Of a DNA stretch of 48,267 nucleotides, positions 1 to 48,267 are shown in pieces. The notes below the pieces were generated by a model, which saw nothing but the letters and a program-made list of their open reading frames with translations, made no database searches and had not been told where the DNA came from. The stretch is from Mycobacterium sp. GTDB taxonomy: Bacteria; Actinomycetota; Actinomycetes; Mycobacteriales; Mycobacteriaceae. Position 1 is the stretch's first letter. Each line of letters starts with the position of its first letter. Location of the stretch: contig JAOPVX010000125.1 of the NCBI GenBank assembly GCA_025965975.1, positions 1 through 48,267 on the forward strand, given 5' to 3'. The position numbers and the translations under genes were made by a program.

Positions 1-6
1 CGATCT

Positions 7-166
7 ATGAGCGCTCGCGCGAAGAGCCGAGAACAGCGATGAGCGCTCGCGCGAAGAGCCGAGAACAGCGATGAGCGCTCGCGCGAAGAGCCGAGAACAG
101 CGATGAGCGCTCGCGCGAAGAGCCGAGCGCAGCGATGAGCGCTCGCGCGAAGAGCAACGAGCCGCG
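7..166 (+). repeat. Five tandem 32-bp units encoding overlapping mini-ORFs
   Basis: Units begin at 7, 39, 71, 103 and 135, an exact 32-bp period. Each starts ATGAGCGCT and reads as an 11-codon ORF whose TGA overlaps the next ATG by four bases (ATGA). The peptides are MSARAKSREQR three times, MSARAKSRAQR and MSARAKSNEPR. The last mini-ORF stops in the GTGA at 167-170, which is also the start of the CoA-transferase gene. The first ATGA (7-10) probably holds the stop of an upstream gene outside the window. The layout resembles mycobacterial MIRU elements, where small ORFs overlap at their ends. Whether the peptides are made is unknown. Confidence 0.9.
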
Positions 167-1357
167 GTGACAGAGCCTTTCAACAGGTCCGGGTTCGCCG
201 CTGCACTACGGGCTCAACTGCGGCCGGGCATGACGGTTGCGCTCGGTGACGGCGTCGGCGCATTGCGATGTCTCGATGACGGCACATCGGTTGGGGCGGT
301 CGTCTCGGCGGTCGCCCGCGACGTCGGTTCGGTGCGGCTGGTACTGGGCTGGGTACCCACCTCGCTCGACGGGGTCGAGGCCGACGCCTTCGCCGAGATC
401 GTCGCGTTGATGCCGGGTTGGGGCGTGCGGAAGGTGTTGCTCAGCCCGACAGCACGTTTCGTGCCGACCCGGCTCAGCGGAATACCCCCGCTGCTGACCG
501 GGGTGCTGCGTCCCGACGTGCTCGTCACCCGGGTCGCCGAACGGGGCGGCCGACTGCATTTCGGCACCGAGGTCTCCTGGCAGCGCGGACTCGTCGACGC
601 CGGCGTGCCGGTGCTCGCCGTCCTCGACGACACCTCGCCGTGCGCCGATGCGGGTCCGCCGCTGGATCCCGGCGTCGTGCAGGTTTCCGGTCGCAGCAGC
701 GAGGGACCGGCGTGCATGCCGCAGAAGGACCCCGAACCCGTCCACGACGCGCTCGCCGACGCGGTGCTGCGGTTCGTGCCCGAGGGCGCGCGACTGCAGT
801 ACGGGCCCGGGCAACTCGGCACCGCCCTGCTGCGGCGAACGACGGTACCGCTTCGCATCGACACCGGCTTGCTCACCGACGCCGTGGTCGACATGGACAA
901 ACACGGGATGCTGATCGACATGCCTTCGGCCACTTACCTGTTCGGCACCGAGGAGCTGTATGACTGGGCGGACGGCAAGCCGATACTGCGGGGCATCGAT
1001 TACACCCACGACCTCACCCGGCTTGCTAGCCGCGAGCCGTTCGTCGCGGTCAACACCGCCATCGAGATCGACCCGTTCGGGCAGGTCAACGTCGAAGGCC
1101 GCGGCGAGAAAGTGGTCGGCGGCATCGGCGGGCATCCCGACTACTGCGCGGCGGCCCGGATGAGCCACGGCGGGCTGTCGATCATCGCGGTCCGGTCGAC
1201 GGTCAACGGGCACTCGCCGCTGGTCGACCAGTTGAGCCGGCCGGCGTCCACCCCCGCCCACGACGTCGACCTGATCGTCACCGAGTCCGGCCACGCGGAC
1301 CTGCGCGGCGCGGACTGGTCGCAGCGACGACGCCTCATCACCACACTGTTTCAGTAA
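167..1357 (+). CDS. Acetyl-CoA hydrolase/CoA-transferase family protein
   Basis: This 396-residue protein resembles the acetyl-CoA hydrolase/4-hydroxybutyrate CoA-transferase family, which moves CoA between carboxylic acids or hydrolyses acyl-CoA in the cytoplasm. Family-like stretches are GLLTDAVVDM (about 234-243), VNTAIEIDPFGQVN (295-308) and the glycine-rich GGIGGHPDY (318-326) followed by SHGGLSI. Members are usually nearer 430 residues, so this one is slightly short but has both halves. The GTG start is set by the GTGA overlap with the last mini-ORF of the repeat array, and no other Shine-Dalgarno is obvious. An SDR gene follows 8 nt later, so the two are probably co-transcribed. The acid substrate cannot be read from sequence. 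Confidence 0.8.
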   Translation: MTEPFNRSGFAAALRAQLRPGMTVALGDGVGALRCLDDGTSVGAVVSAVARDVGSVRLVLGWVPTSLDGVEADAFAEIVALMPGWGVRKVLLSPTARFVPTRLSGIPPLLTGVLRPDVLVTRVAERGGRLHFGTEVSWQRGLVDAGVPVLAVLDDTSPCADAGPPLDPGVVQVSGRSSEGPACMPQKDPEPVHDALADAVLRFVPEGARLQYGPGQLGTALLRRTTVPLRIDTGLLTDAVVDMDKHGMLIDMPSATYLFGTEELYDWADGKPILRGIDYTHDLTRLASREPFVAVNTAIEIDPFGQVNVEGRGEKVVGGIGGHPDYCAAARMSHGGLSIIAVRSTVNGHSPLVDQLSRPASTPAHDVDLIVTESGHADLRGADWSQRRRLITTLFQ

Positions 1358-1365
1358 GGAGCGCA

Positions 1366-2277
1366 ATGGCTTCACCACTTTCCGGACGGGTCGTCCTGGT
1401 CACCGGCGGCGGGCGCGGCATCGGGCGCGGCCACTGCCTGGCGCTGTCCGCCCATGGTGCCTCGGTCGTCGTCAACGACCCCGGTGTGAGTCGCGACGGA
1501 ACGGCCGGCGACGGGGCGGGCCCCGCCGCCGACGTGGTCACCGAGATCGAGGCGGCAGGCGGCAAGGCAGTCGCACACACCGGTTCGGTGTCGTCCTGGG
1601 ACGACGTCGGCGACATGATCAAGACGGCGGTCGAGACGTTCGGGACGCTCACGGGCGTGGTGAACAACGCGGGCATCGTTCGTGACTCGATGGTGGCCAC
1701 GTCCACCGAGGCCGACTGGGATGCGGTGATCGCGGTTCACCTCAAGGGCACATTCGCGGTCACCAAGCATGCCTGCGAGTACTGGCGCGCACAGTCGAAG
1801 GCGGCCAATCAGATCGACGCGCGCATCGTGAACACCGTGTCGGGCGCGGGACTGTGGGGCAATGTCGGCCAGAGCGCCTACGGCGCCGCCAAGGCCGCGA
1901 TCGCCAACCTGACCGTCGTCACCGCGATGGAGGCGAGCCGCTACGGGGTTGCGGTGAATGCGATTTCGCCGCTGGCGGTCACCCGGATCAGCGAGGACTT
2001 CTTCAGCGGCGAGAAGTCCGACGACCCTGCGCTTGACCCCGCGCGCAGTTCGCAGGTGGTGGCGTGGCTGCAGTCGCCGGAGTCGTCCTGGCTGACCGGC
2101 CAGATCCTGCGCGTCAACGGGCACACCCTGAGCCGGATCGAGGGCTTCGCCGAAGCGCCAGCCCGCTACCACGCCAAAGACGATGCTTCGCTGCAGTTCT
2201 CCGAGATCGGCCAGGCGGTGAGCTGGCTGTACGGCACATCGCCGCGCGGCCTCGCCGGCCCGTTGCCGACGACCTAG
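1366..2277 (+). CDS. SDR-family oxidoreductase (FabG/HSD17B4-like)
   Basis: A 303-residue classical short-chain dehydrogenase/reductase. It has the NAD(P)-binding TGGGRGIG motif (13-20), NNAG (100-103), a catalytic serine near 159 and YxxxK at Tyr172/Lys176. The insertion after the first beta strand (NDPGVSRDG) is typical of the larger FabG-like or multifunctional-enzyme type 3-hydroxyacyl-CoA dehydrogenases, so oxidation of a 3-hydroxyacyl-CoA is a reasonable inference. AAGGAG at 1356-1361 lies 4 nt before the ATG. The stop overlaps by 4 bp the stop of the convergent VOC gene, leaving no room for an intergenic terminator. Confidence 0.85.
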   Translation: MASPLSGRVVLVTGGGRGIGRGHCLALSAHGASVVVNDPGVSRDGTAGDGAGPAADVVTEIEAAGGKAVAHTGSVSSWDDVGDMIKTAVETFGTLTGVVNNAGIVRDSMVATSTEADWDAVIAVHLKGTFAVTKHACEYWRAQSKAANQIDARIVNTVSGAGLWGNVGQSAYGAAKAAIANLTVVTAMEASRYGVAVNAISPLAVTRISEDFFSGEKSDDPALDPARSSQVVAWLQSPESSWLTGQILRVNGHTLSRIEGFAEAPARYHAKDDASLQFSEIGQAVSWLYGTSPRGLAGPLPTT

Positions 2278-3221
2278 CGGGTGAAGTACTTCAGCGGGCG
2301 TTCGACGAACTCGAAGACCACCCCGTCGGGTGAGCGCAGGAACGCGATGTAGAGGCCCTCGATCTTGGTGCCCGGCAGCGGGCACCAGACCGGATCACCC
2401 ATCACCTCAACGGAATCCGGCACCGCGGCGAGCGCCTTCTCAGTGTCCTCCACCCGCATCGCACACCGGTACAGTCCCTGGTGATTACCACCCCATGGCA
2501 CCGGATCCTGGTGTCGCGTGTCGGGATGCGCCACGACGGTGAGGCTGAACTGATGGGCGTCCTCGGGTACCGCGTATCGCGACACCACGCATTCCACCCC
2601 ATAGGCCGGTCCACCCGGATCCAGCTGGTCGCCGGCGACGTCGACCAGCGTCGGCGGTTGCACCTCGACGAAGCCAATCGCGGTCAGGAACTCCCCGGTC
2701 GCGATGGCATCGATGGCCGCGATACGGACTCCGCCGAACAACGCCCCGCCGGACGCATCTCCGCCAGTAGTCTCCGCGAGTTCGATGACCACGCCGTCGG
2801 GATCGGTCGCCAGCACCGATTTGGTCCCGGAGATCAGACCGTCGACGGGTTCGCCGACCGTGACACCCGCATCGCGCAGTTTGGCGGCGGTGCCGGTGAG
2901 GTCGGCCACGGTCATCAAGGTCGACCGGATGCCGGGGCGTGCCGGATCGCTGCTGGGGTCGCGCTTCAGCGTCGGATTGTGGTACTCGATCGCCTCCAGC
3001 GCACAGCCGCCTCGTCCACCCCGCGAGTCGTAGAGAAACGACGTCTCACAGTAGGTTTCGCCGTCGAGCCCGAGAATTGAACCATTCGTTGCTACTTCGG
3101 GGTCTGTGCGCATCCGCGCGGACAGCCCCAGCTTGCCCGCGTACAGCTCTTCGGTCGCGTCCAGCGATTCGCAGTTCAGGTTGACGTGCAGGAACCGCCG
3201 GGCCAGGTCCTGCGATCCCAC
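2274..3221 (-). CDS. Two-module VOC (glyoxalase/extradiol-dioxygenase superfamily) protein
   Basis: 315 residues with two vicinal-oxygen-chelate modules. The N-terminal one begins RRFLHVNLNCESLDATEELYAG and ends near DPDGVVIELAE. The C-terminal one contains GNHQGLYRCAMRV and ends SPDGVVFEFVERP. The histidines in HVNL and NHQG and the glutamates in VIELAE and VFEFVE are the usual metal-ligand positions. Possible activities include dioxygenase, isomerase or epimerase; none can be chosen here. The GTG start at 3221 shares one base with the upstream CoA-transferase stop (TAGTG), which fits translational coupling. An in-frame reading that continues upstream exists but runs through the CoA-transferase gene in another frame and was not used. 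Confidence 0.8.
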   Translation of the reverse strand: MGSQDLARRFLHVNLNCESLDATEELYAGKLGLSARMRTDPEVATNGSILGLDGETYCETSFLYDSRGGRGGCALEAIEYHNPTLKRDPSSDPARPGIRSTLMTVADLTGTAAKLRDAGVTVGEPVDGLISGTKSVLATDPDGVVIELAETTGGDASGGALFGGVRIAAIDAIATGEFLTAIGFVEVQPPTLVDVAGDQLDPGGPAYGVECVVSRYAVPEDAHQFSLTVVAHPDTRHQDPVPWGGNHQGLYRCAMRVEDTEKALAAVPDSVEVMGDPVWCPLPGTKIEGLYIAFLRSPDGVVFEFVERPLKYFTR

Positions 3222-4432
3222 TACAGCACAACCGAATTGATCTTGAACTCGATGATCTCGTCCTCGCGGTAACCCAGTTCGGCCAGGAGCGCATCGGTGT
3301 GTTCTCCGTGGCCTGGGGCGCAGCTCAGGTCCAGCGGCGTCTCGTCGAACTGCACCGGGCTGGCGGCCAGGGCGAACTCGTTGTTGTTGGCATCCGTAAC
3401 CCGAGGCAGGTATCCATTGGCGATCGCCTGCGGGTCGGCGTGCACCTCGTGTGCGGTGTGCATGACGTCCCACACCCCGTCGAAGCCTTCGAATGCCTTC
3501 TCCCAGTGGGAAAGATCCTCGGATGCGAAGCTGCGGCGCAACTCGGCGATGCACTCCACGCGATTGCCGAAACGCACCGCGGCACTGGCGAACCGCTCGT
3601 CGTCGATCAGATCGGGGCGACCAAGGCGCTTGCAGAAGTCGGCCCAGAACCGGTCGGCCTGCAACAACACGAACGCGATGAACCGGTCGTCGCGGGTCTT
3701 GTAGATGCTGGCCACGGGGTTGGGCATCTCGTCGAGGTTGAACTTCGGAATGTCCTGACCCGTCACGCCCGAGCCAACGATGTCGGGGCCCAATTGCCAG
3801 ATCGCCGCGTTGAGCAGGGAGACGTCCACCACCGACGGCTCGCCGGTGCGCTCCCGCTTCACCAGCGCCGCGGCGATGCCGCCTGCGATCGCCAACCCGC
3901 CGTAGGAGTCGCCGAACGCGGGCCGCTGAATCGGCGGGTACGAACCGTCGCCCGCGGAGTAGGCGTCGCCGATGCCGCCGCGGGCCCAGTACGCCGCGAG
4001 GTCGAAGCCGCCCTGCGACGCCAGGTCGCCCTTGGTGCCGTAGCCGTGCCCGCGGGCATAGATGATCTTGGGGTTGCGCGCGCGCACCTGCTCGACATCG
4101 ATGCCCATCCGCCGGCGCGAATCCGGCAGCAGGTTGGTGACGAACACGTCGGCCGTCTCGAGCAGCTTCATCAGCAGCTCCAGTCCTTCTGGGGTGGAGG
4201 TGTCCAGACCGATGCTGCGCTTGCCGCGGTTGGGCTGTTCGACGAAGTGGTTGACGCCACCGGCACCGGTGACGATGCCCGAGCTGATGAGGCCGCGTTG
4301 GGGATCGCCCGTCTCCGGGTGCTCGATCTTGATGACGTCGGCGCCCCAGTCGGCGAGCACGGCACCGGCTGCGGGCACAAACGTCCACGCCGCCAATTCG
4401 ACGACACGGATGCCGCTGAGGATGTCGGTCAC
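3221..4432 (-). CDS. CaiB/BaiF (class III) CoA-transferase
   Basis: 403 residues, typical for class III CoA-transferases, which move CoA between acids through an aspartyl intermediate. The N-terminal family signature VELAAWTFVPAAGAVLADWG is clear, and the predicted catalytic Asp is D144 in GGFDLAAYWARGG. It starts with GTG in a GTGA overlap with the aldehyde dehydrogenase stop. It is the middle gene of an ALDH, CoA-transferase, VOC operon, so the acid formed by the ALDH could be loaded with CoA here. A paralogue with the same N-terminal signature lies at 39946-41175. Confidence 0.9.
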   Translation of the reverse strand: MTDILSGIRVVELAAWTFVPAAGAVLADWGADVIKIEHPETGDPQRGLISSGIVTGAGGVNHFVEQPNRGKRSIGLDTSTPEGLELLMKLLETADVFVTNLLPDSRRRMGIDVEQVRARNPKIIYARGHGYGTKGDLASQGGFDLAAYWARGGIGDAYSAGDGSYPPIQRPAFGDSYGGLAIAGGIAAALVKRERTGEPSVVDVSLLNAAIWQLGPDIVGSGVTGQDIPKFNLDEMPNPVASIYKTRDDRFIAFVLLQADRFWADFCKRLGRPDLIDDERFASAAVRFGNRVECIAELRRSFASEDLSHWEKAFEGFDGVWDVMHTAHEVHADPQAIANGYLPRVTDANNNEFALAASPVQFDETPLDLSCAPGHGEHTDALLAELGYREDEIIEFKINSVVL

Positions 4433-5922
4433 AGGGGGTAGCCGATCGTCTTGGTCTGCAGGTGCTGCTCGAAGCCCTCGATGCCGTTCTGCCTGCCGAT
4501 ACCGCTCATCTTGTACCCACCGAACGGAGCGTCCGCGCCGTAGTACATGCCGCTGTTGATCATCAGCGAGCCGGTGCGGATGCGGCGGGCGACGGCCATG
4601 GCGCGCTCGTTGCTGCCCATGATTCCGCCGGCCAGGCCGTAAGTGGAGTTGTTCGCCATCTCGACCGCACCGTCGTCGCCGCCGTCGTAGGGCGTGATGG
4701 ACAGCACCGGCCCGAAGACCTCCTCGTGGAAGATCGTGTGGTTCGGTGCGACGTCCGCCACGACGGTCGGTGCCACGAAGTACCCGCGGTCAAGGCCTTC
4801 GGGCACACCGCCGCCGACGGTGACGCGGCCGCCGTCGCGCTTGGCGATCTCGATGTAGTTCAGCACGCGGTCCCGCTGCTTCGCGGACACCAGCGGCCCG
4901 CAGAAGGTGTTCGGGTCGGCCGGGTTACCCACGCTGAGGGCGCCGAATGTCGCCGTCGCGACCTCGACGGCCTTGTCGTAGTGCGAGCGCGGTACCAGCA
5001 TCCGAGTGGCCAGCGCACAGCCCTGACCGGAATGCATCAGCGCGCCGATACAGCCGGGTAGCGCCATGTCCATGTCGGCGTCGTCGAGCAGGAGATATGC
5101 CGACTTGCCGCCGAGCTCGAGCATGTTGCGCTTCATGGTGTCCCCGGACAGCCGCTGGATGAGCTTGCCGACCGCCGTCGAACCGGTGAACGAGACCATG
5201 TCGGTCCGCGGATCGGTGGCGAGTACCTGGGCGATGTCGTTGTTCGACGTTGGGACGATGTTGACGACGCCCGCGGGGATGTCGGTCTTCTCGGCGATGA
5301 TCCGGCCCCACCGCAGCGCGCTCCATGGGGTCTCGATGGCCGGCTTGAGCACCATCGTGTTTCCGGTGGCTAGGATCTGGCCCATCTTGTTGCTGATGAT
5401 CTCGAACGGGAAGTTCCACGGCGTGATCGCCCCAACGACACCCATGGGTTCCTTGACCACGACGCGGTTGTACGGGACGCCCATCTTGGCGTCCTGGTCG
5501 AGCATCCGCTCCCATGGGAACGTCGAGATCAGCTCCGCGGGGTACCGGATGGCGTCGGCCAGCGGCCACTCCAGCTGCGCGATGTAGGTCATCCCCACCG
5601 TCGCACCGACTTCGGCGATCAGCTCGGCGCGGATTTGTTCTTTTTCCTCCTGCAGCGCGTTGTGTAACTGTTCCAGGCAGTGCTGGCGGTAGTCGTGGTT
5701 GGTCGACCAGTCGGTGGTGTCGAAGGCACGCCGGGCGGCGGCGATCGCCTCCTCCATGTCCTCGGCACTGGCGTCGGTGGCGACCCCGAGCACTTCTTCG
5801 GTGGCGGGGTTGATGTTGTCGGCGGTCTGGCCGGTCGACGACGCGCGCAGCAGGCCGTCGATGTAAAGGCGGGATTCGGGGTTGAATGAAACGGTGGTTG
5901 GGGCGAGCGGTGATGCCGTCAT
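4429..5922 (-). CDS. NAD(P)-dependent aldehyde dehydrogenase
   Basis: 497 residues, normal ALDH-superfamily length, oxidising an aldehyde to a carboxylate in the cytoplasm. Key residues are present: Asn170 in TPWNFPFE, Lys193 in VLKPA, the FTGST nucleotide loop (245-249), general-base Glu269 in LELGGK and nucleophile Cys302 in SGQGC. The C-terminal PFGGYKMSGIGR motif is intact. It is the first gene of the minus-strand operon and is divergent from the acyl-CoA dehydrogenase at 6036, so both depend on the 113-bp region between them. Confidence 0.93.
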   Translation of the reverse strand: MTASPLAPTTVSFNPESRLYIDGLLRASSTGQTADNINPATEEVLGVATDASAEDMEEAIAAARRAFDTTDWSTNHDYRQHCLEQLHNALQEEKEQIRAELIAEVGATVGMTYIAQLEWPLADAIRYPAELISTFPWERMLDQDAKMGVPYNRVVVKEPMGVVGAITPWNFPFEIISNKMGQILATGNTMVLKPAIETPWSALRWGRIIAEKTDIPAGVVNIVPTSNNDIAQVLATDPRTDMVSFTGSTAVGKLIQRLSGDTMKRNMLELGGKSAYLLLDDADMDMALPGCIGALMHSGQGCALATRMLVPRSHYDKAVEVATATFGALSVGNPADPNTFCGPLVSAKQRDRVLNYIEIAKRDGGRVTVGGGVPEGLDRGYFVAPTVVADVAPNHTIFHEEVFGPVLSITPYDGGDDGAVEMANNSTYGLAGGIMGSNERAMAVARRIRTGSLMINSGMYYGADAPFGGYKMSGIGRQNGIEGFEQHLQTKTIGYPL

Positions 5923-5969
5923 TGGCGCTCCCTCTGGCTAAATTGTCGTCGTGGGTTAGTGTACCTGGT

Positions 5970-5984
5970 ATAGATAATTGTTTA
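5970..5984 (+). promoter_or_regulatory. ATAG box 1, candidate operator or extended -10
   Basis: ATAGATAATTGTTTA lies in the divergent region between the ALDH and the acyl-CoA dehydrogenase operon. It matches the pattern ATAGTTA-NNT-GATTT also found at 9572, 14913 and 19770, each upstream of a plus-strand operon. The ATAG part could belong to a -10 element. The shared 3' half suggests a protein site as well. Confidence 0.4.
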
Positions 5985-6035
5985 GCGGATTCCCTCGGGC
6001 CAGCGGAATCCTCCGAACGACGAAAGGGGTGCCTG

Positions 6036-7292
6036 TTGTCAGCCCCTGTCGACGACGCCGTGAACGCTAGCCGCCGGCGCGAATACGTGTCGCAGATCGC
6101 GACATACCGCGAGGATTTCCGGCGCTATCTGCGCGACCTGGACTGGGCCGACGAGTGGCGCAACGCGTCCTTTGACAACACCGAGGACGAGCTGGCGTAC
6201 CACGCCGTCGTGCTGTCCCGCATGTATGAGGCCGGGTGGAACCGCTACGGCTGGCCGGAGCAGGCAGGCGGCTTCGGAGGAACCGAGATTCACCGGGCGG
6301 TGTATTTCGAGGAACTCGCCGCGGCGATGCTGCCGGTGCCAGAGCAGCACTGGACACTCGAGGTGCTCGGACCGGCCGTCATCAAGTACGCGCCCGAACT
6401 CGCCGAACGATATCTGCCCAACTACATGCGCGGTGACGAGTGGTGGGGGCAGTGCTTCTCCGAGCCGGAATCAGGCAGCGACCTGGCAGCGCTGCGTTGC
6501 CGCGCCGTTGACGACGGCGCAGGCGGGTTCGTCCTCAACGGGCAGAAGATCTGGACCAGCCAGGGTCCCACCGCGACGAGGTTTCTTGCCCTGGTCCGTA
6601 CCGGCACCCCGGAAAGCCGTCACCGGGGCTTGAGCACACTCCTGGTTGACGCCGACAGCCCCGGCGTGACGGTGCGACCGATCGCGCTCGCCAGCGGTCG
6701 TCGCGAGTTGGCCGAGGTGTTCTTCGACGACGTCCGCGTGCCGCGGGAACGGCTGATCGGCGACGCCGACGGGGGCTGGGCCGTCGTGATGCACCTGATG
6801 CAGTACGAGCGCGGGATGTACGGCTACGCCACGCTGACGAAGGCGCTGACCGAGCTGAGCTGGCTGCGCGAAGAGATGGCCGTGCACGGTTCGTCTTCTG
6901 CCGGTAGGCACCGCTTCGCCCAGATCTACGTTGCGGTGCTGGCCGCGCAGGCGCGTGCCGCGACCACGGTCCGTGCGCTCGCGGACGGCCGGGCGGTCGG
7001 TCCGAACAGCAGCGTCGACAAGTTGCTGTTCGCGAAGGCCGAGAAGGACATCAACGATCTCATCCTTGACACCCGACGCGACTGGATGATCACCGGAGCC
7101 GCTCCGGCGGCGACATCCAGCTCCGGGGTGGGCGGCGGCGGCAGTGGGGTGGGCGGCAGCAGCAAGGAACTCGATGCCGTCCGGGCGAAGTGGTGGTACA
7201 CCCGCGCCGCGACGATCATGGGCGGCAGTGCCGAGGTCCAGCGCGGCATCATCGCCGACCATCTGCTGGGGCTGCCCAAGGAAAAGAGATGA
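6036..7292 (+). CDS. Acyl-CoA dehydrogenase (FadE-like), large subunit type
   Basis: 418 residues of the acyl-CoA dehydrogenase fold, an FAD enzyme that introduces the alpha-beta double bond into an acyl-CoA. Family segments include CFSEPESGSDLAAL, LNGQKIWTSQGP, VFFDDVRVPRERLIG and the C-terminal TIMGGSAEVQRGII. TTG at 6036 is chosen because GAAAGGGG (6022-6029) is well spaced before it and the alignable sequence begins here. An unusual Gly/Ser-rich insertion sits at about residues 356-378. The stop lies in the ATGA that begins a two-unit mini-ORF repeat leading into a shorter partner gene. Together the genes resemble the heteromeric FadE pairs of sterol side-chain degradation. Confidence 0.88.
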   Translation: MSAPVDDAVNASRRREYVSQIATYREDFRRYLRDLDWADEWRNASFDNTEDELAYHAVVLSRMYEAGWNRYGWPEQAGGFGGTEIHRAVYFEELAAAMLPVPEQHWTLEVLGPAVIKYAPELAERYLPNYMRGDEWWGQCFSEPESGSDLAALRCRAVDDGAGGFVLNGQKIWTSQGPTATRFLALVRTGTPESRHRGLSTLLVDADSPGVTVRPIALASGRRELAEVFFDDVRVPRERLIGDADGGWAVVMHLMQYERGMYGYATLTKALTELSWLREEMAVHGSSSAGRHRFAQIYVAVLAAQARAATTVRALADGRAVGPNSSVDKLLFAKAEKDINDLILDTRRDWMITGAAPAATSSSGVGGGGSGVGGSSKELDAVRAKWWYTRAATIMGGSAEVQRGIIADHLLGLPKEKR

Positions 7293-7352
7293 GCGCTTGC
7301 GCGAAGAGCAGAGGGCCAAGATGAGCGCTTGCGCGAAGAGCAGAGGGCCAAG
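7289..7352 (+). repeat. Two tandem 32-bp units with overlapping mini-ORFs
   Basis: Two identical units begin at 7289 and 7321 and read MSACAKSRGPR with ATGA stop-start overlaps. The first ATGA carries the stop of the upstream acyl-CoA dehydrogenase. The last provides ATG 7353 of the next gene, which itself begins ATGAGCGCC. The unit is clearly related to the array at 7-166 (shared ATGAGCGCT, then GCGCGAAGAGC) but diverges after position 21. It forms a termination-reinitiation chain between the two presumed subunits. Confidence 0.88.
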
Positions 7353-8348
7353 ATGAGCGCCGCAGTGACCGATGAATCGTGGCCGATGGTCGAAGAGGCC
7401 GTCTTCAGGTTGTTCGACCAGATCGCGGGCAAGGGAGCAGACGAGCACACCGCGGTCGGTCCGCCCCTCGCCGATCTCGGTTGGTCGGACATCGAGGCGG
7501 AGTATCCGATAGAGGCGTGCGAGTTGCTCTTTCGCGCCCAGGGCCGCTCGCTGGCGCAGACGGACTGCCTCAGCACGGTGATGCTGGCCGAGTTGAGCCC
7601 GCTGCTGGACGGCCCCGTCGACGGCATCGTGCTGCCCGCAACCGCCGACGGCTATGCGCCGGGGTCCGACGCGCAACGGGTCGCCGGAATAGTGTTGGGG
7701 CCGTTGCCCAGTGCCGGGCGACTCGCCGTCCCGGTATCGGGTCCGATGGCCACGGTATCGCTTGGCGTCGTCGACGCCGACCGGCTGCTCGGCGAAAGGC
7801 TCGACACCTTCGACCCGACCGTGTTCTGGACCCGAGTGAGCGGACCGTTGGTCGGCGACCTCACCGATGCGTCGACCGAATGGGGCCGCGCCATCGCGGC
7901 CGCGCACCGCGCCCTGGCGACGGAACTGGTCGCGCTGGCCGACGAGGCACTGCGCATCGCCGTCGAGCACGTCCGCGTCCGCGTCCAATTCGGTTCTCCC
8001 ATCGGCTCATTCCAGTCACCTCGGCACCTACTGGCTGACGCATCGGCGACCCTGGAAGGCGCCCGCGCACTGCTGGACGAGACATGGCGTTACGGCGGAA
8101 GTCTCTCGGCGATGACCGCGAAGGCAGCCGCAGGCCGCGCCCACCGGGCCATATCGGACGCCGCGCTACAGGTGTGCGGCGCCATCGGACTGACCGCCGA
8201 ACACGATCTCCATCGATACGTCACCCGCGGCTTCCAGATCGACTCGCTCTGTGGATCACATCATCAGCTCGAGGCACTGCTTGCCGAGCGGCTGTTCGAG
8301 ATCTACGCGCCCGGCCGCGCGCTGCCCTCGATCGTCACCTGGGGCTGA
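7353..8348 (+). CDS. Acyl-CoA dehydrogenase-like protein, short partner subunit
   Basis: 331 residues with a weakly conserved N-terminal half and a recognisable C-terminal helical domain: EHVRVRVQFGSPIGSFQSPRHL and CGAIGLTAEHDLHRY. Usual length is about 380, and the middle FAD/substrate motifs of the large subunit (SEPxxGSD, NGxKxW) are missing. This fits the small subunit of an alpha2beta2 FadE such as ChsE1-ChsE2. ATG 7353 is chosen because it directly follows the mini-ORF repeats; a longer in-frame start would lie inside the repeat. The next gene starts 14 nt downstream. Confidence 0.82.
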   Translation: MSAAVTDESWPMVEEAVFRLFDQIAGKGADEHTAVGPPLADLGWSDIEAEYPIEACELLFRAQGRSLAQTDCLSTVMLAELSPLLDGPVDGIVLPATADGYAPGSDAQRVAGIVLGPLPSAGRLAVPVSGPMATVSLGVVDADRLLGERLDTFDPTVFWTRVSGPLVGDLTDASTEWGRAIAAAHRALATELVALADEALRIAVEHVRVRVQFGSPIGSFQSPRHLLADASATLEGARALLDETWRYGGSLSAMTAKAAAGRAHRAISDAALQVCGAIGLTAEHDLHRYVTRGFQIDSLCGSHHQLEALLAERLFEIYAPGRALPSIVTWG

Positions 8349-8362
8349 GAAAGAGGAAACGA

Positions 8363-9505
8363 ATGCGGCGCAACATTTTCGACGAGGTGCATGACGACTT
8401 CCGCGCCACGGCGCGCGCGTTCTTCGAGCGCGAGTGCGTACCGAACGTCGAGAAGTGGGAACGCGAAGGGAAGGTCAGCCGTGAAGCCTGGCTGGCCGCG
8501 GGCGAGCACGGGCTGATCGGTTGGGAGTTCGACGAACGCTACGGCGGCCTTGGCGTCAAGGACTTCCGGTTCAACCAGATCATCTCCGAGGAGATGTTCA
8601 TGACCGGATCGGTCGGCATCGGTCTCGGCGTGCAGAACGACATTCTCATGCCGTATATGCAGCAGCTCACCACCGATGAGCAGAAGGAACGCTGGCTGCC
8701 CAAGTTCATCTCCGGTGAGTACGTCGGCTCGATGGCGATGTCGGAGCCGGCGGCCGGTTCCGACCTCGCGGGCATCAAGACCACCGCGCGCGATGAGGGC
8801 GATCACTGGGTGGTGAACGGGCAGAAGACGTTCATCAGCAACGGGCTGCTCTCGAAACTGGCACTCACCGCGGTCAAGACCGACCCGTCGGCCCGGCACA
8901 AAGGCATCAGCCTGCTGATGATCGAAGACGGCATGGAGGGCTTTACCCGAGGACGCAAGCTCGACAAGATAGGCCAACACTCGGCCGACACCGCCGAGTT
9001 GTTCTTCGAGGACGTCCGGGTGCCGAAGGAAAACCTCGTCGGCGAGCTCAATCGCGGCTTCTACCACCTGGTCTCGAACCTGCCCAGCGAGCGGGTCGGC
9101 GTCGCCTGCTACGCGCTTCCCGCGGCGAGGCGGGCGCTCGACCTCACGAAGGCCTACGCGCTCGAGCGCACGGCTTTCGGGCAGCCGATCGGCACGTTCC
9201 AGGTGAACCGCCATTTTCTCGCCGAGATGCAGACCAAGCTCGACGCCGCGCAGACGTATCTGGATCAATGCGTGCTCTCGGTCAACGACGGCACGCTGTC
9301 GGATCAGGATGCCGCCGGGCTGAAGTGGTGGACCTCGGAGGTGCAGTGGGAGATCATCGACCGCTGCCTGCAGTTACACGGCGGGTACGGCTACATCAAC
9401 GAGTACGAGGTCGCCAGGTTGTGGCGGGATTCGCGGGTCCAGCGGTTGTACGCAGGCACCACAGAAATCATGAAGGACCTGATGGGCCGGGCCATGGGTT
9501 ATTAG
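8363..9505 (+). CDS. Acyl-CoA dehydrogenase (homomeric type)
   Basis: 380 residues, full family length. Clear motifs are MAMSEPAAGSDLAGI (124-138), VNGQKTFISNG (151-161), LFFEDVRVPKENLVGE, RTAFGQPIGTFQ, LHGGYGYINEYEVARLWRDSRV and YAGTTEIMKDL. The C-terminal YEGT glutamate of medium-chain enzymes is Ala here. The base is therefore probably Glu243 in PSERVG, the position used by isovaleryl- and long-chain enzymes. GAGGAA at 8353-8358 lies 4 nt before the ATG. It is the third gene of the 6036 operon and the only one here that looks like a self-sufficient dehydrogenase. Confidence 0.92.
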   Translation: MRRNIFDEVHDDFRATARAFFERECVPNVEKWEREGKVSREAWLAAGEHGLIGWEFDERYGGLGVKDFRFNQIISEEMFMTGSVGIGLGVQNDILMPYMQQLTTDEQKERWLPKFISGEYVGSMAMSEPAAGSDLAGIKTTARDEGDHWVVNGQKTFISNGLLSKLALTAVKTDPSARHKGISLLMIEDGMEGFTRGRKLDKIGQHSADTAELFFEDVRVPKENLVGELNRGFYHLVSNLPSERVGVACYALPAARRALDLTKAYALERTAFGQPIGTFQVNRHFLAEMQTKLDAAQTYLDQCVLSVNDGTLSDQDAAGLKWWTSEVQWEIIDRCLQLHGGYGYINEYEVARLWRDSRVQRLYAGTTEIMKDLMGRAMGY

Positions 9506-9571
9506 CCATGAGCTTGGTCACTGACGGCCGCGGATGCACGGCTGGCCCCGATGATTCAGTTAACCTGCCAA

Positions 9572-9586
9572 ATAGTTAGTTGATTT
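9572..9586 (+). promoter_or_regulatory. ATAG box 2 upstream of the FadR-type regulator
   Basis: ATAGTTAGTTGATTT lies 26 bp before the regulator ATG at 9613, preceded by GTTAACCTGCC. It is the closest match to the consensus of the four related boxes and sits where autoregulation would act. With flanking bases it reads AAAT-N9-ATTT, a short imperfect dyad. Confidence 0.42.
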
Positions 9587-9612
9587 CGCATTACCTACCG
9601 GTGGAGGTCGAT

Positions 9613-10353
9613 ATGGAGGTCACCAGCCTTCGGGAACCGAAGATGGCCGATCGAGTGGCCACCGTGCTGCGCCGGATGTTCATCCGCGGCGAGATCACCG
9701 AGGGCACCATGCTGCCGCCCGAATCGGAGCTGATGGAGCGGTTCGGGGTGTCAAGGCCAACCCTGCGGGAGGCATTCCGGGTGCTGGAATCCGAATCGCT
9801 CATCGAGGTGCAGCGCGGCGTGCGCGGCGGTGCCCGCGTCACCCGGCCGCGGCGCAAGACGCTGGCCCGCTACGCCGGGCTCATCCTCGAATACGAGGGC
9901 GTGACGCTCAAGGACGTCTACGACGCCAGGGTGACCCTGGAGACCCCGATGGTCGTCCAACTGGCGAAGGACCAGAACCCGGCGGTGATCGCCGAACTGG
10001 AGAAGATCGTCGAACGCGAGGGCCAGTTGGAACCGGGCGGCGAGACCGTCGACCAGCTGACAGATTTTCACGCCGCGATCGCGCGCCTGTCGGGCAACAA
10101 GACCCTGCAGATCGTCAGCGACATGCTGCACCACATCATCGAGAAGGCCAACCGATCGTTGCAGCCGACCGAAGGCGCCCGCGCGGAGCAGGCGGTGAAC
10201 CGCTCGGTGAAGACCCACCGCATGGTCCTTGACATGATCAAGGCCGGCGACGCCGAGCAGGCCGGCGAGCTGTGGAAGAAGCATCTACAAAAGGCGGAGG
10301 CGTTCGTGCTGACGGGGGCCGAACTGTCCACGGTCGTCGATCTTCTCGAATGA
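9613..10353 (+). CDS. GntR-family regulator, FadR subfamily
   Basis: 246 residues. An N-terminal winged helix-turn-helix (about 11-75) contains the signature LPPESELMERFGVSRPTLREAFRVLE. It is followed by an all-helical FCD ligand domain (about 95-225) with the conserved DFHAAIARLSGN and THRMVLDMIKAGD segments, whose His residues usually bind a metal. Regulators of this type sense organic acids or acyl-CoAs and often repress their neighbours. ATG 9613 is preferred to upstream TTG 9580 because GGAGG at 9603-9607 is 5 nt before it. The stop overlaps the thioesterase start (ATGA). A second paralogue is at 39036. Confidence 0.9.
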   Translation: MEVTSLREPKMADRVATVLRRMFIRGEITEGTMLPPESELMERFGVSRPTLREAFRVLESESLIEVQRGVRGGARVTRPRRKTLARYAGLILEYEGVTLKDVYDARVTLETPMVVQLAKDQNPAVIAELEKIVEREGQLEPGGETVDQLTDFHAAIARLSGNKTLQIVSDMLHHIIEKANRSLQPTEGARAEQAVNRSVKTHRMVLDMIKAGDAEQAGELWKKHLQKAEAFVLTGAELSTVVDLLE

Positions 10354-11186
10354 CTGGTGTAGACGAGAGAGAAGTCCAGCACGACATCGAGACACCCGCA
10401 TCGATCCAGATTCGGTTCGGGATCGAGTTCCTCGCGGCGAGTCTCGCCGACGCGACGGTCGTGATGTCGATGCCGATGTCGGGGTTGCGGAATCCGTTCA
10501 CCGGCGCGCCGACCGTCGGGCCGTTAGCCATCCTGATCGACGCGGCCGCAGGCATGGTCAATCACTATCGCCGACGTGCCGATCTGTGGACGGTTTCGAG
10601 CGAGCTCTCGCTGGACGTCAGCCCCAACGGCGTCGAGGCCATCGACGACGTCGCTGCGCCCGTGGTGGCCAGCGCCCGCGCGGTGGGTTCCGTTGGTACG
10701 ACGCCGCTGTCGATCTGCACGCTCACCTGTGGCGACACCGTGATCGGTACCGGCACGGTGCGCTCCGTTTTCATTCCCGCCGACGGCGTGAGCGCCAAGC
10801 GACCGCCGCAACGGCTGCTGCGTGGGGCACCCTCTTTGGCGGATCTCATGGCGGCCCAAATCCAAACCGGCGAGGACGGCTCAACGGTGCTGAATCAGCA
10901 CGCCGATCCCGATCTGAACAACGACATCGGCATCGTCCACGGCGGCATGGCCGCGGCGGGCCTCGAACTGGCGGCTTCGGCGGCGATCAACGCCGACCGT
11001 TCCGCCGGTCTTCTTCAGACAGCGTCGCTGCGGGTGAACTTCGTGCGCCCGTTCTTCGCGGGCAGCACCTCCCGCTACGTCGGTACGCCGCTACGAGTCG
11101 GCCGCACCACCGGGATCGCAGATGCGCAGGCCATCGGCGACGACGGCAAGGTGGCGATCACCGCGCGCGTGACCGCCTACCGGTGA
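10350..11186 (+). CDS. Tandem hotdog-fold acyl-CoA thioesterase-like protein
   Basis: 278 residues that appear to contain two hotdog domains. The first has GPLAILIDAAAGMVNHYRR, the second the PaaI-type motif DIGIVHGGMAAAGLELAA (near 190-207), followed by LRVNFVRPFFAG. Such proteins hydrolyse acyl-CoA thioesters, releasing CoA. It starts with ATG overlapping the FadR-type regulator stop, so regulator and enzyme are co-translated. It converges with a small single-hotdog thioesterase ending 4 bp away. Substrate length and class cannot be inferred. Confidence 0.75.
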   Translation: MTGVDEREVQHDIETPASIQIRFGIEFLAASLADATVVMSMPMSGLRNPFTGAPTVGPLAILIDAAAGMVNHYRRRADLWTVSSELSLDVSPNGVEAIDDVAAPVVASARAVGSVGTTPLSICTLTCGDTVIGTGTVRSVFIPADGVSAKRPPQRLLRGAPSLADLMAAQIQTGEDGSTVLNQHADPDLNNDIGIVHGGMAAAGLELAASAAINADRSAGLLQTASLRVNFVRPFFAGSTSRYVGTPLRVGRTTGIADAQAIGDDGKVAITARVTAYR

Positions 11187-11189
11187 CGC

Positions 11190-11585
11190 CTATTTCTTGG
11201 CGGCGACAACCAGGTTGTTCAAGGTCGCCCGTTCGTCATCTGTCCACGGTCGCGTGCGCGAACGGTCATCGTGCAACACGACCTGAACGGTCCGCACCGT
11301 TGCGCACTTGTGGCTGGCCGTGGCAACGATGTTCACCGTGGTGAACGACGACGTACCGACCGTTTCGACTGCGGAGGTGACCTCCACCGAATCCGACAGC
11401 AGGACCGGGTGGTGATAGTCGATATCGCTGTGGACCACGACAATGCGGTTCCAGGCACCGGGCAACGCCCGATGGAGGAATCGGGCCCGCGCCTCCTCGG
11501 CGTAGACCAGGAACACGCTGTTGTTGACGTGACCCACGGGGTCCAGGTCGGTCCACCGGGGCTCAATTCGCAGCACTGTGCTCAT
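11190..11585 (-). CDS. 4HBT-type acyl-CoA thioesterase
   Basis: 131 residues, a single hotdog domain of the 4-hydroxybenzoyl-CoA thioesterase/FadM class. The N-terminal catalytic segment RWTDLDPVGHVNNSVFLVYAEEAR contains the active-site Asp and the HVNN motif. Later come VVVHSDIDYHHPVLLSD and VEVTSAVETVG. It is the last gene of the minus-strand thiolase operon, 36 nt after the crotonase stop. A housekeeping role in releasing CoA from dead-end intermediates is plausible. Confidence 0.85.
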   Translation of the reverse strand: MSTVLRIEPRWTDLDPVGHVNNSVFLVYAEEARARFLHRALPGAWNRIVVVHSDIDYHHPVLLSDSVEVTSAVETVGTSSFTTVNIVATASHKCATVRTVQVVLHDDRSRTRPWTDDERATLNNLVVAAKK

Positions 11586-11621
11586 CTTTCAGCGATTTCC
11601 CGTCGTGCCCTCGCCGACCGT

Positions 11622-12431
11622 CTACTTCTTGGACCGGGCCCGGAAGGCTGCCACCCGCTCCTTGAACTCCGGCGTCGTGAACGACGTCAGCTCCTCGGCG
11701 AGCGCGTACTCGAGCACCCCGTGCGCGGCCCGGCTCAGGTGCATGTTGAGCGCCACCTTGGATGACCGCAGCGCCTGCGGCGGCAGCGCGGCGAGTCGCT
11801 CGCCCAGCGCCAGCGCCTCATCCAGCACGGTGTCGTCGCTGACCACCTTGGTGACCAGATTCAGCTTCTCCGCGATCGGCGCGGTGATCCGATCGCCAAG
11901 CAGCACATACTCCTTGGCCTTCATCATGCCGATCAGCAGGGGCAGCATGGCAGCGCCGCCATCACCCGCGGTCAGCCCGACCGCGACGTGCGGGTCGGCC
12001 AAATAGCTGCTCTCGCCCATCACCAACAGATCACTCAGCAGGGCGATCGAGCAGCCGAGTCCAACGGCGGGTCCGTTGACCGCGGACACCAGCGGCTTGG
12101 GGAAGTTGATCACCTCGAGGAAGACTGTCCTGGCTTCGTGGATCTGAAACGCGCGGGCCACCTCGTCCTCGATCAGGCGGCCGAACATCACCATGTCACC
12201 GCCGGCCGAGAAGGCCTTGCCCACCCCGGTTGTCACCACCGCGCGCACGTCGTCATCGGCGTCGAGCACCCGCCAGATGGTGGCGAATGCGTGGTGCACC
12301 TCCTCGGTGACGGCGTTGAGCGCCTCGGGGCGGTTGATGCTCACCACGTGGACGTTGCCGCGCTTCTCGACGAGCAGCCACGGTGCGAACTCTTCATACC
12401 CGGGCATGGTGGCGATCTCTGAGGTGGTCAT
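11622..12431 (-). CDS. Enoyl-CoA hydratase/isomerase family (crotonase) protein
   Basis: 269 residues. The oxyanion-hole segments GKAFSAGGDMVMF (71-83) and NGPAVGLGCSIALLSDL (119-135) are crotonase-like. The two glutamates used for hydration are replaced: Ser128 at the first position and His148 (DPHVAVGL) at the second, with Asp157 in TAGDGG. Hydration by the standard mechanism is therefore doubtful; isomerase, hydrolase or an Asp-assisted reaction is possible. The ATG at 12431 follows AGGAG at good spacing, and longer readings would enter the thiolase gene. It sits 10 nt after that gene. Confidence 0.85.
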   Translation of the reverse strand: MTTSEIATMPGYEEFAPWLLVEKRGNVHVVSINRPEALNAVTEEVHHAFATIWRVLDADDDVRAVVTTGVGKAFSAGGDMVMFGRLIEDEVARAFQIHEARTVFLEVINFPKPLVSAVNGPAVGLGCSIALLSDLLVMGESSYLADPHVAVGLTAGDGGAAMLPLLIGMMKAKEYVLLGDRITAPIAEKLNLVTKVVSDDTVLDEALALGERLAALPPQALRSSKVALNMHLSRAAHGVLEYALAEELTSFTTPEFKERVAAFRARSKK

Positions 12432-12441
12432 GGGGCTCCTG

Positions 12442-13602
12442 TCAGTTCTTCTCGTTGCAGAGAATGGTGACCGCTGAGACAGCGGTCGGCCCACCAATGT
12501 TGTGCGCCAACGCGACTCGGGCACCGTCGACCTGGTTCTCGGCTTGGCCGCGAAGCTGATTGAACAGTTCGTAGCACTGCGCCACGCCGGTAGCGCCTGG
12601 CGGGTGTCCTTTCGCCTTGAGACCACCGCTGGGATTGACGGGCATCGACCCGCCGACATAGTGTTCGCGGCCCTCGACGAGCTTGTAGGCCTCGAACCGG
12701 TTGGCGAAGCCGAGGTCCTCGTAGCTGATGAGTTCGACACCGGTGAAGCAATCGTGGACCTCGGCGACGTCGATGTCGCGAGGCGTCAATCCCGCCATTT
12801 TCATCGCCGCCTTGGCCGCACGCACGGTCGGCGGGAAGGTCGTCATGTCCTGCTTGTGCTGGTGCATCACGCGATCCATGCCGAGCCCCACGCCACGCAC
12901 CCAGACCGGCCGATCGGTGTACCGGTCGACGACGTCTTCGGACGCCAGGATCACCGCAGCGGCGCCATCGCTCTGCGGGGTGCAGTCGTAGAGCCCGAAC
13001 GGTTCGACCACTATCGGCGCCGCCAGTGCCTGCTCGACGGTGATCTCATAGCGAAGTTGGGCTTTCGGGTTGTTGACGGCGTGAAAATGGTTCTTCACCG
13101 CCACCATCGCCATGTGTTCCTTGGTCGCAGGCGACTCGTGCAGGTACCGGATGACGTGTAGCGCGAAGTTCGCCGGCGCGACCAGCCCCAGCGGGTAGTC
13201 CCATGCGTTGTCCCTGGTCATCGCCGCCCAGTCCCAGAACGTGGTGTTCGACGACGTCTCGCGCACCTTGTCGGCGCCGACCACCAGCACCACGTCGTAG
13301 AGGCCAGACGCGATAGCTATCGTTCCGTTGCGGATCGCGTCATTGCCGGTGGCACAGGCATTCTCGACGCGCGTGACGGGAATGTCGGTGAGGTCGAGGG
13401 TGTCGGCCAGGATGCCCGACGGGAATCCGTCCGTCGTGGACAGCTCGCCGAACCAGGCCGCCTCGATCTCGGCCTTCTCGATGCCCTTGTCCACGTTGGC
13501 AACCGCCTCGGCGTACGCCATCGGCACCAGGTCCTTGATGCCGAGCTCGAAGTGTTCGGCGAAGGGCGTCATCCCGGCGCCGACCATGGCGACGTTTCTC
13601 AT
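12442..13602 (-). CDS. SCP2-type thiolase / lipid-transfer-like protein
   Basis: 386 residues of the SCP2 (non-specific lipid-transfer) thiolase family, which performs thiolytic or retro-aldol cleavage in sterol and acyl-CoA catabolism. Cys83 in ENACATGNDAI is the expected nucleophile. EVHDCFTGVELI (281-292), GGLKAKGHPPGATG (326-339) and HNIGG (368-371) complete the active site. No SCP2 lipid-binding domain is fused. The start overlaps the stop of the OB-fold fusion gene (ATGA), the usual arrangement for a DUF35 partner of Ltp-type thiolases or aldolases. Confidence 0.9.
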   Translation of the reverse strand: MRNVAMVGAGMTPFAEHFELGIKDLVPMAYAEAVANVDKGIEKAEIEAAWFGELSTTDGFPSGILADTLDLTDIPVTRVENACATGNDAIRNGTIAIASGLYDVVLVVGADKVRETSSNTTFWDWAAMTRDNAWDYPLGLVAPANFALHVIRYLHESPATKEHMAMVAVKNHFHAVNNPKAQLRYEITVEQALAAPIVVEPFGLYDCTPQSDGAAAVILASEDVVDRYTDRPVWVRGVGLGMDRVMHQHKQDMTTFPPTVRAAKAAMKMAGLTPRDIDVAEVHDCFTGVELISYEDLGFANRFEAYKLVEGREHYVGGSMPVNPSGGLKAKGHPPGATGVAQCYELFNQLRGQAENQVDGARVALAHNIGGPTAVSAVTILCNEKN

Positions 13603-14855
13603 GCGTTGGCTCCTTCGCGGGAGGGCGGAGCTGGCTGGGAAGAATCCGAGCCCAGTGTGCGCCCGGGCCAGAACGCATACCCGTAGTCGGGGATGCCTGC
13701 GCGCGTGGCGATCTTGCGCAGCACCACGGCACCCGGCTGACCGATCGTCGCCTCACCTGCGGGCACGCCGGTGACCTTCAGCAGCACGCGTACCGGGCTG
13801 TCGTCGAGCTGCACGACGGCCAGCGAGTACGGGCTGGGCAGGTCGGGCACCGGGATCCGCACCGTGGTGTGGGTGTAGACCGTGCCGGTACGTGGCAGCG
13901 GTTCGAGCCGGTACTCGGTCGCCAGTCGCCCGGCGTTGTTCACGCGCAACCGCGGCGGGAACTGCGGTGCGGAGTCGATGCCAGGACTTTCGTCGAAAAC
14001 CGCTGCTTCCCAACGAATCTTCGGCTCGAACGCGCGAGCGTAGGCCGGCATGCTGATCGGAATCCCTACGCCGTCTGCGACGCGGGTGTTCGGCAGCTCC
14101 CTCGGCGGGAACTCGTCGCGCGTGACGTCTGGCATCGCGCCATCGAGCGCGAGCTCGGCCGCGCTGATACTGGACTGTTCGACCGCCAGCAGCAGGCCAT
14201 GGGCGCCTGCCTGGATCGCTTCGGCCAGCAGCCGGATGATCGCGGCGGCCGAGACCGTCGCGTCCCCGACGGCTGCCGAGGTGTCGAAGCCGTTGCCGAG
14301 TTGCGCCAGCGGCACGCCTGCGGCCGCGGCCACCACTGGCGTCCCGGTCAGGCCCAGTCGGGCAAGCGTGGAGCGCACCCCGACCTCGCGCTGCAGCCGG
14401 GGGTCGACGTAGGTGTGCCGGGTGCCGTCCTCGCCGCGGGCGGTCAACGGCAGGCTACGGGTCTGGCGGGCGGCCACGGTCACGGTCGCGCCGCTGTCAC
14501 CGGTCAGCACGGCCGCTGCGCCAACGGCGAGATCGTTGTCGTCGGCGGCGATGACCAGGGTGCCCTGCGGAGCAACCACCAGCTGATCGAGCGCGGCCGG
14601 GGCGCCTCCGAGCACCTCGGTGATCGGAGTGTCTGCCGACAGCGACAGCGCCGCCAGCAGCACCGCGCTGTTTCCACCCTCCAGCAGCGGGAAGTCGCGC
14701 GACACCAGCGCCACGCGTACTGCCGTCGCATCGGGATCGGCGGCCCGCCCGGCGGCGACCGCCATGGTCAGCGCATCCTCGTCGGGTCCCTTCACTCGGC
14801 TCTTGCCTTTGGTCCATGGCGGCAGATAGGTGCCTATCGAGACGATGTGGGTCAT
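13599..14855 (-). CDS. Degenerate HMG-CoA-synthase/thiolase-like domain fused to a DUF35 OB-fold
   Basis: 418 residues. The N-terminal part (about 1-270) looks like one thiolase-fold half: it begins IVSIGTYLPPW and contains GAAAVLTGDSG and AAIIRLLAEAIQAGAHGLLLAVEQ. The C-terminal part (about 290-395) resembles a DUF35 OB-fold: TEYRLEPLPRTGTVYTHTTVR, YSLAVVQLDD, VLLKVTGVP and IPDYGYAFWPG. I find no cysteine anywhere, so neither a thiolase nucleophile nor the CxxC zinc ribbon of many DUF35 proteins is present. It is first in the operon and overlaps the SCP2-type thiolase by 4 bp. A structural or channelling partner of that thiolase is the best inference. Confidence 0.75.
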   Translation of the reverse strand: MTHIVSIGTYLPPWTKGKSRVKGPDEDALTMAVAAGRAADPDATAVRVALVSRDFPLLEGGNSAVLLAALSLSADTPITEVLGGAPAALDQLVVAPQGTLVIAADDNDLAVGAAAVLTGDSGATVTVAARQTRSLPLTARGEDGTRHTYVDPRLQREVGVRSTLARLGLTGTPVVAAAAGVPLAQLGNGFDTSAAVGDATVSAAAIIRLLAEAIQAGAHGLLLAVEQSSISAAELALDGAMPDVTRDEFPPRELPNTRVADGVGIPISMPAYARAFEPKIRWEAAVFDESPGIDSAPQFPPRLRVNNAGRLATEYRLEPLPRTGTVYTHTTVRIPVPDLPSPYSLAVVQLDDSPVRVLLKVTGVPAGEATIGQPGAVVLRKIATRAGIPDYGYAFWPGRTLGSDSSQPAPPSREGANA

Positions 14856-14912
14856 GCAGCCTCGTTTCGGTCCGCGTGGATGCCCGCGGCAGTTCGCACA
14901 TTAATAAGGTAT

Positions 14913-14927
14913 ATAGTTATAGCATTT
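14913..14927 (+). promoter_or_regulatory. ATAG box 3 upstream of the SDR-acyl-CoA dehydrogenase operon
   Basis: ATAGTTATAGCATTT lies in the divergent region between the OB-fold fusion gene (starts 14855) and the SDR at 14978. It is the third copy of the ATAGTTA-NNT-GATTT pattern and is preceded by AT-rich TTAATAAGGTAT, the only AT-rich stretch in the region. Confidence 0.4.
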
Positions 14928-14934
14928 GGCACAC

Positions 14935-14961
14935 GGCCGACGAAACCTGGCCGACGAAACC
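14935..14961 (+). repeat. 13-bp direct repeat, 14-bp period, in a leader
   Basis: GGCCGACGAAACC occurs at 14935-14947 and again at 14949-14961, just before the Shine-Dalgarno GGAGGAG (14963-14969) of the SDR gene. It looks like a small tandem duplication. Effect unknown. Confidence 0.7.
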
Positions 14962-14977
14962 GGGAGGAGACGCCGCG

Positions 14978-15841
14978 TTGGATCATCCCGATCCTCGCAC
15001 CTTGGCCGATCGCGTCGTCCTGGTTACCGGGGCCAGCCGCGGCATCGGCCGCGCGATCGCGGTCCGCGCGGCGGCCGACGGGGCCATGCTGGCCCTGCTC
15101 GCCAAGACGGACACTCCCAACCCCAAGATTCCCGGGACGCTGGCCGAGACCGCCGATGCGGTGCGGGCGGCAGGCGGGCGGGCGCTGCCGGTGGTCTGCG
15201 ACGTGCGCGACGCCGATGCCGTCGCCTCCGCTGTCGCGACGATCGCCGAGGAGTACGGCGCCATCGACGTTGTGATCAACAACGCGGGCGCACTCGATCT
15301 GCGAAGCACGCAGAAGCTGCCGCCCAAGAACTTTCGCCGGCTGCTGGAAGTCAACGTTGAGGGCCCGTTCGCGGTGGTGCAGGCCGCCCTGCCCTGGCTA
15401 CGCCTGTCGGACAATCCACACATCGTCAACGTGTCACCGCCGCTGAACATGGAGCCGTCGTGGGTCGGCGCGCACGTGGGCCACACGGTCGGCAAGTACG
15501 CCGAAAGCCTGTTGACGCTGGGCTGGGCCGTGGAATTCGCGTTGATTCCCATTGCCGTCAACTCGCTCTGGCCCGCAACAACGGTCGCGAGCACCGGGAT
15601 GATGGTCGCGATGGGTGAGGACGTCGCGCGTGCGCAGGCTCGCGACCCGCGAATCATGGCCGACGCGGTGCACGCTCTGGTCATCCGACCGGCCGCCGCC
15701 TGCAGCGGCCGCTTCTACACCGATGAAGAGGTGTTGCGCGAGGAGGGTGTCGACGACCTTTCGGGGTATCGGCTGGCCGCCACCGACGATGACCTGACGC
15801 CCAACTTCTACCTACCGTCGACCCCGCTGCCCGCGGTGTAG
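14978..15841 (+). CDS. HSDL2/citronellol-dehydrogenase-like SDR with His in place of catalytic Tyr
   Basis: 287 residues if translated from TTG 14978, supported by GGAGGAG 8 nt upstream; no ATG fits better. The nucleotide motif TGASRGIG (17-24), NNAG (101-104) and NVSPPLNMEPSW (151-162) place it near the HSDL2/AtuG-type SDRs. These normally read AYTxAKY at the active site. Here it reads GHTVGKY, so the catalytic Tyr is His169 while Lys173 remains. It may be a catalytically altered or non-redox protein. It is first in the operon with two acyl-CoA dehydrogenase genes and an SDR. Confidence 0.82.
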   Translation: MDHPDPRTLADRVVLVTGASRGIGRAIAVRAAADGAMLALLAKTDTPNPKIPGTLAETADAVRAAGGRALPVVCDVRDADAVASAVATIAEEYGAIDVVINNAGALDLRSTQKLPPKNFRRLLEVNVEGPFAVVQAALPWLRLSDNPHIVNVSPPLNMEPSWVGAHVGHTVGKYAESLLTLGWAVEFALIPIAVNSLWPATTVASTGMMVAMGEDVARAQARDPRIMADAVHALVIRPAAACSGRFYTDEEVLREEGVDDLSGYRLAATDDDLTPNFYLPSTPLPAV

Positions 15842-15853
15842 GAGTCTCATCCG

Positions 15854-17002
15854 GTGAGTTCATTTGACGCGTTGAGCGCCAACGAGCCCGAACTGGCCAA
15901 GCTGCGGGCCTCGGTGCGTGATTTCCTGCGCGCCGACCGCGCCGAGTTCGGCTGGGCACCCGCCGTCGACTCGTGGCTGGGCCAGTGGGACGAGGCGTTC
16001 AGCGCCCGCCTCGGCGACGCCGGATTTCTCGGGCTGATCATCCCGCAGGCCTACGGCGGCCACGGGCGCAGCCACCTTCACCGCTATGTGGTGACCGAGG
16101 AACTGCTTGCTGTCGGCGCACCGGTTGCGGCGCACTGGGTCGCGGACCGGCAGGTCACTCCCGGGCTGCTTGCCTACGGCACCGACGAGCAGCGCCAGCG
16201 GCTGCTGCCGCGCATCGCGGCGGGCCGGTTCTACTCGTCGATCGGCATGAGCGAGCACGGCGCGGGATCGGATCTGGCCGCCGTGACCAGCAAGGCCACC
16301 GCGACCGACGGCGGTTGGCTGCTCAGCGGCACCAAGGTGTGGACGAGCGGCGCCCACCTCGCTCACCAGGTGGTGGTGCTGGCTCGCACCAGTCCGCCCG
16401 ATCAGGACCGTCGGCACGCCGGGTTCAGCCAGTTCCTTGTGCCGTGCGACGCCGACGGCGTTCGGATCGAGCCGATCGTGCTGATGAACGGCGAGCACCA
16501 CTTCAACGAGGTCATCTTCGATGAGGTCTTCGTGCCCGACGCCGACGTGCTCGGCGAGGTCGGCAACGGCTGGCACCAGGTCACCGCGGAGCTGTCCTTC
16601 GAGCGCAGCGGGCCGGAACGGATGCTGTCCACCGTTCCGCTGATCGCCGCCGCGATCCGGGCGCTGAGCGCGGGGCCGCCCCCCGACGACCGCACGGCCG
16701 CCGACATCGGTGATCTGCTGGCACGGTTGATCTCACTGCGACAGCTGTCGGTGTGGGTGGCCCGAACGCTGTCCGACGGGAAGAACGCGGCCAATCAGGC
16801 CGCACTGGTCAAGGACCTCGGCACGCGCTTCGAGCAAGAGTCTGTCGGGGTGATCGCCGACCTGCTGGACCAGTCGCCGATGACACCGGAGGTGGCCACG
16901 TTGCTGGCAACCGCATGGCTGCACAAGCCCGTCTTCACGCTGCGCGGCGGCACCAACGAGGTGCTGCGCGGCGTCATCGCACGCGGAATGGGGTTGCGGT
17001 GA
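15854..17002 (+). CDS. Acyl-CoA dehydrogenase (FadE-like), large subunit type
   Basis: 382 residues with the full family core: SIGMSEHGAGSDLAAVTSKA, LLSGTKVWTSGAHLAH, VIFDEVFVPDADVLGEVGNGW, LSFERSGPERML (probable base Glu in FERSG) and the C-terminal FTLRGGTNEVLRGVIARGMGL. It is FAD-dependent and cytoplasmic. GTG 15854 is preceded by GGAG at 15841-15844. The stop is inside the GTGA that starts the next, shorter dehydrogenase gene, which suggests the products assemble as a heteromer like the 6036/7353 pair. Confidence 0.88.
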   Translation: MSSFDALSANEPELAKLRASVRDFLRADRAEFGWAPAVDSWLGQWDEAFSARLGDAGFLGLIIPQAYGGHGRSHLHRYVVTEELLAVGAPVAAHWVADRQVTPGLLAYGTDEQRQRLLPRIAAGRFYSSIGMSEHGAGSDLAAVTSKATATDGGWLLSGTKVWTSGAHLAHQVVVLARTSPPDQDRRHAGFSQFLVPCDADGVRIEPIVLMNGEHHFNEVIFDEVFVPDADVLGEVGNGWHQVTAELSFERSGPERMLSTVPLIAAAIRALSAGPPPDDRTAADIGDLLARLISLRQLSVWVARTLSDGKNAANQAALVKDLGTRFEQESVGVIADLLDQSPMTPEVATLLATAWLHKPVFTLRGGTNEVLRGVIARGMGLR

Positions 17003-18069
17003 CGGCACTTTCGGGCGGGGTCTTCGATACCGGCACCGCAGACGACGACGGCGCCGAACTGCGCCAGTTGGTCGACGACATCGGACGGCGGTCCTTCGAC
17101 GCCAAGCTCGGCACGCGCCGGGTTCCCGAACAGTTCGACGCCGACCTGTGGCGCAATCTCGAAGACACCGGGCTGACACGGCTGACGAGCACACCGGACT
17201 TAGACGCCGGGCCGCAGGAGCTCGCCATCGTGCTCTACGGCGTAGCGCGTCACGCCGGCGCGGTGCCGCTGGCCGAAACCGACGCGCTGGCCAGCTGGCT
17301 GGCACAGCAGGCAGGCATCGACGTTCCGGACGGACCGCTGACGGTCGCGATCGCCGACGCCGAACCCGCCGGGGGCCGGGTCGCCGGGACCGCGATCGAT
17401 GTGCCGTGGACACGGGCAAGCGCGGCGGTGTTGCTGGCCGCGCGCGGTCGCGACGAACTGCGGGTCGGGGTACTCGACGACGCCACCGTCGAGGAGGGCC
17501 ACAACCTGGCAGGAGAACCACGCGATCGGCTCACCTTCGACATCACGGCCGACGACCTGACCGCCGTCGACGATGCGATCGCGGACGAACTGGCGCTGCG
17601 CGGCGCATGGTGCCGCTGCGTGCAGATCATCGGTGCGCTCGACGCGGCCGCCGCCATGTCGGTCGAGCACACCCGCGAGCGCGTCCAGTTCGGGCGTCCG
17701 CTTTCCAAGTTTCAAGCGGTCCAGCATGCGTTGGCCGGTTTGGCCGGTGAGATCGAACGCGCGCGTGCCGCCGCAACACTGGCCGTCGCCGCGGCGACAG
17801 ACCACGGATTCGACTCGGCGCAAACCGAATACGCGGTCACCGTCGCCAAGGTCGCGGTCGGCCGGGCGGTCGGGGCGGTCACCACCATCGCCCATCAACT
17901 GCACGGTGCCATCGGCGTCACCGCCGAGCACCCGCTCTGGTCGGCCACCATGCGCGCGCAGAGCTGGACTCAGGACTACGGCACCACCGCCGGTTACGCC
18001 CGCCGCCTCGGCCGGATGGCATTGGCGGCAACCGACCCGTGGGACCTGGTGATCGGCAATCTGAACTAA
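16999..18069 (+). CDS. Acyl-CoA dehydrogenase-like partner subunit
   Basis: 356 residues. The N-terminal two-thirds is divergent and lacks SEPxxGSD-type and NGxKxW motifs. The C-terminal domain is recognisable: VEHTRERVQFGRPLSKFQAVQH (RxQFG motif) and QLHGAIGVTAEHPLWSATMRAQ. This fits the non-flavin-motif half of a heteromeric FadE. GTG 16999 overlaps the upstream stop (GTGA). The next gene, an SDR, begins 29 nt after the stop. Confidence 0.82.
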   Translation: MTALSGGVFDTGTADDDGAELRQLVDDIGRRSFDAKLGTRRVPEQFDADLWRNLEDTGLTRLTSTPDLDAGPQELAIVLYGVARHAGAVPLAETDALASWLAQQAGIDVPDGPLTVAIADAEPAGGRVAGTAIDVPWTRASAAVLLAARGRDELRVGVLDDATVEEGHNLAGEPRDRLTFDITADDLTAVDDAIADELALRGAWCRCVQIIGALDAAAAMSVEHTRERVQFGRPLSKFQAVQHALAGLAGEIERARAAATLAVAAATDHGFDSAQTEYAVTVAKVAVGRAVGAVTTIAHQLHGAIGVTAEHPLWSATMRAQSWTQDYGTTAGYARRLGRMALAATDPWDLVIGNLN

Positions 18070-18098
18070 GCGAAGAACGTTGATAAGAAGGGGAACTC

Positions 18099-18878
18099 GT
18101 GACAATCAAACAATTCGAAGGCGCGTCGGCGATCGTCAGCGGCGGCGCGGGCGGCCTTGGTGAGGCGACGGTGCGGCGGTTGCATGCCGACGGACTCGGC
18201 GTAGTCATCGCCGACCTCGCCGCTGACAAGGGAAAGGCGCTTGCCGACGAGTTGGGCAGCCGGGCGCTGTTCGTCAGCACCGACGTGACGAGCGAGGAAT
18301 CCATCCTCGGCGCTGTCGAACAGGCCAATCAGCTAGGCCGGCTGCGCTACGCGGTCGTCGCGCACGGCGGATTCGGTGTCGCACAACGCATCGTTGGACG
18401 CGACGGCAGTCCGGCCGATTTCGGCGGCTTCACCAAGACGATCGACCTCTATCTGAACGGCACGTACAACATGGCGCGACTGGTAGCCGCTTCCGTCGCG
18501 GCCGCCGAGCCCCTCGAAAACGGCGAGCGTGGCGCGTTGGTGCTGACTGCGTCCATCGCGGGCTACGAGGGCCAGATCGGACAGACCGCGTACGCCGCGG
18601 CCAAGGCCGGCGTGATCGGGCTGACCATCGCGGCGGCGCGCGACCTGAGTTCGGCGGGCATCCGGGTTAACACCATCGCCCCTGGGACGATGAAGACGCC
18701 GATCATGGAGTCGGTCGGCGAAGAGGCCATCGCCAAGTTCGCGGCAAACGTGCCGTTCCCGAAGCGTCTGGGGGCTCCCGGCGAATTCGCCGACGCGGCG
18801 GTGTTCCTCCTGACAAACGGCTACGTCAACGGTGAGGTGATGCGCCTCGACGGTGCGCAGCGCTTCACCCCCAAGTAG
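18099..18878 (+). CDS. SDR oxidoreductase, 3-hydroxyacyl-CoA dehydrogenase type 2 (HSD17B10)-like
   Basis: 259 residues. Nucleotide-binding SGGAGGLG (14-21), catalytic Ser152, Tyr165 and Lys169 (TAYAAAKAG) are all present. The segment AHGGFGVAQRIVGRDGSP (88-105) is characteristic of the type 10 17-beta-HSD/2-methyl-3-hydroxybutyryl-CoA dehydrogenase group, so NAD-dependent oxidation of a (branched) 3-hydroxyacyl-CoA is likely. GTG start with AAGGGGAA about 6 nt upstream. It ends 9 bp from the convergent crotonase stop. Confidence 0.87.
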   Translation: MTIKQFEGASAIVSGGAGGLGEATVRRLHADGLGVVIADLAADKGKALADELGSRALFVSTDVTSEESILGAVEQANQLGRLRYAVVAHGGFGVAQRIVGRDGSPADFGGFTKTIDLYLNGTYNMARLVAASVAAAEPLENGERGALVLTASIAGYEGQIGQTAYAAAKAGVIGLTIAAARDLSSAGIRVNTIAPGTMKTPIMESVGEEAIAKFAANVPFPKRLGAPGEFADAAVFLLTNGYVNGEVMRLDGAQRFTPK

Positions 18879-18887
18879 GTGTCCCAG

Positions 18888-19718
18888 TCAGAGGCGGCCG
18901 TCGACGCGCAGGTCGGGATGCACCCACGACGGCGACCGCTTCTCCTTGAATGCCATGAACCCTTCCCGCGTCTCGGGCCCAAACAGGCTGGCCTGCATAC
19001 CGATCCGGTCGTAAAGACCCATGTAGTTGTCCAGGCTGGCCTTGATCACCCCCCTGGCGGCCGGTGCGGTTCGGCAGCATTGCGCGAGGAGTTCGGTTGA
19101 CACGTCGACCAGGTCGCCGTGAGGGACGACGCGCGCGACCATGCCCCAGTCGAGCGCCTCGGCGGCCGACAGCGTTCGGCCGGTGAACATCAGGTCGCGG
19201 GTGCGGACAGGCCCGATCAGGCGCGCCAGCATCTGGCTGTAGTAGGTATCGGCGATTCCCCTGAACAGCTCCGGCACCCGGAAGTTCGCGCGTTCACTGA
19301 CGACGGCGAGGTCACTGCACATGGCGATCTGCAGGCCGCCGCCCTGACAGAGACCGTTGACGGCCGCCACCACCGGCTTCGACGACTGCCGCAGGACGTC
19401 GAACGGCGTCACGTCCATTCCGAGGGTCGATGCGAAGTCCATCCAGTCGTCTTCACCACCCTGACCCAGATCCCCGCCGGGAGCGAACACGTCACCCGTC
19501 CCCGTGATCAGCAGGCCCGCAAGATCCGGATCGGCGTTGACCCGGCTGATCGCGTACCGGATGCCGAAGTACATCGCCGGGGTCATCGCGTTGCGGGCGG
19601 CCGGGCGGTCCAGCGTGCAGATCGCGAACGCGCCTTCGCGTTTGAACGTCAGGAACGGGGTGCCCAGCCAGTCGCCGTCGGGTGGGCGCGCAGCGCTGAT
19701 TTTGGGGGTTTGGGGCAT
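18888..19718 (-). CDS. Enoyl-CoA hydratase/isomerase family protein
   Basis: 276 residues. Crotonase oxyanion segments GTGDVFAPGGDLG (73-85) and NGLCQGGGLQIAMCSDLAV (121-139) are present. The first hydratase Glu is Gln130, whereas the second is kept as Glu150 in VPELFRG, so one of the two acid/base residues is missing. Such proteins can still be hydratases, isomerases or hydrolases. ATG 19718 is chosen because AAAGGG lies 7 nt upstream, against a TTG one codon earlier. It is a single-gene unit divergent from the SDR at 19833. Confidence 0.85.
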   Translation of the reverse strand: MPQTPKISAARPPDGDWLGTPFLTFKREGAFAICTLDRPAARNAMTPAMYFGIRYAISRVNADPDLAGLLITGTGDVFAPGGDLGQGGEDDWMDFASTLGMDVTPFDVLRQSSKPVVAAVNGLCQGGGLQIAMCSDLAVVSERANFRVPELFRGIADTYYSQMLARLIGPVRTRDLMFTGRTLSAAEALDWGMVARVVPHGDLVDVSTELLAQCCRTAPAARGVIKASLDNYMGLYDRIGMQASLFGPETREGFMAFKEKRSPSWVHPDLRVDGRL

Positions 19719-19769
19719 CAAGAGTCCCTTTCAGATAGTCGACGAACGGGCCGGGTTCTAATTATAGAA

Positions 19770-19784
19770 ATAGTTGTATGATTC
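19770..19784 (+). promoter_or_regulatory. ATAG box 4 in the crotonase/SDR divergent region
   Basis: ATAGTTGTATGATTC is the fourth member of the ATAGTTA-NNT-GATTT set, preceded by AT-rich TTCTAATTATAGAA. It lies 48 bp before the plus-strand SDR start and 51 bp before the minus-strand crotonase start, so it could act on both. Confidence 0.38.
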
Positions 19785-19832
19785 CAAACTCCGGGCGTAG
19801 CATCCTGCTCGGAGTCAAGGAGAGGACGAGGC

Positions 19833-20660
19833 ATGGCGGCACTCGATGGCCGGGTCGTATTCATCACCGGAGCAGCACGCGGTCAGGGCCGCTCACACGC
19901 CGTCATGTGCGCCGAACAGGGCGCCAACATCGTCGGGGTGGACATCTGCGAAGACCTCGACGTGGTGCCGTACAAACTCGGAACTTACGAGGACCTCGAG
20001 GAGACGGCGCGGCTTGTCGAAAAGACAGGCCAGGAGATGCTTTTTCAGAAGGCGGACGTCCGCGATAAGGCCGCGCTGCAGGCGGCGTTCGACGCCGGCG
20101 TGCAACAGTTCGGCCATATCGACACGGTGATCGCCAATGCGGGTGTGATACTCACCAATCCAGATGAAACCGAGGCCTCCGAAGCATTGCGGATCGGCAT
20201 CGACATCATGCAGATCGGCGTCTGGAACACCTTCCAGGTCGCGATCCCGCACCTCAAGGAACGCGGCGCGGGTGGCAATCTGATCGCCACCAGCTCAATG
20301 GCCGCCCTGTTGGACATGACCGACGGTCGCGGGGGTTCGGACGCCTATCTCATGGCGAAGCTGGCGATCACCGGCCTGGTGCGTGCGTATGCGAATCTTC
20401 TTGCACCGGATCGCATCCGGGTGAACGCGGTAGCCCCGACCAACTGCGCCACTCCGATGATCACCGAGAACCCGGCCCTATTCAAGGTGATCGAACAGAT
20501 GCCGCACTTGGCCAACGCGATGCAAACGGCACTGCCGGACTTGCCGCTGATCGAACCCAGGGATGTCAGCAACACCATCCTCTTCCTGATCTCCGATGCG
20601 GGACGCGCCTTCACCGGCAGTGTGCTCAAGGTCGACGCGGGCATGGACGTGCGCCGCTAG
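19833..20660 (+). CDS. Mycofactocin-coupled SDR oxidoreductase
   Basis: 275 residues. ITGAARGQGRSHAV (11-24) and VDICED (36-41) are hallmarks of the actinobacterial SDR subfamily that holds non-exchangeable nicotinamide and passes electrons to mycofactocin. Catalytic Ser near 155 and Tyr172/Lys176 (AYLMAKLAI) are present. These enzymes typically oxidise alcohols such as terpene alcohols. AAGGAGAGGACGAGGC precedes the ATG. The gene heads a unit with an atypical SDR and a P450, fitting hydroxylation followed by alcohol oxidation. Confidence 0.88.
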   Translation: MAALDGRVVFITGAARGQGRSHAVMCAEQGANIVGVDICEDLDVVPYKLGTYEDLEETARLVEKTGQEMLFQKADVRDKAALQAAFDAGVQQFGHIDTVIANAGVILTNPDETEASEALRIGIDIMQIGVWNTFQVAIPHLKERGAGGNLIATSSMAALLDMTDGRGGSDAYLMAKLAITGLVRAYANLLAPDRIRVNAVAPTNCATPMITENPALFKVIEQMPHLANAMQTALPDLPLIEPRDVSNTILFLISDAGRAFTGSVLKVDAGMDVRR

Positions 20661-20675
20661 CGCGAAGGCCCACCC

Positions 20676-24221
<3,546 letters not shown>

Positions 24222-24290
24222 GGCTTCACTCTATGACTCGGGAAGTGTCACCGGGGCGAATCTCGTTTTCCGGTAACCGATTTCCTATAC

Positions 24291-24312
24291 TTTTCGGCAT
24301 GTGTGTCGAAAA
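24291..24312. promoter_or_regulatory. Near-palindrome, TetR-type operator copy 2
   Basis: TTTTCGGCAT, a 2-nt spacer and GTGTCGAAAA form a 22-bp dyad with two mismatches. It matches at 18 of 20 arm positions the perfect palindrome at 37842-37863. It sits 20 bp before the isochorismatase-like gene, just after TATACT, and about 70 bp from the divergent synthetase start. The same regulator probably reads both sites. Confidence 0.6.
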
Positions 24313-24332
24313 ATGCGATAGGGTGTTGAACG

Positions 24333-24941
24333 ATGCCATCGTTGCCGCAAGACCCTGAACTCACCACCGTCGCCGTCGTCTGTGTGGAATGCCAGAACGG
24401 TGTGCTTGGCCCCGAATCGGTGCTGCCCGCACTGGCCGCCGACAGCGCCGGTCTCGTCGCGAATCTGCGCAGGCTCCTCGACGGCGCCCGTGAGCGCGGC
24501 GTTCGCGTGGTTCACGCCACCTACGAGGGAACGCTGGGCGGGGACCACCCGGGCACCGCGCGACTATGGCGCGCGCTGGGGCCGGCCACCGCCGGATGGG
24601 CGCCGGGCACCCCCGAAACGCAGGTCGTGCCCGAACTTTTGGCGCCGACCGATCTGGTGCTGCCGCGCCACCATGGACTGTTCCCCACCCTGGATTCCGA
24701 GCTGTTGCCCGTGCTCAAAGGGCTCGGCGTGCGCACGATTGTCCTCGCCGGGGTGTCGCTGAACCTGGCGTTGCCCCATACCGCCGGACACGCCACCCAG
24801 GCCGGATTCCACCTCGTCGTTCCCCGCGACGCGGTCGGCGGTACACCCGACGACTACGCAAAGGGCGTGCTGGACAACACCATTGCTGTGCTTGGCCGGA
24901 TCACCACGGTCGATGATCTCATCGGCGAATGGGCTGCCTGA
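24333..24941 (+). CDS. Isochorismatase/cysteine-hydrolase fold protein with altered catalytic triad
   Basis: 202 residues with the isochorismatase-superfamily fold pattern: VAVVCVECQNGVLG near the N-terminus, LLPVLKGLGVRTIVLAG and the helix LALPHTAGHATQAGFHLVVPRDAVGG. The family triad Asp-Lys-Cys appears as Glu19 (VECQN), Arg112 (LPRHHGLF) and Ala146 (SLNLALPH). With no nucleophilic Cys the usual hydrolysis is unlikely. It may be a pseudo-enzyme, a binding protein, or use other chemistry. It stands downstream of the dyad at 24291, divergent from the acyl-CoA synthetase. Confidence 0.78.
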   Translation: MPSLPQDPELTTVAVVCVECQNGVLGPESVLPALAADSAGLVANLRRLLDGARERGVRVVHATYEGTLGGDHPGTARLWRALGPATAGWAPGTPETQVVPELLAPTDLVLPRHHGLFPTLDSELLPVLKGLGVRTIVLAGVSLNLALPHTAGHATQAGFHLVVPRDAVGGTPDDYAKGVLDNTIAVLGRITTVDDLIGEWAA

Positions 24942-24982
24942 AACTGCTCGTGCCGCAGGTAACCGGCGGCTAAACTACGGTA

Positions 24983-25414
24983 ATGACTGTTCGCCGTTCG
25001 CTGTCCGTGTCCGCCGTGATGGCGGCGTTTCTTACAAGTGCCATGGGCGGTGCCACGGGTTTGGCAACAGCCTCGCCGGTCGACGAGCCCTCGGAATCCG
25101 CAGGTTGCCAGTACGTACTGACGCCGCCGGAACTGATGCTGCTTCCCGGCGGCGCCAAAGCGGTTAGGGCCACCCTAAATCCGAAAACCTGCGACCCGGC
25201 GGCGCAGCCAACCGATGTCACGGTGTGCTTGGCGCCGCCAAACGGTCAGGGTGAATGCAAGAGGATGCCGGGCTGGGCGCTGGCCGAGGTGCTGATACCG
25301 GCGTCACCCTCGAGTGGCACTTTCACGGCTACCGGCAACGGATGCTGGATGGAGATAGTTCGGTCCTTCCAGTCCGCTTGCCGGACTACTGGCCCCCTCA
25401 GTTCGGCGATCTGA
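24983..25414 (+). CDS. Small secreted cysteine-containing protein, function unknown
   Basis: 143 residues. An N-terminal Arg-rich start and hydrophobic core (about 8-29) followed by ATASP look like a Sec signal peptide cleaved near residue 30. The mature part has six cysteines (42, 70, 82, 92, 121 and 133), consistent with three disulfides outside the cytoplasm. No lipobox is present and I recognise no domain. It lies 41 nt after the isochorismatase-like gene and converges on the end of the mce operon, 50 bp away. Confidence 0.7.
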   Translation: MTVRRSLSVSAVMAAFLTSAMGGATGLATASPVDEPSESAGCQYVLTPPELMLLPGGAKAVRATLNPKTCDPAAQPTDVTVCLAPPNGQGECKRMPGWALAEVLIPASPSSGTFTATGNGCWMEIVRSFQSACRTTGPLSSAI

Positions 25415-25464
25415 CCTCGCATTCGCGAATTCGCCTGTCCACGTGTGCCTTCGCGCGTAGCTTG

Positions 25465-26949
25465 TCACCTTCCTGTTGGCGGTATCAGCATGTTCTGCCA
25501 CGAATGGCCTTCATGGGCACCCTTTGCCAGATCTGATTGCGTGTAGACATGACCGTCCGGTCCGACATACGTGCCGGTGGCAGGGTCGTACTCGGCGAAC
25601 GCGACAGGCGGCGGTGCTGGCCCCGGCGCGGCAGCCGGCGGAACCCCTTCCACCGGACCTGACCCCGGCGCCGAAGGATCACGCGGCTGAGGAATACTCT
25701 GCCCCGACAGCGTGGCGTTCGGGTCGCCCTTCCAGCTGTAGCCGTCGTTGAGAGGCACGTAGTTCTCGTCGCTATCGCAGATCTTCACCGTCGGGGCGCG
25801 CTTGCCGGGATGCTCCACGCATGGCGTGTTCCTGGCTCCACGCACGTTGAACGGCGAGTCTTGCGGTACTCGGCAATAGACATCGCCTGAGGGAGCCGGT
25901 GGATAGTCCTCGAACGCCGCCGCCCGTTGTTGCTGGACGGGCAGGAACCCTGTGGTGCATGGTGGCGGCAGATTGATGTTCAAGTTGAAGCTGAGGTAGC
26001 CGCCGTTGTAGCGCTGCTTCGTGTTTCGGTTGGCAACGCCGACCGCTTGAACGTCCGCCGCGCCCTGCGGCAAAAGCACCAAGAGCTGCTCGAGGTTGTT
26101 GCGGTAAACGGTGGCCACATCACCAACCGTGACAAGGTTCGCCAGCACAATGGGCAACGTGGGTTGCAGACGATCGAAGAGCGCACGCGCTTCGTCAGCA
26201 GCTGCGGGCGCGTCCTGCAGCACCGTCGCGAGGTTGCTGTCCTGTGCGCGCAACTCGCTGGTGACCGTCGCGAGGTTAGATGCCCACGCCTGGATGGAAT
26301 CCGACGTGTCGGTCTGTGAATCCAGGATCGGCTTGGATTGGTCGACGAGCGTGGTGAGCTCGTTGATGTTCGCGCGAGCATCTATCGCCAGCGAGCTGGC
26401 CCCCTTCACGAACCGTGCGAGTTCGGGTCCGAGACCGCCGAACGCGATGTAGGACTCGTCGACCACGGTCTTCAGGTTGTCACGCGGGATCGCTTGCAAC
26501 CCTTTGTTGGTGGCATCGACCAGCGAGCTGATGTTCGGCGGCACCGACGTCTGGCCGACCGGTATCACATCGCCGTTCTTCAATGGCGCACCGTCGGCGC
26601 TGCGCGGCCGGAGATCGATGTACTGCTCGCCGATCGCAGACACGCTATGCACCTCGGCGTTGACGTCCGAGGGAATCTTTATGTCCGAGTTGAGCGAAAG
26701 CACCGCCTCCGCACCGGTGTCAGTCAGCCGCACGGATTTCACCTGGCCCACCTGGTAACCGCGATAGGTGACATTGCCGCGCTCGTACAACCCACCTGCC
26801 TGCGCCAGCTCCACCGTCACCGTGTAGCGCCCGACGCCGAACCACCGGGCCTGCAGGTGCAAGACCGGGAAGAACATCAACAAGACGCCGGCCAGTGCAA
26901 CCACAAGCACGACGGTCAACTGAATCAATATTCGTCTGGTCAGGTTCAC
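25465..26949 (-). CDS. Mce-family protein, MceF position
   Basis: 494 residues. An N-terminal membrane segment (about 8-30) is followed by an MCE domain (about 38-120: YTVTVELAQAGGLYERGNVTYRGYQVGQV), a long helical region, and a Pro-rich tail ending in EYDPATGTYVGPDGHVYTQ. Mce proteins form the periplasmic part of lipid importers powered with YrbE permeases and the MceG ATPase. It is last in the operon, starting with GTG one base after the lipoprotein stop. Its tail is closely matched by the partial gene at 47740-48267. Confidence 0.9.
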   Translation of the reverse strand: MNLTRRILIQLTVVLVVALAGVLLMFFPVLHLQARWFGVGRYTVTVELAQAGGLYERGNVTYRGYQVGQVKSVRLTDTGAEAVLSLNSDIKIPSDVNAEVHSVSAIGEQYIDLRPRSADGAPLKNGDVIPVGQTSVPPNISSLVDATNKGLQAIPRDNLKTVVDESYIAFGGLGPELARFVKGASSLAIDARANINELTTLVDQSKPILDSQTDTSDSIQAWASNLATVTSELRAQDSNLATVLQDAPAAADEARALFDRLQPTLPIVLANLVTVGDVATVYRNNLEQLLVLLPQGAADVQAVGVANRNTKQRYNGGYLSFNLNINLPPPCTTGFLPVQQQRAAAFEDYPPAPSGDVYCRVPQDSPFNVRGARNTPCVEHPGKRAPTVKICDSDENYVPLNDGYSWKGDPNATLSGQSIPQPRDPSAPGSGPVEGVPPAAAPGPAPPPVAFAEYDPATGTYVGPDGHVYTQSDLAKGAHEGHSWQNMLIPPTGR

Positions 26950-26950
26950 G

Positions 26951-28090
26951 TCACGGCCCCTGATCGAAATGGTAGGGAGCGACCAGCGGATTGCGGGCCG
27001 TGTACGGGCTGGGCATCTGGCCGATGGTGCGACCCCACTGCAATTCCAGCTCAGTCAGCTGGCCCTCGAAGCGCGTGCCGGTAAACAATCCCGCGTCCAG
27101 GCGGCTTAGCGTCAGGTCGATGACGGCGGTCAGGTTGGCGTAATCCCCACGCAACCACTTGCTCAGCGTTGGCTTGGGGAACGGGAAAGTGGAGTAGAAG
27201 TCCAGCGAGCGGGTGAGATCCTGGCCGGCGTTGGCCAATGATTCCAGTACTGGTCCAAGGTCTTTGAGCTCCTTGACCAGATTTTCCTTCGTTTGGTTGA
27301 CCGAATCGGCGGCCAGCGCACTGAACTTGCCGAGCTGGTCGACCGCATCGGCGAGGGTCGTCCGCTCATCTTTCAGAACCGCGAGCGCATCCGGAATTGT
27401 TTTCAGTGCCTTATCGACGACGGGCTTCTGGTCGGCGATCTGACCGACCAGATTGTTCAAGCTGTCGGCTGCCGCCAGGATGTCGTCTTTTTGGTCATCG
27501 AGATATCTGACGAACAGATCGAGCTGTGTGAGCAGGCTTCGCAGGTCGTCGGCTCGTCCGGAGAAAGCTGTGCTCAATTCTTTGGTGATTTCCTGAATGC
27601 GCCCGATGCCGCCGCCGTTCAGCAACAACGACAGCGCGCTGAGCGTTTCTTCGGTGGTCGGATAGGTGCTCGCGCTCGACAGTGGAATCAGGGACCCATC
27701 CTTGAGCTTGCCTTGGGGCGGAACATCTTTCGGCGGCGCCAGCTCGACGTGCAGCGATCCAAGCAGGCTCGTCTGCCCGAGCGTCGCGGTGGCGTTGGCA
27801 GGCAGGTCCACCTTCCCGTCAATCGTCATGGTGAGCAGGGCATGCCAGTCCTGCCGCTCGATCTTGGTGACGTTGCCGACCGTGACGTCGCCGACCCGAA
27901 CCCGCGAATTCGCCTGGAGATTCACCACTTCGGGCAATTGCGCCTGGATCGTGTACGACCCTGGACCGCCGCCCGCCGTCCCCGGCAACGATACGGAGTT
28001 GAGACCCCGCCAGCCGCTGCAGCCCGAGACTGTTAACGTCGCGATCACGACTGCGCCAACAAACATTCGCCGCACGTCATTTGCCCTCAT
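26951..28090 (-). CDS. Mce-family lipoprotein, MceE position
   Basis: 379 residues. The N-terminus has two arginines, a hydrophobic stretch and the lipobox VSGC with lipidated Cys24, as expected for the fifth Mce protein (Lpr type). The MCE domain covers about 45-125 (YTIQAQLPEVVNLQANSRVRVGDVTVGNVTKI), followed by a long alpha-helical, coiled-coil-like region. ATG 28090 overlaps the MceD stop (ATGA); longer in-frame starts would lie inside mceD and lack the signal peptide. Confidence 0.9.
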   Translation of the reverse strand: MRANDVRRMFVGAVVIATLTVSGCSGWRGLNSVSLPGTAGGGPGSYTIQAQLPEVVNLQANSRVRVGDVTVGNVTKIERQDWHALLTMTIDGKVDLPANATATLGQTSLLGSLHVELAPPKDVPPQGKLKDGSLIPLSSASTYPTTEETLSALSLLLNGGGIGRIQEITKELSTAFSGRADDLRSLLTQLDLFVRYLDDQKDDILAAADSLNNLVGQIADQKPVVDKALKTIPDALAVLKDERTTLADAVDQLGKFSALAADSVNQTKENLVKELKDLGPVLESLANAGQDLTRSLDFYSTFPFPKPTLSKWLRGDYANLTAVIDLTLSRLDAGLFTGTRFEGQLTELELQWGRTIGQMPSPYTARNPLVAPYHFDQGP

Positions 28091-29553
28091 TGTCCACCCC
28101 CGGGCGGCACCATCATGCCGGGCAGTCCGGCGGCAGGATCGGTGGACACCGGCGCGGGAACGGCCGGATTGTCGCCCGGGTTGAGCGGCGGCGGATCCAC
28201 CGGCCTGGCAGGCACGAACGGCGGCGAGGCGTGACCGACCTGATCGGAGTCGACCGGCCAACCGAAATGCGTGAAAACGTTCCCCGGCGGCGGCAGCGGC
28301 CCACTGGTGGGCGTTGTTCCCGGGGGTGGCGGTTGGGGGGCTTCCGCGGGCAGCGCCGACGCAGAACCGGGCGGTGGGATGTAGTCGGGCCGCATCCAGT
28401 CTTCGCTGTAGGTGACCTCGTTGGGTCGAGCTTGGGCACCGACGAACGGGTTCAAGCCGAACGGGAGTGTGTTGTACTGGCGGTTCTTGATGATCGGCGC
28501 CAAGTATTGAACGCACAGTTTCGCGGACTGCTCTGCGCCCAACCGAGAAGCGGCCTGTATTGCCCCGCATAGGAATTGGATCGGGTTGGCGAAGTTGTTC
28601 AACGCCAATGCACCGGTCAGCGCGCCTTGCGCGGGTTGATAGATGTTCAGGAAGTTCTGGAACGCGTTGGGTGCGATGTGCAGCAACTGCTTGACCTCGT
28701 CGATGTTGTCGGCCAAGTTCTGCGTCACAGACGCCAGCTTGTCTGACGTGGTACCGAGCGACTCGCGGTTGTCGGCGACGAAGCTTCGGACGTCGCCGGC
28801 GACGTCAGCGAGATCCCTTACGGCATTCCCGACCTCGTTGGGGTCGTTGGCGATCAGCCCCGTCACGGCGGCCAGGTTTCCGTTGAGCTGGCGTAGCAAG
28901 TCCGTGCTGTCCTGCAGCGCGGACACCAGGATCGCCAGGTTCTTGACGGTGCCGAAGAGGCCCTTGCTGTTGTCGCCGAGCGCCGAAAAAGCTTGCGACA
29001 GTGTGATCAGCGTGTTTCGGATGTTCGCGCCCTGACCGCGCAGGTTGTCGGCGGCGGTGTTGATGAACGCGCCAAGGGTGCTCACGCCGCCCGGCGTCGT
29101 GGGCTGCAGCGTGTTGGCGAGCTTCTCCAGCTGTTGGCGGAACTGATCGAACTCGACCGGTACGGCGGTGCGTTCCTGTGGAATCACTGCGCCGTCTTGC
29201 ATTTTCGGCCCGGTTTTGTAGGTCGGCGTGAGTTGGATCGCCCGAGCCGTCACCAACGCCGGCGACAGGATCACAGCCTTGACGTCAGCGGGCACCTTGT
29301 ACTTGTCGTCGACCCAGAATGTGATCTTTGTGCGGAACGGTTGCGGTTCGATCTTGTCGATTTTGCCGACAGGCACGCCGAGAATGACCACGTTGTCGCC
29401 GGTGTAGATCCCGTTGCTGTTGTCGAAATATCCGACGATGGTGGTGCGTCTGACGCTGCTGGTGGTAGTGACAAGCACCACTCCGGCGACCAACAACACC
29501 GCCAGAGCGACGGCGAGCCCGAGCCTCCCCATGCGCGAATTCACGGCGCTCAC
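28087..29553 (-). CDS. Mce-family protein, MceD position
   Basis: 488 residues: membrane segment at about 10-30, MCE domain (about 38-120: VGYFDNSNGIYTGDNVVILGVPVGKI), helical middle, and a Pro/Gly-rich C-terminal tail from about 385 rich in PPPG. GTG 29553 overlaps the mceC stop (GTGA). The operon order and the helical repeats such as LAAVTGLIANDPNEVGNAV support a shaft subunit of the Mce tunnel. Confidence 0.9.
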   Translation of the reverse strand: MSAVNSRMGRLGLAVALAVLLVAGVVLVTTTSSVRRTTIVGYFDNSNGIYTGDNVVILGVPVGKIDKIEPQPFRTKITFWVDDKYKVPADVKAVILSPALVTARAIQLTPTYKTGPKMQDGAVIPQERTAVPVEFDQFRQQLEKLANTLQPTTPGGVSTLGAFINTAADNLRGQGANIRNTLITLSQAFSALGDNSKGLFGTVKNLAILVSALQDSTDLLRQLNGNLAAVTGLIANDPNEVGNAVRDLADVAGDVRSFVADNRESLGTTSDKLASVTQNLADNIDEVKQLLHIAPNAFQNFLNIYQPAQGALTGALALNNFANPIQFLCGAIQAASRLGAEQSAKLCVQYLAPIIKNRQYNTLPFGLNPFVGAQARPNEVTYSEDWMRPDYIPPPGSASALPAEAPQPPPPGTTPTSGPLPPPGNVFTHFGWPVDSDQVGHASPPFVPARPVDPPPLNPGDNPAVPAPVSTDPAAGLPGMMVPPGGGQ

Positions 29554-30965
29554 TGGCCTCCTCCCGCCGGTCCGGGTGCGCCGGGTCCGACGATCGTCGG
29601 GTCGCCCGGCGGTCGATTCTGGGCGCCTGGCGGTATCACCTCACCGGGTGCTGGCACGTAAATCGGCAACGGCGGGGTGGCAGTGGACTCCTGCCCCGGC
29701 GGTGGCGGCGCGGGGGGTCCTGGCGGCGGGCCACCCGGCGGCGGCGCCGGTAACGGCTCCCGGTAGGGGTAGCAACCAGTAGGCCCGGGCAACGGCAACC
29801 CGGGCGGACCGCAGCCCTGATCGCCTGGCTTGCCGGTGATGGCGTCGGGCAGCGTCATGTTCGGCTCTCCGCCCTGGCCGGTTCGCGGGTACGGGATGGG
29901 CAGCGCCGGTGTGCCCGGTTGCCCCACCTGCGGGTCGCTGCGCTGGGTCGGCAACAGCACGTTGGGGTCCAGGCCGAGGTCAGAGAACGCCACGTCGATG
30001 AACGGCTGGACGAACTGTCCGGGGAACAGGTTGGCCACATAAGCCTTGAAGAACGGCCCGGACGACACCGACTCGCCCAAACCCAGCGCATACCGATTGA
30101 GCCCTTGAAGGGCGAGTTTGACCTGTTCCTTGTGATTGTCGACGATGGCGAGCACCCCGTTGAGCTTGTCGAGCGCGGGTTTTAGCTGTGCCCGGTTTTC
30201 GGCGATGAACCCCTTCAACTGCTGGCTCACCGCCGAGATGTGGCTGAAAATCTGATCCAGCGCTGCGCTCTCGCTGCGCAATGCGGCTAGCAGCGCGTTC
30301 GTGTCACGGACCAGGGTGACGATTTGGTCGCTGCGCTCGGCGAGCACCGCGGTCGACTTGTCGGCGTTGGACAACAGGCTTCGTAGTTGCGCGTCACGCT
30401 CGTCCAGCGTCTGAGTGAACCGCCCCACCCCCTCGACCGCGGCGCGCACATCGGGAGGTGTATCGGCGAATGTCTGTGAAAGCACCTTCAGTGAATCGGA
30501 CAACTGGTTCGTGTCCAAGCCGCTGATGGCCGTCGTGAGATCACCAATCGCATCGGGCAGTTGATAAGCGGGTGTCGTCCTATCCAGCGGGATCGGGCCC
30601 GACAGCTGGCCGTCCCCTCGCGGAGTGATTTCGAGGATCTTGCTGCCCAACGCGCTCCTGGTCCTGACCGCGGCCTCCGTACGGTCACCGAGCCGAATAC
30701 CTTTGTTGACCTTGAACGTGATCAGCACGCGCGAGCCGTCCTCGGTCAGCGCGATGTCTTCGACCTTGCCCGAGGCGAAGCCGCTCACCCTCACATCGGA
30801 ACCTGACAGGAGACCGCCGGCCTCGGCGAAGTACGCCGAATACTCCTTGCCCGCCGAGAAGAACGGCAGCTTGTCGTAATTCACCGCGGCAAGCGAAACT
30901 GCGACGGCCAGACCCAGGCCGATGGCACCGATGACGATGGGATTCCGTTCCTGGAAGCTCTTCAT
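29550..30965 (-). CDS. Mce-family protein, MceC position
   Basis: 471 residues starting MKSFQERNPIVIGAIG. Membrane segment about 9-29, MCE domain about 40-120 (YSAYFAEAGGLLSGSDVRVSGFASG), long helical stretch with heptad-like leucines, and an extreme Pro-rich tail (PAPPPGGPPPGPPAPPPPG) near 400-430. ATG 30965 overlaps the mceB stop by ATGA. The Pro-rich tail could span or bind the cell wall; that is inference. Confidence 0.9.
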   Translation of the reverse strand: MKSFQERNPIVIGAIGLGLAVAVSLAAVNYDKLPFFSAGKEYSAYFAEAGGLLSGSDVRVSGFASGKVEDIALTEDGSRVLITFKVNKGIRLGDRTEAAVRTRSALGSKILEITPRGDGQLSGPIPLDRTTPAYQLPDAIGDLTTAISGLDTNQLSDSLKVLSQTFADTPPDVRAAVEGVGRFTQTLDERDAQLRSLLSNADKSTAVLAERSDQIVTLVRDTNALLAALRSESAALDQIFSHISAVSQQLKGFIAENRAQLKPALDKLNGVLAIVDNHKEQVKLALQGLNRYALGLGESVSSGPFFKAYVANLFPGQFVQPFIDVAFSDLGLDPNVLLPTQRSDPQVGQPGTPALPIPYPRTGQGGEPNMTLPDAITGKPGDQGCGPPGLPLPGPTGCYPYREPLPAPPPGGPPPGPPAPPPPGQESTATPPLPIYVPAPGEVIPPGAQNRPPGDPTIVGPGAPGPAGGGQ

Positions 30966-31987
30966 CGCGGCGTGCACCTTCCCGAGTCCTGGCCGGCCAC
31001 CTTCACATACACCGGCTGGCCACCCTTTCCGTTGAGCTTGAGCACGGCGTCGCACAGGTAGAAGCTGAAGAAGTCACCGTAAAGGCCCTGCCGGTTCAAT
31101 ATCCGGTACGCGTCGGGGAGCGTGTCCAGCAGATTATTGAGGTAGTCGGCGTCGGCGACGATGTTGCCCGCCGTCCGATCCGCTTCGTGGACAACCTTTT
31201 TCAGGGGTGGCCGCGCCTGCTGCAACAGGTCGGCGACTGAGGCTGCGGCCGCATTGGCGTATGCCACGCCGTTGGTGATGTCTTGCTTGCGTTCGGCCAG
31301 TCCGTGCACCAACTCCGAGAGCGAGTCGACGGCCTTGCCGAACTGGTCTTTCTGGTCGCCGAGCGAGCCGAGCACGGTGTTCAGGTTGACGATGACCTGC
31401 CCGATCAACTGGTCCCGGTCGGCCAGCGTGTTCGTCAGCGAAGCGGTGTGGCTCAGAAACGAGCTGAGCGTCGCCCCTTGCCCTTGAAATGCCTCGATGA
31501 GCTGACCGGTCAGCGCGTTGACCTGGTCGGGGCTCAGTGCGTTGAAGAGCGGACGGAAGCCTCCGATCAAGGCGTCGAGATCGAGGGCGGGCTCAGTTCG
31601 GGCCAGCGGTATGGTTTCGCCCGCGTTCAGCTTCCTGGTCCCGCCGGCGCCTTCTTCGAGCGCCACAAACCGATCTCCGGTCAGGTTCTCGTATCGGATG
31701 ACTGCCTTGGTGCCCTCGGTGAGGACCACGGACTTGTCAGTGGTGAATTTGACGTCCACCGTAGCGTCGTCCCGGACCTTGATGCTCTTGACCTTGCCGA
31801 CCTCCACACCGGCGATACGCACGAAGTCTTTAGTCTCCAGTCCCGAGACGGTGCTGAAGATCGCGTCGTACTTCGTTTGTGCGTCGAAGCGCAATTGCCC
31901 GAAGACGGCCGCCGCCACAAACCAGCCCAGCGAGCACACCACCAGGAATATGGTGATGCGCACGAGGGTGCCACGCGGGCTACCCAT
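30962..31987 (-). CDS. Mce-family protein, MceB position
   Basis: 341 residues, the shortest of the six, as is usual for MceB. Membrane segment about 9-30, MCE domain about 38-115 (YDAIFSTVSGLETKDFVRIAGVEVGKVKSI), then helices. There is no Pro-rich tail; instead it ends in a compact region with two cysteines (FYLCDAVLK and GRCTPR). Start ATG 31987, 45 nt after the mceA stop, the largest gap within this operon. Confidence 0.9.
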   Translation of the reverse strand: MGSPRGTLVRITIFLVVCSLGWFVAAAVFGQLRFDAQTKYDAIFSTVSGLETKDFVRIAGVEVGKVKSIKVRDDATVDVKFTTDKSVVLTEGTKAVIRYENLTGDRFVALEEGAGGTRKLNAGETIPLARTEPALDLDALIGGFRPLFNALSPDQVNALTGQLIEAFQGQGATLSSFLSHTASLTNTLADRDQLIGQVIVNLNTVLGSLGDQKDQFGKAVDSLSELVHGLAERKQDITNGVAYANAAAASVADLLQQARPPLKKVVHEADRTAGNIVADADYLNNLLDTLPDAYRILNRQGLYGDFFSFYLCDAVLKLNGKGGQPVYVKVAGQDSGRCTPR

Positions 31988-32032
31988 GATGGCGGTGGTC
32001 TCTCATCGTCTGCTTTCTCGTCTCCTGGTCGA

Positions 32033-33505
32033 TCACGGCGCCGGTGTGACAGGCCCCGGCGGGAAGGGAACCGGTGGCGGTGCGGGCTGGACTTGTGCCG
32101 GATAGGGCACATCGAACGGCTCTTCCCCTGGCAGAGGACCCGGCTGCCTGGGTTGCCCCGGCGGCGGTGCCGGCGGCAGCCCCGGGTAGAGCGGGGTTCC
32201 GTCCGGCGCATATTGCTGCGCGCCGTACGCGGGCGCGCCGGGGTAAGGGATGGGGCCCGGCGCGGGCCCTCCTCCGATGCGGTTGATGGTGGGCGGTTGC
32301 GGCACCCCACGGGTATAGGGAAAGAGATTCTCGTAGCCCGGGAAGCCGATGCCCGGATTCGTCCGGATATCCGTGCCAGTGCCCCATCCGGTGTTGGTGA
32401 TCAGCTGGCGTTGGGGCCAGTTTTGTGCGACGTCGGGTAGCGAACCGCAGCCCGGCTTACCGCCCGGGCCGCCCTTGGCGCCGTCGATCGGCAGGTTGTC
32501 CGGATACTTGTACTGATCGTCGCCGAGCAGTATCGCGACGTCGAGGATGACCGACTTTCCAGTGGCGCCGCCGGCGACATCCTCGAACCCGAAGTCGATG
32601 ACGTTCTTGCCACCGGTGAATGTGCACGTCAGTTGTGAGTTGTACTTCATCAACAGACTCGTCGTGGAGTCGAGCACGTTGACCGCGTGCACCAGATTGT
32701 CCTTACTGGGAACGAGCAGGTTGATGCCGCTGTGCGAGAGCCCGACGACGTTGAGCAGCAGCGAGTCGAGCTGCTTCGCGTGGCTGGTGATGGTGGTACT
32801 GGTGGTACTGGCGGCGTCGAGCACCTTGATGATGTTCGGTGCCGCAGCGCCGTAGGTGTCGCTGAACGCCTTGAGCGCCTGCCAGTCCTGGCGGATCGTC
32901 TCGCTGCGGGGGTTGAGTTGCATCAGCACCTCCTTGCCGGCGGTGATCGCCTCGCCGAGCCTCTCGCCCTGGCCGCGGAAACCCTCGGCCAGCGCGGACA
33001 GCACGGCGTTTAGCTTGGCGGTGTCGACCTGCCTGAGCACCCCGACAAGGTTCTCGAAAACAGTGTTGACCTCGGTCGCGACATTTCGCGCCTTGAGCAC
33101 CTCACCCTTCGACAAACGCTTGGCGCTTGGGTCTTCCGGGACGATGAGGTCGACGAACTTACTGCCGAACGCCGTCGTCGCCTTGATCTCCGCCTCGACG
33201 TTGGCCGGGATGTACTTGACCTGATCTGAGTCGATCTGAAGGCTGAGCCCAACTGGTGGGTTGCCCGTCGAGATGCCCTCGACGCGGCCAATAACGACGC
33301 CGCGCAGCTTGACATCGTTGCCAGGATCCATGACCAGGCCCGCACGATCCGACATCACCGTCACCGGGAGGTAGGACTTGTAGTTGCCGGTGAACAAGAC
33401 GCCGTCTAGCACCACGATCCCGATGAGCACGAGTATCAGACCCAAGGTCCACCATGCCGGGTGGATGCGAGATTCACCCGCTCGTCTCGCTCGCGCTGCC
33501 GCCAT
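32033..33505 (-). CDS. Mce-family protein, MceA position
   Basis: 490 residues. Membrane segment about 19-39, MCE domain about 45-125 (YLPVTVMSDRAGLVMDPGNDVKLRGVVIGRVEGI), helical middle, a cysteine pair region (QLTCTFTGG and KPGCGSLPD) and a long Pro/Gly-rich tail from about 385. It follows yrbEB by 4 nt. MceA is the first substrate-binding subunit; the ligand cannot be deduced. Confidence 0.9.
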   Translation of the reverse strand: MAAARARRAGESRIHPAWWTLGLILVLIGIVVLDGVLFTGNYKSYLPVTVMSDRAGLVMDPGNDVKLRGVVIGRVEGISTGNPPVGLSLQIDSDQVKYIPANVEAEIKATTAFGSKFVDLIVPEDPSAKRLSKGEVLKARNVATEVNTVFENLVGVLRQVDTAKLNAVLSALAEGFRGQGERLGEAITAGKEVLMQLNPRSETIRQDWQALKAFSDTYGAAAPNIIKVLDAASTTSTTITSHAKQLDSLLLNVVGLSHSGINLLVPSKDNLVHAVNVLDSTTSLLMKYNSQLTCTFTGGKNVIDFGFEDVAGGATGKSVILDVAILLGDDQYKYPDNLPIDGAKGGPGGKPGCGSLPDVAQNWPQRQLITNTGWGTGTDIRTNPGIGFPGYENLFPYTRGVPQPPTINRIGGGPAPGPIPYPGAPAYGAQQYAPDGTPLYPGLPPAPPPGQPRQPGPLPGEEPFDVPYPAQVQPAPPPVPFPPGPVTPAP

Positions 33506-33509
33506 CTCG

Positions 33510-34361
33510 CTACCCGGAAATGTTCAGGCCGCCGCCTTGGCCGTAGATGCCCAATGCGACCAACAGGAGTACGACGATGACGGCGACCAGGGATGCGCGG
33601 ACCGCACGGCCGACGGCCTCACCGACGCCCGCGGGGCCTCCGGAAGCTGTGTAGCCGTAGTAGGTGTGTATCAGCATCACTATGACTGCCATTCCGATCG
33701 CTTGGATGAAGGACAACAGCACGTCCGTAGGATTCAGAAAAGTGTTGAAGTAGTGGTCGTAGACCCCCGTCGATTGCCCGTAGCCAAGCGTGGTGCCAAA
33801 GCGGGTCGCGAGGTAAGCCGCTATTAGTCCAAGGCAGTACAGCGGGATCGACAGCACGACCCCGGCCACAAGTCGGGTGGAGCACAGGTAGCCGACTGTG
33901 CGGACGCTGATGACCTCGAGGGCGTCGATCTCCTCGTTGATCCGCATCGCGCCTAGCTGGGCCGTGCAGCCGGCGCCGATCGTGGCGGCCATGGCGATCC
34001 CGACAACGGCCGGACCGGCCAAGCGGGTGTTGATGTAAGCGGATGCGAAGCCGCTCAGTGCCTCCACACCGATGTTGGCCAACGAGCCGTAGAGCTGCAC
34101 GGCGACCAGTGAGCCAACCTGCGAGGTCAGGAAAACGACAACCACGATGGTGCCGCCGATCAGGGCCATCGCCCCGACGCCCAGGCCCATCTGAGCGATC
34201 TGTCGCAGCAGTTCGACCCTGTAATAGATCCAGACGTCCCTGATGCCGACGATCGTCTTGCCGAAGAACTGGGTCTGCTCACCGATCCTGTTCCAGTTGT
34301 CGGCCCAGCTTCGAGCCGTACGTTGAAGCCGCGGCGCGACAGCGCGCGCGGGGCTGCTCAC
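33510..34361 (-). CDS. YrbE/MlaE-family permease, YrbEB position
   Basis: 283 residues with about five to six membrane segments and the MlaE-family cytoplasmic loop MRINEEIDALEVISVRTVGYL, which couples to the ATPase. It pairs with YrbEA to form the inner-membrane permease of the Mce importer. GTG 34361 overlaps the yrbEA stop (GTGA). The ATPase gene (mceG) is not in this window, as is usual in mycobacteria. Confidence 0.93.
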   Translation of the reverse strand: MSSPARAVAPRLQRTARSWADNWNRIGEQTQFFGKTIVGIRDVWIYYRVELLRQIAQMGLGVGAMALIGGTIVVVVFLTSQVGSLVAVQLYGSLANIGVEALSGFASAYINTRLAGPAVVGIAMAATIGAGCTAQLGAMRINEEIDALEVISVRTVGYLCSTRLVAGVVLSIPLYCLGLIAAYLATRFGTTLGYGQSTGVYDHYFNTFLNPTDVLLSFIQAIGMAVIVMLIHTYYGYTASGGPAGVGEAVGRAVRASLVAVIVVLLLVALGIYGQGGGLNISG

Positions 34362-35131
34362 AGTGTTGCCTTTGCGCCGACGATGGTCGTGATCGTGCCG
34401 ATGACGAACAGCACGAGGAATGTGAAGACGACCGTCTCGTTGACGGCGTTGCCGACGCCTTGTGGTCCGCCGCCCACCGAGAGGCCTTTGTAGCAGGCGA
34501 TCAGGCCGGCGAAGAATCCGAAGAGGACGGCCTTGGACAGCGCGATGATCAACTCGGGAATGCCGACCAGCAGGGTCAGGCTCCCGGCGAAGGCTCCGGG
34601 CGTGACGTGCTGGAGAAAGACCGAGAAAAAGAAGCCGAAGGTCAGGCCCACGACGATTACTACGGACGTGAGCATTGTCGCGACAAGCGTGGCGGCCAGT
34701 ACGCGCGGAACGACCAGGCGGTGGATTGGGTCGAGGCCGAGCACCCGCATTGCGTCGATCTCTTCGCGAATGGTCCGGGAACCGAGATCAGCGCACATCG
34801 CGGTCGCCCCGGCACCCGAGATCACCAGCACCGTGACGACGGGACCGATGTAGAGGACCGCACCCAGGGCCGCGCCGGCTCCAGACGCGTCGGCAGCGCC
34901 GATCTCGATGAGCAGCAGGTTGAGGATGAACGCGGTGAGCACCACGAACGGGACCGCCATGAGGATCGTCGGCAGGATTGACACCCGCGCGACGAACCAG
35001 GTCTGCTCCACGAACTCGCGGAAGGCAAAGGGCGGCTTGAACATCTCGACGACCGTGTCCATCGACATCGCGAAAAAGTCACCGAGAGTCCGCAGTGGCT
35101 TGGATACATCTCTCTGCTTGCCGGCGGCCAC
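34358..35131 (-). CDS. YrbE/MlaE-family permease, YrbEA position
   Basis: 257 residues, first gene of the mce operon. Several membrane helices are clear (VSILPTILMAVPFVVLTAF, VATMLTSVVIVVGLTF, TFLVLFVIGTITTIV). The coupling loop SRTIREEIDAMRVLGLDPIHRLV and GLSVGGGPQGVGNAV are family hallmarks. GTG 35131 has GGGAGA about 8 nt upstream. The promoter must lie in the 1.1-kb region to the right. Confidence 0.93.
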   Translation of the reverse strand: MAAGKQRDVSKPLRTLGDFFAMSMDTVVEMFKPPFAFREFVEQTWFVARVSILPTILMAVPFVVLTAFILNLLLIEIGAADASGAGAALGAVLYIGPVVTVLVISGAGATAMCADLGSRTIREEIDAMRVLGLDPIHRLVVPRVLAATLVATMLTSVVIVVGLTFGFFFSVFLQHVTPGAFAGSLTLLVGIPELIIALSKAVLFGFFAGLIACYKGLSVGGGPQGVGNAVNETVVFTFLVLFVIGTITTIVGAKATL

Positions 35132-36226
35132 TAGTGGATCTCCCGCGGCGATAACCCAAACCGCCGAACGCGTTGACGCGTCGGAGGAAGGCCGCCGACG
35201 TCACAGCCACCGTGCCCTTCGGCAGGATTAACAGCCGCCGCGGTCGGACACTTCATAGACGGTGAATCCCCTCCGTATCTCAGCGTTTTGCCAGGCGCCT
35301 GAGATGTGATTCAACGCACAGGCGACTGCCGACAAACCGTACACCACCGTTTTCGGCCATAGCAACAACTCTGCGACATTAACGGCATTGGTGGCTCAGT
35401 TTACCTAGTTCGACAGGTTAGGTTTGCTCAGCTCGCTTGCGACAGATCTGCTGCGAACGTCTCACCGCGTCTGCATCTAAACGGCCGTTCACTGTTGGCG
35501 CATGGAAGATGCGCGCCCGCACCTCGGCGAACTGTTCATCGGCACAGATGAGGACACTGCAGCGCGCTATTCGGCGCCATCGCGCGACACCGCGGATCGG
35601 GACGCAGCATGGTGGTGGTAGGCCACCGTCGGGGGTGGTACATCCCGCCTAGATATTTGCTGCCTCTTCTGGATATCACCACCATCGATCACGTGTTAGC
35701 CATTCGCAGCAAGAATAGCCACTGACCAACAATTGCCATGTCTCCGCCCGGAGAATTCAGTTATGCACACGCCGAAATACATTAATTTCGTATTCAACTG
35801 AAGCGTTACCCGTCCGCAAATTAGAACGGTTTATCGGGGCCTATTACCCCCGCCCCATTTCGAACGCGCCCCGGGAGCGATCCGGCGAGCCGGCCGCCCA
35901 GGGGCGGATCCCCTCAGGCCACAACCATCATGGCGCCGCGGAGGCCAGCCCGTTCACCCCGACACCCGCCCGGCCCGCTGGGCGGCAGCTGCGCACAAAA
36001 TCGCCCCGACCCCGGTCTTACAGGCCGATTACCGGCGAAGAACGGACGAATCCACGGGGCGTCCAACAATAGTCAAAAGGTCTATCTATATAGCTAATTA
36101 CAAAGCAGTTTCAGGCAAAAAACTGACGCGCCCACAAGGGCCGTCGATCAATGCGACTTATGGTTCCGACGCGGTTGCTCGGCTGGACCGGCACCGGCCG
36201 CACGAACACGCGACGGGCCTGCACCG
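35132..36226. other. 1.1-kb region without a convincing gene, upstream of the mce operon
   Basis: No reading frame here has mycobacterial codon character or a recognisable domain; the 71-codon reading at 35437-35652 looks spurious. Base composition is uneven, with AT-richer parts at 35640-35830 and 36060-36125 between GC-rich parts. It holds the leader dyad described separately, the weak dyad ACCTA-N11-TAGGT near 35403-35423, and CTATATAG near 36086. It presumably contains the mce promoter. A short RNA or degraded gene cannot be excluded. Confidence 0.55.
35277..35305 (-). promoter_or_regulatory. Inverted repeat upstream of yrbEA
   Basis: ATCTCAG (35277-35283) and CTGAGAT (35299-35305) are perfect 7-bp arms around 15 nt, 146-174 nt before the yrbEA start. 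It could be an operator or a leader hairpin. There is no T-tract to suggest a terminator. Confidence 0.4.
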
Positions 36227-36820
36227 TCAGTCAACCAATCGCCAGATCAGCTCGCTGATCGCGGGCAGTACGGCCTCACGGGGCATCGACGCGACCTCGC
36301 TGTGCCGGACCATCAACCACGACCGCTCGAACATCGCCATGACCGTCAGTCCGATCGCGGCGGGGTCGGACGTGGGAGGCGTCGTGGCCGTCTTGTGGAT
36401 GCGCTTGCCGAGCGCCGCCGCGGTTCGACGGTGCGAGCGCGCCACCGAAGCCCGGAATGTGCGATCGGGCGGCATGTCTTCTTCCGACCGGATGACGAAC
36501 GCCCCGTTGCGGTCGAGATAGGCGAAATAGCGGCTCACCCACTCGTCGATTCCCTGCCGCGTCGGCTGGTCGCCGAACGCCTCGACCACCTCGACGGCCT
36601 CGTGGTAGGTGGCGGTGCCCAGCTCGACGAACAACTCGGTCTTGTCGCGGAAGTAATAGTAGAAATTCGCGCGGGCGACACACGCCAGCTCGGTGATGTC
36701 ACGGACCGTGACACCGGAAAACCCCTTGCGCGCGAACGCGACTCGCGCGGCGTCGAGGATAGCCCTACGGGTGCGGTCGGACTTCCTGCTCCCTGGCGGT
36801 CCAGACAGGTCAGACACCAT
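36227..36820 (-). CDS. TetR-family regulator
   Basis: 197 residues. The N-terminal helix-turn-helix (about 15-62) reads RRAILDAARVAFARKGFSGVTVRDITELACVARANFYYYF in family register, followed by a ligand domain. ATG 36820 is preferred; it overlaps the end of the Rieske oxygenase gene by 11 bp, so the two are co-transcribed. An autoregulatory role through the perfect palindrome at 37842-37863, upstream of the oxygenase, is a reasonable inference. A longer in-frame reading to 36967 would run through the oxygenase gene and lacks TetR similarity. Confidence 0.88.
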   Translation of the reverse strand: MVSDLSGPPGSRKSDRTRRAILDAARVAFARKGFSGVTVRDITELACVARANFYYYFRDKTELFVELGTATYHEAVEVVEAFGDQPTRQGIDEWVSRYFAYLDRNGAFVIRSEEDMPPDRTFRASVARSHRRTAAALGKRIHKTATTPPTSDPAAIGLTVMAMFERSWLMVRHSEVASMPREAVLPAISELIWRLVD

Positions 36821-37793
36821 GTCCGACGAGTTCGGGGTAGAAGCCAGCGGCCCAGGTGCGCAGAGCCTTGAACCCCGCCGCCTCCGACGGGGCCAACGCC
36901 GGAGAATCCATGTACCGCTGGTGCTGCCAAATTCGGATGTCGTCCGGCAGAGCACGTTTGGCCACACTCAGCTGCTCGGTGAAGTCCCTGCAATCGTCGC
37001 TTATCCAATACCCCGCGAAAATGTCCGACCTGGTGTCGTCGACCGGCGTGGGACACACCGAGATCACTCGAACTCCGTCGCCGGTGTGTTCGCCGTTGAA
37101 GCTGACGCCGATCCCCGACCAGTAGATCTCGATCGTGTTCAGGGTGTCGCCTGCACGGTCCTCCCCCTCGGTCCAGCGCCGCCCGAAGCCGACCTTGGCC
37201 GACCAGGTCGACTCGTCGCGCGACTCCCTTAGCACGCACGGGCTGATCGGGGTGCGGTGGACGAAGCGAAAATGATGTGGGTCAACGGCGTTCTCGGCGA
37301 TGACTTGGGGATGCACGCGCACGTTCTCAAACCTTGTGCGGCACTCTTCGTCGAACGGGTGGTAATTGCGCGACTCAATGTGTGGCCCAAGGATTTTGAA
37401 TGCGTCAGGGGCGGCCCAGCCCGGCTCCGCGCCCGCTACTTCGTGCCAGACGTAGATGGAGGAGTTCATCTCGGCGACCGGGAAAGAGCGGATCCGACGT
37501 CCCCTGTTGGGGCGCTTCTCGTAGGGAATCCGTACATTGCGACCATCGCCGTCCCACACCCAGCCGTGAAACGGGCATTGGATTCCGTCTTCGACGACAC
37601 AGCCGCCGTGGGCGAGGCTTGCGCCGAGATGTTGACAGTGCGCGTCCAAGACGCTGACACGTCCGTCCGACTGCCGGAACGCGACGAGGTCGCGGCCGAA
37701 GTAGTGCAACGCCACCGTCGCGCCCACTGCGATGTCCGCGCTCCATGCGACTTGAAACCAGCCGGTCGGCAACATGCTCGGCCACTCCGTCAT
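36810..37793 (-). CDS. Rieske non-heme iron oxygenase (KshA-like)
   Basis: 327 residues. The Rieske [2Fe-2S] ligands are Cys53-x-His55 and Cys73-x2-His76 (CQHLG and CPFHGWVWD). The mononuclear iron motif is Asp171-x2-His174-x4-His179 (ENAVDPHHFRFVH). This pattern is shared with 3-ketosteroid 9-alpha-hydroxylase oxygenase and related mycobacterial oxygenases; KshA itself is about 50-70 residues longer. It needs a separate reductase, and none is encoded nearby. First gene of a unit with the TetR regulator, behind a perfect 22-bp palindrome. Confidence 0.87.
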   Translation of the reverse strand: MTEWPSMLPTGWFQVAWSADIAVGATVALHYFGRDLVAFRQSDGRVSVLDAHCQHLGASLAHGGCVVEDGIQCPFHGWVWDGDGRNVRIPYEKRPNRGRRIRSFPVAEMNSSIYVWHEVAGAEPGWAAPDAFKILGPHIESRNYHPFDEECRTRFENVRVHPQVIAENAVDPHHFRFVHRTPISPCVLRESRDESTWSAKVGFGRRWTEGEDRAGDTLNTIEIYWSGIGVSFNGEHTGDGVRVISVCPTPVDDTRSDIFAGYWISDDCRDFTEQLSVAKRALPDDIRIWQHQRYMDSPALAPSEAAGFKALRTWAAGFYPELVGHGV

Positions 37794-37841
37794 CGAACCG
37801 TCCTCTCGGATGTGCGGGACCCGGTGTCCTTCACAATACAG

Positions 37842-37863
37842 TTTTCGACATGGATGTCGAAAA
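37842..37863. promoter_or_regulatory. Perfect 22-bp palindrome, TetR-type operator copy 1
   Basis: TTTTCGACAT, spacer GG, then the exact reverse complement ATGTCGAAAA. It lies 49 bp upstream of the Rieske oxygenase/TetR unit and about 100 bp before the divergent LLM gene. A near-copy is at 24291-24312. Length and symmetry suit a TetR dimer, and the tetR gene in the downstream unit is the obvious candidate. Confidence 0.75.
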
Positions 37864-37916
37864 ATCGGGCGCCTGTTTACCCACAGCCCGCGGCGATGGA
37901 TGTAGACTCACATATC

Positions 37917-37927
37917 TTACTAAGTAA
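37917..37927. promoter_or_regulatory. TTACTAAGTAA dyad upstream of the LLM gene
   Basis: A perfect 5-1-5 dyad in the AT-rich stretch ACATATCTTACTAAGTAAACG, 34 bp before the LLM start. A one-mismatch copy (TTACTGAGTAG) is at 38995-39005 before the FadR-type regulator. The length suits a GntR-type operator, so control of the LLM gene by that regulator is plausible. Confidence 0.5.
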
Positions 37928-37961
37928 ACGATCTCTATCGACCCGGGATGTGGGCAGCACG

Positions 37962-38957
37962 ATGAAGTGGGGACTACCCTGGCCCGGCCCGCAGCTGGCC
38001 GCGCAAGCCGAGGCCGCAGGCGCGATCGCCTTCTGCGCCGGCGAATTCGCCGACCTCAGCGCGTATGTGACCACCACCGAGATGGCGCGCGCCACGTCGA
38101 CCGCGATGATCGGTCCTGGCATCGCGTACGCGTTCGCCCGATCCCCGTTCGTTCACGCCGCGTCGATCCGACATCTATCGAAGCACGCCGCAGGCCGGGT
38201 GTTCCTCGGCCTCGGGGCGGGCACACCGCGGATGAACCGCGACTGGTTCGGCGTTGACGCCGACCACCCCGCGCCGCGGATGGCCGAGCTGATCAACGTC
38301 ATCAGGGCATTCCTGCACGCGGAGAACGGCGAGCCCGTCCGCTATCGCGGTGACTACTACTCGATCGACGCCGACATCCGCGCCCCGGTGTTCGGCAGGC
38401 TCGACGTGCCGATCCTGATCGGCGCGTTCAACAAAATCATGATTCGGACCGCGGGCCGCGCCGCCGACGGAGTACTCGGGCATGGGCTGTTCACCGACCG
38501 CTGGTGGGAGGAGGTGGTGGACCCCGAACTTGCCCGCGGCGCCGAAGCCGCTCACCGCGACGCGGGCAGCCTGCACAGGTGGGGATGGCTGATCACCGCG
38601 ATCGACGACGCCGATCCGGAGCGCGCCGTGACCGAGGCGCGCCTGCAGATCGCCTTCTACCTGACCGTGCGGACCTATGACTCGCTCGTCGAGTTGCACG
38701 GCTGGCAGGATGAGGTTGCCGCGATCCGCGCGGAGTTCCGAAACGGGCACCCGAAGGCCATGGCCCACCACGTCACCGACGAGATGTTGTGGGCGGCGGC
38801 AATCTGCGGCGACGCGGCCCAGGCCCGCGAGATGCTCTCGCACCGCAAGCGGCTACCCGACACTGCATTCGTCGCGGCGCCAAGCTTCTTGGTTGGTCAG
38901 CGCCGACGATCCGAATACGATGGCGCCGCGATCCGGCTGGCATCCGACCTGCACTGA
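37962..38957 (+). CDS. LLM-class (F420-dependent type) oxidoreductase
   Basis: 331 residues of the luciferase-like monooxygenase fold: KWGLPWPGPQLAAQAEAAGA at the N-terminus, the barrel segment GRVFLGLGAGTPRMNRDWFG, PVRYRGDYYSID and a C-terminal helical part. In mycobacteria most such proteins use F420, some FMN; the cofactor cannot be fixed here. ATG 37962 is used. An in-frame GTG at 37950 is possible, and neither has a strong Shine-Dalgarno. A longer in-frame reading runs antisense through the Rieske gene and was rejected. Confidence 0.8.
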   Translation: MKWGLPWPGPQLAAQAEAAGAIAFCAGEFADLSAYVTTTEMARATSTAMIGPGIAYAFARSPFVHAASIRHLSKHAAGRVFLGLGAGTPRMNRDWFGVDADHPAPRMAELINVIRAFLHAENGEPVRYRGDYYSIDADIRAPVFGRLDVPILIGAFNKIMIRTAGRAADGVLGHGLFTDRWWEEVVDPELARGAEAAHRDAGSLHRWGWLITAIDDADPERAVTEARLQIAFYLTVRTYDSLVELHGWQDEVAAIRAEFRNGHPKAMAHHVTDEMLWAAAICGDAAQAREMLSHRKRLPDTAFVAAPSFLVGQRRRSEYDGAAIRLASDLH

Positions 38958-38994
38958 TGCCCATTGCACCGGCCGAATTGCCGCCTCACATGGT

Positions 38995-39005
38995 TTACTG
39001 AGTAG
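38995..39005. promoter_or_regulatory. TTACTGAGTAG dyad before the second FadR-type regulator
   Basis: TACT-G-AGTA is a perfect 9-bp core, extended to TTACTGAGTAG with one arm mismatch, 30 bp before the regulator GTG. It matches the dyad at 37917. Autoregulation is the simplest reading. Confidence 0.5.
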
Positions 39006-39035
39006 TACAACTGCAATCCGCTAGGAAGGGCCACG

Positions 39036-39821
39036 GTGTCTCGACCTGAATCGCTCGCTCCGATGATGGCGCCTGACGCTGCTTCAGGAGCCGTCCGATC
39101 ACCGAAGACGGCGGAACTGGTGGCCAGGACGTTGCGCCGAATGGTCGTCGATGGCCAACTCAAGGACGGCGACTTCCTCCCTCACGAGGCCGACCTCATC
39201 ACTCATTTCCAGGTTAGTCGGCCGACACTGCGCGAAGCGGTGCGAGTGCTGGAGTCCGAGCGGCTCGTCGAGGTCCGCCGTGGTTCACGGACCGGTGCCA
39301 AGGTGCGGGTGCCTGGTGCCGAGATCGTTGCCCGACCGGCCGGGCTCTTGCTCGCGTTGTCGGGCGCCACGCTGGCAGACGTGATGACCGCGCGGACGGC
39401 GATCGAGCCGCAGGCGGCGAAGTTGCTTGCCGAGGAGGGCACCGCCGAAGCCCACAAGGAACTCGCCCGCCTTGTCGACGACATTCCCCGGGAATGGGAG
39501 GCCGGCAGGCTGGGTCCTGCATCGGCGAACCTCCATCGCCGCATGGTCGAGCTGTCGGGCAACGCGACGCTGGGAATCATCGCCGGAATGCTGCACGAGA
39601 TCAGCGAACGGCACACGGCCGCAGCATTTTTGGGCGTCCAGAACATAGTGCCGAAGGCCCAGTACAGCAAGGTGGTCAAGTCCTACCACCGACTGGTGGA
39701 CCTGGTCGTGGCCCGCAACGGCGCCGAGGCCGAAACGCATTGGCGCCGCCATATGGAGGCCGCCAGCGCCGCGCTGCTCAAGGGTCACGAGAAGACCCGG
39801 GTCCGCGACATCATGGACTGA
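39036..39821 (+). CDS. GntR-family regulator, FadR subfamily
   Basis: 261 residues. The winged helix-turn-helix (about 25-90) contains FLPHEADLITHFQVSRPTLREAVRVLESERLVEVRRG. The FCD domain follows with NLHRRMVELSGNATLGI and SYHRLVDLVVARN. The GTG at 39036 is preceded by AGGAAGGGCC. It belongs to the same subfamily as the regulator at 9613 but has a longer N-terminus. It is flanked by the LLM gene and the CoA-transferase operon, and TTACTnAGTAA-type dyads precede both it and the LLM gene. Confidence 0.9.
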   Translation: MSRPESLAPMMAPDAASGAVRSPKTAELVARTLRRMVVDGQLKDGDFLPHEADLITHFQVSRPTLREAVRVLESERLVEVRRGSRTGAKVRVPGAEIVARPAGLLLALSGATLADVMTARTAIEPQAAKLLAEEGTAEAHKELARLVDDIPREWEAGRLGPASANLHRRMVELSGNATLGIIAGMLHEISERHTAAAFLGVQNIVPKAQYSKVVKSYHRLVDLVVARNGAEAETHWRRHMEAASAALLKGHEKTRVRDIMD

Positions 39822-39896
39822 AACGTCGACCGAACCCTCTAGTCGTGAGACGGGTCTCGCCCTCCCCTCGAATCAGTGATACTTTTATCTCATTTG

Positions 39897-39912
39897 GTCG
39901 CATCGATGCGAC
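39897..39912. promoter_or_regulatory. 16-bp perfect palindrome upstream of the CoA-transferase operon
   Basis: GTCGCATCGATGCGAC reads the same on both strands and lies 33 bp before the CoA-transferase GTG, just after AT-rich TGATACTTTTATCTCATTTG. The operon encodes its own TetR (41186), a candidate ligand for this site. Confidence 0.45.
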
Positions 39913-39945
39913 GATCGATCACCGAGGATCGCGGAGGTTAGGTAG

Positions 39946-41175
39946 GTGTCGAACCCTCTTGACGGCGTTCGCGTCCTGGAGGTCGCACAGTTCACCTTCG
40001 TGCCGTCTGCCGGAGCGGTCCTGGCCGACTGGGGCGCCGAGGTGGTGAAGGTCGAGCATCCGGTGACCGGTGATGCGCAGCGCGGGCTGGTGAAGGTGTT
40101 GGGCCGGGCGGCCAGCTTGCCGGGGTCATCGTTCGCGCCGATCATGGAGGCGCCTAATCGCGGCAAGCGTAGTGTCGGTCTCGCACTCGACAACGACGAC
40201 GCCCGGCCGGTGCTCGAGGAACTGATCCGCCGCAGCGACGTCTTCCTCACCAACTATCTGCCTTCGGCACGCACCAAATTGGGCATTGACGTCGAGGACG
40301 TCCGGCGAGTCAATCCCGACATCATCTACGTCGCGGGCAGCGGATTCGGGATGAACGGGCCCGATCGCGACGCCGGAGCCTATGACGCGACGGCGTTCTG
40401 GGCGCGCGGTGGCAGCGCCGACGGTGTCACACCCCCGGGATCCGACTCGGTGACCTTCATGCCCGCCGGGGCCTACGGCGACAACATCGGCGGGCTGGCG
40501 ATCGCGGGCGGGGTGGCCGCTGCGCTGTTCGGTCGACAGGCCACCGGCGAGCCGGCCGTCCTCGATGTGTCCCTGCTGGCCGTCGGTGCATGGACCACCC
40601 AGTTCAGCGTCAACATGGCGATGCTGATGGGCGGGCCGTTGCCGAAGATCGAGCGCAGAACGCAGGCGCCCGGCAATCCGCTCACCGGGGCGTACCGCAC
40701 GTCAGACGGTAGATTCGTGCAACTGTCGATGCTGCAGCCGAGCCGCTACTGGCCGGAATTCTGCCGGCTGATGGGGCTGGACGGCTACGCCGAGGACACG
40801 AGATTCGCATCGATGGAGTCGATGGCGGCCAATGCGGACACCGCCTATGAGATCGTTGCAGAGGCGGTAGGCAAGCTGACCTATTCCGAGTGCAAGAAGG
40901 TGCTCGATCGCAGCACCGGCCAGTGGGCACCCGTCCAGGACGCCTGGGACCTGGCCAACGACGAAGCGCTGATCGCCAACGGCCGAATCGCCGACATCGT
41001 TGATGCCGAAGGCAATTCGCAGAAACTGGTCGCCAGTCCCGTCAAGTTCGGTGACGAACCCGTCACGATGTCGCGGGCTCCGCAGTTCGCCGAACACACC
41101 GACGGCGTGCTGCGGGAACTCGGCCTGAGCGACGACCGACTCATCGAACTCAAGATCGCCGGTGCAATCACATGA
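39946..41175 (+). CDS. CaiB/BaiF (class III) CoA-transferase
   Basis: 409 residues. The N-terminal VLEVAQFTFVPSAGAVLADW and HPVTGDAQRGL are shared with the paralogue at 3221-4432. The predicted catalytic Asp is D147 in GAYDATAFWARGG. It would form a CoA thioester using another acyl-CoA as donor. GTG start with GAGGTTAGG upstream. It heads a unit with a TetR regulator and a P450, suggesting that the P450 product or a related acid is CoA-activated here. Confidence 0.9.
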   Translation: MSNPLDGVRVLEVAQFTFVPSAGAVLADWGAEVVKVEHPVTGDAQRGLVKVLGRAASLPGSSFAPIMEAPNRGKRSVGLALDNDDARPVLEELIRRSDVFLTNYLPSARTKLGIDVEDVRRVNPDIIYVAGSGFGMNGPDRDAGAYDATAFWARGGSADGVTPPGSDSVTFMPAGAYGDNIGGLAIAGGVAAALFGRQATGEPAVLDVSLLAVGAWTTQFSVNMAMLMGGPLPKIERRTQAPGNPLTGAYRTSDGRFVQLSMLQPSRYWPEFCRLMGLDGYAEDTRFASMESMAANADTAYEIVAEAVGKLTYSECKKVLDRSTGQWAPVQDAWDLANDEALIANGRIADIVDAEGNSQKLVASPVKFGDEPVTMSRAPQFAEHTDGVLRELGLSDDRLIELKIAGAIT

Positions 41176-41185
41176 GAGGACGACC

Positions 41186-41872
41186 GTGACGACCGTCGAC
41201 ATCACATCGTACGAGGACGGCACCGTCAAGGACCGGCTGATCCGGGCGGCCGACGCGGAGATTGCCGCACGCGGAATCATCGCCGTGCAGATGGAAACCA
41301 TCGCGCGGAGCGCGGGAGTCTCTCGTGCCACCGCCTTCCGGCAGTTGGGCAGCGTCTCGGAGTTGTTGGTGCAAGTTGCGCTGATGCGGGCCCGTCGGCA
41401 TACGGCGGCGGTGGAGGCCGTGATGGCAACTAAGGCAGGCGCTTTCGCAAAGCTCGAGGCCGCGATGGTTTACACGACGCGCGAACTACCGACCGATCCA
41501 TCCATCGCGGCGCTTATCGCCCAGCATTCCGCGTCGGTTCACGACCCTCACGTGCACAAGGTCGCGGTGGACGCCGTCAGACCGGTGCTGGAGGAGGGCC
41601 AGCGAAACGGCGAGGTGCGCGACGACCTCGAGATCGATGAACTCGTCGACTTCCTGGTGGAGCAGACATACCTCGCGGCGGAGGAGTTCGACCGATCTGC
41701 AGATGAGGTACGACGGCGCTTCCGCCACTTCATCATCCCAGGCCTTGCCGCATCAGGCGGTCCCGGAGGCGAACATCTATCCCGGACAAGGGAAGTCGAG
41801 GACGCCGTCGACACCGCCATCGAAGCACTGAGTAATCTCGCCGACCAACTGCAGCGTGGTCGGCATCAATGA
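41186..41872 (+). CDS. TetR-family regulator
   Basis: 228 residues. The helix-turn-helix (about 14-62) contains MKDRLI-type entry VKDRLIRAADAEIAA and ETIARSAGVSRATAFRQLGS. The ligand domain is helical (VDFLVEQTYLAAEEF). GTG 41186 is chosen for GAGAGGA at 41174-41180. It lies between the CoA-transferase and a P450, with a 4-bp overlap or short gap to the latter depending on the P450 start. Confidence 0.87.
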   Translation: MTTVDITSYEDGTVKDRLIRAADAEIAARGIIAVQMETIARSAGVSRATAFRQLGSVSELLVQVALMRARRHTAAVEAVMATKAGAFAKLEAAMVYTTRELPTDPSIAALIAQHSASVHDPHVHKVAVDAVRPVLEEGQRNGEVRDDLEIDELVDFLVEQTYLAAEEFDRSADEVRRRFRHFIIPGLAASGGPGGEHLSRTREVEDAVDTAIEALSNLADQLQRGRHQ

Positions 41873-41883
41873 AAGGGAAGATC

Positions 41884-43089
41884 GTGAGCGAGAACCAGCC
41901 CGTATCGCAGTGTCCGGTCGAAAACCTGGACCTCAATTCGCCGTCGGCTCCGGCCTTGACGCACTTCGGCCTCCTCGACGCCAGCCAGGATCGGATGCGG
42001 CCGGTGTTCCGCAATACCGAGGGCAACGGGTATTGGATGTTCACCGATCACTCGGCGATTCTCGACGGTCTGCAGCACCCGGACCTCTGGTCGAGCAGCG
42101 TCATCGTGCCATCGGACCCGGATCCGCCATACAAGTGGATCCCGATAATGATCGATCCGCCTGACCATGCCAAGTGGCGACATGTGTTGGGCGAGTACTT
42201 CTCCCCCGGGCTGGTCAAGGGACTGCGCGACGAGCAGGATCAACTCGCCGGCGAGCTGGTGGAAAAGCTTGCGCCGGAAGGCTCTTGTGACTTCGTGACA
42301 CAGATGGCCCGGGTGTTTCCGTCGATCGTCTTCACCCGGCTGATGGGTATGCCGGTCGATCAGCTCGACGAATTCCTGGTGTGGGAGGACAAGATCCTGC
42401 ACGCCGTGGGTTCGGGCGACGACGTGAACGCGACCCGGCTCGAAGGCATGATGGCTGTGATGGGCTATTTCTCGGGACTCATCGAGCAGCGCCGCGCCAA
42501 CCCCGATCCCGACGCCGATGACATCGTCAGCAATGCCATCCGGTGGGAGATCGACGGCGAGCCGATCGGCGACGCCGACCTGGTGAACTGCCTGCTGCTG
42601 CTGTTCATGGCCGGGCTGGACACGGTGGCCAGCCAGCTGTCGTACGCGATGCTGCACCTGGCGACCCATCCTGCCGACCGGGCACGGATCGTTCAGGACC
42701 CGACGGTGATCCCGCGGGCGGTCGAGGAGCTGCTGCGGGCCTATCCGATCGTGCAGACCGCCCGAAAAGCAACCCACGACATGGATTTCCACGGCTGCCC
42801 CGTGAAAGCCGGTGACATGGCGTCGTTCCCGATGGCCGCGGCAGGCCGGGACGAGAACATGTATCCCAACGCGCGCAAAGTCGACTTCGACCGTGGCGTC
42901 ACCCGTCACCTGTCGTTCGGCGGTGGACCGCACCGCTGCCTCGGCTCACACCTGGCCCGTCAGGAAATGGCGGTCGTGCTCGAGCAGTGGCATCGCCACA
43001 TCCCCGACTACGAGCTGGCCGAACAGGCGGTCGAGCACGGTGGCCAGGTGTGGGGACTGGACTCACTCAAGCTGAGATGGGACAACTAA
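41884..43089 (+). CDS. Cytochrome P450 monooxygenase
   Basis: 401 residues, an intact bacterial class I P450. I-helix oxygen-activation motif AGLDT (243-247), ExxR at Glu282/Arg285 (EELLRAYP), and heme loop [10 protein letters not shown] with Cys352. GTG 41884 is preferred because AAGGGAAG lies just upstream; ATG 41869, overlapping the TetR stop, is the alternative and would put that Shine-Dalgarno inside the gene. It needs ferredoxin and a reductase, and neither is encoded nearby. The other P450 in the window (21488) is frameshifted, so this is the only one apparently able to work. Confidence 0.92.
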   Translation: MSENQPVSQCPVENLDLNSPSAPALTHFGLLDASQDRMRPVFRNTEGNGYWMFTDHSAILDGLQHPDLWSSSVIVPSDPDPPYKWIPIMIDPPDHAKWRHVLGEYFSPGLVKGLRDEQDQLAGELVEKLAPEGSCDFVTQMARVFPSIVFTRLMGMPVDQLDEFLVWEDKILHAVGSGDDVNATRLEGMMAVMGYFSGLIEQRRANPDPDADDIVSNAIRWEIDGEPIGDADLVNCLLLLFMAGLDTVASQLSYAMLHLATHPADRARIVQDPTVIPRAVEELLRAYPIVQTARKATHDMDFHGCPVKAGDMASFPMAAAGRDENMYPNARKVDFDRGVTRHLSFGGGPHRCLGSHLARQEMAVVLEQWHRHIPDYELAEQAVEHGGQVWGLDSLKLRWDN

Positions 43090-43227
43090 CGAGCCCGCGG
43101 CCCATCATGTTTCGCCGCGGTACGGTGAAAGTGGGATTGCATCGCCGCCGCCCGAACCGGTCGCCGTAGGCGTACCCGCCCGTCGCGATGTTGCTGTCGT
43201 CCTAGCTCAACTGCAGAGATCGAAGCG

Positions 43228-44400
43228 TTACATCCCGATCCCGTTGACCGCACCGGCCGTGTCGAGGTCTTCGACGGCGATGCAGGCTCGCCGCCATCCC
43301 GCTTCAGCGTTCTCCGGTGCCTGCAACCCCGGCCAGGCAATGGTCATTGCCACCGCATCCCACGCTTCCGCGGAGAACAACCTGTATCGCTGGTACGCCT
43401 GGTCGTCGCTCGGCACGTCGGTGACCCCGCCCGCGCGCAGACCATCAAGATAGCGCGCAAGCAGTTCCCGCTCATGGGTGCGGCGGATGTCGGAATCAAG
43501 TCCGGTGATCATCCAGTAGGTGATCTCGCGCAGGCCCGGACCGCGCCAGATCACTTGCCAATCAAGCAGACCCGAGCGACCGTCCGGCAGCGAGTAGGTG
43601 TTGCCCAGGTGCGAGTCGCCATGCAGCAGCGTCAACGGACCGGCCTCGAACTCGCGGTAATAGGCATCGATGTTGACGTCAAGGGCGGCGGCCGTCGAAT
43701 GGACCGCCGGCGTCGCTTCAGGACGGTCCAGCCGTAGGGCGCCGCGCCTGCCGCGCTTGTAGAACGACTTCAGCACCGCGTTGCCGGGCCGCGTGCTCCA
43801 CCTCCGCACCCAGCTCAGGTCGGCGTCGAACCGTGGGCTTTCCCAGAACCTGGAGTGAAGTTCGGCGAACGCGTCTACCAGTGCTCGCGCGTGCTCGATC
43901 TCGCAGCGATCGGCCAAGGCATACGGCCGGGCGCCGTCGGCGACGATGTCCTCGAGCACGATGAGAAATCGCGCTCCTATCCCTGCATAGGAATACCAGG
44001 CCTTGGGACACACACCCACCAACTCGTCGGCCATCTGCTGATAAAAGCGGACCTCATTGACCGACATCCCAAGTGCGGCGACCATTCCCCTGTTCTTGGC
44101 GCTCACGGGACTGCTCTTGACGAAGACGTTGGCAGGCAACCCCGCCCGCTTGCCTGCCTCGTTCCACTCCACCGCCAGCCGCCGACGATCCGTTGTCCCG
44201 GTGGTCCCGTCGAGCGGAGTCGCCGACAGCGCGGCCGCGCCGGGAGCACGCACCCCGAGGTTCACGGTGAGCCAGTCGGCCGTGATGTCCGACGACTTCG
44301 ACGGTCCGCGGGTCGGCACCCACGGCGACGCCGATGCGGCAAGCTCCGCCACCGCCCGCGCGTTCACCAGGGCATTGCTCAAACCCTTCGCGGACCTCAT
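43228..44400 (-). CDS. Aminoglycoside-phosphotransferase-like (APH/EcKL) kinase
   Basis: 390 residues of the APH/ecdysteroid-kinase-like fold. VFVKSSP with Lys95 is the ATP-binding lysine. LLHGDSHLGNTY (catalytic Asp262, Asn267) and GLLDWQ (metal Asp280) are the Brenner-type motifs. Mycobacterial members are often mis-called antibiotic kinases; context points to a small hydroxylated metabolite, which is inference. ATG overlaps the MarR stop (ATGA), so both are made from one mRNA. Confidence 0.82.
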   Translation of the reverse strand: MRSAKGLSNALVNARAVAELAASASPWVPTRGPSKSSDITADWLTVNLGVRAPGAAALSATPLDGTTGTTDRRRLAVEWNEAGKRAGLPANVFVKSSPVSAKNRGMVAALGMSVNEVRFYQQMADELVGVCPKAWYSYAGIGARFLIVLEDIVADGARPYALADRCEIEHARALVDAFAELHSRFWESPRFDADLSWVRRWSTRPGNAVLKSFYKRGRRGALRLDRPEATPAVHSTAAALDVNIDAYYREFEAGPLTLLHGDSHLGNTYSLPDGRSGLLDWQVIWRGPGLREITYWMITGLDSDIRRTHERELLARYLDGLRAGGVTDVPSDDQAYQRYRLFSAEAWDAVAMTIAWPGLQAPENAEAGWRRACIAVEDLDTAGAVNGIGM

Positions 44401-44873
44401 CGGTCTCCTGCGTTCAGCGTCGGACCGAGTCCGAGGTGGTGGCAGATGTCGGCCAGCATCGACCGCAGTTCGCCGAGACGTTGCGTGCCGATGATGTTCG
44501 CGATCTCGGCGTTGAGCCCTTCGGCGATGGCGGCGGCGTCGGCGATCAGGGCGACTCCCTGGTCGGTGTAGCGGACGATCTTGGCCCTGCCGTCAACCGG
44601 ATCGGGCACCCGCTCGACATAGCCGAGGTCCTCGAGCTCGCTGACGACCTGACCGACGGCGTTCTTGGAGACGTCCTGCGCCCGCGCTATGTCGGTGATG
44701 CGGCTGCCCTCCCAGCCGAGAAAGACCATGAGCCGCGCATGTGCGGGCCGCAAATCTTGGTGACCCAGAGCATGTGCGTGACTGTTACTGGCGCGCACCA
44801 TCCACTCACCGAACTCGATGGCATGCCGCTGCAGGGAGTCCGACTGGAACTCGCGTACCCGGCGTTCGTCCAC
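44397..44873 (-). CDS. MarR-family regulator
   Basis: 158 residues. The winged helix (about 40-115) includes ITDIARAQDVSKNAVGQVVSELEDLGYVERVPDPVDGRAKIVRYTDQG, a typical MarR recognition helix and wing. GTG 44873 is chosen because GGAGG lies 5 nt upstream and the similarity starts near here. A perfect inverted repeat lies 49 bp upstream in the divergent region, fitting autoregulation and control of the AveC-like gene. Confidence 0.88.
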   Translation of the reverse strand: MDERRVREFQSDSLQRHAIEFGEWMVRASNSHAHALGHQDLRPAHARLMVFLGWEGSRITDIARAQDVSKNAVGQVVSELEDLGYVERVPDPVDGRAKIVRYTDQGVALIADAAAIAEGLNAEIANIIGTQRLGELRSMLADICHHLGLGPTLNAGDR

Positions 44874-44921
44874 AAGCGCCTCCGGTGGTCGCGGGTCGGC
44901 GGTTGACAACCCGTCAGCTTT

Positions 44922-44941
44922 TAGTGAAGCTATCTTCACTA
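44922..44941. promoter_or_regulatory. Perfect inverted repeat, MarR-type operator
   Basis: TAGTGAAG (44922-44929), spacer CTAT, CTTCACTA (44934-44941). It is centred between the divergent marR (starts 44873) and AveC-like (starts 44964) genes and is preceded on the plus strand by TTGACA at 44903-44908. Binding here could block both promoters. Confidence 0.75.
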
Positions 44942-44963
44942 TATCTGGCGACAAGAGGGTGCC

Positions 44964-45884
44964 ATGGTTTTCGCGGCGGACGAGCTGATACCACCGGCCA
45001 CCGCAGACCCGTCCGGCGTGTGGTTCTTCGACTGGGTCATTCCGATCGCCGGAAGCCTCTTCATCGTGCTCGCGATCGCGGATGTGGTCCGCCGCCGTCG
45101 GCTCACCTGGGGCTTCCTGTTCCTGTTCAACAGCATCGCCGTGTATTGGATGGAGACGGTCGGCGATTGGGGCCAGATGCTCTTCTACAGTCCCGCATTC
45201 GCCGAGCACCATCTGTTGGACTGGCTGCCGCTGAAGACTCCCAATGATCCGCTTTTCATGCCGTTCGCGTACGCGGTGTACTGGGGCGTCCACGCCCTGC
45301 TGGTGTTATGGCTCAGTCAGTGGGTGTCATCCCGCTCGGGGTGGAGCATGCTCAAATCGATGATCGTGCTTGCCATTCCGGTCAACTACGTCTGGGATTT
45401 CGTGGTCGAGGGCACCGCCACCGCGATGGGCTGGTGGACGTATGACCCGGGGATCGGCCCGGTACTCGAATGGGACAGCGGCGGTCGGATCACCCTGCTG
45501 TGGACGATCGGCATCATGTGCACCTGGCCCAACCTGATCGCCTATTGGGCGGGCAAGCCCCCCATCCGGGGCCTCAATCACCTCGAGCGGTTCTGCAGGC
45601 TCGACCGCTTCACGGTGCCGAGGAAACCCCTTTCGGCCGGCGCGCCGGCGAACGGCACGGGTTCGGGAAACCTCGTCGTTGCCACCAAGTCGGCGAACTT
45701 GACCAAACAGCAGGAGTTCGACGCCTACCTGAACTACGACGTCACGATCGGCCGGTGGCGCTTCGAGCTGATGCGGCTGGGTGCCTGGTTCATCGGATTT
45801 CAGGTGAGCTTCTTCTTCCTACTGGTGCTGCCGCTTGTCGTGATGCGCGCCGTGACCGGTGCCGACAGCCCGTACATTCCCTGA
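44964..45884 (+). CDS. Multi-span membrane protein, AveC spirocyclase-like family
   Basis: 306 residues with about six predicted membrane segments (for example IPIAGSLFIVLAIADVV, YAVYWGVHALLVLWLSQWV, MLKSMIVLAIPVNYVWDFVV and FQVSFFFLLVLPLVVM). The segments VYWMETVGDWGQMLFYSP and WDFVVEGTATAMGWWTYDPG resemble the family named after AveC of avermectin biosynthesis, a spiroketal cyclase/dehydratase. Mycobacterial members have no known substrate, so the name is structural only. AAGAGGG lies upstream of the ATG. It is divergent from marR across the inverted repeat. Confidence 0.6.
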   Translation: MVFAADELIPPATADPSGVWFFDWVIPIAGSLFIVLAIADVVRRRRLTWGFLFLFNSIAVYWMETVGDWGQMLFYSPAFAEHHLLDWLPLKTPNDPLFMPFAYAVYWGVHALLVLWLSQWVSSRSGWSMLKSMIVLAIPVNYVWDFVVEGTATAMGWWTYDPGIGPVLEWDSGGRITLLWTIGIMCTWPNLIAYWAGKPPIRGLNHLERFCRLDRFTVPRKPLSAGAPANGTGSGNLVVATKSANLTKQQEFDAYLNYDVTIGRWRFELMRLGAWFIGFQVSFFFLLVLPLVVMRAVTGADSPYIP

Positions 45885-45904
45885 GCCGATAGGACGTGAC
45901 CGCA

Positions 45905-46096
45905 ATGTCGAATTCCCGAGTGTCGAATTCCCGACGTGTGAGCATGAAGGATCTTCCCGCCGAGTTCTTTCTTCCACCTGCGACCAATGCCGCGCTGTGG
46001 AGCGAAACCGTCAAGCTGGTCGGCGGATGCGTCGCGTTCATCGTCATCCTCGGCGTCATCGTGGCGCTCACCCAGGGCATCGTCGTCGCGTTGTAG
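45905..46096 (+). CDS. Small single-span membrane protein
   Basis: 63 residues with one hydrophobic helix near the C-terminus (VAFIVILGVIVALTQGIVVAL). It starts 20 nt after the AveC-like gene and probably belongs to its operon. Starts at 45896 (GTG), 45905 (ATG) or 45944 (ATG) are all possible; 45905 is a compromise. The region before 45944 contains a direct duplication of TGTCGAATTCCCGA, giving the peptide SNSR twice, so the true start may be 45944 (MKDLPAEFF). Function unknown; perhaps an accessory subunit of the neighbour. Confidence 0.6.
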   Translation: MSNSRVSNSRRVSMKDLPAEFFLPPATNAALWSETVKLVGGCVAFIVILGVIVALTQGIVVAL

Positions 46097-46105
46097 CGCC
46101 GATCG

Positions 46106-47689
46106 TCACCCGAAATAGGTGCGGCGAAGCTCGGCCTTGCGCACCTTGCCCAGCGCCGTCCGCGGCAGCGCTTCGGCGATGACGAGCCGCTCAGGTGTCT
46201 TCTGCTTCGCAAGGCCGGCCGCCGCGAAGTGCTTCAGGAGCGAGTCAATGTCAAGTGCCGCACCGGGTTTGAGTACGACGACGGCCGCGACCACCTCGCC
46301 ATGCCGCGGATCAGGGGCCGCCAGCGCTGCCCCTTCGGCCACCGCGGGGTGGCTGTTGAGCACCTCCTCGACCTGGCCCGACGAGATCGTTTCGCCGCCG
46401 CGGACGATGACATCCTTGATCCGGTCGGTGATGGTCAGCCGGCCGGCCGCATCGACATGCCCGAGATCGCCGGTGCGAAACCAGCCGTCGGGGGTGAACG
46501 CCTCGGCGTTCAGTGCGGCATCGCGGTAACCGACGAACTGCTCCGGCCCCTGGCTGACGACCTCGCCGTCCTCCCCCGTCGGCACCTCCGTCCCGTCGGG
46601 TGCGAGGATGCGCAGCGACGAGCCGGGCAGTGGTTTGCCGTCCGTGCCCAGCCGCGCCCACTGGGGCTCGCCCGCGTGTTCGCCGGTCACGGTGGGATGT
46701 TCGGTGGCGCCGTAGGAACGGAACGTGGCGATACCGGCCGCGGCCGCTCGCCTGCCGAGTTCCTCGCTGACCGGCGCGGCACCGACCAGGAACTCGCGTA
46801 ACGCGGGCAGCTTCACACCCGTCCCAGCCAGATCCAGGATGTCCTGAAGGTGAATGGGCGCACCCGCCGTGGACGTGACGCCGTACTCGTGGCCCAACTC
46901 GACCACGCGGACGGGATCCCATCCGTCCAAGAACACGGTGCGCCCGCCCGACATCAGCGGCCGCAACATGTTCCCGACGCCTGCGATGTGCCCCGGCGGG
47001 AAGGTCACCAGCGACACGTCGTCGGGTGCCCCTGCGATCAGCGCGGGCAAGGTTCGTTGCTCGGCAAGCACCGTGTTGTGGCTGTGCTGCACACCTTTTG
47101 GAGCCGATGTGGTGCCCGATGTGTACAGCATCAGGCAGACGGCATCTGCGGATACCTTGGGCCGCAGATAGTCTCCTGATGCCTGCAGTTGCGACCAGGC
47201 GAGGTAGCCATCGCCCTCGACGTCAACCACGATGACCCGCTGCAGGGTGTCGATGCGCGAAAACTCCGGTATGCGTTCGGTATAGGAGATTGTGCGGAAG
47301 CGCTCGGGCATGATCAGCACCGGTGCGCCGGACTGGGCGAGGATGAACCCGACCTCGGCCACACCGTAGATGTGGACGATCGGAACCAATACCGCGCCGC
47401 AGAGCAGCACCGCCTGGTAGGCGACGGCGCACTCGACCCGGTTGGTCAACTGGACCGCGACGGCATCCCCACTGCGCGCGCCGAGGCGCTGCAGTGCCGC
47501 CGCCAGCGAGCGGGCGCGGTCGTGGATTTCACCGACCGTCACCGTCTCGACCGCATCGGCGGTGGCGAAAACCACCGGGGTCGACCCGTGTTCGCGTGCG
47601 CCGGCTTCGAAGGCGTCCAGGCAGGTGCGGTCGGAGAACCAGCCGTCGCGATACCACCTGTCACGCAGCGCGCTGTAGTCGAATGGCAT
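46106..47689 (-). CDS. Acyl-CoA synthetase (AMP-binding, FadD-like)
   Basis: 527 residues of the ANL family. P-loop YTSGTTSAPKG carries Ser-Ala where Gly-x is usual; FRSYGATEHP, GWFRTGDLGHVDAAGRLTIT and the catalytic-lysine region ALPRTALGKVRK are in order. ATG 47689 (MPFDYSALRDRW) is used; GTG 47716 is the alternative, and neither has a clear Shine-Dalgarno. It lies 50 nt after the end of a second mceF, so it may be the last gene of that operon and activate the imported acid. The nearest plus-strand gene ends 9 bp away. Confidence 0.88.
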   Translation of the reverse strand: MPFDYSALRDRWYRDGWFSDRTCLDAFEAGAREHGSTPVVFATADAVETVTVGEIHDRARSLAAALQRLGARSGDAVAVQLTNRVECAVAYQAVLLCGAVLVPIVHIYGVAEVGFILAQSGAPVLIMPERFRTISYTERIPEFSRIDTLQRVIVVDVEGDGYLAWSQLQASGDYLRPKVSADAVCLMLYTSGTTSAPKGVQHSHNTVLAEQRTLPALIAGAPDDVSLVTFPPGHIAGVGNMLRPLMSGGRTVFLDGWDPVRVVELGHEYGVTSTAGAPIHLQDILDLAGTGVKLPALREFLVGAAPVSEELGRRAAAAGIATFRSYGATEHPTVTGEHAGEPQWARLGTDGKPLPGSSLRILAPDGTEVPTGEDGEVVSQGPEQFVGYRDAALNAEAFTPDGWFRTGDLGHVDAAGRLTITDRIKDVIVRGGETISSGQVEEVLNSHPAVAEGAALAAPDPRHGEVVAAVVVLKPGAALDIDSLLKHFAAAGLAKQKTPERLVIAEALPRTALGKVRKAELRRTYFG

Positions 47690-47739
47690 CAGGGGGAATG
47701 TACCGACGCGACGCACTGCGCACGGCGTCCGCCACGTGG

Positions 47740-48267
47740 TCAGCTACCCGGCGGGGGTAGCAACATGGACTGCCACGTCTGATCCGCTGTGGCGCTGCGG
47801 GCCAGGTTGGACTGGGTGTACACACGTCCGTCCGGCCCAACGTAGGTGCCGGTCGCGGGGTCGTATTCGGCGGCCGCTATCGGTGGCGGCGCAGGACCAG
47901 GCGCAGGAGCCGCTTCTGCGGGTGGTGAACCCGGCGGCAGCTGCGGGATGGGCTGGCCGGACAGTGTCGCGTTGGGGTCGCCCTTCCAGTTGTAGCCGTC
48001 GTTGAGCGGCACGTAGTACTCGCTGCTCTCACACATCTTCACCGTGGGGGCACGTTTGCCAGGAACTGTTTCGCACGGCAGGTTGCGGGCACCGCGAACG
48101 TTGAACGGCGCGTCCTGGGGCACGCGGCAGTAAACGTCCCCGGCCGGTCGGTCGGGGTAGTCCTGGAAGGTGGGCACCCGCTGCTGCTGGGCAGGCAGGA
48201 AACCGGTGGTGCACGGCGGCGGCAGCTGCTGCGGCGGTAGAGGGATCGGCGCCGGCAGCAAAGGGAT
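47740..48267 (-). CDS. Mce-family protein, MceF position (C-terminal part, cut by the window edge)
   Basis: The last 175 residues of a protein whose start lies beyond the right edge. It matches the tail of the MceF at 25465 almost throughout: CTTGFLPAQQQR, GDVYCRVPQDAPFNVRGARN, GKRAPTVKMCES, VPLNDGYNWKGDPNATLSGQ and EYDPATGTYVGPDGRVYTQ. This shows a second, paralogous mce operon on the same strand. Confidence 0.88.
   Translation of the reverse strand: MPLLPAPIPLPPQQLPPPCTTGFLPAQQQRVPTFQDYPDRPAGDVYCRVPQDAPFNVRGARNLPCETVPGKRAPTVKMCESSEYYVPLNDGYNWKGDPNATLSGQPIPQLPPGSPPAEAAPAPGPAPPPIAAAEYDPATGTYVGPDGRVYTQSNLARSATADQTWQSMLLPPPGS

Follow-up and report, generated by a model that had tools for sequence, protein, structure and literature searches.

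Why does a mycobacterial contig open with a run of five 11-codon reading frames, each with its stop codon overlapping the start of the next, directly in front of a CoA-transferase gene? The initial annotation of the window (the whole analysed stretch of 48,267 nt) had described such a chain, with a 32-bp period and ATGA overlaps, and the unit coordinates, the translations and TRF (period 32, 4.7 copies, 98% matches, score 284) confirm it. The five 32-bp units of window 7-166 start at 7, 39, 71, 103 and 135 and read ATG-AGC-GCT-CGC-GCG-AAG-AGC followed by 11 bases; each translates into MSARAKS plus four residues, and the stops (40-42, 72-74, 104-106, 136-138 and 168-170) each overlap the following ATG, or in the last case GTG 167. 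That the array leads into a CoA-transferase gene at GTG 167 is borne out by a match to the C-terminal domain of the acetyl-CoA hydrolase/transferase family; our gene caller, a simple purpose-written codon-usage program applied throughout the analysis and fallible as to starts, placed the start of this gene at 230.

A scan of the window with the 19-base core, allowing up to 3 mismatches, gave 7 matches against 0.18 expected from shuffles. A second array of the same unit, absent from the earlier description, has two copies (7289-7352) and joins two acyl-CoA-dehydrogenase-type genes (Table 1), the downstream one being weakly IpdE2-like with a score far under that model's cut-off. The window starts at base 1 of contig C169, and since this contig begins inside the first array, five is the minimum copy number there. 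The first six bases, CGATCT, resemble what we take to be the end of an Illumina adapter; the other contig ends inspected were without CGATCT.

Table 1. Features at the two arrays, in window positions.
Position	Strand	Feature	Basis
1..6		CGATCT, contig's first six bases, probably leftover sequencing adapter	sequence; resemblance to an adapter end
7..38	+	unit 1, mini-ORF MSARAKSREQR*, stop 40-42	sequence, translation
39..70	+	unit 2; proposed hairpin (bases -3..20) = 36-59	hairpin register inferred from covariation
71..102	+	unit 3	sequence
103..134	+	unit 4, MSARAKSRAQR*	sequence, translation
135..166	+	unit 5, MSARAKSNEPR*	sequence, translation
167..1357	+	acetyl-CoA hydrolase/transferase family gene; GTG start overlaps stop 168-170	C-terminal domain match
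6060..7292	+	acyl-CoA dehydrogenase gene; own TGA 7290-7292 is the TGA of the second array's first unit	domain match, sequence
7289..7320	+	second array unit 1, MSACAKSRGPR*	sequence, TRF
7321..7352	+	second array unit 2	sequence, TRF
7353..8348	+	acyl-CoA-dehydrogenase-type gene; ATG 7353 overlaps last unit's TGA	domain match

Copies of the 32-bp unit are dispersed. Its 21-base core, allowed up to 3 mismatches, is present at 141 places in the own 7.4-Mb assembly, against 3 for the reversed pattern; the own-genome loci analysed below were drawn from about 100 of these places. With at most one mismatch the core is present in 252 of the 396 genus genomes sampled and in 5 of 24 genomes from other families of the order. 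Across the class the exact core was found in 20 of 394 genomes, namely in 18 of the 26 of the genus (own included) and in 2 of the 368 outside it. Carriers among the matches listed (at least 120 stretches) are mostly Mycolicibacterium and Mycobacterium, with a few actinobacterial metagenome bins and one planctomycete bin. The latter, Planctomycetota bin L051, has five core copies inside an 87-89-bp tandem repeat, either by real spread or through a mis-binned contig; L045, labelled Bifidobacterium breve, carries the core and may be mis-binned as well. In five metagenome bins (L014, L027, L043, L056 and L095, the first four known by name as Pseudonocardiales or Frankiales) the core directly follows another repeat (GAGCGAGGAGCGGAGCGAAT...), as if the families were nested.

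The exact core was absent from IMG/VR, and plasmid and phage records gave no match or weak short ones, part of these searches having possibly been hampered by a low-complexity filter. Mycobacterium phage Arissanae (MK468591) has a weak 85% match to the unit at 12614-12645, where two hypothetical genes meet (E 0.2). A search of window 1-8000 against Rfam returned a single weak, unrelated match. Literature searches by core strings and by topic, with subscription papers mostly outside the scope, listed no paper recognisable as a description of the repeat; an 11-base string of it occurred in six papers with unrelated titles, and another core string in none.

Could the arrays be ordinary VNTRs that grew locally from a chance ATGAGC, without any dispersal? 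The spacers are mostly uniform inside one array and differ among loci, as such growth would have it, but the recurrence of one 21-base core at many unrelated loci and in the 252 genomes makes this very improbable. It is moreover contradicted by pairs of filled and empty orthologous junctions, at which single copies occupy sites that are bare in relatives.

At the hisF-hisI junction 8 of 30 loci carry units, and 10 of the 22 unfilled loci are bare CG-ATGA, the remainder having other overlaps or gaps. The single-copy locus L291 has 32 additional bases precisely at CG^ATGA. Five of the filled sites are of the CG type and have first units with GAAGAGC; three (own L290, L299 and L314) are of the TG type and have GAAGAAC, the only empty relative with TG-ATG being L308. 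The junction of the first array is empty in L160 (CG-TTGA) and in L161, L162, L163 and L169 (CG-GTGA), and in three relatives it is occupied: L167 has four units, L164 a single worn unit and L170 a probable remnant of 17 bases. That of the second array is bare with CG in L136, L137 and L138 and bare with other bases in L131-L134; L130 has one unit, and L135 and the window have two each, the flank in the window being AG instead of CG. At a nitronate-monooxygenase junction 5 of 30 loci are filled (L320, L330, L335 and L341, with L323 worn); of the 25 unfilled, seven are bare CG-ATGA, L349 is bare TG-ATG and the rest differ. L297 and L305 at hisF-hisI are perhaps remnants of units, and the probable 17-bp remnants in L170 and L297 have retained a length of 2 mod 3. 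From these comparisons we infer that whole units were added at the stop/start overlap, by insertion rather than loss elsewhere, which would make the filled state the derived one.

The repeat favours gene junctions. From named genomes 114 arrays were counted, on loci of at least 1500 bases and after removal of those within 300 bases of either end. Of these, 84 lie between two genes that share one direction, where random positions would give 6.0; in 46 the unit's TGA itself serves as the stop of the upstream gene, with 0.0 expected. A wider set of 181 arrays comes from loci of at least 600 bases; each array has a best unit with no more than 2 mismatches, and repeated combinations of 25 upstream bases plus unit were dropped. 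In this set 80 arrays overlap an upstream stop, namely 23 of the 58 own arrays and 57 of the 123 from other genomes, and 101 arrays lie off any overlapped stop. Arrays inside a gene number 4 of the 181 in sense and 7 in antisense, or 9 and 4 of the 114 named-genome arrays under another counting rule. Among loci preselected for carrying the element, 47 of 115 element sites are at junctions compared with 16 of 87 background CGATGA sites (p = 7e-4); measured against the supply of CGATGA, junctions are thus used about three times as often as other intergenic sites.

Does the chain of stops and starts hold from one gene to the next, as had been proposed for the first array? The test covered junctions where the upstream stop is overlapped and a start follows downstream; the upstream end of the first array, where the contig begins, lies outside it. 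From the first ATG via stop and overlapping start the chain reaches the next gene at 17 of the 18 junctions in the own genome and at 37 of the 53 elsewhere. When 1-2 random bases were put into the last spacer, the values were 42% and 44%, in-frame read-through included. Among the failures in other genomes the chain breaks in 15, and the remaining one lacks a start codon at its first unit. The distance from the ATG of the last unit to the frame of the next gene is 2 mod 3 in 12 of 18 own and 41 of 53 other cases. The first period, too, is 2 mod 3 in 17 of the 28 own multi-copy arrays and in 26 of the 42 from other genomes. First periods range from 24 to 35, with 32 bp the commonest; in 27 of the 70 multi-copy arrays the first period is 33, 31, 30 or 24, which implies in-frame read-through or a broken chain, and therefore restart at each unit is not the rule. 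The proposed chain is thus kept into the next gene at most tested junctions but is no general property of the repeat, both because of these periods and because of the 101 arrays off an overlapped stop. The tuning of coupling by copy number that the initial annotation suggested is a conjecture.

A conserved peptide was ruled out, the changes at first, second and third codon positions being 91, 56 and 40; what is conserved looks to be the nucleic acid rather than the peptide. We also considered whether the spacers provide strong Shine-Dalgarno sequences. Their mean match to the anti-Shine-Dalgarno sequence is -6.54 kcal/mol versus -5.57 kcal/mol for the upstream flanks (n = 45), a small difference (p = 0.03), and any of four SD-like 4-mers is present in 58 of 181 spacers, so that this role was rejected as weakly supported.

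New in this analysis is a covariation between two bases of the flank, -2 and -3, and bases 19 and 20 of the unit, and it fits the register of a small hairpin (the A of ATG is numbered 0 and flank bases are negative). Among 274 distinct first units -2:19 has the strongest dependence of the columns scanned (C:G 214, T:A 32, T:G 12, G:C 6, others 10); in a wider scan -4 with 21 came second and -3 with 20 third (G:C 176 and C:G 12). The Watson-Crick excess over shuffles amounts to z 14.6 for -2:19 and 6.0 for -3:20, and to 10.0 and 3.2 after rows with flanks at least 10/14 alike had been dropped (274 to 142). Since the 274 rows comprise all loci, including 40 stretches mostly hand-picked as being of non-AGC type, their class sizes are enriched for variants. 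An independent scan open to all four combinations and free of such picking listed 150 places in 20 genomes, several units of one array among them, and a hand count of these gave CG/AGC 100, TG/AAC 41, TG/AGC 8 and CG/AAC 1. The second array of the window, with A at -2, is one of the few unpaired cases.

Bases -2:19 and -3:20 share an antidiagonal with a GCG-CTYG-CGC palindrome and two conserved GA/GA steps, from which we propose a hairpin of bases -3 to 20. In this register, counted as 0, 90.4% of the cells are paired and 25 cells carry both-side changes, where shuffles give 7.2; related sequences can inflate this count. Slid registers reach 26 and 27 both-side cells (at +1 and +2) and a covariation score of 0.140 (at -2); only register 0 unites 90.4% pairing with 25 both-side cells. 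RNAalifold run on the alignment gave another 3-bp register (columns 11-13 with 18-20) with no covarying pair. The RNA minimum has the hairpin shape in 4 of 5 24-base variants but neither in the CGCTC variant nor in the 44-base context, and the DNA minimum has it in 0 of 3 tested; single-strand folding energies were not clearly better than those of shuffles (z -0.8 to +0.9). In view of these folding results the putative hairpin is founded on covariation along one antidiagonal and not on energy. Compensatory changes at 1:16 were discarded as support, the three double changes (L111, L314 and L321) looking like chance matches within coding sequence; such rows are still inside the sets of 274 and 142.

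The covariation suggests that the element chooses its target by base pairing; the alternative reading remains later compensation that keeps the hairpin. Because the flank bases pre-exist in part of the unfilled relatives (CG in the ten hisF-hisI and seven nitronate-monooxygenase loci mentioned above, TG only in L308 and L349), the dependence may link target to element. Pairing at -2:19, wobble included, is 0.98 at junctions (n = 147), 0.95 where there is no same-strand stop nearby (n = 66) and 0.93 where a stop lies 1-60 bases upstream (n = 61), and it falls from 264 of 274 in first units to 141 of 182 in later units of arrays. This near-equality off junctions and the looser pairing in later units favour a role at insertion.

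A different role would be that of an RNA acting in situ, in which the AUG is held in the stem, translation of the upstream gene opens the hairpin, and selection keeps -2:19 and bars a longer stem. Watson-Crick pairing at -4:21 is indeed rarer than expected (23/274 versus 66.0), above all at junctions with -3:20 paired (2 of 110 versus 28.4 expected), and the use of junctions beyond the target supply would fit such a function as well. The avoidance, which a further analysis bore out and which vanishes where -3:20 is unpaired, is however also seen off junctions, if more weakly (with -3:20 paired, 6 of 79 versus 19.0, or 12 versus 21.8 with wobble), and -2:19 pairing persists away from junctions; we regard this explanation as unlikely.

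We consider it probable that the unit represents an insertion element, dispersed and MIRU-like, that goes precisely into overlaps and keeps coupling, with an enzyme that is hypothetical. At the level of sequence comparison this reading builds on the demonstrated dispersion, the clean differences between filled and empty junctions, the frame kept at most tested junctions and the covariation. The core ATGAGCGCTYGCGCGAAGAGC with about 11 spacer bases, together 32 bp, would insert exactly at CG^ATGA or TG^ATG. Since TGA/ATG forms its beginning, a start codon follows directly on its end and its length is 2 mod 3, insertion of the element between overlapping genes would yield stop-restart, mini-ORF, stop-restart; ribosomes would restart at the overlaps and coupling should survive. 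The element would be mobilised in trans by the hypothetical enzyme, reading the hairpin and the paired target. A motif scan of 2180 predicted proteins near copies detected no mobility enzyme, its 1 match being a beta-lactamase-fold protein.

A more specific form of this explanation, rather than its opposite, is a selfish single-stranded DNA hairpin of the REP or IS200/IS605 type, whose 3' foot (19-20) pairs with the flank (-2, -3) and which is moved in trans by an HUH/Y1-type enzyme; coupling would then merely explain why insertions at gene overlaps are tolerated. The strength of the -2:19 pairing, its persistence off junctions and the two types of hisF-hisI sites speak for it, as do the short TY loop and the stop codon given to neighbours, which recall GTAG REPs (PMC3733652). 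Against it stand the lack of a Y1/HUH gene beside copies in the scanned proteins, the 5' tetranucleotide ATGA instead of GTAG/GTGG, the inconsistent folding minima with energies close to those of shuffles, and the chance that bases -2 and -3 are inherited along with two old element subfamilies. We judge it possible, if short of probable. Our tentative proposal along these lines is a non-autonomous 32-bp mobile hairpin with the target encoded in two bases of its 3' foot, GAAGAGC specifying CG^ATGA, GAAGAAC TG^ATG and, in a few cases, GAAGACC GG^ATG; its stem would have to end at -3:20, and it would favour stop/start overlaps and leave coupling intact. If true, such a two-base code could explain the site choice of MIRU-type repeats, whose way of finding start codons is not explained in the MIRU literature drawn on. 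With many natural insertions, orthologous empty sites and a two-base code, the mechanism becomes testable.

The analogy with MIRU, drawn already in the initial annotation for a shorter unit, holds for the logic of stop/start overlap. MIRU units are 46-101 bp long. They were described in 1997 (Supply et al., as cited in PMC12548453), and according to this 2025 review they appear mobile, insert at start codons, have an internal ORF coupled by a -4 nt overlap and probably have little effect on expression (PMC12548453); elsewhere their tandem copies are stated to vary (PMC9392950) and units of 53 and 77 bp are given (PMC4213456). The MIRU of the senX3-regX3 region is confined to M. leprae and the M. 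tuberculosis complex according to one source (PMC4213456), whereas the review speaks of many mycobacteria (PMC12548453). Both repeats are short, mobile-looking and mycobacterial, with an ORF between genes whose ends overlap the stop and start of the neighbours (for the upstream stop in the 80 of 181 arrays here), and a leprae-like genome of 3.3 Mb shows the ATGA-to-ATGA layout between its senX3 and regX3 genes. The present unit differs by its 32 bp (first periods 24-35) versus 53-77 bp and by being widespread in the genus. At this one MIRU-bearing junction in two leprae-like genomes (L249 and L250) the core had no coding-strand match with up to 6 mismatches. The MIRU-like stretch at about 1000-1050 of L249 ends with AGAGGGCACGCGA before ATGA, similar to the spacer end AGAGGGCACCG before ATGA of the 32-bp repeat, by chance or kinship.

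REP sequences are short, high in copy number and mostly intergenic, with a conserved tetranucleotide 5' of a hairpin, a TY-type loop and stop-supplying termini (PMC6006769, PMC3733652). Copy number and position between genes (141 places; 84/114 arrays) agree with the present repeat, and so do the 5' tetranucleotide plus proposed hairpin, the short TY-type loop and the stop-supplying termini of REP with RAYT (TnpA-REP). The foot of the hairpin is however ATGA here and GTAG/GTGG in REP, the core stem is short and extended through conserved G.A steps, and the motif scan showed no RAYT beside the copies. In IS200/IS605 a tetranucleotide guide at the foot of the hairpin interacts with the flanking target (PMC6006769). 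In the present element, too, the target flank complements a putative guide and covaries with it; the element differs in that the proposed guide lies 3' of the hairpin, in its length of 32 bp and in having no transposase gene. Compared with ordinary termination-reinitiation at ATGA/TGATG, the same overlaps serve here as landing sites and are rebuilt, but a mini-cistron or a chain of up to 25 is inserted between the genes. Because the logic is shared with MIRU, while length, sequence and range differ and the motif scan detected no RAYT- or IS200/IS605-type enzyme near the copies, we file the unit as a MIRU-like insertion repeat and not as a member of MIRU or REP; it is like MIRU in logic and not in the one MIRU sequence compared.

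How did the arrays grow? Upstream flank and first spacer end in the same 4 or more bases in 20 of 68 multi-copy arrays, against 3.6 in shuffles, and in 2 of 43 single copies, against 1.5. For 32 arrays that have a downstream start, the first and last spacers could be compared: the flank is closer to the first in 12, closer to the last in 2 and equally close to both in 18. Such likeness is the trace expected from unequal exchange or slippage between two '..CGATGAGC' ends, by which the tandem copies may have arisen. The last spacer of the first array instead repeats the junction of the relative L163 (GAGCCGCGGTGACA), its end GAGCCGCG plus GTGACA being identical to the acyl-CoA-dehydrogenase/CoA-transferase junction of this empty relative. 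Contigs C5, C24 and C169 of G000 end or start inside or beside arrays, and short-read assemblies therefore probably undercount the copies.

The longest array seen (L380, positions 1176-1975; G013 C2:91700-94900) has 25 units of exactly 32 bp, and its 25 consecutive overlapping mini-ORFs form an unbroken chain from an F420-ligase/nitroreductase gene into a NUDIX gene. Chains of up to 25 mini-ORFs offer a natural ladder for asking how many stop-restarts can precede the next gene.
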